From the NCBI GenBank assembly GCA_011390615.1, contig JAABSB010000006.1, positions 1 to 45,524 on the forward strand: a DNA stretch of 45,524 nucleotides, given 5' to 3'. Under the pieces are notes generated by a model. That model was not told the origin of the DNA. It worked only from the letters and a program-made list of their open reading frames with translations, and made no database searches. The position numbers and the translations under genes were made by a program. The DNA comes from Desulfotignum sp. (GTDB lineage: Bacteria > Desulfobacterota > Desulfobacteria > Desulfobacterales > Desulfobacteraceae). The stretch's first letter is position 1, and every line of letters starts with the position of its first letter. Positions 1 through 45,524 of the stretch are shown one piece after another.

Positions 1-1
1 T

Positions 2-835
2 CATGGCTATATTGAAGCAACGGCGGAAAAACTTACGGGAAATGAGATCTATTTTGACATCCCTACGGTCACCGGGACCGAAAACATGATGATGGCTGCT
101 GTGCTGGCAAAGGGCAAAACCGTTCTCAGAAATGCAGCCCGTGAACCTGAAATTATCTGCCTGGCAGATGCCCTGGGCCGGATGGGGGCTAAAATATCCG
201 GGGCCGGCACACCCATCATTACCATTGAAGGGGTGGACCGCCTTGCACCGGCACAGGTCACCGTGATTCCGGACCGCATTGAAACAGGCACCTTTATGGT
301 GGCGGCCGCTGCCACCCGGGGAAATGTACTGATCAAAGGCTGTAACCCGGACCATATCGGTGGGATAATCAGTAAACTTCGGGCATCAGGTGCCGGCGTG
401 GAAATCAGCGAAGATCAGATTCGGGTCAGGGGGGCGGCGCAGGTCAAAAGTGTGGACATTAAAACCCTTCCCTATCCGGGATTTCCCACTGACATGCAGG
501 CCCAGTTCATGACATTGATGTGTATTGCAGACGGTACAAGTATTATCCATGAATCCATTTTTGAAAACCGGTTTATCCATGCCAATGAATTGATGCGCAT
601 GGGGGCTGATATCACCCTGTCCAGGGCAAACATTGCCATGGTCAGGGGGGTGCCGAAACTCCAGGCAGCACCGGTCATGGCTTCAGATCTGCGTGCCAGT
701 GCATCATTGGTAATCGCAGGGCTGATGGCCAGAGGCACCACCCTGATTTCCCGGGTATACCATATGGACCGGGGATATGAAGCCATTGAAAAAAAATTCT
801 GTGCCCTGGGAGCTGAGATGGTGCGCATCAAATAG
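2..835 (+). CDS. murA: UDP-N-acetylglucosamine 1-carboxyvinyltransferase, C-terminal part (5' end outside window)
   Basis: Frame is open from base 2 ([41 protein letters not shown]...), with MurA-like motifs [10 protein letters not shown] and [13 protein letters not shown]; stop at 833-835. Confidence 0.95.
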
Positions 836-864
836 GCTGAAACCATATATGCGGGCGAGGATAT

Positions 865-3318
865 GTGAAAGATCCGTCACATGCTCTGGTTCCACCCCTT
901 GTCCCTGTAATCCTGGCCATGATTACAGGGATCATGGCGGGAAATGTCGCTTCTCATGCCCATCTGTTACTGGCTGTTCTTTGCTTTGCTGTTCTGGCTG
1001 CCCTGTTTCTGGCAGGCTTTTTTTACAGGGGATGGCTTGTTTTCTGGATCTGTCTTCTGGCGGGCATCTGGTCCGGTTATCAGAGTTTTTACCTCCATTC
1101 TCCACGGCTTTTGCCTGGCCATGTGACCCATTTTTACAATGATCCCGACATCCGTGTTGTGGGCAGAATTGTTTCTTTTTCACGAAAATACCCCCATAAG
1201 ATCCGGGTGGTGCTGGACTGCAGGAAAATTGTTACAACACATTCCGACACAGACTCCCAGGCCGTTTCCGCCACAGGCCGCCTGTATCTTAATGTCTACG
1301 GAAAAACTGACCATTCCCTGAAGTTTCATGATCTTATCCAGTGCCCCGGCCCCATAAGGCCCATCCGGAATTTTGGAAACCCCGGTGCATTTGATTACCA
1401 GACATTTCTCAAACGCCAGGGCATCTTTGGTGCTGTCCACACAGGTGCAGATAAGATTGTCATGGTTTCTGAAGAAAAATCGTTTTTATTGTTCCGGTGG
1501 ATTCAGGCTTTGGAAAACATCAGGGACCGGTTTTACAATTTTGTCATGACCCGTCTTGATCACCGTGATCCAGCCCATGTTATGGCTGCCCTGGTTACCG
1601 GTATAAAACAGCAGATGCCCGCACAGATCAAAGACCTGTTCGCCCGGTCAGGGGCGTCCCATCTGCTTGCCATTTCAGGCCTTCATCTGGGAATTTTGTC
1701 CGTCATCTTTTATTATTTTTTTTATTGGATACTGTCATGTTTTCCACGGCTGCTGATTTCTGCAAAAGCCAGAAAAGCTGCCGGCATATTTACCCTTGTC
1801 CCTTTAGGTTTGTATGCTGTGTTTTGCGGGTTTTCTCCTTCCACACAGCGGGCTTTTATCATGATCAGCTTGTTTATGTTTTCTTTTCTGGGGGAAAAAC
1901 AAAGCCATCCTGTCAATACCCTGGCAGGGGCCGGTATTCTTATTCTGCTTGCTGATCCGGCTGGTTTGTTTTCCATCTCATTTCAATTGTCTTTTACAGC
2001 AGTGCTGTTCATCATTTCCGGCCTGGGGATTGTTGGAAAATACCAAAAACCCCATATCCCGAAGATTTTAAAATATCCCGCATCCATCTGCCTTGTGACA
2101 ATGCTGGCAGGTATTGGCACATTTCCGTTGATCGCCCGGTATTTCAACATGATCTCCATGGTTCAAATTCCGGCAAATCTGATACTGGTACCTTTAATCG
2201 GATTTGTCTGTCTCCCCCTTGGTCTGGTGAGCCTGCTGGTCTGGCCCTTTTTTCCCGGTGTTTCCTGTGTGCTTTTGGCCATGGCGGCAAAACTGGTTTC
2301 CTTGTGCCTCACATTTCTTGCCTGGCTGACTGAACTTCCCTTTGCCTGGTCCCATGTAACGTCTTTATCTGTGTATGATATGGTGGCCATTTATACGGCC
2401 ATGGGAGCAGGTTTTTGTTTGTTGTCTTTTAAAAGGACAAAACCGGTAATATTGGTGTGCACTGCCGCCATTACAATTGCTGGCGTATACGGGATACAGG
2501 CGGTGGCACGCCCAAAACTTCCCGGGCACATGGTCATCACAATACTGGATGTGGGTCAGGGAAATGCGGCCCTGATTCAGACCATTGAAGGGAAAAACAT
2601 GCTGGTGGACGGGGGCGGTTTTCCGGGATCCTCAGGCTTTGATACCGGCAGGCATGTGGTGGCCCCTTTTTTATGGCAGCAGCGCATCATGGCACTGGAT
2701 GCCGTCATACTCACCCACCCTGATTCAGATCACATGAACGGACTGGTATTTATCCTGGAAAATTTCAGGATCGGCACCCTGGTCACAAATGGAGACAAAA
2801 GCACCCATGACGCTTTTACCCGTATCATGACGGCCTGTGCGCGCAGACAGATTCCGGTTTTTGTTCCCAACTGCGAAAAAAAACAAATCCTGTATGACAA
2901 AACAGTGCTAGCATTTTTCCAGTGTGCATCTGTTCGTCCCGGATTGGATCCCAATGATAATTCTCTGGTCTTCAGGCTGAAACTGCAGGATTTTTCCATG
3001 CTTTTTCCAGGAGATATCATGAAAACAAGGGAATACTTACTGGCACAGGTGGTACATAAAAATCTTGTGTCCCGCATTCTGCTGGCCCCCCACCACGGCA
3101 GCAATACCTCTTCCACCAAGTTTTTCCTTGATAAAATTAACCCTGAAAGTGTAATAGTATCCTGCGGGTTTAATAACCGCTACAAATTTCCCCATCCAGA
3201 TGTTCTGGCGCGTTACCGGCAAAGGGGTATTCAGGTTTTCAGAACCGATACCCAGGGTGCGGTTACCATTATATCTTCTGGTAAAGGGTATACAATTGCG
3301 ACCCATAAAGGCGGGTGA
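865..3318 (+). CDS. comEC: ComEC/Rec2-family DNA internalization protein (competence domain plus C-terminal metallo-beta-lactamase domain)
   Basis: 817 aa; multi-TM with HLLAISGLHLGIL and FCGFSPSTQRAFIM motifs; C-terminal DVGQGNAALIQ...LTHPDSDHMNGL...LLAPHHGSNTSS. Confidence 0.93.
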   Translation: MKDPSHALVPPLVPVILAMITGIMAGNVASHAHLLLAVLCFAVLAALFLAGFFYRGWLVFWICLLAGIWSGYQSFYLHSPRLLPGHVTHFYNDPDIRVVGRIVSFSRKYPHKIRVVLDCRKIVTTHSDTDSQAVSATGRLYLNVYGKTDHSLKFHDLIQCPGPIRPIRNFGNPGAFDYQTFLKRQGIFGAVHTGADKIVMVSEEKSFLLFRWIQALENIRDRFYNFVMTRLDHRDPAHVMAALVTGIKQQMPAQIKDLFARSGASHLLAISGLHLGILSVIFYYFFYWILSCFPRLLISAKARKAAGIFTLVPLGLYAVFCGFSPSTQRAFIMISLFMFSFLGEKQSHPVNTLAGAGILILLADPAGLFSISFQLSFTAVLFIISGLGIVGKYQKPHIPKILKYPASICLVTMLAGIGTFPLIARYFNMISMVQIPANLILVPLIGFVCLPLGLVSLLVWPFFPGVSCVLLAMAAKLVSLCLTFLAWLTELPFAWSHVTSLSVYDMVAIYTAMGAGFCLLSFKRTKPVILVCTAAITIAGVYGIQAVARPKLPGHMVITILDVGQGNAALIQTIEGKNMLVDGGGFPGSSGFDTGRHVVAPFLWQQRIMALDAVILTHPDSDHMNGLVFILENFRIGTLVTNGDKSTHDAFTRIMTACARRQIPVFVPNCEKKQILYDKTVLAFFQCASVRPGLDPNDNSLVFRLKLQDFSMLFPGDIMKTREYLLAQVVHKNLVSRILLAPHHGSNTSSTKFFLDKINPESVIVSCGFNNRYKFPHPDVLARYRQRGIQVFRTDTQGAVTIISSGKGYTIATHKGG

Positions 3319-4145
3319 TCGTGTTTTATATTTATTTTTCCTATGTTCTGCTGTTGTCCGGACTGATTCTACTGGACTGTATGAGAAAAAAAAATCCCAG
3401 GTGGTGGGCAGCCATGGTATTGCTGGCACCAATCACCACCCCGTATGTGATCTTTAAATCCAGAAAGACCGCGGGCATGATTTTGTTCATGGTGTTTTTG
3501 ACCAGTTTTTCTGTGGTTGTGGGGGCTGAACTGTATATCTTGGCCCATGAAAAAGAAAAGAACAAATACGCCCACCTGCCTCCCATAACCACCCAGGTAA
3601 TCCTGCTGTGCAACAATCTCAAACAGAGCACAACCGATCTGGATGACGGTTTGGTACAGCTGGAAAATATGTCCAAAGTGGAATCCAGTCTTGAAAAACT
3701 GCAACAGACCATCGCGTTTATAAAATCTTTGCGCCTTACCCTGGCCCGAAACCAGGATGCCATTGACCGGCTGGTCAAACTTACCACAGATTACAAAGAT
3801 TATTTCATGAAAAAAGAACTGCACTGGATTTATCAGGTCCGCCAGTATTATACCAACCGCCACGTCATCCGTCACTTTCAAAGCCTTGAAACCTACCTGA
3901 ATGATTTTAACGCGCTGCTCACCTATGCCTATACCAATTTTTCACAGATTGCCGACCACAAAGATCCCGAAAGTCTGAGAAATTATGATGAATACTATTT
4001 TCGGTACCGCCGGGCAGTGGACCGTCACAATGCCTTTAATGTGCAGCGGATCGCGTTTCAGAACAATTATGTGAAAAAATACCCTGCCATCAAAGCGTAC
4101 CTGCCGGGTGAACGTCAGACAGAAACCTTCCGGTTATGGGAATAG
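3315..4145 (+). CDS. Hypothetical membrane-anchored protein with helical/coiled-coil C-terminal region
   Basis: 276 aa ORF overlapping the comEC stop by 4 bp; two hydrophobic N-terminal segments followed by a charged helical region; no family recognised. Confidence 0.7.
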   Translation: MIVFYIYFSYVLLLSGLILLDCMRKKNPRWWAAMVLLAPITTPYVIFKSRKTAGMILFMVFLTSFSVVVGAELYILAHEKEKNKYAHLPPITTQVILLCNNLKQSTTDLDDGLVQLENMSKVESSLEKLQQTIAFIKSLRLTLARNQDAIDRLVKLTTDYKDYFMKKELHWIYQVRQYYTNRHVIRHFQSLETYLNDFNALLTYAYTNFSQIADHKDPESLRNYDEYYFRYRRAVDRHNAFNVQRIAFQNNYVKKYPAIKAYLPGERQTETFRLWE

Positions 4146-7100
4146 CCTTTCTGTCTGAAATATTTGATAAATGGTACCACCAGCTTGTTTTTATTGCCGC
4201 CGGAAAGATCATAGGTGATACTGACAATGGGCACGCCGGTTTTTGCTTCTAGTTTGGCAGCCATGGCCTCTGTTACCAGTCCGGGACAGCAGAAGCCCGG
4301 GTTGGTCTGCACCAGAAGTGCCAGATCAGGATGTTCCCGGATGATATGGTGAATTTTTAACACATTGTCCATGGACTCGCCGGTATGTTCCGGCTGGATG
4401 CCGTATTGTTCCAGGATGTTTTCATAGGAGTTGGTGACAAGAAAATCTGATTCCTGCAGCACCGGTGCAAAATACTGGAAATATTTTTTTTCCATGGCCT
4501 GCATGGCGACCATCAGGGCTTTGTTTGAAATGAGGCTCAGGTATTTGCCCTCCTTGAACCATTTTTTAAAATAGGAGTTGGCAATAATTTTGATATATTT
4601 ATAGTAAGGGGTTATGATCACCTCTCCGCCGTTGGCTTCAATGTAATGCACCAGATCCTGGTTCATGATGTCATTGTCCCTGACATACAGATCCCCGAAA
4701 ATGGCCACCTTGGGCCGGGTACCGGAACCATCTGTTTTTATCCGGCTGAACAGAGGAATGGCCGCTGCAAGGGCATCCTGTTTGGAGCCATTGCCGGAAA
4801 ATGCCCTGCCGATGATCTCCAGTGCAGCGGCCAGTACCCTGTCTGTCTCACCTTTGTTTATTTCATAGGGGCGTATCTTGCATCCAATGCTTCTGAGAAG
4901 TCCGCCGAACATATAGGCAAAATAGGCATTGGTGGATGCCCTGAACGATATGTCAAACAATGACAACTCCCCGTGATAAATGCCTGATTTTTCGAATCCG
5001 TTTGCCTCCTGCTTGAATATATGCTGGATATGATAGGGATACATCCTGATGTTACAGGCGATATCAGAACGGTTGAGCCAGAGCAGGGTATTTTCCGGGT
5101 CCAGGCCATGTTTTTTCACCGTATGGATAAACCCTGCAGCCACGGCATTGAGGGGGAGGCACTGGCCGGTATTGGTCAGCAGACTTTTTTTCAGGGTTTC
5201 ACTGGTTTCTTCCATTAAAAAGGCCTGAAGTCCCTCGCTCTGAAAGGTGGATACGATCAGATGCCCGGTAAGGGCATCCCAGTTCGGAAAAATGATATTT
5301 TTTCCATCCAGGGAATCCACAAATCCAGGGGAAAAATCCAGGGGCCGGTGCCCGGATTTATCCCTGGCCTGATGGTGGTTGGTAAACGCCCCCACTGCCG
5401 CTTCAATCCGGGTTTCATACCCGGTACTGGAGTCATGTTCATCCAGTTCGAGTACCAGATAGGGTTTGTTGAAACCTGCCATGATCTGTTTGAAATATTC
5501 CACACCAAAAGCATCAGGAGAGCATTTGAAAGAGGTGATGTATACCGGATACAGATCATCTGTAAGGGCCGCTGCATAAGCGGCCTTCAGTATATGGGCG
5601 GCGTATTTCCAGTGGATCTCTTTCAACAAAGGACGAATGGGGGTAAAATCTATGTCTGATGTGTCCACCATATCCTGGAAATAGGTTTCAACCCCCATGT
5701 TTTCAAAGATCCGGGGAATACGGTGGTTCATGGTTTCAGACAGCACTGTATAGGGACGTCCCAGCAGCAGGGCCTTGATACCCGGCCGTGACTGCCCCCG
5801 GGATTTATACAGGGCTGACAGTTTTGTCTGGTTTTCTTTGCGAAATTCCACAGCCTTGTCCCAGGCTGTGTGGATATCAAAAAAAGAGAACAAAAAATCC
5901 GGAGAAATCTGTTTCAAAGACTGGTACAGCGCCATTTTGGTATGAAAACTGGTATACAGGTATTTAATGGTGGGCATGACCAGCCGCCGGCCATCACAAT
6001 GGTCCAGGCAGGCAATGATTGCAGGACTGAACTGGGTGTAATAACAATGCTGGCGCCTGACCCGTTTTTCATCGGTTTTTTCTTCAAAATAAAAGGGTAA
6101 AAACACATAATCCGCTTTTTCTAAAAGATGCGCCACATGGCCGTGCAGGGCAGTCACCGGTGCACAGAATTCCGCCCTGGCAATGGTTTTTCCCAAAGCC
6201 ACCGGCTGTTTCAGGTTCCGGCTGGCAATGGTTTTGATGCCCAGGTGTGAAAAAAAGTATTCCCAGAATTCCAGATCTTCGAACAGATGCAAGGCTGCGG
6301 GTATGCCGATGGTGAACCCATGCTTTTCAGCACGGGGGGCAATGGGCAGCAACTGCTGTTTGCGCATTTTTTTCAGATCATATGCATTTTTTTTGGGTAC
6401 CATTTTTTGGGTATCATAATCCCGGCCGCACAAAAACCCATAGGCATGGGGCCGGCCGTCCACATTTGCAATGGTGAGCTTGCAGTGGTTAGTGCATAGC
6501 TGGCACACTTCCTGGTGCACCGGAATATTTTTTTTCCACAGGCCAAATCCCCTGAACTGTGTTCGGCTGATGCATTTTTCACGGGCCAGCAGCGCCACGC
6601 CTAAAGCACCGGTCAGATGGCACAAACGGGATACATGGATCGGTTTTTGCAGCTTTTGTTCAAACGCCGCCACCAATGCCTTGTTTCTGGCCGTAGCCCC
6701 TTGGAAGAGAATACAGTCTCCGATCCTGCCCACATTTGCCACCTTGGTCAGATAGTTGTCTCTGACCGAATGGAGAACCGATGCCAGAATTTCATTTTTC
6801 TCATACCCTTCAGCAAAAAAATAGTTGATGTCCCGTTCCATGAAAACCGTACACCGGTCGCTGGACACCGGGGCCTTGACCCCTTCTGCACGTTCTGAAT
6901 ATTCAGAAAGCGGGCAGGACAGTTTTTCAGCCTGTTCTTCAATGAAACTGCCGGTACCGGCTGCACACACGGTATTCATAACTGAAGCGGTCACCCTGCC
7001 GTCCTTTACCAGGGTGAATTTGGCATCCTGTCCCCCGATTTCAATGATGGTATCCACATCTTTGTTTAAATTCACAGCGGCTGTGGCATGGGCCGTTATT

Positions 7101-8320
7101 TCATCAGGTTCGATATCCGCCCCGATAACCCTGCCGCTGATGCGCCGGCCGGAACCTGTGGTGCCGCATCCTTTGACACAAACCGCAAGACCTGCTTCCG
7201 CCATAAAGGTGTCCATGGCTTTGCATATTTTCTGGACCGCCTGGACCGGCCGTGATGCGGTTTTGGTATAGCACCCCACAATGGGGTCTCCGTTCTGATT
7301 TATCAATATGCTCTTGGTGGATGTGGACCCCACATCCAGCCCCAGATAGGTGCAGGAGAGATCCGCATGTGTCGGATCGGTGTAGATATCGGTTTCCACC
7401 CCGTCATGCACAACCTGTTTAAAGCTGTGAAAATCAGGATAATCCGACAGTGAAAGAGACAGTGCCGGGTACAGGTAGCTGTCTTTTTTCGGCAGGGTTT
7501 TGAAAAATGCATCAGCAGAACCAAAGCTTGCAGGGGCCGGTGTTTTTTCCTGCATTTGGTCCCACAGGCACAGGGCTGCACCGGCTGCACCATAAACATC
7601 GGCATGGACGTCAATGACCATGGAAATTTTGAGAAGGGATTCCAGATACCGGGTTACGGCCGCGTTTTTGGCAACCCCGCCGCAAAAAAGGATGGTACCC
7701 TGGATGTCATTGCCTGTAAAAAGGGTGTTGACAATATTTCTGGCCAGCCCGTAACATAACCCGTCACAGATCTGTTCAATGTTATACCCCTCCTGCTGGG
7801 CATGTATCAGATCGGTCTTGGCAAAAACCGCACACCTGGTGGCGATGTCAGGTCTTTTTTGCCGGTTTTTCAAGGCTTTTTCACTGATCTCACAAGACCC
7901 CTTCAAATTAAGCCGTCTGGCCTGTTGGTCCAGAAAACTGCCGGTGCCGGCGGCACAGGAGGTGTTGTGCCTGGTCCCGGTGTAATTGTTTTGTCCGTCA
8001 AACAGGCTCAGGGAAAATTTTTCTCCGCCCACATGCAGCAGGCCATCACAGCCATTTTTGTGAAATGCCCTGGCAGCCCTGATAACAGCAACCTGTTCAT
8101 CAAACCTTTCATGGGAAAAGACAAAAGAGGGAGTGGCATCGGTTACAGCCACGTACTGTACTTTTTTGACTGCATCATGGGACAACAGTGCGGACAGACA
8201 GGAGGTAACATCCCCCTGGTGAACAGCAGTGGCCTTGTGCATCAGATTTTTGTTGCAGTCAATGACAGCAATGCTCACAGACACGGATCCCACATCAATT
8301 CCTGCAATTGTATATGCCAT
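4115..8320 (-). CDS. Large acyl-CoA dehydratase activase-like protein (two ASKHA ATPase modules plus DUF2229/HgdB-like C-terminal region)
   Basis: 1401 aa; duplicated activase motifs (GIDVGSVSVSIAVID / GLDVGSTSTKSILI; NTSCAAGTGSFLDQQA / NTVCAAGTGSFIEEQA; GCGTTGSGRR), C-terminal NPGFCCPGLVTEAM. Confidence 0.88.
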   Translation of the reverse strand: MAYTIAGIDVGSVSVSIAVIDCNKNLMHKATAVHQGDVTSCLSALLSHDAVKKVQYVAVTDATPSFVFSHERFDEQVAVIRAARAFHKNGCDGLLHVGGEKFSLSLFDGQNNYTGTRHNTSCAAGTGSFLDQQARRLNLKGSCEISEKALKNRQKRPDIATRCAVFAKTDLIHAQQEGYNIEQICDGLCYGLARNIVNTLFTGNDIQGTILFCGGVAKNAAVTRYLESLLKISMVIDVHADVYGAAGAALCLWDQMQEKTPAPASFGSADAFFKTLPKKDSYLYPALSLSLSDYPDFHSFKQVVHDGVETDIYTDPTHADLSCTYLGLDVGSTSTKSILINQNGDPIVGCYTKTASRPVQAVQKICKAMDTFMAEAGLAVCVKGCGTTGSGRRISGRVIGADIEPDEITAHATAAVNLNKDVDTIIEIGGQDAKFTLVKDGRVTASVMNTVCAAGTGSFIEEQAEKLSCPLSEYSERAEGVKAPVSSDRCTVFMERDINYFFAEGYEKNEILASVLHSVRDNYLTKVANVGRIGDCILFQGATARNKALVAAFEQKLQKPIHVSRLCHLTGALGVALLAREKCISRTQFRGFGLWKKNIPVHQEVCQLCTNHCKLTIANVDGRPHAYGFLCGRDYDTQKMVPKKNAYDLKKMRKQQLLPIAPRAEKHGFTIGIPAALHLFEDLEFWEYFFSHLGIKTIASRNLKQPVALGKTIARAEFCAPVTALHGHVAHLLEKADYVFLPFYFEEKTDEKRVRRQHCYYTQFSPAIIACLDHCDGRRLVMPTIKYLYTSFHTKMALYQSLKQISPDFLFSFFDIHTAWDKAVEFRKENQTKLSALYKSRGQSRPGIKALLLGRPYTVLSETMNHRIPRIFENMGVETYFQDMVDTSDIDFTPIRPLLKEIHWKYAAHILKAAYAAALTDDLYPVYITSFKCSPDAFGVEYFKQIMAGFNKPYLVLELDEHDSSTGYETRIEAAVGAFTNHHQARDKSGHRPLDFSPGFVDSLDGKNIIFPNWDALTGHLIVSTFQSEGLQAFLMEETSETLKKSLLTNTGQCLPLNAVAAGFIHTVKKHGLDPENTLLWLNRSDIACNIRMYPYHIQHIFKQEANGFEKSGIYHGELSLFDISFRASTNAYFAYMFGGLLRSIGCKIRPYEINKGETDRVLAAALEIIGRAFSGNGSKQDALAAAIPLFSRIKTDGSGTRPKVAIFGDLYVRDNDIMNQDLVHYIEANGGEVIITPYYKYIKIIANSYFKKWFKEGKYLSLISNKALMVAMQAMEKKYFQYFAPVLQESDFLVTNSYENILEQYGIQPEHTGESMDNVLKIHHIIREHPDLALLVQTNPGFCCPGLVTEAMAAKLEAKTGVPIVSITYDLSGGNKNKLVVPFIKYFRQKGYSHNRKVSV

Positions 8321-8321
8321 T

Positions 8322-8795
8322 TTACAAAGCTTCCTTTACCTGGTTCCAGAATTCCTTAACCCCGTTCATCCAGCCGTCCAAAAACATTTTTTTGTGCTCT
8401 TTTTGTCCGTCGATGGTAAATTTGTCCACCCCGTAACTGCCCAGAATATTATTAAAATATGCGGACAGTCTTGTGTCCTGCACCAGGTCATACGTATCCT
8501 GCACATGCAGTACGTATAGCAGGTCTTCAAAATGGGCGGACTTTCCCCATCTTATGCCTTCGTTTCGTCCGAGCCTGTAAAACTGTTTGACCCAGGCCTG
8601 TTTTTCCTGTTGCAGCCGTTTTACAACCTCGGGCATATCAAATTCCTGGGAAAAGCGCTTCTGGAATTCTTCTTTTTTCTGGATGGCTTCTGTTACCGCA
8701 TCCTGAAACATTTTTGAAAAATTAAAAGAATCCCGCCATTGTGTGAGACGTTCGTGGAGCATGTCAGGTATGCTCAGGGTGATTTTCTGGGCCAT
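8322..8795 (-). CDS. Hypothetical protein with ribbon-helix-helix-like N-terminus
   Basis: 157 aa; starts MAQKITLSIPDMLHERLTQWRDSFNFSKMFQDAVTEAI; its stop is one base from the start of the activase ORF. Confidence 0.65.
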   Translation of the reverse strand: MAQKITLSIPDMLHERLTQWRDSFNFSKMFQDAVTEAIQKKEEFQKRFSQEFDMPEVVKRLQQEKQAWVKQFYRLGRNEGIRWGKSAHFEDLLYVLHVQDTYDLVQDTRLSAYFNNILGSYGVDKFTIDGQKEHKKMFLDGWMNGVKEFWNQVKEAL

Positions 8796-8949
8796 GGATT
8801 TTCCTTTACACCATACATCTAAGTTATGTATTATCCCTGAATTTTCACATAAACCGGCCTTTATACGTAACGGTTTTTACTGTACGTGTCAATCTGTTTG
8901 TCAACATATCTTGTGTTTCTTTTGTGAATCCGATATAAAACAACCCATT

Positions 8950-9741
8950 ATGATAACCGGTTATATTGAGGCCATAGGCAGTATTTTTACCAGGTTTGCT
9001 GGATCAGTGGGCAGATTTTTTCTGTTTTTTGTGTCAGGTGTAAACCAGATATTTTCCACGCCTGTTCAAACAGGTAAAATACTGGACCATATCTGGTTTA
9101 TCGGCGCCAAATCCGTTTTCGTCATTTTGCTCACCGGGCTGTTCACCGGTATGGTTTTAGGGCTTCAGGGATACTACACCCTGGTTACATTCGGATCTGA
9201 AGCAGCCCTGGGAACGGCGGTTTCTCTGACCCTGATCCGGGAACTGGGCCCTGTACTGGGCGCCATCATGGTCACTGCCAGGGCAGGTTCCGCCATGGCT
9301 GCTGAAATAGGGGTCATGCGCATGTCGGAGCAGATCGATGCCCTGTTCACCATGCAGATAGATCCTGTGCGCTTTGTGTTTACCCCCAGACTCCTGGCAG
9401 CAGTCTTAAGCTTTCCTTTGCTTACCGCACTCTTTGACATGGTGGGGATTTTCGGGGGATATCTGTCCGGATCTCTTTTTCTGGGGATAAATGAAGCCGT
9501 TTACATGGACAGGGTGATAAACAGTGTGAAACTTATTGATATCTGGGGGGGATTTTTCAAATCTCTGGTGTTTGCCGTTGTGGTGACCACCATATGCTGC
9601 TACCGGGGGTATTATTCCCATGTGAACCGCCAGGGCGCCTACGGGGCCAAAGCTGTGTCCCTGGCAACCACCAGTGCTGTGGTACAATCTTGTGTCTGTG
9701 TACTGATCTGTGACTATGTCATTACCTCTTTTCTGGTGTAA
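8950..9741 (+). CDS. mlaE: MlaE-family ABC transporter permease
   Basis: Track ORF 8743..9741 but the homologous part starts around MITGYIEAIGSIF (8950); contains MVLGLQGYYTLVTFGSE, LGPVLGAIMVTARAGSAMAAEIGVMRMSEQIDAL, typical of MlaE. Confidence 0.92.
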   Translation: MITGYIEAIGSIFTRFAGSVGRFFLFFVSGVNQIFSTPVQTGKILDHIWFIGAKSVFVILLTGLFTGMVLGLQGYYTLVTFGSEAALGTAVSLTLIRELGPVLGAIMVTARAGSAMAAEIGVMRMSEQIDALFTMQIDPVRFVFTPRLLAAVLSFPLLTALFDMVGIFGGYLSGSLFLGINEAVYMDRVINSVKLIDIWGGFFKSLVFAVVVTTICCYRGYYSHVNRQGAYGAKAVSLATTSAVVQSCVCVLICDYVITSFLV

Positions 9742-9744
9742 CCC

Positions 9745-10497
9745 ATGGCAGCCCATTTTATCCAATTTCAAGACATAAAAAAACAATTTGGTGCCCTGGA
9801 GGTGCTCAAGGGGGTAAACCTGTCCATAACCCAAGGGCAGGTTACCGTGGTTATCGGCAAAAGCGGAACAGGCAAATCCGTATTGCTCAAGCATATTGTG
9901 GGGCTGATCCACCAGGATTCCGGCCAGCTGCTGATCCAGGGGGAGCCTCTGGACCGGTTGTCCAAAGAAAAGCTTCGCCGGTTTAAAAACAAAACAAGCT
10001 ATATGTTCCAGGACAACGCCCTGTTTGACTTTCTCACCGTATTTGACAACATTGCACTGCCCCTGAAGGAAACATCAAAAATCGCAGATGCCGTATTGCA
10101 GCAAAAGGTGCATGCCCGCATGACACAGCTGGGTATTGACGGCATTGACCACAAATACCCATCGGAACTGTCCGGGGGAATGCGCAAGCGGGTGGCCCTG
10201 GCACGGGCACTTGTGACGGATCCGGAGGTTATACTGTTTGATGAGCCCACCACAGGCCTGGATCCCATACGCAAAAAAGATGTACATACCATGATAAAAG
10301 CATACCAGAAACAATTTGGATTTACCGCTGTGATTGTGAGCCATGATATCCCGCATATTTTTGATCTGGCCCAGCACATTGCCCTGCTGGATGACGGCAT
10401 CATCATTTTTGAAGGCTCACAGCAAGACTTGCTGCGCTCCGAGACCCCTGAGGTGCAGGCTTTTATACAGGGGAAAACCAGCATGGAGCATGAATGA
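9745..10497 (+). CDS. mlaF: MlaF-family ABC transporter ATP-binding protein
   Basis: 250 aa; Walker A GKSGTGKS, signature LSGGMRKRVALARAL, Walker B VILFDEPTTGLDP. Confidence 0.93.
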   Translation: MAAHFIQFQDIKKQFGALEVLKGVNLSITQGQVTVVIGKSGTGKSVLLKHIVGLIHQDSGQLLIQGEPLDRLSKEKLRRFKNKTSYMFQDNALFDFLTVFDNIALPLKETSKIADAVLQQKVHARMTQLGIDGIDHKYPSELSGGMRKRVALARALVTDPEVILFDEPTTGLDPIRKKDVHTMIKAYQKQFGFTAVIVSHDIPHIFDLAQHIALLDDGIIIFEGSQQDLLRSETPEVQAFIQGKTSMEHE

Positions 10498-10602
10498 TTC
10501 ACACAAAAGCCAACAGGGCTATAAAGGGCCAACAAACCTGCAGAATATGCAGCATTGGACAAAAAGGCATTATTTTTACCTATATTCTGGGGACCATATT
10601 GT

Positions 10603-11055
10603 ATGAATGAGAACAAACGCAATTTTTATGTGGGTATCTTTGTCATTATCGGCATACTCTGCAGTGGATACCTGATCATTGTAATGGGAGATCTATCGGT
10701 TTTTTTCAAAGACCGGTATACGGTCCATGGATATTTTTCCTCTGCATCGGGTCTCAAAAAAAATGCTGTGGTGGAACTAGCCGGTGTGAAAATCGGTCAT
10801 GTGTCCGCCATCAGTATAGACACACAATTTCTGGTGGCAAAAGTGGTACTGGATATTGACCGGAAAATTGCCATATCCGAAGACAGCATTGCATCAATCA
10901 AAACCGCGGGGATAATCGGTGAGAAATATATTGAAATCTTGCCCGGTGGATCAGATACCGTGCTGGCCCACGGAGATGACATTGAAAACACGGAATCATC
11001 CCTGGATATTGAATCATTGATCAGAAAATTCATTTTCAGTGAAAATGCCTTGTGA
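10603..11055 (+). CDS. mlaD: MlaD-family (MCE domain) substrate-binding protein
   Basis: MNENKRNFYVGIFVIIGILCSGYLIIVMGDL, then VHGYFSSASGLKKNAVVELAGVKIGHV (MCE domain). Track ORF start 10555 is probably too early. Confidence 0.9.
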   Translation: MNENKRNFYVGIFVIIGILCSGYLIIVMGDLSVFFKDRYTVHGYFSSASGLKKNAVVELAGVKIGHVSAISIDTQFLVAKVVLDIDRKIAISEDSIASIKTAGIIGEKYIEILPGGSDTVLAHGDDIENTESSLDIESLIRKFIFSENAL

Positions 11056-11111
11056 TACATCAGGCAACCGGCTGATTCTTCTTAAAACTTTATAAAAGGA
11101 TGTATGACAAT

Positions 11112-11921
11112 ATGAAAAAAGTGTGTCAGGCTCTGTGTATCATTGCTGTTTTAATTTTTGCGGTCACCGTATCCATTGTATGGGGTGATGACGCTGTTTC
11201 CGTATATCAAACTGCGTCACAGCAGGAAAATCCCGATGCGGTATCAGGGGGAGACAACGGTCCTGATGATGATGACCTGTTTGATGCATTTGAAGATGAT
11301 GATGCCCACGATACATCCCGGGTGGCTGATCCCATTTATTATTTTAATTATGCCATGTATACGGTGAATGACAGGCTGTATTTTTATATACTCAAGCCGC
11401 TGGCATCGGGGTATAAAGCGGTTGTGCCCACACCGGCCAGAAGGGGGGTCCGCAATTTTTTCCACAACCTGCTGTTTCCTGTCAGGTTTGTCAATAACCT
11501 GCTCCAGGGAAAACTGCACCAGGCATCGGATGAAATCGGCATATTTCTTGTGAATACAACCGCCGGCGTGCTGGGGTTCAACCAGGTGGCCCAGAAACAC
11601 CTGGATATGCACACAAAAACAGAAGACCTGGGTCAGACCCTGGGAACCTATCACATCACAGAAGGGTTTTATCTGGTACTGCCGTTTTTCGGTCCTTCCA
11701 CCCTGCGGGACACACTGGGCAGGGCAGGGGATTACTTTATCACCCCCCTCAACTATGCAGAACCCTGGGAGCTTGAAACCGGACTTGGCATACTTGATAC
11801 CGTCAACCGGATATCTTTCCGCATCGGTGACTATGAGGACCTGAAAGCGGCATCCCTTGATCCATATACCGCCATCAAAAATGCCTATATCCAGAACAGA
11901 AGATCACAGGTCAATAAGTGA
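11112..11921 (+). CDS. mlaA: MlaA/VacJ-family protein
   Basis: DPIYYFNYAMYTVNDRLYFYILKPLASGYKAVVPTPARRGVRNFFHNLLFPVRFVNNLLQGK is a VacJ/MlaA signature; N-terminal signal-like segment. Confidence 0.92.
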   Translation: MKKVCQALCIIAVLIFAVTVSIVWGDDAVSVYQTASQQENPDAVSGGDNGPDDDDLFDAFEDDDAHDTSRVADPIYYFNYAMYTVNDRLYFYILKPLASGYKAVVPTPARRGVRNFFHNLLFPVRFVNNLLQGKLHQASDEIGIFLVNTTAGVLGFNQVAQKHLDMHTKTEDLGQTLGTYHITEGFYLVLPFFGPSTLRDTLGRAGDYFITPLNYAEPWELETGLGILDTVNRISFRIGDYEDLKAASLDPYTAIKNAYIQNRRSQVNK

Positions 11922-12726
11922 CAGGGAACAGATCGTTACGGCGGGAAGGCAGAAAGTAGCGCATTCTGTGGGACCGGACATGGTGCAGCTGAGCCGGATC
12001 AAGATCCACAACATGCAGGTGATTTTTTTGGGCCATGGACCTGGAAACAAGATTTCCGTCAGGACCGATAAAAAGAGACAGCCCGGGGAAATGCAATCCA
12101 GCACCATTGTCTCCGGCCTGGTTCACTGCAGCGATAAAAACCCCGTTGTCAAAAGCCCGGGCCGGCAGATGCCGCATCCAGGACCTGTGTTTTTCCAGGG
12201 GCGTTCCTCTGGGCGATGCATGGGGCAGGACAATAAGGTCCGCACCCTGGATGGCCATGGCGGTGGATAATTCCGGAAAGTGCGCATCATAGCATAACTG
12301 GATGCCGAATGTGATGCCGGCATGTGAAAACACTGGAATTTTGCATCCAGGGGAAAAAATTTCCTGTTCACTGGGCGGGATGTGCAGTTTTCGGTATGTG
12401 CCATGGGTTGTGCCGGGAATAAACACGAGATGGGATGCAAAGGTCTTTCCGGCATCGGCTTTTTCAGCCATTCCTGCCAGGATTGCCAGATTCAGCTGAT
12501 CTGAGATCTTTTGAAATTTTTTGATCAGAAGGGTATCAATGGTTCTGGCATAATCTGCAATGTTGCGGCCGGTGCCGTAACCGGTGAGGTTCATCTCCGG
12601 AAGCACCACCATGTCAGCCTTTTTTTGGGCTGCCCTGGAGATGAGACCAAGGCAGTTGTTCATATTTTCATCCCATCTGCCCACGCGGCACGTGATGGCC
12701 CCGAGGCAGATTCTCACCCGCTTCAC
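11911..12726 (-). CDS. Carbon-nitrogen hydrolase (nitrilase superfamily)
   Basis: 271 aa; VVLPEMNLTGYG, YRKLHIPPSEQEIFSPG, GIQLCYDAHFPELS (Glu-Lys-Cys triad). Confidence 0.88.
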   Translation of the reverse strand: MKRVRICLGAITCRVGRWDENMNNCLGLISRAAQKKADMVVLPEMNLTGYGTGRNIADYARTIDTLLIKKFQKISDQLNLAILAGMAEKADAGKTFASHLVFIPGTTHGTYRKLHIPPSEQEIFSPGCKIPVFSHAGITFGIQLCYDAHFPELSTAMAIQGADLIVLPHASPRGTPLEKHRSWMRHLPARAFDNGVFIAAVNQAGDNGAGLHFPGLSLFIGPDGNLVSRSMAQKNHLHVVDLDPAQLHHVRSHRMRYFLPSRRNDLFPVTY

Positions 12727-13178
12727 AGCTTGAAATTGGCGGAAATTTTAAAGACCCGGGTGGCCGGCAGATTCAGGATGGGATGTACCCCGGTTTTTCG
12801 GGATATCTCATCAAGACGGGCCTGGATCAGTTCCCGGGATGGGGCGATAAAGGTAAACCAGATGTTGAAGGCATGTTCCCGCATGTAATTGTGGGTAACC
12901 CCGGGGTATGCATTGACAGTGTGGGTAAAGAGATCGATTTTTTCATCTGCAACCTTTGCCGTACACAGGGTGGAAAAATAACCGAGCCGGTCCGGGCTGA
13001 AATTACCGCCGATGCGCCGGATAAGAGATTTTTCCTTCATCAGGCGAATCCGGTCCATGAGCCCATCTTCAGTTAATCCCAGCTGCCGGGCAAGCACCCT
13101 GTATGGCCTGGCATCAATGGGAAAATCAAGCTGAATCGTGTTGAGAATGGCTTTGCTGGTGTCGTCAATGGCGGTCAT
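12723..13178 (-). CDS. Siroheme decarboxylase subunit (AhbA/AhbB, Lrp/AsnC-like)
   Basis: 151 aa; N-terminal HTH (AILNTIQLDFPIDARPYRVLARQLGLTEDGL), IRRIGGNFSPDRLGYFSTLC, GVTHNYMREHAFNIWFTFIAPS; 4-bp ATGA overlap with the downstream nitrilase gene. Confidence 0.83.
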   Translation of the reverse strand: MTAIDDTSKAILNTIQLDFPIDARPYRVLARQLGLTEDGLMDRIRLMKEKSLIRRIGGNFSPDRLGYFSTLCTAKVADEKIDLFTHTVNAYPGVTHNYMREHAFNIWFTFIAPSRELIQARLDEISRKTGVHPILNLPATRVFKISANFKL

Positions 13179-13225
13179 TGGATCACTTTCCTAAAAACGG
13201 GACAGGCGTAAAAGATGTATGAAAC

Positions 13226-13262
13226 AAAAAAAGGCCCTGTTTCATGCAAAACAGAGCCTTTT
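13226..13262 (-). terminator. Rho-independent terminator of dsrC
   Basis: On the minus strand: AAGGCTCTGTTT-TGCATG-AAACAGGGCCTT followed by a T run, about 35 bp past the dsrC stop. Confidence 0.8.
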
Positions 13263-13296
13263 CAAACAAATCACAACCAATTAGAAATGGTATGAA

Positions 13297-13614
13297 TTAT
13301 ACACATCCGGTCGGCTTGGGCAGACCGGCCATTTTACAGGCGCCTTTACCCGGGCCTGAGGGGAACAGTTCATAGATGTGTTTGAGTTTGAATTTGGTGA
13401 GTTTGGAAAGTACCCGCACCATCGGGGCAATACCGTTTTTCTCATAATAGTCCTGGAGCACTTTCACCAGCTGCCAGTGCTCGTCAGTCATCTCTTCAAT
13501 TCCTTCCTGTGTCTTGACATATTCCACCCACTCTTCTGAGTAAGAATTATAATCAAGAAGGAATCCATCTTCATCTATTTCAAATGTTTTCCCGTTGAAT
13601 TCTACTGTTGCCAT
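13297..13614 (-). CDS. dsrC: DsrC/TusE-family dissimilatory sulfite reductase partner protein
   Basis: 105 aa from MATVEFNGKTFEIDEDGFL; C-terminus GACKMAGLPKPTGCV retains both conserved Cys (C-x10-C); AGGAGG Shine-Dalgarno upstream. Track start (13683) extends too far. Confidence 0.95.
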   Translation of the reverse strand: MATVEFNGKTFEIDEDGFLLDYNSYSEEWVEYVKTQEGIEEMTDEHWQLVKVLQDYYEKNGIAPMVRVLSKLTKFKLKHIYELFPSGPGKGACKMAGLPKPTGCV

Positions 13615-13708
13615 GTAAACTTTCCTCCTGTAAATAATAATTTTTTTTACTATCAATTTTAAGACATACTGTCTTGGCTTCATGGTCTGCTATAATAATT
13701 GACCACTA

Positions 13709-13737
13709 ACCATATCTTAGCAACCCTGGCTTGTCAA
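13709..13737 (-). promoter_or_regulatory. Putative sigma70-type promoter of dsrC
   Basis: Minus strand TTGACA (13737-13732), 17-bp spacer, TATGGT (13714-13709), upstream of the dsrC start at 13614. Confidence 0.55.
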
Positions 13738-13788
13738 CAAAGAATCATGCCTGATTGCAAAAAAAAAGGCCTTTTCCGTGCAAAGGAT

Positions 13789-14634
13789 TTAATACTCTTT
13801 CGGGGTCTGGTTTATCTGTTCAAGGGTAAAAACCGGTCCGTCTTTGCACACCAGTTCCTTTCCGATATTGCACCGGCCGCACATGCCGATACCGCACTTC
13901 ATTCTGTTTTCCAGGGACATGATTATCTGGTGTTCCTGGTATCCCAGCTTTGTCAGTGCCGGCTGGGTAAATTTGATCATGATGGGCGGTCCGCACACAA
14001 TGGCATAGGTGTCCTCATCCGCTGGAGGGGCATTTTTTTCCACCACCTGGGGTACGAATCCGGTATGGTATTGCCATTCCGGGTCATCAGTACCATCCAC
14101 TGTGATATGCATATTGATGTCATCGCGTTTTTCCCAGTCAAACAGCTCTTCTCTGTACAGCAGCATACCGGGTGACCTGGCACCGTACACCACGTCTATG
14201 TTTTTGAACCTGGACCGGTTGGCAGGGTCCAGCATGTAGACAATGGACGATCGCAGGGTGGTAAAGGCAAATCCGCCGCCGATGATGACCACGTTCTTGT
14301 TTTCCAGTTTTTCCCAGGGATACCAATTGCCCAGCGGCCCCCGGATGCCCATGATATCTCCCTTTTTCATGTTGTGAAGATGGGTAGTGACCATGCCGGT
14401 TCTGAAAACGGTGAATTTGACAAAACCTTTTTCCACCGGTGATGAGGCAATGCCGATGGGAATTTCTCCCACACCCGGTATGGAAAGTTCGGCAAACTGG
14501 CCGGCCTTGTAGGCGAATTTTTCTTCATCTGCAGGATTTTGAAAAACAAAGGTAAAGGTTTTCAGGGACTTGTCTTCCGTTGCCACTTCGATATCATCAA
14601 TGCGAACCGGATACGGTACATAAGGGTTTTCCAT
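13789..14634 (-). CDS. flxA: FAD/NAD(P)H-binding oxidoreductase subunit FlxA-like
   Basis: 281 aa; ferredoxin-reductase-like fold motifs (AGQFAELSIPGVGEIPIGIAS, GPLGNWYPWE, IIGGGFAFTTLRS), C-terminal CGIGMCGRCNIG [2Fe-2S] motif. Confidence 0.85.
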   Translation of the reverse strand: MENPYVPYPVRIDDIEVATEDKSLKTFTFVFQNPADEEKFAYKAGQFAELSIPGVGEIPIGIASSPVEKGFVKFTVFRTGMVTTHLHNMKKGDIMGIRGPLGNWYPWEKLENKNVVIIGGGFAFTTLRSSIVYMLDPANRSRFKNIDVVYGARSPGMLLYREELFDWEKRDDINMHITVDGTDDPEWQYHTGFVPQVVEKNAPPADEDTYAIVCGPPIMIKFTQPALTKLGYQEHQIIMSLENRMKCGIGMCGRCNIGKELVCKDGPVFTLEQINQTPKEY

Positions 14635-14659
14635 ATCATTTCTCCTTGGTGTTCGCTAT

Positions 14660-15712
14660 TTACTTGCTCTCATAATTATTCATAATTGTGCACACTTCCC
14701 GGATGTCGATATTCACCGGACAGCTGGCAACGCACCTGCCGCATCCCACACACATGATGCCCTGGTCATATTTGTCCACAAAATATTTCAATTTGTGCAT
14801 GAACCGCTGCCTGACCCGCTGCACCTTGGATCCTCTGGGGTTGTGACCGGATGCATGGTGGGTGAACAACGGAGACATGCAGGTATCCCAGTTTCGAAAC
14901 CTTACTGCTGTCTTGTGTTTGGTTTCATCCTGGATATCAAAACACCAGCAGGTGGGGCACACAAATGTGCAGGTGCCGCAGTTGATGCAGGAAAATGCCA
15001 CATCATCCCAGAAAGGGGCTTCATACAGATCCAGAATCGATTTTTCAGAAAGCTGGTCCGTGTCAACAGAGGTAATATTTTTTTCCGCCTCTTTTCTGAG
15101 AATATCGAACAGGGACTGGCTTTCCGCAGCATCAGCCCTGGTATCAAATCCGCAGGCCCCAGCCCAGGTTTCCCCTTTTTCGGTCAGGATCTTGGCCAGG
15201 TATCTGTCATCCAGATCCGCCATTAAGACATCCAGTCCTTCTTCACTGAAAGGTCCGCATCCGGTGGATGTGGAAAAATCACAGGGACCTGGGTGGTTCA
15301 CCCCCAGTCCCACAAAGGTGGTGGCTGCATAGGCCTCACACCAGTAAGGATCCTGATAATCCGGGTTGTCAAAATTCAACTTGACCAGAAGGATGGCCCT
15401 GGCATCATAGGGCCGGATCCCCAGAACCACCCGGGGGGTATCATCTTTTTTCACCGGCTTCATGACGTGGTGGTCTTCTATGGATGCATCCAGGGTTGCT
15501 GTCAGCATTTTTTGTGTCTGGGGAAAAAGCACAGACTTCGGGGACATGACCGTAACACCCGCATCCATCAGGGGATGGACATCCGGGGCCAGCGGTTTTA
15601 TCTGGCAGCCGTTTTCGTCCTGGACAGGGCCGAAAACCTGATAGGTTTCTCTGGATTTGTCTATCCCCGTGGTCCAGTCCTTTTTATCGATTGTTATGAA
15701 ATTCATATGCAT
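14660..15712 (-). CDS. flxB: 4Fe-4S dicluster protein, FlxB-like (AsrA-like)
   Basis: 350 aa; CINCGTCTFVCPTCWCFDIQ and CVGCGRCVASCPVNIDIREV motifs; position in the cluster. Confidence 0.75.
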   Translation of the reverse strand: MHMNFITIDKKDWTTGIDKSRETYQVFGPVQDENGCQIKPLAPDVHPLMDAGVTVMSPKSVLFPQTQKMLTATLDASIEDHHVMKPVKKDDTPRVVLGIRPYDARAILLVKLNFDNPDYQDPYWCEAYAATTFVGLGVNHPGPCDFSTSTGCGPFSEEGLDVLMADLDDRYLAKILTEKGETWAGACGFDTRADAAESQSLFDILRKEAEKNITSVDTDQLSEKSILDLYEAPFWDDVAFSCINCGTCTFVCPTCWCFDIQDETKHKTAVRFRNWDTCMSPLFTHHASGHNPRGSKVQRVRQRFMHKLKYFVDKYDQGIMCVGCGRCVASCPVNIDIREVCTIMNNYESK

Positions 15713-15724
15713 ACCTTTATTTGT

Positions 15725-16681
15725 TTACTTGATAAAATCATTGGGATCATCCGGACTGTATACATCCAGGGGTGGACGTTTTTCCATGTCCAGGCCCGCT
15801 TCCCAGCCAAAGAGCTCCAGAGCGTCTTTATTGAGCTTACGGGTGAAATCCCTGACATTGATTCCCATGGGGCAGGCTTCCACACAGGCACCGCAGTCCG
15901 TACACCTGCCAGCACAGTGAAAGGCCCGCAGAAAATGAAAGGTATTGATATCAGTCTTGTCCTGGCCCTTGCCCACCCACTGGGGAGAAGATTCATCCAC
16001 AAAACAGGTGGGGCAGTAGCACAGGGGACAGGCATTTCTGCATGCATAGCACCGGATGCAGTTTTTGGTCAATTCCTGAAAATGGGCCCACCTGGCTGCC
16101 GGATCCATGGCTGCAATATGGTCCACATCGGCAAAGGGCTGGTCAAGAGACTGCTCTTCAACCGGTTCTGCCGCCATGACGTCAAACACCACCGGGTTGC
16201 GGTGGGTGCAGACCCGGCAGTTATGCCGCAGCACATCTTTTTTGGAAACCTTTTCTTTTTTTTGGGGCGATACAATGGTAAGGGTATCACCATCTTCAAT
16301 GAAATCCGTGATTTCATCTTCAAAAAGGGCGGCAATCTTTCTTTTGTCCACCATGCCGGTGCAGGGGACCCCGATGATATACAGCTGGTCCCGGGACACC
16401 TGGTTTTCCACCATATGGGTGACCAGGTTCCGGGAATCGCATCCTTTTGCCGTTACGGCAATTTTACCCTCTTTTGGTAATACGTCTGACACATAATTGG
16501 CCAGGTTGAGTCCGCAGGTTGCATTGAAAACCAGTTTTGCCACATCCTCTTTGGATGTGACGGCAATGGGGCGGGAGGCCATGGGAATGGAACCCTCGGC
16601 AAACCCGATCACTTTTTGTACTTTCCCTTTGGCAAGCAGGTCTGCACAAATCGTCCTTATTTTTTCTATACAGGTATCCAT
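15725..16681 (-). CDS. flxC: 4Fe-4S protein, FlxC-like
   Basis: 318 aa from MDTCIEKIRTICADLLAKG (start 16681); CIRCYACRNACPLCYCPTCF and CTDCGACVEACPMGINVRDF. The track start (16831) runs into flxD. Confidence 0.75.
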   Translation of the reverse strand: MDTCIEKIRTICADLLAKGKVQKVIGFAEGSIPMASRPIAVTSKEDVAKLVFNATCGLNLANYVSDVLPKEGKIAVTAKGCDSRNLVTHMVENQVSRDQLYIIGVPCTGMVDKRKIAALFEDEITDFIEDGDTLTIVSPQKKEKVSKKDVLRHNCRVCTHRNPVVFDVMAAEPVEEQSLDQPFADVDHIAAMDPAARWAHFQELTKNCIRCYACRNACPLCYCPTCFVDESSPQWVGKGQDKTDINTFHFLRAFHCAGRCTDCGACVEACPMGINVRDFTRKLNKDALELFGWEAGLDMEKRPPLDVYSPDDPNDFIK

Positions 16682-16691
16682 GATATACCCC

Positions 16692-17117
16692 TTATTTGGT
16701 ATAGTCTTTTGCAAATTTTTTATCGGTGTCCAGGGCCCTGACTTTGTCGGATATCTCTTTGACCACATCCACAAACTTGGTGGCTTCGGCAGAGGAGATC
16801 CAGGAAAAATGCAGCCGGTCCCGTTCAACACCCATATGTTCCAGAAGGTTTCCCATCATAGCAAATTTCCGTCTCGCATAGTAATTACCGTCCAGGTAAT
16901 GGCATTCGCCGGGATGTCAGCCGGACACCCATACGGCATCAGCACCCTCCCGGAAAGCGGACAGAATGAATTTGGGGCTCATGCGGCCGGAGCAGGGGAT
17001 CCGGATCACCCGGATATCTGCCGGGTATTCCATCCGGCTCACCCCTGCCAGGTCTGCTGCACCATACGAGCACCAGTTGCACAGAAAACTTACAATTTTT
17101 ATATTATCATCAGCCAT
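16692..17117 (-). CDS. flxD: FlxD/MvhD-family hydrogenase iron-sulfur (delta) subunit, predicted selenoprotein (in-frame TGA at 16917-16919)
   Basis: Read through [144 protein letters not shown]. 141 aa, true stop TAA at 16692-16694. The ORF track shows only the 66-aa N-terminal piece. Confidence 0.92.
16884..16900 (-). promoter_or_regulatory. Putative bacterial SECIS hairpin for flxD
   Basis: Minus strand, 16 nt after TGA: ATTACC-TGGAC-GGTAAT, a perfect 6-bp stem with GG in the loop. Confidence 0.7.
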
Positions 17118-17145
17118 TGATTATATCTCCTTTAGCTTTCTTCAT

Positions 17146-20100
17146 CTAACTTACTTCATCCAGAGCAAAAATCTGTGAAAGAATCTGGTTGGTGTCAAAT
17201 CCCCGCAGATGGATGGCACCGGATCTGCAGGATGCCACGCACAGGCCGCAGCCTTTGCACAGCACAGCATTGACATCCGCCCTGCCTGCAAACCGGCCTT
17301 CAGCCATGAATGACGGGGCGTTGTACGGACAGATGGACACACACACACCACAGGCACTGCATTTTTCCACATCCACGCTGGCAATGGTGCCGGAGGTGAA
17401 CAGGCTGTCTTTTTTGGCCAGCAGGGTCAGGGCCCGGGAAGCGGCAGCCCGTCCCTGGGTAATGGCCTCGTTCACCGGTTTGGGATAGTGGGCGGAACCG
17501 GCAATAAAAACACCGTCTGTGGCAAATTCCGCCGGTCCGAGTTTGGCATGTTTTTCCACAAAAAACCCTTCATCATTCAAGGGCACCTTGAAGAAATTGG
17601 CCAGGCGTTCATCTTTTCTGGGCACCAGGGCCGCAGCCAGGGTGAGCAGGTCCGCATGAATGGTCACAGGCTTGTTCAGCACGTGGTCCGTAAGGGTGAT
17701 CTTGAGACTCTCTTTTTCCACCACCACTTCAGGCTTGTTTTCCACATCATACCGGATAAAAATGACCCCTTTTTCCCTTGCTTCTTTATAGAGCAGTTCC
17801 CGTTCGCCGTAGGTTCTGATATCCCGGTAAAGGATAAACACATCGGTTTCAGGATTTTTTTCCTTCAAGGCAATGGCATTGTCTACAGAATGGGTACAGC
17901 AGACCCGGGAACAATAGGGACGTTGGGGTTCTCTTGATCCCACGCACTGGATGAACACCGCAGACTGCACCGTATCCAGTTTCGGATCATTTTCCTTGAA
18001 CATTCTGTCCAGATCCAGGGTCCTGAGGATTCTGTCATCTTTGCCAAAACTGTATTCAGTGGGTTCAAGGGCCTTTGCACCTGTTGCCAGAACTGCAACC
18101 CCGTGCTCCAGTGCCGTTGTTTTCCCGTTGGTTTTCAGCTGGGAGGTAAAATTTCCCACAAACCCGTCCACCCCTTCCAGGGTGGTATTTGTATGGACAA
18201 CTATCTTGTCATTGGATGTAATTTCCTTGATCAGGGCATCCAGTTCTTGTTGTACATTTTCTCCCTGGGCTGTTTTCCACAACTTCAGGGCCTCGCCCCC
18301 CAGGCAGTCCTTCTTTTCGATGATATGGGTTTCATACCCCTGGGATGCCAGGCTTCTGGCCGCAGTCATACCGGCCAGTCCACCCCCCACCACCATGACC
18401 GAGGCGTTGACATTGATCTTTTCCTCTTTCAGGGGCTGGGCCAGAGCCGCTTTGGCAACCGCCATCCGCACCAGGTCCTTGGCCTTGTCTGTGGCAATGT
18501 CAGGATTGTTCTTGTGGACCCAGGAGTTGTGGTTCCGGATGTTGGTCATTTCAAACAGGTATTTGTTCAACCCTGCGTTTTTCAGGGTTTCCTGGAACAG
18601 CGGCTCATGGGTCTTGGGGGTGCAGGCTGCCACCACGATGCGGTTCAGGCCTTTTTCTTTGATGATTTCCACCATCTTGTCCTGGGCATCCTGGCTGCAT
18701 GCATAGGTGGTTTCTTCAGCCACAGTCACATAGGGCAGGGTGGCGGCATATTCGGTGACATTGGGACAATCCACCACACCGGCAATGTTGGAGCCGCAGT
18801 CGCAGATAAATACCCCGATATTGGGCCGGTCCCCCACCACATTTGTTTCCGGCACCGCAGGGAATTCTTTGGTCAGGGTGTTGCGGACCTCAGCCAGGGC
18901 ATCACCGGCAGCCGAAGCCGCAGCAGACGCATCCAGAACCGATTCCGGAATATCTTTGGGATTGTTGAACACCCCTGACACATAAATGCCGTCCCTGGAT
19001 GTGGTCACCGGTTCAAAAGAGGCTGTTTTTGCAAATCCGCTTTCCGTAAGATCAATGTCCAGTTTTTTGGCCAGATCCCTTGTTTCCCGGGAGATCTCAA
19101 GGCCCACAGACAGCACGATCATGTCATAGGTGTCTTTGACAATCTGGCCCATCTCATCCACATACTGGATAAGCAGATCACCGGTTTCCGGATCTTCGGT
19201 GACCGAATGCACCCGGGAACGGATAAAATTGATGCCGTGTTTGTGTTTGGCAGTTTCGTAGTATTTTTCAAACTCCTTACCCGGGGTGCGCATATCCATG
19301 AAAAAAATGGCGCAGTCCAGGTCTTTTCCGGCATGCTCTTTGGCTATGATGGCTTCTTTCACCGCGTACATGCAGCATACTGATGAACAATAGGGATTAT
19401 CGCATTTGTTGACATCCCGGGACCCCACACACTGGAACCAGGCGATCTTTTTGGGGTCCTTGCGCTTTTGTGCCAGCAGTTTGTCTTTTTTCTTTTTGGG
19501 TTGTGCCGGCAGTTTGGGAAATGTGGTCACATGTCCCATGGTGGGGCCGGTGGCGGACAGAATCCGTTCAAACTCCATGGAGGTGACCACGTTGGCAAAA
19601 TTGGCATACTGATAATTGTCAAATTTTGAGGGATCAAAGGGTTTGAACCCGGGTGCCAGGATAATGGACCCGGCAGTAATGGTCAACACTTCCTCTGTCA
19701 TGGTGTAGTCTATGGCATCAGCCGGACAGACCGTTTCACAGGTGCCGCATTTATCCTTGGTCAGCTTCAGACAGACATCCGGATTAATGGCATATTTCAA
19801 GGGCACTGCCTGGGGATATTCCACATAAATGGCGGTTTGTGCTTTGAGATCTGCATTATACTTGTCATCGAATTTACCCGGACATTTTTCCGTACAGGCC
19901 CCGCAGGCAATACAGCGGTCTTCTCTGACGTACCGGGGTTTTTTTAAAATTTCAACGGTAAAATTGCCTTTTTCACCGGAGATGTTTTTGACTTCAGAAA
20001 GGGTTAAAAGCTCTATGTTTAAATGCCGGCCGACCTCGACCAGTGTGGGTGAGATAATTCACATGGCACAGTCATTGGTTGGAAACGTCTTGTCCAGCTG

Positions 20101-20238
20101 GGCCATGACACCGCCGATGGACGGGCCTTTTTCCACCAGGTAAACATAAAATCCGGAGTTCGCAAGATCCAGTGCAGACAGCATGCCGGAAATACCGCCA
20201 CCTATCACCACCACAGATCCGGTCTTTTTTGATTCCAT
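17146..20238 (-). CDS. hdrA: HdrA-family FAD/iron-sulfur protein with tandem modules, predicted selenoprotein (in-frame TGA at 20059-20061)
   Basis: Reads from MESKKTGSVVVIGGGISGM through NDCAM-U-IISPTLVEVGRHLNIELLTLSEVKN...CIACGACTEKCPGKFDD... into the 17146..19824 ORF in the same frame; about 1030 aa. The motif matches HdrA NDCxM(C/U)ILSPKMVEVGRHPNI. Confidence 0.93.
20026..20043 (-). promoter_or_regulatory. Putative bacterial SECIS hairpin for hdrA
   Basis: Minus strand, 15 nt after TGA: CTGGTC-GAGGTC-GGCCGG, a 6-bp stem with two G-U pairs; the loop contains AGGUC, as in E. coli fdhF. Confidence 0.7.
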
Positions 20239-20333
20239 TGTTTGTCTCTCCTTTAGTTCATAAAACAATTACAGCCCAATCTTAGATTCTAAAATTGCTG
20301 TTATTTTCAGATCCATCATAAAAGTTGGTGCTT

Positions 20334-20359
20334 TTTTAATTAATTGCCATTAATTAAAA
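20334..20359. repeat. Perfect AT-rich palindrome in the hdrA-miaA divergent intergenic region
   Basis: TTTTAATTAAT-TGCC-ATTAATTAAAA; 11-bp arms, 4-bp spacer. Confidence 0.8.
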
Positions 20360-20388
20360 GATTATGTTATAAAACCATCTGCCAAATA

Positions 20389-21342
20389 ATGTCAACCATT
20401 ATTGACCAAAACACAGATACCCCTTTGTCCATGGAAAAAATCATCACCATCTGCGGTCCCACAGGCATCGGAAAGACCGGTTTTGCCATTGCCCTGGCCA
20501 AAGCGTGCAACGCAGAGATCATCGGGGCTGATTCCATGCAGATATATAAATATATGGATATCGGCACTGCCAAGCCGGATGCCGCAGAACTGGCACAGGT
20601 CCCCCACCACCTGGTGGATTTTCTGGATCCATCCCGGGATTTTGATGCCGGCCAATATGCACAGATGGCTGCACAAAAAATCATTGATATCACCCAAAAA
20701 GGCCGGATTCCCATCATTGCAGGTGGCACAGGCCTGTATATCCGCGCCCTTTTATACGGCTTGTTCCGCTCTTGTCCTGTGTGTGAAAAAACCCTGGCGC
20801 AGCTGACCCGGGCAGCACAGGAAAAAGGCAGTGCGTATCTGCACGATCAGCTGCGTACATGTGATCCTGCTGCGGCGCAAAAAATCCATCCCCATGACAG
20901 TTTTCGGATCATCCGTGCCCTGGAGGTGTTCCAGACTACAGGAACCCCCATATCACAAATGCAAAAGGAACACAATTTTATCTCTCCCCGGTATCAGAGT
21001 CTGACCATAGGTCTTTTCATGGACCGCAAAACCTTGTACGAACGGATCGATTCCCGGGTGGATGCCATGATCCAGCAGGGCCTTCTGGCAGAAGTAACAG
21101 ACCTGGTCGAAAAAGGCTATTCCCTTGATCTCAAATCCATGCAGTCCATTGGATACCGCCATATGGGATGGTTTCTCAAAAAAGAACTGGATTTTGACCG
21201 GGCACGCTTTCTGCTCAAACGTGATACCCGGCGGTATGCCAAACGCCAGTTCACCTGGTTCAGAAAAGAGCCCGGCATCATCTGGCTGAAGCCGTCACAG
21301 ATTACCAGGGCTAAAATCCTGGTAAAAGATTTTTTGACATGA
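20389..21342 (+). CDS. miaA: tRNA dimethylallyltransferase
   Basis: ITICGPTGIGKTGFAIALAKACNAEIIGADSMQIYKYMDIGTAKPD, ...PIIAGGTGLYIRALLYG. Start could be 20389 or 20431. Confidence 0.95.
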   Translation: MSTIIDQNTDTPLSMEKIITICGPTGIGKTGFAIALAKACNAEIIGADSMQIYKYMDIGTAKPDAAELAQVPHHLVDFLDPSRDFDAGQYAQMAAQKIIDITQKGRIPIIAGGTGLYIRALLYGLFRSCPVCEKTLAQLTRAAQEKGSAYLHDQLRTCDPAAAQKIHPHDSFRIIRALEVFQTTGTPISQMQKEHNFISPRYQSLTIGLFMDRKTLYERIDSRVDAMIQQGLLAEVTDLVEKGYSLDLKSMQSIGYRHMGWFLKKELDFDRARFLLKRDTRRYAKRQFTWFRKEPGIIWLKPSQITRAKILVKDFLT

Positions 21343-21498
21343 GATGGGTTTTTACCTATAGTTGGCCCATACCAATAACACCCATGCCCGGATGGTTACA
21401 ACAAAGAATAGTAGTTGTTAGTTTTTAGCTGTTAGCCTCAGGCATTAACGGAAACGTGGAGCATTCATATAAAAAACCCTTATCTTCAGAGATCTCAT

Positions 21499-23190
21499 AT
21501 GACAATGAAACATGATTTGATTATCCGCAGCATTGTATGGTTTGCCGCTGTTTTTTTTCTGGCCGCCCTCTGGGGATGTGCTCCGAAAACCGTCCACAAA
21601 CCAGGCGATGAACCCCAGACGTCAAAAGAACACGCACCTGACCAGGAGGAGACAAAAAAACAGACAGCCGCCCTGGTGGAAATGCTTCTGGCTGAAGCAA
21701 AAAAAATCATGGAACAAAATGATATGAAACAGGCGTTTCTCACCTATAACCGGGCCATGGCCCAGAAACCTGATGACCCGCAGAAAGACAAGGTTTTATC
21801 AGAGGTTGAACAGCTGCTGGCCCAGGCAGATCCCCTCCTCATTGAAGAGTTTTTACACATCCCTAACCTGGCAATTTCCGAGTCTTTACTGCTTTACTGG
21901 CTGGGGGTGAACCATAGCGCTGTACAAAATTATGATGATGCCCTGGCAGCTTTGACACGGTTTGTGGACACCTATCCCGGCCATACCCATGTCCCGGATG
22001 CAAAAGACTTGATAGCGCTTATCAGGCAGACCACTTTTAAAAAAGACACCATCGGGTGCCTGCTGCCCATGTCCGGAAAATACGCCATTTTCGGTCAAAA
22101 AGCCCTGAAAGGCATTCAGATGGCCATCCAGGACCTGTCACACACGCATGGCCGCAATTTTAATATCATTGTCAAAGATACCCGGTCTGATCCCCAAAGG
22201 GCGGCAGACTGTGTGGATGAGCTGGGTCAGGCACATGTCATGGGGATTATCGGCCCGCTGATCGCAGTGGAAACAGCTGGTGCCCGGGCCCAGGAACTGC
22301 AGATTCCCCTGATCGCCCTGACCCAGAAAGCCGACTTTCCCCTGGCAGGGGAGTATCTGTTTTCCAATTTTATCACGCCCCGGATGCAGGTGGAGACCCT
22401 GGCGGCCTATGTGTTTAAAAAACTGGGACTAAGGAAGATGGCAGTGCTGTATCCTGATGAACGCTATGGTGAACTGCATATGCAGTTGTTTCAGGATATG
22501 GTGGATACATACAACGGACAAATGGTGGCTGTGGAGGCCTATGACGGCGGCAAAACCGATTTTGCCGCCCCCATCCAGAAACTGATCAAGGAAGCATATC
22601 CATATGCAGAAGCACCTTACCCGGTTACAGAAGAATACTATTCAGGTACAGCACTTGTAAAAAGTTCACAGGACAGCGACCGGAACACAGATCCCGACCA
22701 GGCGGAAAAAGTGGTTATCGGGTTTGATGCCCTGTTCATTCCGGATGCTGTCTCCCGCATAAACATGATTCTTCCCCAGCTGGCTTTTAACGATGCCAGG
22801 GGCATGGTGCTGCTGGGCACCAACCTCTGGCACCAGCCAGGCCTACTGGCTGAAACAAAGGGATATAACCGAAACACCGTGATCACAGACGGGTATCTCG
22901 GCAACAGCGCAAAACCTGCCACAGCCCGGTTTGAAAAAGCGTTTACTGCCTTGTATGGAGAGTCGCCGGGGTTTTTAGAAGCAGTTTCCTATGATACGGT
23001 GCAGATTCTTTTCAAGACAGCCATGGATGCTGGTGTGGATTCCCGGCAGCTTCTGAAGGATGCCCTGGTACAGGGCCGCCTGTTTGAAGGGGTAACCGGC
23101 ACCACCATTTTTGACAAAACCGGTGCCGCCCGCAAGGAACTGTTCTTAATTACCATTAAAAACAACCAGTTCACGGAAATCAAACCCTAA
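21499..23190 (+). CDS. LpoA/YraM-like penicillin-binding protein activator; periplasmic-binding-like lipoprotein
   Basis: 563 aa; lipobox-like LAALWGCAP; TPR-like N-terminal region; IGCLLPMSGKYAIFGQKALKGIQMA and later Leu/Ile/Val-binding-like domain. Confidence 0.82.
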   Translation: MTMKHDLIIRSIVWFAAVFFLAALWGCAPKTVHKPGDEPQTSKEHAPDQEETKKQTAALVEMLLAEAKKIMEQNDMKQAFLTYNRAMAQKPDDPQKDKVLSEVEQLLAQADPLLIEEFLHIPNLAISESLLLYWLGVNHSAVQNYDDALAALTRFVDTYPGHTHVPDAKDLIALIRQTTFKKDTIGCLLPMSGKYAIFGQKALKGIQMAIQDLSHTHGRNFNIIVKDTRSDPQRAADCVDELGQAHVMGIIGPLIAVETAGARAQELQIPLIALTQKADFPLAGEYLFSNFITPRMQVETLAAYVFKKLGLRKMAVLYPDERYGELHMQLFQDMVDTYNGQMVAVEAYDGGKTDFAAPIQKLIKEAYPYAEAPYPVTEEYYSGTALVKSSQDSDRNTDPDQAEKVVIGFDALFIPDAVSRINMILPQLAFNDARGMVLLGTNLWHQPGLLAETKGYNRNTVITDGYLGNSAKPATARFEKAFTALYGESPGFLEAVSYDTVQILFKTAMDAGVDSRQLLKDALVQGRLFEGVTGTTIFDKTGAARKELFLITIKNNQFTEIKP

Positions 23191-23342
23191 GCCTGCATCC
23201 TTGAAAAGTTTTTATATTAAAACAGTCAGCCTTCAGTGCACAGTTCAACTTCCAGTCAACAATTACCAATTGTTCCCTGCTGATTACCAAAAGCCAATGG
23301 CTAACAGCTAAAAGCTTTCATATGCCCGCCAGGGCATGGGTG

Positions 23343-24668
23343 TTATTTAAAATAGGCATCCTGGCCGGTGGCCTCCAGCACTGACTGCCACAGCCTGCCG
23401 TTGGGGTCCAGCCTTTTCTGGCGGCCGGCAGAGGCTTCCATGGGCACATGCACATAATGGTTGTTCCAGAAACTGATCAGAAGTTTGGTCTTTCCTGCCA
23501 TGCCCGCATGCACCGCATCCCTTCCCAGCAGACCGCAGAATACACTGTCGTTGGCGTTGGCGGAAAGGCTCCTGATGATATAGGCAGGATCGATATATTT
23601 CAGGGAAATGGGGATGTGTCTGTCTGCAAACCACTGGGTGATCTTGTCCTTGAGAAACACACCGATGTCCTGGAGCACAATGTTGCCTGAGGCATCATAT
23701 TTTTCCTCTGTGTCCTCAAAAAAATTCTGGCCTGCCCCCTCAGCCACAATGACCACGGCATGCTTTCTGGTCTTGATCCGGTTTTCCAGGGCCTGGAGGA
23801 AGCCGGTTCTGCCGTACAGATCAATATCCACTTCCGGAATCAGCACAAAATTGCCATCCTGCTGGGCCAGGGCAGCTGTGGCCGCAAGAAACCCTGAATG
23901 CCTTCCCATGAGCTTGATCAGCCCGATACCGTTGGGATAGGCTTCTGATTCATTGTGGGCCCCTTTGATGGCCAAAGTGGCCACATCCACGGCCGAATCA
24001 AAGCCAAAGGACCGGGAAACCAGAAAAATGTCATTGTCAATGGTTTTGGGAATTCCCACCACAGAGATTTTCAGGCCCCGTTTTTCAATTTCATCGGCAA
24101 TCTTTTTGGATGCCATGAGGGTGCCGTCGCCACCCACCATGAACAAAATGCCCACACTCATCCTTTCCAGACAGTCCACCACCACCCCGATATCCTGGCT
24201 GCCCCGGGAAGAGCCCAAAATGGTGCCGCCCATGTCCTGGATACCGGATACAGATGCAGGGGTCAGGTCCATGACATCATGTTCATATTCCGGCACAAAT
24301 CCCTGGAGCCCGTGGCGGATGCCGTAGATGGTTTTCACATGGTAAATATGATACAGTTCCAGCACAATGGCCCGGATAATGTCGTTCAATCCCGGGCAGA
24401 GCCCGCCGCAGGTCACAACGGCGCATTTGAGCTTACTGGGGTCAAAATAAATTTTTTCCCTGGGTCCGGCCTGTTCAAAGCTGAGCAGGGTCTGCCCCCC
24501 ATCAATGGCATCCTGCACAAACTCGCTCTGGACATCCACAATGATGCGCGACGTATCAGAAATAAAGCATTTTTCTCCCTTGCCCGGGCTGAGGCACCGT
24601 TTTATGGGAGATGCAATGTTGGCTTTTCCGAGAACCGGAATTTCCGTGCACAGGTCATGGGGTATCAT
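23343..24668 (-). CDS. ATP-dependent 6-phosphofructokinase (plant/trypanosome-like long clade)
   Basis: 441 aa; VVTCGGLCPGLNDIIRAIV, VGGDGTLMASKKI, GIPKTIDNDI, GLIKLMGRHSGFLA. Confidence 0.9.
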   Translation of the reverse strand: MIPHDLCTEIPVLGKANIASPIKRCLSPGKGEKCFISDTSRIIVDVQSEFVQDAIDGGQTLLSFEQAGPREKIYFDPSKLKCAVVTCGGLCPGLNDIIRAIVLELYHIYHVKTIYGIRHGLQGFVPEYEHDVMDLTPASVSGIQDMGGTILGSSRGSQDIGVVVDCLERMSVGILFMVGGDGTLMASKKIADEIEKRGLKISVVGIPKTIDNDIFLVSRSFGFDSAVDVATLAIKGAHNESEAYPNGIGLIKLMGRHSGFLAATAALAQQDGNFVLIPEVDIDLYGRTGFLQALENRIKTRKHAVVIVAEGAGQNFFEDTEEKYDASGNIVLQDIGVFLKDKITQWFADRHIPISLKYIDPAYIIRSLSANANDSVFCGLLGRDAVHAGMAGKTKLLISFWNNHYVHVPMEASAGRQKRLDPNGRLWQSVLEATGQDAYFK

Positions 24669-25663
24669 TGGCTGCCTCCGTTGAATGTAAAAGACCCTTT
24701 GCCAAGAATGTCATGCAGGTGCAAAAGTCCTTCCAGACGTCCTGCAGCATCAACAATGGGCAGTACGGTTATTTCATATTTTTCCATGAGATTCAGCGCA
24801 TCATACAGATAGGATGCCACCCCCAGGGTGTGGGGGTTTTCTGTCATGATATCTGCCACCTTTATCTGTGTAAAATCAGTGGTTCCGGTGGCAATGGCAT
24901 GCCTGATATCACCGTCAGTGATGATGCCCAGCACCTGGTTCTCCCTGTTGAGCACAAGCACAGCCCCCAGGCTGAACCGGTCCATGGTGTCAAGGGCGGC
25001 TGCCATGGTTTCATCCAGAAAAGCAATGGGCGCTTTGGTTGACTTGAACATGATCTCCCCCACCTGACAGGCCAGCCGCTGGCCCAAGGCGCCGCCGGGA
25101 TGGGACCGCATGAAATCGCTTTTTTTGAATTTCTTTTTTTCAATGAGCACAATTGCCAGGGCATCTCCCATGGCCAGCTGGGCAGTGGTGCTGGAGGTCG
25201 GGGTCATGTTAAAAGGGCAGGCTTCTTTTTCCACCCCGGTATCGATAACCAGATCGCAGAATCCTGCCATGGTGGAGGAGGGATTTCCGGTAAACCCTGC
25301 CAGGCGGCAGCCAATATCCCGGATCACGGGCAGCAGCTGGTTGAGTTCACTGGTTTCTCCGCTGTTGGAAATAGCAATGAACACGTCATGGGGGCTCACC
25401 ATGCCCAGGTCCCCGTGCACCGCTTCCACTGGGTGCAGAAACATGGCATTGGTGCCGGTACTGCTCAATGTGGCGGCAATTTTCCGGCCGATGAGACCGG
25501 ATTTGCCGATCCCGGAAATAATCACCCGGCCCGGGGAGGTACAGATATCCTGGACAAGGGTTTCAAATGCAGCATCCAGTTTGTCTGCCAGGCCTAAAAT
25601 GCTTTGGGCTTCTGTTTGTAAAACATCAATGGCTGTGGGAATAATCATGGTTGTGTGATTCAT
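24665..25663 (-). CDS. kdsD: KpsF/GutQ-family arabinose-5-phosphate isomerase (SIS + 2 CBS domains)
   Basis: 332 aa; GRVIISGIGKSGLIGRKIAATLSSTGTNAMFLHPVEAVHGDLGMV, HPGGALGQRL, CBS pair at C-terminus; 4-bp overlap with downstream pfk. Confidence 0.93.
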   Translation of the reverse strand: MNHTTMIIPTAIDVLQTEAQSILGLADKLDAAFETLVQDICTSPGRVIISGIGKSGLIGRKIAATLSSTGTNAMFLHPVEAVHGDLGMVSPHDVFIAISNSGETSELNQLLPVIRDIGCRLAGFTGNPSSTMAGFCDLVIDTGVEKEACPFNMTPTSSTTAQLAMGDALAIVLIEKKKFKKSDFMRSHPGGALGQRLACQVGEIMFKSTKAPIAFLDETMAAALDTMDRFSLGAVLVLNRENQVLGIITDGDIRHAIATGTTDFTQIKVADIMTENPHTLGVASYLYDALNLMEKYEITVLPIVDAAGRLEGLLHLHDILGKGSFTFNGGSQ

Positions 25664-25884
25664 CTTGTTTTATTTGGTGATATCAGTTTCAGATAAGACT
25701 TATACACCTTTTGCCGGTATTTGCCCATAAAAAAATGTTTAAAAATTCTGTCCCGAAAAAAACTTTGATTGACTTCATAATGATTTTTATGATATTTGAG
25801 TAAGGTTTATCGTTCCAGGCAGAGAAATGCCGGACAAAAACAGCTATTTAACAAATTACAACAACAGGTTTTAGGAATTTTATC

Positions 25885-26157
25885 ATGATTTGTACCACTG
25901 TAAGAGAAGGTGATGACTGCGTATTTATGACAGCCGGCGGCTGCAGCTATAATGAAGGCAATTGCCTGCCGGTTGTGGATGAGTGTACCGGATGCCAGAG
26001 AATTTCCGAGTATCCCACAGGCATGTACTGCACTGCAGCACCGGATCCTTCTTTAAAATGGAAAAATGGTAACTGCAACATTGCCACCCATATCAAGACA
26101 GTTGCGGCCGGCAAAAAACAGAAACTCAACCCCATCAAGGCATCCAAGAGAAGATAG
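25885..26157 (+). CDS. Small PxxKW-type cysteine-rich protein
   Basis: 90 aa, nine Cys, PDPSLKW motif: MICTTVREGDDCVFMTAGGCSYNEGNCLPVVDECTGCQRISEYPTGMYCTAAPDPSLKWKNGNC... Confidence 0.8.
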   Translation: MICTTVREGDDCVFMTAGGCSYNEGNCLPVVDECTGCQRISEYPTGMYCTAAPDPSLKWKNGNCNIATHIKTVAAGKKQKLNPIKASKRR

Positions 26158-26299
26158 TTTGTTTTACTGACCGCTTTGTGAACTCTGTGGTTTTTTCTCC
26201 TGTAAAGCTGCAGAGTTTTTCATTTAATGATGCTGGCTGATGCTGCCAATGGGTGCGACTGTCACCTTTTGACCCTTCTATTGCCAAGGAAATGACCCC

Positions 26300-27616
26300 A
26301 TGAACCAGATTGCACAGCAATTGAACACCACCATCTCACAGGCCAATCCCCATATTTTCGACATGCTTTCTGATATGGGCAAAGCCCTGTTTTTTCCCAA
26401 GGGCATTTTAAGCCAGAGTGCAGAGGCCAAAGCCAAAGCCCATAGAATCAATGCCACCATCGGCATCGCAAAACAGGGGGGCAGTGTGCTGAGCCTGCCC
26501 TGCATTACCCGGAACATCACAGGCATTGCACCGGATGACTACCTGTCTTATGCCCCGTCCTTCGGCATTCCCGGACTGCGGGAACAGTGGAAAAACAATC
26601 TGTTTCAAAAAAACCCCTCCATGAAAGGGGTCGCTGTGAGCCTGCCGGTGGTGACCTCGGGCATCACCCATGGTGTCAGTGTGTTTTCCGACATGTGGGT
26701 GAACAAAGGGGATGTCATTGTGATGCCGGACATGATGTGGGGTAATTACAACATGACCTTTACCGTGCGCAACCATGCACAGATCGTACACTACAAAGCC
26801 TATGATGATGCATTGACCCGGTTCAATGTGGCGGATTTTACATCCGTGCTCCAGGCCTGTGCTGCACAGAACGACAAAGTGGTGGTGATGCTCAATTTTC
26901 CCCACAACCCTTCCGGGTATTCTCTGAGCAGGACCGAGGCTGACCAGGTGGCTGCCATTCTTCTGAACACGGCACAAAAAGGGACAAATGTGGTGGCTGT
27001 CTGTGATGATGCGTATTTCGGGCTTTTTTTCGAAGAGCAGACCTGCAAAGAATCCCTGTTTGCAAAACTTGTCGGCAGGCACAAACGGCTTTTAGCCGTC
27101 AAACTGGACGGGGCCACAAAAGAGGACTATGTGTGGGGGCTGCGGCTGGGGTTTATCACCTATGGTCTGGCAGCTGACCATGACACCGCCGGCATCTACC
27201 AGGCCCTTGAACAAAAAACCGCCGGCTGCATCCGGGGCAACATCTCCAATGCCTCCCACCTGGGCCAGACCATGCTGCGCAATGCCATGCAGGACCCTGA
27301 CTACCATGCCCAGAAGCAGGAAAAATTCATTCTTCTCAAACAGCGGGCCGCCCTGATCAAAGAAACACTCAAGAACCCTGAATATGCTTCCTATTTTGAT
27401 GTGTATCCCTTTAATTCAGGGTATTTCATGTGTATCCGCCTCAAGGATGTGAATGCGGAAACTTTGCGCCTTCACCTGCTGGATGCTTACGGGGTGGGCC
27501 TGATTGCCATTGGTGAAAAAAATATCCGGATAGCGTTTTCCTGTCTGGAAGAAAAAGATGTGAAACCCTTGTTTGATATCATTGTCAGCGGAATTACGGA
27601 TCTTCGCACCACCTGA
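26300..27616 (+). CDS. PLP-dependent class I/II aminotransferase
   Basis: 438 aa; MLNFPHNPSGYSLSRTEADQVA, VCDDAYFGLFFEE, LAVKLDGATKEDYVWGLRLGF (PLP-Lys region). Confidence 0.87.
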   Translation: MNQIAQQLNTTISQANPHIFDMLSDMGKALFFPKGILSQSAEAKAKAHRINATIGIAKQGGSVLSLPCITRNITGIAPDDYLSYAPSFGIPGLREQWKNNLFQKNPSMKGVAVSLPVVTSGITHGVSVFSDMWVNKGDVIVMPDMMWGNYNMTFTVRNHAQIVHYKAYDDALTRFNVADFTSVLQACAAQNDKVVVMLNFPHNPSGYSLSRTEADQVAAILLNTAQKGTNVVAVCDDAYFGLFFEEQTCKESLFAKLVGRHKRLLAVKLDGATKEDYVWGLRLGFITYGLAADHDTAGIYQALEQKTAGCIRGNISNASHLGQTMLRNAMQDPDYHAQKQEKFILLKQRAALIKETLKNPEYASYFDVYPFNSGYFMCIRLKDVNAETLRLHLLDAYGVGLIAIGEKNIRIAFSCLEEKDVKPLFDIIVSGITDLRTT

Positions 27617-27639
27617 ACCACTGAAAGGACCTTGGGAAT

Positions 27640-29454
27640 ATGGGATCACTTGACTTCAAAGTGGCCTTCAGATGGTTGTTTTATTTTGTGCTCATCGGCC
27701 TGATCGCAGGTCTCGGGGCCGTTGCCTTTCATTATCTGTGCGGCCTGGGCATGCACTATTTTCTGGATATGATGGCAGGTTACCGGCCGGATGCACCAGC
27801 TGGCGAACATGCCCTGCTGCCCGCCACCGATACGCCGTTCAACCGGTGGATGCTGCTGATTCTGCCGGCCCTGGGGGGCATCGTGTCCGGCTGGCTGGTG
27901 TACACCTTTGCGCCTGAGGCGGAAGGACACGGCACAGATGCCGCCATCGACGCCTACCACAACAAGGGCGGGATGATCCGGGGCAGGATTCCCATCATCA
28001 AGACCATTGCTTCCACCATCACCTTGACCACCGGCGGATCCGGGGGCAGGGAAGGGCCCATTGCCCAGATCGGTTCCGGGTTCGGTTCATTTCTGGCCAC
28101 CCGGTTCAAGCTGTCGGAAAGAGAGCGCCGCATCATGATGGCCGCCGGTATCGGTGCAGGGGTGGGCAGTATATTCCGGGCCCCTCTGGCAGGGGCCCTT
28201 TTTGCTGCCGAGGTGTTGTACCGGGATCCGGATTTTGAATCAGAGGTGATCATTCCCGCCGGGATCTCCTCGGTTGTGGCATACTGTGTTTTCTGCCTGG
28301 TCTTTGGCTGGGGATCTTTGTTCGACTCTCCGGGGTTCAAGTTCCAAAATCCCCTGGAGCTGGGACCTTATATCATACTGGCCGGGGTCCTGGTAGTGTT
28401 CGGCTATATCTATGTCAAGGTGTTCTACGGTCTGGTGGCGTTTTTTAAAAAACTTGCGGTCCCCAACCATATAAAACCGGCCATCGGCGGGCTCTGCACC
28501 GGCATTATCGGTTTTTTCCTGCCCTACACCCTGGCATTCGGCTACGGCATGGCCCAGAATGCCATCTTCAACCAGGTGGCCATCCCCACCCTCATCGCGT
28601 TGGCCATCGGCAAGATTTTCACCACCTCTTTTTCCATCGGATCCGGCGGCAGCGGCGGGGTGTTCGGCCCGTCCGTGGTTATCGGCGGGGCTCTGGGGGG
28701 AGCGGTGGGCAAAATATTTCACCTGCTTATTCCCACAGTGGTCACCAATCCCGGTGCATTTGTGATTGTGGGCATGGCAGGATTTTTCACCTCTGTTTCC
28801 AACACCCCCATTTCCACCATCATTTTTGTCAGTGAAATGACCAATTCCTACCACCTGCTGCTCCCCAGCCTGCTGGTGTGTTCTTTGTGCTATCTTTTGT
28901 CCCAGCGTTTCACCATATTTGAAAACCAGGTTAAATCCCGGGTGGATTCCCCGGCCCATGCCGGTGAGTTCATGATGGATATCCTCCAGACAATGAAGGT
29001 GGGAGATCTGGGGCATTTGATCAAAAAAGTACAAAGTGTCAATGAAAACATGCCGTTTTCCGCATTCAAATCCATTTTTCAGACCACCAAGCAGCACTAT
29101 TTTCCTGTGGTAAATGCCAAAGGGGAGTTTGCCGGCATATTTTCATCCAATGATATCCGGGAGGTGATCTTTACCATTCACATTGAAGATCTTGTGGTCA
29201 TGAAGGATATCATGATCTCGGATCTGATCACCACCACCCCGTCCGAAGACCTGAACACGGTGCTGCACAAACTGACCCAGAAAAATATCGATGCCCTGCC
29301 CGTGGTGAATGAAGAAAACCACAAAGAACTGATCGGCCTGATCTACCGGCGGGACATCATTGCCCACTATAACCGGCATGTGCAGAAAATCAGGGAACCT
29401 GGATCACACCCGGAAGAAAAATCATTCCAGACCCCTGTTAAAGAAAAGCCTTAA
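27640..29454 (+). CDS. ClC-family chloride channel/transporter with C-terminal CBS domains
   Basis: 604 aa; GSGGREGPIAQIGSGFGS, GAGVGSIFRAPLAGALFAAE, GSGGSGGVFGPSVVIGG, two C-terminal CBS repeats. Confidence 0.93.
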   Translation: MGSLDFKVAFRWLFYFVLIGLIAGLGAVAFHYLCGLGMHYFLDMMAGYRPDAPAGEHALLPATDTPFNRWMLLILPALGGIVSGWLVYTFAPEAEGHGTDAAIDAYHNKGGMIRGRIPIIKTIASTITLTTGGSGGREGPIAQIGSGFGSFLATRFKLSERERRIMMAAGIGAGVGSIFRAPLAGALFAAEVLYRDPDFESEVIIPAGISSVVAYCVFCLVFGWGSLFDSPGFKFQNPLELGPYIILAGVLVVFGYIYVKVFYGLVAFFKKLAVPNHIKPAIGGLCTGIIGFFLPYTLAFGYGMAQNAIFNQVAIPTLIALAIGKIFTTSFSIGSGGSGGVFGPSVVIGGALGGAVGKIFHLLIPTVVTNPGAFVIVGMAGFFTSVSNTPISTIIFVSEMTNSYHLLLPSLLVCSLCYLLSQRFTIFENQVKSRVDSPAHAGEFMMDILQTMKVGDLGHLIKKVQSVNENMPFSAFKSIFQTTKQHYFPVVNAKGEFAGIFSSNDIREVIFTIHIEDLVVMKDIMISDLITTTPSEDLNTVLHKLTQKNIDALPVVNEENHKELIGLIYRRDIIAHYNRHVQKIREPGSHPEEKSFQTPVKEKP

Positions 29455-30194
29455 ACATAGTTAACCTGTTTTAAAAACAATCCCTTTGCCGGTGCAGTGG
29501 CACCTGCCAGGGAACGGTCCTTTGCCGACAAAATGGCTTCAAAACCCTTCACAGTTGTTTTATGCCTGCCCGCATCCACCAGGGTGCCCATGATATTTCT
29601 CACCATGTTTTTTAAAAACCCGTCTGCACAGATCTTGAACACCAGGCTGCCCTGATCCTGTCGGTCCACCCGGGCCATGAACACCGTGCGCACAGTGGAA
29701 CGTCTTGGCGCGCCTGTGTTTTCAAAGGACTTGAAATCACGGGTCCCGCATAACAGGGCACAGCACTGGTTCATGACAGCAATATCCAGCGGGGTATGGA
29801 TGTGCCAGACATAGTCCCTGCCCACGGCACAGGGATTTTCCGTGTTGAGAATATGGTAGTGGTATTCTTTGGAAACCGCAGAATACCGGGCGTGAAAATT
29901 ATCAGGCACCTGAATGCATTCTGTCAGAACAATGGGGTGCTTCATCAGGCTGTTCACCCCTTTTTGCAGCACCCGGGGATCCATGTCTGTCTCCGCACAA
30001 AAAGAGGCCACCTGGCCCCGGGCATGGACCCCGGCATCGGTGCGGCCGGAACCGGCCAGGATGACGGGCTGGTTCAAAATGCGGGACAACACCAGTTCCA
30101 GCTCCCCCTGGATGGTGGGCTCGTCCGCCTGGCGCTGCCATCCAGAAAACCTGGTACCGTCATATTCTATGGTCAGTCTAAAGGTCTGGATCAT
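29451..30194 (-). CDS. truA: tRNA pseudouridine(38-40) synthase
   Basis: Start at MIQTFRLTIEYDGTRFSGWQRQ; GRTDAGVHARGQVASF; FLKNMVRNIMGTLVDAG. Track start (30326) is too early. Confidence 0.94.
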   Translation of the reverse strand: MIQTFRLTIEYDGTRFSGWQRQADEPTIQGELELVLSRILNQPVILAGSGRTDAGVHARGQVASFCAETDMDPRVLQKGVNSLMKHPIVLTECIQVPDNFHARYSAVSKEYHYHILNTENPCAVGRDYVWHIHTPLDIAVMNQCCALLCGTRDFKSFENTGAPRRSTVRTVFMARVDRQDQGSLVFKICADGFLKNMVRNIMGTLVDAGRHKTTVKGFEAILSAKDRSLAGATAPAKGLFLKQVNYV

Positions 30195-30636
30195 GACCGG
30201 GGTATGTCCCGGATAACCGGAAGAATGCTTCATTGGCCCTGCTGATATGAAGTGCCAGGCTGTGGGCGTTGTCGGTTCCCAGAATGCGGGTATAATTTTG
30301 ATAAAACTCCCGGTATGCCCGGGCAATGGCAGGTATTATTTCACAGCCCTTGTCTGTGGGAAAGATGGCACTGGTTTTACCGCTGGATTTTCTTCTTACC
30401 AGCTTTTTTTTTGCCAGCGCATCAATGAACCGGGTGATGGTGGAGGGAGTGAGCTGCAGCAGTTTCCCGAGCTTCTTGGGACTGATGCCCGGATTTTCAT
30501 ACAGGATAAGCATCAAAGAGGCATGGGCAGGGGAGAGCTGCAACGGTGCAAAACTGGTCTCCGCAAGTTTCAGCATCTGCCGTGAAAACGCATTTACATT
30601 GAAAAACAGACAGCCTTCCAGAAAATGGTCACCCAT
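30178..30636 (-). CDS. MarR-family transcriptional regulator
   Basis: 152 aa; ISPKKLGKLLQLTPSTITRFIDALAKKKLVRRKSSGKTSAIFPTDKG wHTH. Confidence 0.85.
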   Translation of the reverse strand: MGDHFLEGCLFFNVNAFSRQMLKLAETSFAPLQLSPAHASLMLILYENPGISPKKLGKLLQLTPSTITRFIDALAKKKLVRRKSSGKTSAIFPTDKGCEIIPAIARAYREFYQNYTRILGTDNAHSLALHISRANEAFFRLSGTYPGHDPDL

Positions 30637-30789
30637 ATGAAGATTTTGCGCCTTTCATAAAAAATTACCCGCACTGGTTGTGTTTGCTGAAAACCGACTA
30701 TATCATTTTTAAATTGGTATTGGTATCTTTATACGAGAAAATGCTAAAAGGGTTGCATCAGTAAAACAGATTTTTTTCAGGAGATCATC

Positions 30790-31704
30790 ATGGCAGACAA
30801 GTCCGGTATTTCCGGGGAATGGGTCAAAAAGACAATCAATGATTTTATTGCCACATCATTGCTGAACACCATGGAAGACAAAACTGGTGCGCCGGCCTGG
30901 GACCAGGTCCTGGTCGGGTTTGCTTCCGGAGCGGATCCACTCTGGCAGCAATACAAAGAGTATGTGGGCGCGTTTCACTGGACCCCCTGGGAGGTGTTCA
31001 ACCAGCACCTGCCCCAGGAAAATGTCAGTGCAGAGCAGCTGACGGTGATCTCCTGGGTTCTGCCCCAGCGCAAACCGGTCCGGGATGCCAACAAAAACGA
31101 AAAACGATTTCCTGCCGAAGAATGGGCCAGGATACGGGTGTATGGGGAAAGATGCAACATGGCGCTGAGACATCATCTGGTCAACCGCCTGGAGGCGCAA
31201 GGCCATCCAGCTGTGGCGCCGATGATGGTTCCCAACTGGACCATTGTCAAATCCGCGCAATATTCCTATGCCTCGTCCTGGTCTGAACGGCATGCAGCCC
31301 ATGCAGCGGGCTTAGGTACATTCGGGTTGTGTGACGGCCTGATTACCCAAAAGGGCAAAGCCATGCGCACAGGGTCTGTTGTGGCGAAAATCTCCATAGA
31401 TCCAACACCCCGCCCCTATGCCGACCACCACGCCTATTGTCTGTTCTACACAGACGGCACCTGCGGCAAATGCATTGACCGGTGTCCTGCCCGGGCCATT
31501 ACAGAGGCAGGGCATGATAAGGAAAAATGCCGGCAGCACCTGGCGTTATCCCGGAAACATGTCCAGGAAGCCTATGGATTCGAAGGATATGGGTGCGGGC
31601 TGTGCCAGGTGAAGGTCCCCTGTGAATCGATGATCCCCGTAAAAAAGGCACGGATTGCCCTGGAAAAAGGGGAACTGCCGCCGCCGCCCCCTCCTATCGC
31701 ATGA
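30790..31704 (+). CDS. 4Fe-4S ferredoxin-domain protein, epoxyqueuosine-reductase-like
   Basis: 304 aa; HAAHAAGLGTFGLCDGLITQKGKAMRTGSVV, CGKCIDRCPARAI, GYGCGLCQVKVPCES; Pro-rich tail PPPPPPIA. Confidence 0.75.
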   Translation: MADKSGISGEWVKKTINDFIATSLLNTMEDKTGAPAWDQVLVGFASGADPLWQQYKEYVGAFHWTPWEVFNQHLPQENVSAEQLTVISWVLPQRKPVRDANKNEKRFPAEEWARIRVYGERCNMALRHHLVNRLEAQGHPAVAPMMVPNWTIVKSAQYSYASSWSERHAAHAAGLGTFGLCDGLITQKGKAMRTGSVVAKISIDPTPRPYADHHAYCLFYTDGTCGKCIDRCPARAITEAGHDKEKCRQHLALSRKHVQEAYGFEGYGCGLCQVKVPCESMIPVKKARIALEKGELPPPPPPIA

Positions 31705-31756
31705 CACTGGATGGATGGTTGTTATGCGCCTGTATTTTGCAGAATGGTTTTGCTGG

Positions 31757-32068
31757 TTATATAACCCGTTCTTCTTTTAACAACCGAATTGATTTTAGGA
31801 TTTCCTCTTTTTCAACTAGTTGATTTGTAATGTATTTGTGCAAGACTGTTGTAATCAGTGTTTGATAAGGCAATCCTTCTTGTTCAGCCTTTTCTTTTAG
31901 CTTTTCCAAGTCATAATTGGTGATTCTTAAGCTTATGGCTTTATTCTTCTTCGCTGATGAAATAATAGATTCAACTTTTTTTCTCTTTTTTCCTTTAACA
32001 GATCGGTACATATCTATTTCGTCCTCAATCTGCTTTTCTTCGTCTGTCAGTTCATATATGGCCTTCAT
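31757..32068 (-). CDS. CopG/BrnA-like antitoxin
   Basis: 103 aa; SLRITNYDLEKLKEKAEQEGLPYQTLITTVLHKYI (RHH-type), encoded downstream of and overlapping (4 bp) the BrnT-like ORF. Confidence 0.78.
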   Translation of the reverse strand: MKAIYELTDEEKQIEDEIDMYRSVKGKKRKKVESIISSAKKNKAISLRITNYDLEKLKEKAEQEGLPYQTLITTVLHKYITNQLVEKEEILKSIRLLKEERVI

Positions 32069-32337
32069 TTTTCTTCCCCTTTGTATTTCTTGTGGTATTT
32101 ACGACTTTGATAGGCAGTTTTCAAAATGATATTATCATCTTTATCCACAATGAACGGTACTATCCACGTATAATCACATATATTCATCACAAAACACATC
32201 TGCCCTTTACGTACTGGATTCTCAATAATGTCAATATATTTATGATCCAGTATCATCTGGCTTATTTTCTCAAAAGAAATATTTCTCTCGAAAATAATCT
32301 TTTCATTCTTCTCTTTATCCCAGGCGATACTATTCAT
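32065..32337 (-). CDS. BrnT-like / DUF4258-type toxin
   Basis: 90 aa; AWDKEKNEKIIFERNISFEKI...TWIVPFIVDKDDNIILKTAYQSRKYHKKY; small, AT-rich, paired with an RHH antitoxin. Confidence 0.75.
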   Translation of the reverse strand: MNSIAWDKEKNEKIIFERNISFEKISQMILDHKYIDIIENPVRKGQMCFVMNICDYTWIVPFIVDKDDNIILKTAYQSRKYHKKYKGEEK

Positions 32338-32467
32338 ATTTGATAATTCACATTTGTATATACATTGTCAATTTATGTTTGTATTTAGCTTTGCAGTGCC
32401 TGATAATCATGGCAAATATTTTTTCAGGGTCTTTTCATTACCTTTTAGCTGGGAGCATCTTTCGGGA

Positions 32468-32539
32468 GCCCCTGCCGGTGTCCTGTGTCAGGACCGTCAG
32501 ATACCAATCTCGGGCCGGGCGCAGGACACCGGCAGGGGC
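32468..32539. repeat. Perfect 18-bp GC-rich inverted repeat
   Basis: gcccctgccggtgtcctg (32468-32485) versus caggacaccggcaggggc (32522-32539); extendable to 22 bp with wobble pairs. Confidence 0.85.
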
Positions 32540-32770
32540 GGCACATAGGCACAAAATGCCGTATCCAGCTGTTGATCTACTGCCGCATGGCACCGTCTGC
32601 AACATGGTACATGACATCCTGACAAAAAAAGCTGACATCCAGACACCGAGCCTGGTATCTTTATTTCAGCTCTTCGAAGATTTCATATTCGGCCCCTTCA
32701 CATTATTTATTTACACCCCCGGGCTTCATGGCTATAATACAAAATTTATAATCCAATCTGCACCATTGCA

Positions 32771-33997
32771 ATGGCAGTGAACCATGCAAAACATATCAGG
32801 AGTGAACCAGTTTTGATAAACGGATTTTCATTTGCCGGTATCCCTGCCGGCATCAAAAAAAACGGGCGCAGGGACCTGGGACTGATCCTGTGTGGCAAAC
32901 CGGCAACCGCCGCAGCCGTGTTTACAAAAAACCAGGTAAAAGCCGCCCCGGTGCTCCTGGGACAGCAGATGATTAAAAAGGGGGTATGCCAGGCTGTGCT
33001 GGTGAACTCCGGCAATGCCAACTGCTTTACCGGAGAGCAGGGGATAAAAGATGCACAGCATTCAGCCCAGCTGGTGGCAGACACCTTCGGCATCCCAAAA
33101 GACCTGGTCATGGTATGTTCCACCGGCGTGATCGGTGCACCCATGCCCATGGACAGGTTTGCATCCGGCGTGTCCCAGCTGAAAAAGAAGATTACCAAAG
33201 GCACACTGGCGGATTTTGCCGATGCCATCCTCACCACGGACCTTGCCCCTAAAACGGTTGAGATGACAGCTGATATCGAAACAGCCCGGGGTCTCCAGAC
33301 CATTGCCATGGCAGGGGTTGCCAAGGGATCCGGTATGATCCGGCCGGACATGGCCACCATGCTGGCCTATGTGCTCACCGATGCGCACATCAGTGCCCCT
33401 GATCTGAAATCAGCCCTGACTGCTGCCTGTGAGAAATCATTCAACCGTATCACCGTGGACGGGGACACCTCCACCAATGACACCCTGTTGTGCCTGGCAG
33501 GGGGCACCGGACCTGCACACATACAGGATGAAACCTCTTTGTCCGTGTTTCAGGATCTGCTGGAAACGGTCTGTATGGATCTTGCCAGACAGGTTGTCAA
33601 AGACGGCGAGGGGGCCACCAAGGTGGTGCAGATCACGGTGAAAGGGGCAGCAGCAAAGATAGACGCTTTCAGGGCCGCAGAGGCCATTGCCCATTCTAAC
33701 CTGGTCAAGACCGCCATTTACGGGGAAGATCCCAACTGGGGACGGATAACGGCGGCTGCCGGGCGGTCCAGCGCCCGGGTGGACCAGGATAAAATGGACC
33801 TGTACTTCGGTGCCATCCCTTTGGTGCGCCAGGGCAGATGGCTGGGCAAAGAAGCGGAACAAAAAGCGGCCGCTGTAATGAAAGCCAAAGATATTGCCAT
33901 CACTCTGGATCTGCACCTGGGGGAATATGCAGACAGTTTTCTGTTCTGTGATTTCAGTGAAAACTATGTCAAGATCAATGCCGACTACCGGTCCTGA
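32771..33997 (+). CDS. argJ: Bifunctional glutamate N-acetyltransferase/amino-acid N-acetyltransferase
   Basis: 408 aa; VLVNSGNANCFTGEQG, KGSGMIRPDMATMLAYVLTDA (autocleavage MATML), DPNWGRITAAAGRS. Confidence 0.95.
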   Translation: MAVNHAKHIRSEPVLINGFSFAGIPAGIKKNGRRDLGLILCGKPATAAAVFTKNQVKAAPVLLGQQMIKKGVCQAVLVNSGNANCFTGEQGIKDAQHSAQLVADTFGIPKDLVMVCSTGVIGAPMPMDRFASGVSQLKKKITKGTLADFADAILTTDLAPKTVEMTADIETARGLQTIAMAGVAKGSGMIRPDMATMLAYVLTDAHISAPDLKSALTAACEKSFNRITVDGDTSTNDTLLCLAGGTGPAHIQDETSLSVFQDLLETVCMDLARQVVKDGEGATKVVQITVKGAAAKIDAFRAAEAIAHSNLVKTAIYGEDPNWGRITAAAGRSSARVDQDKMDLYFGAIPLVRQGRWLGKEAEQKAAAVMKAKDIAITLDLHLGEYADSFLFCDFSENYVKINADYRS

Positions 33998-34709
33998 ACC
34001 TGAAAACAGCCCCATGCGGCTGCAGAAATTTCTGGCCAAAGCTGGGGTATGTTCCAGGCGGGCTGCAGAAAAACTGATTGTTGACGGCCGCATCCGGGTT
34101 AATGGGCATACGGTTACCACGCTGGGCACCAGGGTGGATCCGAAAACCGATGTGGTGGTTAGTGACGACAAGCCTGTCCGTCTTTCCCCTAAAAAAAAAT
34201 TTGTCTATATTGCCGTGAACAAGCCCAAAGGCGTGGTCACCTCCTGTGCCAAAAAACACAATGACCGGATCATCCTGGATCTTGTGCCGATACAGGAACG
34301 GATCTTTCCTGTGGGCCGGCTGGACAAGGACTCCCGGGGCCTGGTGCTGCTCACCAATGACGGGGACCTGCACAACAGACTGTCCCATCCCTCCCACAAC
34401 CATGAAAAAGAATACCATGTCACCACAACCCATCCTGTAAAAGATGCAGATCTTGCAGCCATGGCCGGAGGCATGAAAATCCAGGGCAAGAAAATCCGGA
34501 AAGCAAGGGTGCGGCGGACGGCAAAAAACGGGTTCATCATTGTTCTCAAACAGGGACTGAACCGGCAGATCCGAAAGATGGTGGGAAAGACCGGCAACCA
34601 GGTAAAAACCCTTACCCGCATCCGCATGGCTGCTGTGTCTCTGGGGGATCTGCAGCCCGGGGCCTGGCGGTACCTGACCCCAAAGGAAATTGCCGGCCTA
34701 ACCCAGTGA
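33978..34709 (+). CDS. 16S/23S rRNA pseudouridine synthase, RsuA/RluB family
   Basis: MRLQKFLAKAGVCSRRAAEKLIVDGRIRVNG (S4), YIAVNKPKGVVTSC, FPVGRLDKDSRGLVLLTNDG, GLNRQIRKM. Confidence 0.92.
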   Translation: MPTTGPEPENSPMRLQKFLAKAGVCSRRAAEKLIVDGRIRVNGHTVTTLGTRVDPKTDVVVSDDKPVRLSPKKKFVYIAVNKPKGVVTSCAKKHNDRIILDLVPIQERIFPVGRLDKDSRGLVLLTNDGDLHNRLSHPSHNHEKEYHVTTTHPVKDADLAAMAGGMKIQGKKIRKARVRRTAKNGFIIVLKQGLNRQIRKMVGKTGNQVKTLTRIRMAAVSLGDLQPGAWRYLTPKEIAGLTQ

Positions 34710-35708
34710 CCGGATGCCCACGGCAGACCGGATCTTTTTCAGAAACGGTACAGAAAACGCCCGGGCCTTGTCCGCGCCTTTGGCCAGAATGTCTTCAATA
34801 TCTTTGGGGTTTTTGATCAGTTCATCATACCGCTGCCGGGGTTCGGCCAGAATGGCATCGATATAGTCAAACAGCTCCTGTTTCATGGCCCCCCAGGCGA
34901 TCCCGGCCCGGTACCGCTCCGCCATGGCCTGGGTTTCCGCATCAGTGGCAAAGGCCCGGAAGATGGAAAACAGCGTGCAGGTGTCTGGATCCTTGGGTTC
35001 ATCCGGTCCCAGGGAATTGGTCTGGATCTTCATGATCATTTTGCGCAGCTGTTTTTGGGTATCAAACAGCGGGATAAAGTTGTTATAGCTCTTGCTCATT
35101 TTTCTACCGTCCAGGCCGGACAGCACTGCGGTGTTGTCATCCACCACCACTTCGGGCAGAACAAACAGTTTTTCATACACATGGTTGAATTTTGCGGCAA
35201 TATCCCTGGTCATCTCCAGGTGCTGGACCTGATCTTTTCCCACCGGCACTTTTTGTGCATTGAACATGAGAATATCAGCCGCCATGAGAATGGGGTAGGA
35301 AAAAAGCCCCATGGTGATGGCCTGGTCAGGGTCCTTGTTGCCGGCGGCTTCATTTTCCTGGACCTTTGCCTTGTAGGCATGGGCCCGGTTCATTAACCCT
35401 TTTGCCGTAAGGCAGGTCAGTATCCAGGTCAATTCCGGGATTTCAGGAATGTCCGACTGCCTGTAAAACACGCAGTTGTTATGGTCCAGGCCAAGGGCGA
35501 TCCAGGCAGCGGCAATCTGAAGGGTGGATGCCTGCCGTTTTACCGGATCATGGTTTTTGATCAATGAGTGGTAGTCAGCCAGAAAATAATAGGAGGTCAG
35601 GTGTGGGTCCTTGCTGGATGCCACAGCCGGCCGGATGGCCCCCACAAAGTTGCCCAGATGGGGGGTGCCGGAGGTGGTGATACCGGTTAAAAAGTCTGCA
35701 TTTTTCAT
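34698..35708 (-). CDS. trpS: Tryptophanyl-tRNA synthetase
   Basis: 336 aa; TTSGTPHLGNFVGAI (HIGH-like), GLDGRKMSKSYNN (KMSKS), PVGKDQVQHLEMTRDIA. Confidence 0.95.
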   Translation of the reverse strand: MKNADFLTGITTSGTPHLGNFVGAIRPAVASSKDPHLTSYYFLADYHSLIKNHDPVKRQASTLQIAAAWIALGLDHNNCVFYRQSDIPEIPELTWILTCLTAKGLMNRAHAYKAKVQENEAAGNKDPDQAITMGLFSYPILMAADILMFNAQKVPVGKDQVQHLEMTRDIAAKFNHVYEKLFVLPEVVVDDNTAVLSGLDGRKMSKSYNNFIPLFDTQKQLRKMIMKIQTNSLGPDEPKDPDTCTLFSIFRAFATDAETQAMAERYRAGIAWGAMKQELFDYIDAILAEPRQRYDELIKNPKDIEDILAKGADKARAFSVPFLKKIRSAVGIRSLG

Positions 35709-35859
35709 ATGTTTTCAGGTTTCCAAAAAGATAAATATAATTAGGGGTTACCTTTGATGATCAAACCATGGTTTCTGGCAAACGTGATCATCACATTGAA
35801 CCTTGCCTGTTCCGGTTGCCTGGCCGGGGAATTACCAGAAAGAAACGATTTTAGCAACA

Positions 35860-38532
35860 TTAAATCAACCCTTTGGTCCGGGCATATGCTGCGGCAAAAG
35901 CGATCTCTTTTTTCCGGGTGTCAAGGTCCCCGTCCAGCTTTGCATTCAGTACCCGGGAAAATATTTTCGTGAATTCAGGACCGGGTTTCACCCCGATATT
36001 GATCAGGTCCCGGCCCCTGATCAGCGGTTTCACATGGCGGTAATCAGTATAAAAATTGGAGATGGCCTTGCGCACAGCCTCATCTTTTGTCAGGGCCATC
36101 ATGTACAGGATGCATTCAGTTTTAAAGTTGATCAACGCCCAGTAGAGTTCCTGGCGGGAAACAGGAAAATTGGATGCAATGAAACCAAGCCGGTTCTCCG
36201 CTTTATACCGGGTTTCCATCAGCAACCGGGTTTCGCTGACCGGCACCATCAGCCTTTTGCATATCTGCTCACACACGGTAAAGGGGCACCGGTTCAGCAG
36301 CACCATGAAATACACGGCCCACCTGGGGTATTTTTCATCCACATACAAAAGGTCATGCCATGCCAGGGTCTTGTTGACCGATTCAAAGATCACATATGTA
36401 GCAGGGGTGATCTCCAGCTGGGGGTGAATCACTTTTTCAAGGCCGTAGGATACCATGGTGTGGATTGCGGGAATGGGGTTTTCTTCGCTGAATATCTGTT
36501 TGAGTTCCGACAGGACCCGCAGTCCGCTCAGGTTCTTAAAGCAGTCCACCTTAATGGCATTTTTAATGAGATTGGATGTTACTTTGCCGATCTTGAACCC
36601 GAACCGGTTGGAAAATTTAATGGCCCGGAATATCCTGGTGGGATCTTCCACAAAGCTTAGGTTATGGATGGTGCGGATGGTTTTGTCCTTCAGGTCCCGG
36701 TTGGCACCGAAATAATCGATCATGGTGCCGAAACTGTCCGGATTCAGGCTCAGGGCAAGGGTGTTGATGGTAAAATCCCTGCGTGCCAGATCCCTTTTGA
36801 TGGAGCTTTTTTCCACAATGGGCAGGGCTGCCGGAAAATTATAGTATTCCAGCCGGGCCGAGGCCACATCCACTTTAACATTGTCAGGAAAAATGATCAC
36901 AGCAGTGCCGAATTTTTTATGGGTATTTACCCGGCACCCCTTTTTTTTTGCAAAATGTTTGGCAAAAAAGATCCCGTCTCCTTCCACCACAATGTCAATA
37001 TCATCCACCCGGCGCTGCAGCAGAAGGTCCCGGACAAATCCACCCACCACATAAAGGTTGAGGTTGAGTTCATCTCCTGTTTTTCCGATGGCCTTGAGCA
37101 GATCCAGGGTCCAGGCATCCAGCCGCTGTTCCATGATATTATGAATTTGCCGTTTTTTGGTGTTTTGCCTTTTGAATATGAGCTGATCCGTGTGTTTGAC
37201 CGCCTTGTTGTGCTGCACAAGATAATTGAGCAGATCGGTGCGGGTGATGACACCGGTGATGGTGCCGTTGTCAATGACCGGGATGATCCGCTGCTTTTCT
37301 TCGATGATCTTGTATTCGATCTCATCGATATCTGCATCAGATGAAACAGATGAGGCTTCTGAATTCATGTATTCTTCCACCGGTCTGTCCTTAAGTTTGT
37401 GGAAAAAAATTTTTTCCACCACCTGGCGGGAAATGTATCCTTCATAGGCATGCTTGTTCTCATCCACCACCACAAGGGTATTGATATTGTAGCGGGTCAT
37501 GATGCTGCCTGCCTGTTCACAGGAAGCAGAGGCGGGAATTGTGATTGCAGGAGAGGACATAAGGGTCCTGGCCACCTGAATTTTCCTGGTGGCCTGCTTT
37601 ACCTGATCAATGACCATCAGTTCCACCTGGGTCAGGGTGTGGTTTTCCACTTTGGCGGATGCGGCATAGGCATGGCCCCCGCCGCCGAAAGATGTCAGAA
37701 TTCTGCCCACATCCACTTCCGGTATCCGGTTTCTGGCAATGATATTGATTTTGTTGCCCATGAGCACGATGGCAAAATACAGATCCAGGCTTTCCATGCG
37801 CACGATTTTCTGAACAATGGATGCCAGGTCTGTAATGTAATATGATGCGGAAATGGTGGAAATATGGACTTCAATACCGTTGATTTTGTGCACGGTCATC
37901 TCATTGAGCAGTTCATTGAGCCAGGCGACCTGTTCCGCCCTGATCTCCCTGACAACCAGGCTCACAATGGTGTTGAGGCTGGCACCGCAGGACAGAAGAT
38001 ACCCTGCCTGGATGAAATCCGCCCGGGTGGTGGAGGCATGGGTGAACATGCCGGTGTCTTCATATATCCCCAGGGCCATGACAGTGGCTTCTTCCGGTGT
38101 GGGAACGATATTTTTTTCCTGGAGGATCTCCCCCAGTATGGTTGCGGTGGCCCCGTAGGGTTTAAAGACTTCCATATCGGCAGCCACATCATCTGGTCCC
38201 GGCGGGTGGTGGTCATATACATGAATGGCCACCTGTTTGTTCTCCAGCAGATCAGTTACCCCCAAAAGCCGGCTTTTCTGCCGGGTATCCACCAGCACCA
38301 GGGTGCGGGTATCTGTAAAATCAATGGATGCCGGATCTGCCATATTGAACAGATAGCTCATGGAGGAGATGAAAAAATCCCGCAGATTTTTTTCCTGGGA
38401 CCCGGGAAAGATGATCAATGCCTCCGGATAAAGCTTCTGGGCTGCCAGCATGGCGGCAATGGCATCATAATCTGCATTCACATGGCTGGTGATGATGGTT
38501 TTGGCACGGATACCTTTTTTTTTGCCCTGCAC
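35860..38532 (-). CDS. DHH phosphoesterase-CBS-tRNA nucleotidyltransferase fusion (CCA- or A-adding)
   Basis: 890 aa; N-terminal HVNADYDAIAAMLAA and DHHPPGPDD (DHH), GGGGHAYAASAKV (DHHA1), two CBS, then YVVGGFVRDLLLQRRVDDIDIVVEGDG (polyA pol/CCA head). Confidence 0.93.
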   Translation of the reverse strand: MQGKKKGIRAKTIITSHVNADYDAIAAMLAAQKLYPEALIIFPGSQEKNLRDFFISSMSYLFNMADPASIDFTDTRTLVLVDTRQKSRLLGVTDLLENKQVAIHVYDHHPPGPDDVAADMEVFKPYGATATILGEILQEKNIVPTPEEATVMALGIYEDTGMFTHASTTRADFIQAGYLLSCGASLNTIVSLVVREIRAEQVAWLNELLNEMTVHKINGIEVHISTISASYYITDLASIVQKIVRMESLDLYFAIVLMGNKINIIARNRIPEVDVGRILTSFGGGGHAYAASAKVENHTLTQVELMVIDQVKQATRKIQVARTLMSSPAITIPASASCEQAGSIMTRYNINTLVVVDENKHAYEGYISRQVVEKIFFHKLKDRPVEEYMNSEASSVSSDADIDEIEYKIIEEKQRIIPVIDNGTITGVITRTDLLNYLVQHNKAVKHTDQLIFKRQNTKKRQIHNIMEQRLDAWTLDLLKAIGKTGDELNLNLYVVGGFVRDLLLQRRVDDIDIVVEGDGIFFAKHFAKKKGCRVNTHKKFGTAVIIFPDNVKVDVASARLEYYNFPAALPIVEKSSIKRDLARRDFTINTLALSLNPDSFGTMIDYFGANRDLKDKTIRTIHNLSFVEDPTRIFRAIKFSNRFGFKIGKVTSNLIKNAIKVDCFKNLSGLRVLSELKQIFSEENPIPAIHTMVSYGLEKVIHPQLEITPATYVIFESVNKTLAWHDLLYVDEKYPRWAVYFMVLLNRCPFTVCEQICKRLMVPVSETRLLMETRYKAENRLGFIASNFPVSRQELYWALINFKTECILYMMALTKDEAVRKAISNFYTDYRHVKPLIRGRDLINIGVKPGPEFTKIFSRVLNAKLDGDLDTRKKEIAFAAAYARTKGLI

Positions 38533-38668
38533 GGATCAACTCCTGTTGAGATTGCACGATTGATGATATATAGACTATCTGAATCAATTTTACAAATCCT
38601 GCTGTTCTGGTATAATCAGTTGCGATTGGAGACTAAGGACCATTTACCCAAAACATGAAGGAAGTCAT

Positions 38669-39877
38669 ATGCCGGTTATCTATCAATGGAAAGGCAAGAA
38701 CCCCAGAGGCAGAACCGTAAAAGGTGAAATGGAAGCGGAGACCGTTGAACAGGTCCGCCAGAGTCTTGTCAGAAGAAAAATAATCCCTGGCAGAATCAAG
38801 CAGAAACCCAAGGACCTTTTTGAAAATGTGTCATTTCTGCAGCCCAGTGTGAAAGAAAGCGACGTGATAATTTTTGCCAGGCAGTTTTCCACCATGATAG
38901 ATGCCGGCCTGCCGCTGCTGCAATGCCTGGAAATTCTCCAAGCCCAGCAGGAAAATCCCACATTTAAAAAACACCTGAAAAAAATCAAGGAATCTGTGGA
39001 ATCCGGGGAAACCTTTGCCGATGCATTGCAGAAATTTCCCAAAGATTTTAATGAACTGTTTGTAAACATGGTGGCGGCAGGGGAAGCCGGCGGTATTCTG
39101 GATGTGATTCTGGGCCGCTTGTCCAGTTACATGGAAAAAATGGCAAAACTCAAAAAACAGGTCAAAGGTGCCATGACCTATCCCATTATCACCATTATAG
39201 TGGCCATTATCGTGGTGGGTATCATCCTGGTATTTGTCATCCCGGTATTTGAGGAAATGTTTGCCAGTATGGAATCTGCCCTGCCAGCCCCCACACTGAT
39301 GGTGGTGGCCTTGAGTGACTTTGTGGTGGCCAATGTGCTGTGGATAATCCTGGGAACAGCCGCCGCCGGTTTCATCATCCGACGTATCTACAAGACCGAA
39401 AGAGGCAGGATTTTCATGGATGACATGTTTCTGCGGCTGCCGGTGGTGGGCATGCTGATCCGCAAGGTGGCGGTGGCCAAGTTTACAAGAACCACCAGCA
39501 CCATGATCTCATCCGGGGTATCCATCCTGGATGCCCTGGATATTGTGGGCAAAACATCCGGCAACAAAATTGTGGAATTTGCCATCAAAGATGTCAAATC
39601 CGGCATTGCCGAAGGCCGGTCCATGGCTGACCCCCTGCTGGAAAGCGGGGTGTTCCCCTCCATGGTTTGCTCCATGATCTCCGTGGGGGAATCCACCGGG
39701 GCCCTGGATACCATGATGGAAAAAATTGCGGATTTTTATGATGATGAGGTGGACCAGGCTGTTAAAAATCTTACAGACATGATCGAGCCGTTCATGCTGG
39801 TTTTTCTGGGTGTGGTGGTGGGGGGTCTCGTTATTGCCATGTATCTGCCCATATTCACCATGGCAGGCAACCTCTAA
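38669..39877 (+). CDS. pilC: Type IV pilus/type II secretion inner-membrane platform protein (PilC/GspF)
   Basis: 402 aa; FARQFSTMIDAGLPLLQCLEIL, GEAGGILDVILGRLSSYMEK, KFTRTTSTMISSGVSILDAL, GESTGALDTMMEKIADFYDDEV. Confidence 0.93.
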   Translation: MPVIYQWKGKNPRGRTVKGEMEAETVEQVRQSLVRRKIIPGRIKQKPKDLFENVSFLQPSVKESDVIIFARQFSTMIDAGLPLLQCLEILQAQQENPTFKKHLKKIKESVESGETFADALQKFPKDFNELFVNMVAAGEAGGILDVILGRLSSYMEKMAKLKKQVKGAMTYPIITIIVAIIVVGIILVFVIPVFEEMFASMESALPAPTLMVVALSDFVVANVLWIILGTAAAGFIIRRIYKTERGRIFMDDMFLRLPVVGMLIRKVAVAKFTRTTSTMISSGVSILDALDIVGKTSGNKIVEFAIKDVKSGIAEGRSMADPLLESGVFPSMVCSMISVGESTGALDTMMEKIADFYDDEVDQAVKNLTDMIEPFMLVFLGVVVGGLVIAMYLPIFTMAGNL

Positions 39878-39879
39878 TT

Positions 39880-41208
39880 TTGAATACCAGCAGGATATCA
39901 TCCGACCCGTTACAGGGTCAGTATGACATGGTGCAGCAGCTCAAATGGATCATCCTTGCCCGGGTAGTGTTCTGCATTGTACTGATCTTTTCCAGCCTGG
40001 TGTTCTCCACCGGGGAAAATCTGTCTTTTTTTTCCCAGCCCTTTATAACCCTGTATTATCTGTCTGCTGTCATATTGTTTTTATCGGTGGGGTACGGCAT
40101 CTGGCTCAAACAGGGCAGCAAACTTGTGCAGCTTTCCTATTTCCAGAGCCTGGTGGATACCTTGTGTGTGACCATAATCATTTATGTCACCGGCAGTTTT
40201 GATTCCATGTTCACCTTTTTGTATCTGCTGATCATTATCTATGGTGCCATGCTGGTTCTGCAGAGGGGCAGCCTGGTCATTGCCGGGATATCCGCGGCCC
40301 AGTACGGACTGTTGATTCTTCTGGAATACCACAGGATTGTTCCTCCGTTTCTCGGACACCATTCCGTGCCCATGAACCTGGATTCCTCCCATATTTTTTA
40401 CCGCATTATCATCATCATGGCGGCATGTTTTGCTGTGGCTTTTTTGAGCGGTCTGCTGGCCATGCAGCTGAAGCGGGCCCGCCAGGATCTGAAAATCACC
40501 CAGGCCCACTTCAGGCGGGTGGAAAAAATGGAGGCTGTGGATGAAATGATTTCAGGAATTGCCCATGAGATCAAGAACCCTCTGGCATCTCTGGCAGGAT
40601 CCATTCAGCTGCTCCAGGAGGAGGCTTTGCCTGACAGCCATGAAGACCGGCTCATGAAAATCATTCTGCGGGAAACCGAGCGGCTCAAACGCATTGTCAA
40701 TGAAATCCGGCTGTTTGCAAAACCCAGCAGGGCAAATGCACAACCGGTCAAGATCCATGAGGCTGTCACAGATGTGGTTTCCCTGTTTTTGAACACAGCC
40801 GAGTTCAAGGACCGGATACAGATTTTCACCCATATCGATGATACCTTGTGTGTCATCATCGACCCTGTGCACCTTCAACAGATTCTGTGGAATCTCATCA
40901 AGAATGCGGCCCAGTCCATTTCCGGCAAGGGAAAGATTGTCATAACCCTTACATCTCCCAGAAACAACCGGATCTATCTGACTATCCAGGACAACGGCCA
41001 GGGCATCGATCCTGGAAAAGCCAGGCATATATTTGATCCGTTTTTCACCACCAAGCCGGAAGGTAGCGGGCTTGGCCTGTCCATCATCCACCGCCTCATC
41101 GATATCTATGACGGGATGATAGATTTTGATTCCATCCCGGGCAAAGGAACGCTTTTCACCATTATTTTCAAAAACGCGGTTCCCGGACAAACGCCAACAA
41201 AATCTTGA
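39880..41208 (+). CDS. PilS-like membrane sensor histidine kinase (TTG start)
   Basis: 442 aa; six hydrophobic segments then MISGIAHEIKNPLASLAGSIQLL (H-box), NLIKNAAQSI, DNGQGIDPGKARHIFDPFFTTKPEGSGLGLSI. Confidence 0.9.
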   Translation: MNTSRISSDPLQGQYDMVQQLKWIILARVVFCIVLIFSSLVFSTGENLSFFSQPFITLYYLSAVILFLSVGYGIWLKQGSKLVQLSYFQSLVDTLCVTIIIYVTGSFDSMFTFLYLLIIIYGAMLVLQRGSLVIAGISAAQYGLLILLEYHRIVPPFLGHHSVPMNLDSSHIFYRIIIIMAACFAVAFLSGLLAMQLKRARQDLKITQAHFRRVEKMEAVDEMISGIAHEIKNPLASLAGSIQLLQEEALPDSHEDRLMKIILRETERLKRIVNEIRLFAKPSRANAQPVKIHEAVTDVVSLFLNTAEFKDRIQIFTHIDDTLCVIIDPVHLQQILWNLIKNAAQSISGKGKIVITLTSPRNNRIYLTIQDNGQGIDPGKARHIFDPFFTTKPEGSGLGLSIIHRLIDIYDGMIDFDSIPGKGTLFTIIFKNAVPGQTPTKS

Positions 41209-41317
41209 CAACCACCAGTCAATCAGGCTATTTATTTATGTTTTATTACATGAAATCCATACTGTAAACCAGACAATACAGGTGTGCCCGGGATATCAGA
41301 TATGGCGCTCACCGTAA

Positions 41318-42814
41318 ATGAAAGCAATATACCACATGGACAAAGACAGCCAGATCATTCAGCTTCGAAAAGAAAAAATACAGGCCATCAAAGAAAGCGG
41401 GATACCCCTGTATCCCAATGATTTTAAACCTTCCTGCACACTGGCGCAGCTAAAGCAGACCATAGCCGAAGACCCTGCCGCTTTGGGAGAGCACGGTCAG
41501 ACCTTCCAGGCGGCCGGCAGGATTATGGCCATCAACCGCATGGGGAAATCTTCTTTTGTCCGGTTCAAAGACGGTTCTGATGCCATGCAAGTGTATATCC
41601 AGAAAAACAAGGTGGGGGATGACACCTATGACCTGTTTAAAAAACTGGATATCGGTGATTTTATTGGTGTGGCCGGTCCATTGTTTCAGACCCGCACCGG
41701 GGAGTGGACCATCCTGGCAACGGTTTTCCGGCTTTTGTCCAAGGCTGTCCGGCCCCTGCCGGAAAAATTCCACGGTATCAAGGATCCGGAAAAACGTTAC
41801 CGCCAGCGGTATCTGGACCTGATAATGAATGATGGTGCAAGGAATATATTTGTCACAAGAAGCAGGATTGTGGCAGCCATGCGCAGGTTCTTCGAAAACC
41901 ATGGCTTCATGGAGGTGGAAACCCCCATGATGCAGCCGCTGCCCGGCGGTGCGGAAGCCACCCCCTTTAAAACCTGGCATAACGCACTGGGCATGGAACT
42001 GTTTTTGCGCATCGCTCCTGAGCTGTACCTGAAACGCCTGGTGGTGGGCGGGTTTGAAAAGGTGTTTGAAATAAACCGCAACTTCAGAAATGAAGGGGTG
42101 TCCACCCGGCACAATCCGGAATTCACCATGGTGGAATTTTACCAGGCCTATGCTGATTACACGGATTTAATGGATTTTACTGAAGAGATGTTTGCCGCCA
42201 TTGTCCGGGAAATTACCGGCGGTACAACGGTTGCCTACCAGGGCCACACCATTGACTTTACACAGGGCTGGCAGCGGATCCCCATGATGGAATCTTTGTG
42301 CACCATGGGCGGTGTTGATCCTGCCCACATAGATGATACCCGGGCCCTGCTGGAATTTGCACAGAAAAACGGTGTCCAGATCACCAAAAAGGAAAGCCAC
42401 GGCAAGGTGTTGACCAAGCTCTTTGACATCCTGGTGGAACCCAAACTGATTCAGCCCACCTTTATCACAGGATACCCTGTGGAGGTTTCTCCCCTGTCCC
42501 GGAAAAGTGATAAAAATCCAAAGCTCACCGACCGGTTTGAACTGTTCATAGCCGGCCGGGAGATTGCCAATGGATTTTCCGAGATCAACGACCCGGAAGA
42601 CCAGTACAACCGTTTCCTCATGCAGGTCCTTCAACGGGATGCGGGAAATGATGAAGCCCATATCATGGATGCGGCGTATGTGGAAGCCCTGGAATACGGC
42701 ATGCCACCCACTGCCGGTGAGGGCATCGGCATCGACCGCCTGGTGATGCTGCTCACAGATGCCGCTTCCATCAGAGAGGTCATTCTTTTTCCCCATATGA
42801 AAAACAGCAATTGA
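41318..42814 (+). CDS. lysS: Lysyl-tRNA synthetase, class II
   Basis: 498 aa; RYRQRYLDLIMNDGARNIF, FMEVETPMMQPLPGGAEATPF, GVSTRHNPEFTMVEFYQAYADY, GEGIGIDRLVMLLTD. Confidence 0.95.
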   Translation: MKAIYHMDKDSQIIQLRKEKIQAIKESGIPLYPNDFKPSCTLAQLKQTIAEDPAALGEHGQTFQAAGRIMAINRMGKSSFVRFKDGSDAMQVYIQKNKVGDDTYDLFKKLDIGDFIGVAGPLFQTRTGEWTILATVFRLLSKAVRPLPEKFHGIKDPEKRYRQRYLDLIMNDGARNIFVTRSRIVAAMRRFFENHGFMEVETPMMQPLPGGAEATPFKTWHNALGMELFLRIAPELYLKRLVVGGFEKVFEINRNFRNEGVSTRHNPEFTMVEFYQAYADYTDLMDFTEEMFAAIVREITGGTTVAYQGHTIDFTQGWQRIPMMESLCTMGGVDPAHIDDTRALLEFAQKNGVQITKKESHGKVLTKLFDILVEPKLIQPTFITGYPVEVSPLSRKSDKNPKLTDRFELFIAGREIANGFSEINDPEDQYNRFLMQVLQRDAGNDEAHIMDAAYVEALEYGMPPTAGEGIGIDRLVMLLTDAASIREVILFPHMKNSN

Positions 42815-42820
42815 TTTGTA

Positions 42821-44044
42821 ATGGCGGTTGAACTTTTCATAGCCAGGCGCTATCTCAAGGCAAAGCGCAAAGAAGGGTTTATTTCTTTGATCACCTTTCT
42901 ATCCGTGGCCGGTGTCATGGTGGGGGTAATGGCCCTGGTGGTGGTGATCGCGGTCATGAACGGTGCTGAATCCGAATTCCGGCGGCGGATCCTGGGCCTG
43001 GAACCCCATATCCTGCTCATGAACTACAATGGCACCTTTGGCAGTTATGAAACAATTTTACAGGACCTGGAGACCCATGCCCGAATCAAAGATGCCTCTC
43101 CCATTTTGTTCGGACAGGCCATGATCCGGACCCGCCATGCCTTTTCAGGGGTCATGGTCAGGGGAATCCTTCCTGAGAGCAGCGCCGCCTTGATCAAGGG
43201 CTTTGATACGGATGGACTGAAAACCGCTTTGTCGGTTCATAAAGACGCAGAAAATCTGCCCGGCATCATTTTGGGAAAAACACTTGCCGGTTCCGTGGGG
43301 GTGGCGCCGGGTGATGCCATTGTTCTCATGTCCACGAACTCCTTTGTTTCCCCCATCGGTCAGATCCCTTCCATGAAACGTTTTGTGGTAAAGGGCACCT
43401 TCAGTTCCGGCATGTCCGAGTATGACGGGATGCTGGCCTATGTTCACTTGGACCAGGCCCAGATGCTCACCGGTGACAAGAAAAAAATTTCCGCCATCGG
43501 CATCTGGGTGGATGATATTTTTGCGGTAAAACAGATACGCCAAAACGTGCTGCCGGACCTGGCGTATCCCTTTTATGCCAGGGACTGGATGGAAATCAAC
43601 CACAGTCTTTTCTCCGCCTTAAAGTTGGAAAAGACCGCCATGTTTATAATTCTTACCCTGATCATCCTTGTGGCGGCATTCAATATTGCCTCTGCCTTGA
43701 TAATGATGGTCATGGAAAAGACCAGGGATATTGCTGTTCTAAAAGCCATGGGCGCCACCCATGGGGTTATTGGAAAAATATTCATTCTCAGGGGTCTGGT
43801 CATCGGTGTTCTGGGGACCTGTCTGGGAACGGTTTTCGGGGTGGTGATCTGCTGGCTGCTGAAACACTATGATTTTATCCGGCTGCCGGAAGCATATCCC
43901 TTTTCAACCCTGCCGGTACAGCTGGATCCTCTGGATGTGCTTCTGATTGCGGTAAGCGCTGTATTTATCTGTTTTGTATCCACCCTGTACCCCTCGTACA
44001 AAGCATCCAAAATGAACCCCCTGGAGGCTATTCGGTATGGATAA
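42821..44044 (+). CDS. lolC: Lipoprotein-releasing ABC transporter permease (LolC/LolE)
   Basis: 407 aa; FIARRYLKAKRKEGFISLITFLSVAGVMVGVMALVVVIAVMNG; KTRDIAVLKAMGAT. Confidence 0.92.
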   Translation: MAVELFIARRYLKAKRKEGFISLITFLSVAGVMVGVMALVVVIAVMNGAESEFRRRILGLEPHILLMNYNGTFGSYETILQDLETHARIKDASPILFGQAMIRTRHAFSGVMVRGILPESSAALIKGFDTDGLKTALSVHKDAENLPGIILGKTLAGSVGVAPGDAIVLMSTNSFVSPIGQIPSMKRFVVKGTFSSGMSEYDGMLAYVHLDQAQMLTGDKKKISAIGIWVDDIFAVKQIRQNVLPDLAYPFYARDWMEINHSLFSALKLEKTAMFIILTLIILVAAFNIASALIMMVMEKTRDIAVLKAMGATHGVIGKIFILRGLVIGVLGTCLGTVFGVVICWLLKHYDFIRLPEAYPFSTLPVQLDPLDVLLIAVSAVFICFVSTLYPSYKASKMNPLEAIRYG

Positions 44045-44738
44045 CCCCGGTTCTGTTCTCATGCATCTGGACCAGGTCGGCAAGACCTTTGAAAGCCCCA
44101 CCTCCGCCATTCCAATTCTCAACGATGCAGATTTCAGTATTCTCAGGGGCCAGACCCTGGCCGTTGTCGGGGCATCAGGCATTGGAAAATCCACCCTTTT
44201 AAATATCATCGGCACCCTGGACAGGCCTGACCGGGGACGGGTGATGTTTGAGGGCCAGGATATTTTTTCTTTTGCAGATGAAAAACTGGCAGCCTTCCGC
44301 AACGAACGTATCGGTTTTGTTTTTCAGTTTCATTACCTGCTCCAGGGATTTACTGCGGTGGAAAATGTTATGATTCCCGGACTCATTGCCAGGAAAAACA
44401 AAAAAACTGTTGAAAAACAGGCCGTAAATATGCTTGAAAGGGTAGGACTTGCAGACAGGCCTTTTCACCGTGTGGAAGACCTTTCCGGCGGAGAACAGCA
44501 GCGGGTTGCCATTGCCAGGGCCCTGCTGATGAAACCGGACCTGCTGCTGGCGGACGAACCCACCGGCAATCTGGATGAAAAAACCTCCGACAGCATCCAT
44601 GCACTGCTGGACCAATTGAACAAGGAACTGGGCATGACGGTCATTGTGGTCACCCATAACATGAAACTGGCCCATATGATGGAAAAAATGGTCACCATCC
44701 ACAGGGGCAGTATCGTACCGGCATTTACAAAGGAATGA
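44037..44738 (+). CDS. lolD: Lipoprotein-releasing ABC transporter ATP-binding protein
   Basis: 233 aa; GASGIGKSTLLNIIGTLDRPDRG, LSGGEQQRVAIARALLMKPDLLLADEPTGNLD; 8-bp overlap with lolC. Confidence 0.94.
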   Translation: MDNPGSVLMHLDQVGKTFESPTSAIPILNDADFSILRGQTLAVVGASGIGKSTLLNIIGTLDRPDRGRVMFEGQDIFSFADEKLAAFRNERIGFVFQFHYLLQGFTAVENVMIPGLIARKNKKTVEKQAVNMLERVGLADRPFHRVEDLSGGEQQRVAIARALLMKPDLLLADEPTGNLDEKTSDSIHALLDQLNKELGMTVIVVTHNMKLAHMMEKMVTIHRGSIVPAFTKE

Positions 44739-44739
44739 A

Positions 44740-45524
44740 ATGAGAAAATTGCTGAAAACATTTGGTTTGATTCTGATAATATTTTTCTGCCTGATTCCCG
44801 GGCTGTCTGCTGACCAGCAGGTCAGTGTCGCGATTTTTCCTTTTTCCATCCAGTCAGACCAGCCCAATGAAAAACTTGCGGATGATCTGCCCCTGATGCT
44901 CAAGGATACCCTGGAAAAAGAGGGCGCAAAGGTGATCTTTGTCAAGGATTACCCAGACAAGGAAACCTGGGATGCTGCAAGATTCAGACAGGAAGGTATC
45001 CGCCTGGGTGTGGACCACATCATCACCGGCAATATTTTTATGGCCGGGCAGGCCGTCAGTATTGATACGGAAATGTATGACAGTTATGAAACCAAACCAC
45101 CCCTGACCTTTTTTTCCCAGGCAAAACTGACTGAAGGCCTTTTTTCCGCGGTCACCGACCTGACCAGGGGCATCATCGGGGAGCTTTTTGAAAAACGCAT
45201 CATTGCAGCCATTTCTGTTACCGGCAACCGCCGGGTGGAATCCGATGCCATTTTGCGGACCATTGCCTCTGCTCCCGGTGAAATCATGGATGCACAAAAA
45301 TTATCCAAAGACCTGGTATCAGTATACAAGATGGGGTTTTTTGATGATGTGGTGATCAAAAAAAAGGAACTGGACCAGGGGGTTGAAGTCATTTTTGACA
45401 TAACGGAAAAACCCAGTGTCAGAAATATCAAATTTTCACAAAACAGGGTATATAAGGATGATGAACTGTTCGGTGCTGTGGATACCAGTACCGGCTCCAT
45501 TCTCAATGTATACAAAATAAACGC
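44740..45524 (+). CDS. bamA: BamA-like outer membrane assembly factor, N-terminal part (3' end outside window)
   Basis: MRKLLKTFGLILIIFFCLIPGLSADQQVSVAIFPFSI... then POTRA-like IIAAISVTGNRRVESDAILRTIASAPGEIMDAQKLSKDLVSVYKMGFFDDVVI. Not in the ORF track because it runs off the end. Confidence 0.88.
   Translation, partial: MRKLLKTFGLILIIFFCLIPGLSADQQVSVAIFPFSIQSDQPNEKLADDLPLMLKDTLEKEGAKVIFVKDYPDKETWDAARFRQEGIRLGVDHIITGNIFMAGQAVSIDTEMYDSYETKPPLTFFSQAKLTEGLFSAVTDLTRGIIGELFEKRIIAAISVTGNRRVESDAILRTIASAPGEIMDAQKLSKDLVSVYKMGFFDDVVIKKKELDQGVEVIFDITEKPSVRNIKFSQNRVYKDDELFGAVDTSTGSILNVYKIN

Follow-up and report, generated by a model that had tools for sequence, protein, structure and literature searches.

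The window, the whole 45,524-nucleotide stretch of a Desulfotignum sp. contig that we analysed, carries on its minus strand an hdrA gene (17146..20238) for a predicted 1030-aa selenoprotein. Its coding sequence starts at the ATG at 20238, which is preceded by AAGGAGAG, and ends at the TAG at 17146; the length of the product is counted from that ATG. An in-frame TGA at 20059..20061 occupies codon 60, and read-through translation of the region gives ...DKTFPTNDCAM-U-IISPTLVEVGRHLNI..., with the frame 3' of the TGA unbroken for about 970 codons. A mechanical ORF list breaks the gene in two: a short fragment upstream and, from a GTG, an ORF of 892 aa (17146-19824). The first-pass annotation had joined the two pieces into a single HdrA gene of about 1030 codons with an internal TGA, and both the read-through translation and the conservation of the site in orthologs bear this out. 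It had overlooked the adjacent gene, mvhD (16692..17117, minus strand; FlpD/FlxD-like, about 141 aa), which starts at the ATG at 17117 directly after hdrA, has an in-frame TGA and a hairpin of its own, and is absent from the ORF list. Read through, mvhD matches the Pfam model PF02662 (FlpD) with an E-value of 2.3e-52; it is predicted to be a second selenoprotein gene.

Four further genes follow on the same strand. Domain models and synteny identify two iron-sulfur proteins, one 4Fe-4S and FrhB/FdhB-C-like by Pfam (15725..16681) and the other HydB/AsrA-like with a Fer4_22 domain (14660..15712), and a HydG/AsrB-like FAD/NAD(P)-binding reductase (13789..14634); we take these three to be flx-like on the basis of their domain content and of the literature. 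The last gene, dsrC (13297..13614; PF04358, 4.8e-37), is likewise supported by synteny, and its translation retains both C-terminal cysteines (ACKMAGLPKPTGCV). The order miaA | hdrA-mvhD-flx-flx-flx-dsrC is held in most relatives across the order wherever contigs extend far enough. Neither HdrB nor HdrC was found by Pfam or NCBIfam among the genes from dsrC to miaA; hdrB and hdrC may lie elsewhere in the genome. A search of hdrA against plasmids gave no match.

The best NCBIfam model for the long protein is HdrA2 (NF040770; 1.3e-281, 936 bits, which is below the curated cut-off of 1100), Pyr_redox and Fer4 domains are recognised by NCBIfam and Pfam, and the best solved structures are the HdrA chains of methanogen complexes, such as 5odc_A. 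Alignment to 5odc_A and other PDB entries falls into three stretches, in which all HdrA domains are found in an order permuted by fusion: a FAD/thioredoxin-reductase-like half containing the predicted selenocysteine (Sec), the HdrA N-terminal FeS domain, a second FAD half, and a C-terminal ferredoxin domain. In the numbering of P0001, residues 19-470 include the Sec and lack the N-terminal domain, residues 480-634 constitute that domain, and the FAD unit that follows lacks DCxxC. The Sec itself (P0001 residue 70, which is residue 60 counted from the ATG) lines up without gaps with Cys197 of M. wolfeii HdrA and forms a CxxU motif at this position (NDCAMU).

The same in-frame TGA is found in the closest orthologs of 59 related genomes and, in the first comparison, in every ortholog with the site covered; together with the hairpin it occurs across the order, and it is retained in orthologs as distant as ~61-65% protein identity. 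Dozens of independent assemblies show it, which rules out a sequencing error; isolates such as Desulfospira joergensenii DSM 10085 and Desulfoluna spongiiphila AA1 carry it as well, so that the TGT or TGC that resequencing might have revealed is not what these independent sequences contain. Homologs without the TGA have Cys (TGT or TGC) at the Sec site. What follows the TGA in relatives is conserved protein and, at the hairpin described below, frozen synonymous positions, instead of unrelated sequence. A dead gene in which a Cys codon has become a stop, or a wrong base, would account for the break in the mechanical ORF list, and the window does come from a fragmented MAG; the range of identities, assemblies and isolates over which the TGA is kept, the long intact frame beyond it, and the freezing of the hairpin in TGA copies only refute this explanation, to which we assign a negligible probability. 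A second HdrA paralog in the same genome (L172; G000:C172:960-3989), 47% identical, also has a TGA at the site, followed by the same 18-mer as in the window gene.

It is also very improbable that the locus encodes two proteins, one of 59 residues ending at the TGA and another initiated at the internal GTG 19824. Such a GTG start exists and would be chosen by a standard gene caller, and in some relatives the Sec segment can truly be a separate gene. However, the stretch between TGA and GTG, which includes the hairpin and the first ferredoxin cysteines of the inserted ferredoxin domain, is conserved as protein, and we rejected the GTG as an alternative start on this ground; moreover, where the small gene is separate, its frame continues past the TGA as far as another stop, and the hairpin is retained.

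Fifteen nucleotides 3' of the hdrA UGA lies a SECIS-type hairpin (CUGGUCG-AGGU-CGGCCGG; 20026..20043, minus strand). The earlier description placed a hairpin at this distance, which RNAfold reproduces, and drew it with 6 bp and a GAGGUC loop, which RNAfold does not: the predicted structure has 7 bp, an AGGU loop and an energy of -10.2 kcal/mol. The apical loop contains a G, as in bacterial SECIS elements. An Rfam scan of the window returned no matches. Compared with shuffled sequences the folding energy is unremarkable by itself (z = -0.23), and we rejected it as proof of the hairpin; since the energy is no better than that of the shuffles, the argument rests on conservation. The 18-mer CTGGTCGAGGTCGGCCGG is identical, and 15 nt 3' of the TGA, at 95 of 100 HdrA TGA sites and occurs at none of 21 homologous TGT/TGC sites, though many of the latter encode the same LVEVGR peptide; these sites are loci from named genomes plus further paralogs, and the counts are approximate, with a few genomes possibly entered twice. 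The five remaining TGA sites comprise two with CTGGTCGAGGTCGACCGG, in which a G to A change in the 3' arm (G to D in the protein) keeps the pair (U-G to U-A), two in which one end base of the 18-mer is changed, and one whose sequence is entirely unlike the 18-mer, though it, too, could expose GGUC in a loop. One Cys homolog has the synonymous CTGGTGGAAGTGGGCCGG in place of the hairpin sequence. Synonymous variation was scored at 530 degenerate codons in 47 intact Sec orthologs; its normalised entropy averages 0.79, and apart from the UGA no codons are invariant but the six of the hairpin. Because these codons alone are invariant and the 18-mer is restricted to TGA sites, the comparison indicates selection on the RNA that is confined to copies with the UGA.

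The mvhD gene shows a parallel arrangement. Its UGA (16917..16919, minus strand), read as Sec on the basis of translation and relatives, lies in VSG-U-HPGECHY, and TGA occupies the site in 59 of 60 copies, the window's own included. Conservation among relatives identifies a SECIS-type hairpin at 16884..16900 (minus strand; AUUACC-UGGAC-GGUAAU) with a 6-bp stem and a sequence unrelated to that of the hdrA hairpin; ATTACCTGGANGGTAAT, 16 nt 3' of the TGA, is kept at all 58 TGA sites with enough sequence. The sole TGT copy (L112, strain NaphS2) has GGCAAT instead, with the loss of one stem pair. In this strain Cys codons stand in place of the UGA in hdrA as well as in mvhD, and neither hairpin is left, as if the switch from Sec to Cys had been a joint one.

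Components of the Sec machinery are present in the genome: selA (589 bits), selB (341 bits) and selD (258 bits) all score above their curated cut-offs, the selD gene being cut by a contig end and its product having Sec in its known UxxK motif. The expectation that selA, selB, selC and selD would all be found held for three of them; selC (tRNA-Sec) was not found in the window's MAG (222 contigs, 83% complete), even with the selC DNA of a relative as query, but eight genomes of the same genus have it, with scores of 74-77 bits and, in those checked, the anticodon TCA. Two weak tRNA-Sec matches in the MAG (36 and 35 bits) were identified by ARAGORN as tRNA-Tyr and tRNA-Arg, and no tRNA lies within the window. 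Two of the same-genus genomes, G011 (L176:4913-6982) and G008 (L129/L186), carry an additional tRNA-Sec gene, scoring 56-58 bits and with anticodon TCA, next to an additional selB (~300 bits), near hdrA, mvhD and nuoEFG-like genes; their ordinary selC and selB lie elsewhere.

The DNA alone would be compatible with a recoded or suppressor tRNA that reads the UGA as Trp or another amino acid. Yet of the neighbouring genes checked in the window, about half end in TGA as their ordinary stop, therefore general recoding across the genome was rejected, and the Cys found at this site in homologs, the SelB-type hairpin that follows the UGA, and the presence of SelA, SelB and SelD all point to Sec, making decoding as another residue most unlikely. 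Taken at roughly 95% probability, the window hdrA is a genuine selenoprotein gene, with insertion of Sec deduced from the sequence comparisons.

The proposal that the stop occupies the position of a cluster-binding Cys fits the alignment with Cys197, which in methanogen HdrA is reported as a ligand, in trans, of the iron-sulfur cluster in the N-terminal domain of the partner HdrA (PMC9012536); CxxU is also the HdrA Sec motif listed in PMC13188914 and PMC9312934. Methanogen HdrA, as in the HdrABC-MvhAGD complex of M. wolfeii (PDB 5odc), is a dimeric protein of ~650 aa with one N-terminal and one FAD domain. All of its domains align with the window protein, with Cys197 opposite the Sec, but the window protein consists of two HdrA units fused, the Cys197/Sec unit first. 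The fused or tandem HdrA proteins HdrA3/4 of ANME and of the MetFV-HdrABC complex of Moorella (PMC9012536) are alike in that one unit has Cys197 without the N-terminal domain and the other the reverse; the window protein has its units in the opposite order to HdrA3/4, and Sec in place of Cys197. Since the Sec half and the half with the N-terminal domain are joined in one chain, and given the trans role of Cys197, the Sec is most likely an inter-half ligand: it would probably act as a selenolate ligand of the [4Fe-4S] cluster of the N-terminal domain, donated from one HdrA half to the other. A single-sequence AlphaFold model of the whole HdrA (mean pLDDT 34.7) was too poor for placing the Sec.

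In the mechanism that we propose, SelB would bind the hairpin that lies 15 nt beyond the UGA at 20059-20061 and bring Sec-tRNA(Sec) to this codon, and the ribosome would continue through it to yield the 1030-aa HdrA with Sec at residue 60. This chain would comprise two units, the first with Sec replacing Cys197 and the second with the N-terminal domain and no equivalent of Cys197. The Sec would supply the ligand of the N-terminal [4Fe-4S] cluster, on the branch that takes low-potential electrons to ferredoxin. Together, HdrA, the Sec-containing MvhD and the NAD(P)H module of flx-like proteins would most likely make up a soluble complex that bifurcates or confurcates electrons and so links NAD(P)H, ferredoxin and, probably, a DsrC disulfide. 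That these three are the partners in its reaction is a plausible assignment, for and against which we see the case as evenly balanced; it derives from the gene cluster and from the Flx-Hdr literature in PMC10553843, and because the cluster has no HdrB or HdrC the electron acceptor is a guess. The FlxABCD-HdrABC system of Desulfovibrio vulgaris (Ramos 2015; Ferreira 2023), as cited in PMC10553843, appears from that account to have in common with the window an HdrA, an MvhD-type protein, two iron-sulfur proteins, a FAD/NAD reductase and DsrC as likely partner. Likened in this way by domain content to the system as cited there, the window cluster differs in being without hdrB and hdrC and in that its HdrA and MvhD are predicted selenoproteins.

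In about 20 relatives, the syntenic locus has nuoE, nuoF and the N-terminus of nuoG between the Sec segment and the remaining hdrA (L079:2626-8796, L081, L082, L085, L086, L090, L092, L094, L097, L099, L110, L111, L114, L115 and L118, and L179 and L180 of the same genus). The Sec segment in this split form is a gene of its own, mostly of 126-133 aa (two of 146-148 aa), with the UGA, the hairpin and a C-terminal 4Fe-4S motif, and the remaining HdrA is fused to the NuoG-type N-terminus. In several of these small genes UGA serves as both the Sec codon and the true stop of one gene. The split form occurs in two genomes of the genus to which the window belongs, and the DNA of one (L179, G009) is 90% identical to window positions 20238-20009 (minus strand) up to gene position 230 and about 50% identical thereafter, the drop falling just 3' of the SECIS hairpin. 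Split and intact loci do not form separate groups in a tree built from the part that they share, and supported branches force at least four changes. The sequence comparison suggests cassette exchange with a recombination seam just 3' of the hairpin. Other relatives have a long in-frame insertion at the same place, like the published HdrL/GltD fusions. In Desulfobacteraceae Eth-SRB2 (L087:2601-3575), the Sec segment continues into iron-sulfur domains, and a probable formate dehydrogenase gene lies between it and the remaining hdrA.

Splitting of hdrA is itself not new, because an 'hdrA_N-unknown-hdrA_C' arrangement was noted in 2006 (PMC1794560); for the nuoEFG split form we found no description in the literature searched. 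A model with about even chances, in our estimate, is that the Sec end of HdrA is an exchangeable unit: a conserved seam just 3' of the UGA and SECIS would allow NAD(P)H- or formate-input modules to be inserted or swapped at one syntenic locus (none, GltD in HdrL, nuoEFG and probably fdhBA), the free Sec protein of the nuoEFG form would complete the cluster of NuoG-HdrA in trans, and the window would represent the uninterrupted form.

The novelty that the first-pass annotation implied for a Sec-containing HdrA was overstated. Sec-HdrA together with Sec-FrhD/MvhD was described in Deltaproteobacteria in 2006 (Zhang et al. 2006, PMC1794560), HdrA1 and HdrA2 of Desulfobacterium autotrophicum were reported with Sec in 2009 (PMC2702500), Desulfococcus multivorans is among the bacteria with Sec-HdrA (PMC5109826), and it has already been published that gene callers misread hdrA genes with Sec (PMC12054007). 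The window shares with the Sec-HdrA genes of Deltaproteobacteria and Sec-decoding archaea the in-frame UGA, the CxxU motif, a bacterial SECIS, an adjoining Sec MvhD/FrhD and the same order of bacteria. It differs in that its cluster contains flx-like genes and dsrC where theirs contain frhG-frhA or hdrBC, and the UGA-tied conservation is measured here over ~100 sites. The window hdrA and mvhD are thus a well-supported addition to a group of genes known since 2006.

In a large group of sulfate reducers, standard gene callers shorten or miss hdrA and mvhD, two neighbouring genes of energy metabolism, and the present result puts their annotation right. That six codons are frozen in dependence on the UGA demonstrates, with unusual clarity for a natural case, a SECIS element within a coding region. 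The predicted role of the Sec also puts forward, for testing, a selenolate that binds an iron-sulfur cluster of an electron-bifurcating enzyme, and the split form in close relatives would allow one to ask whether the ligand-bearing fragment of HdrA works as a separate protein.
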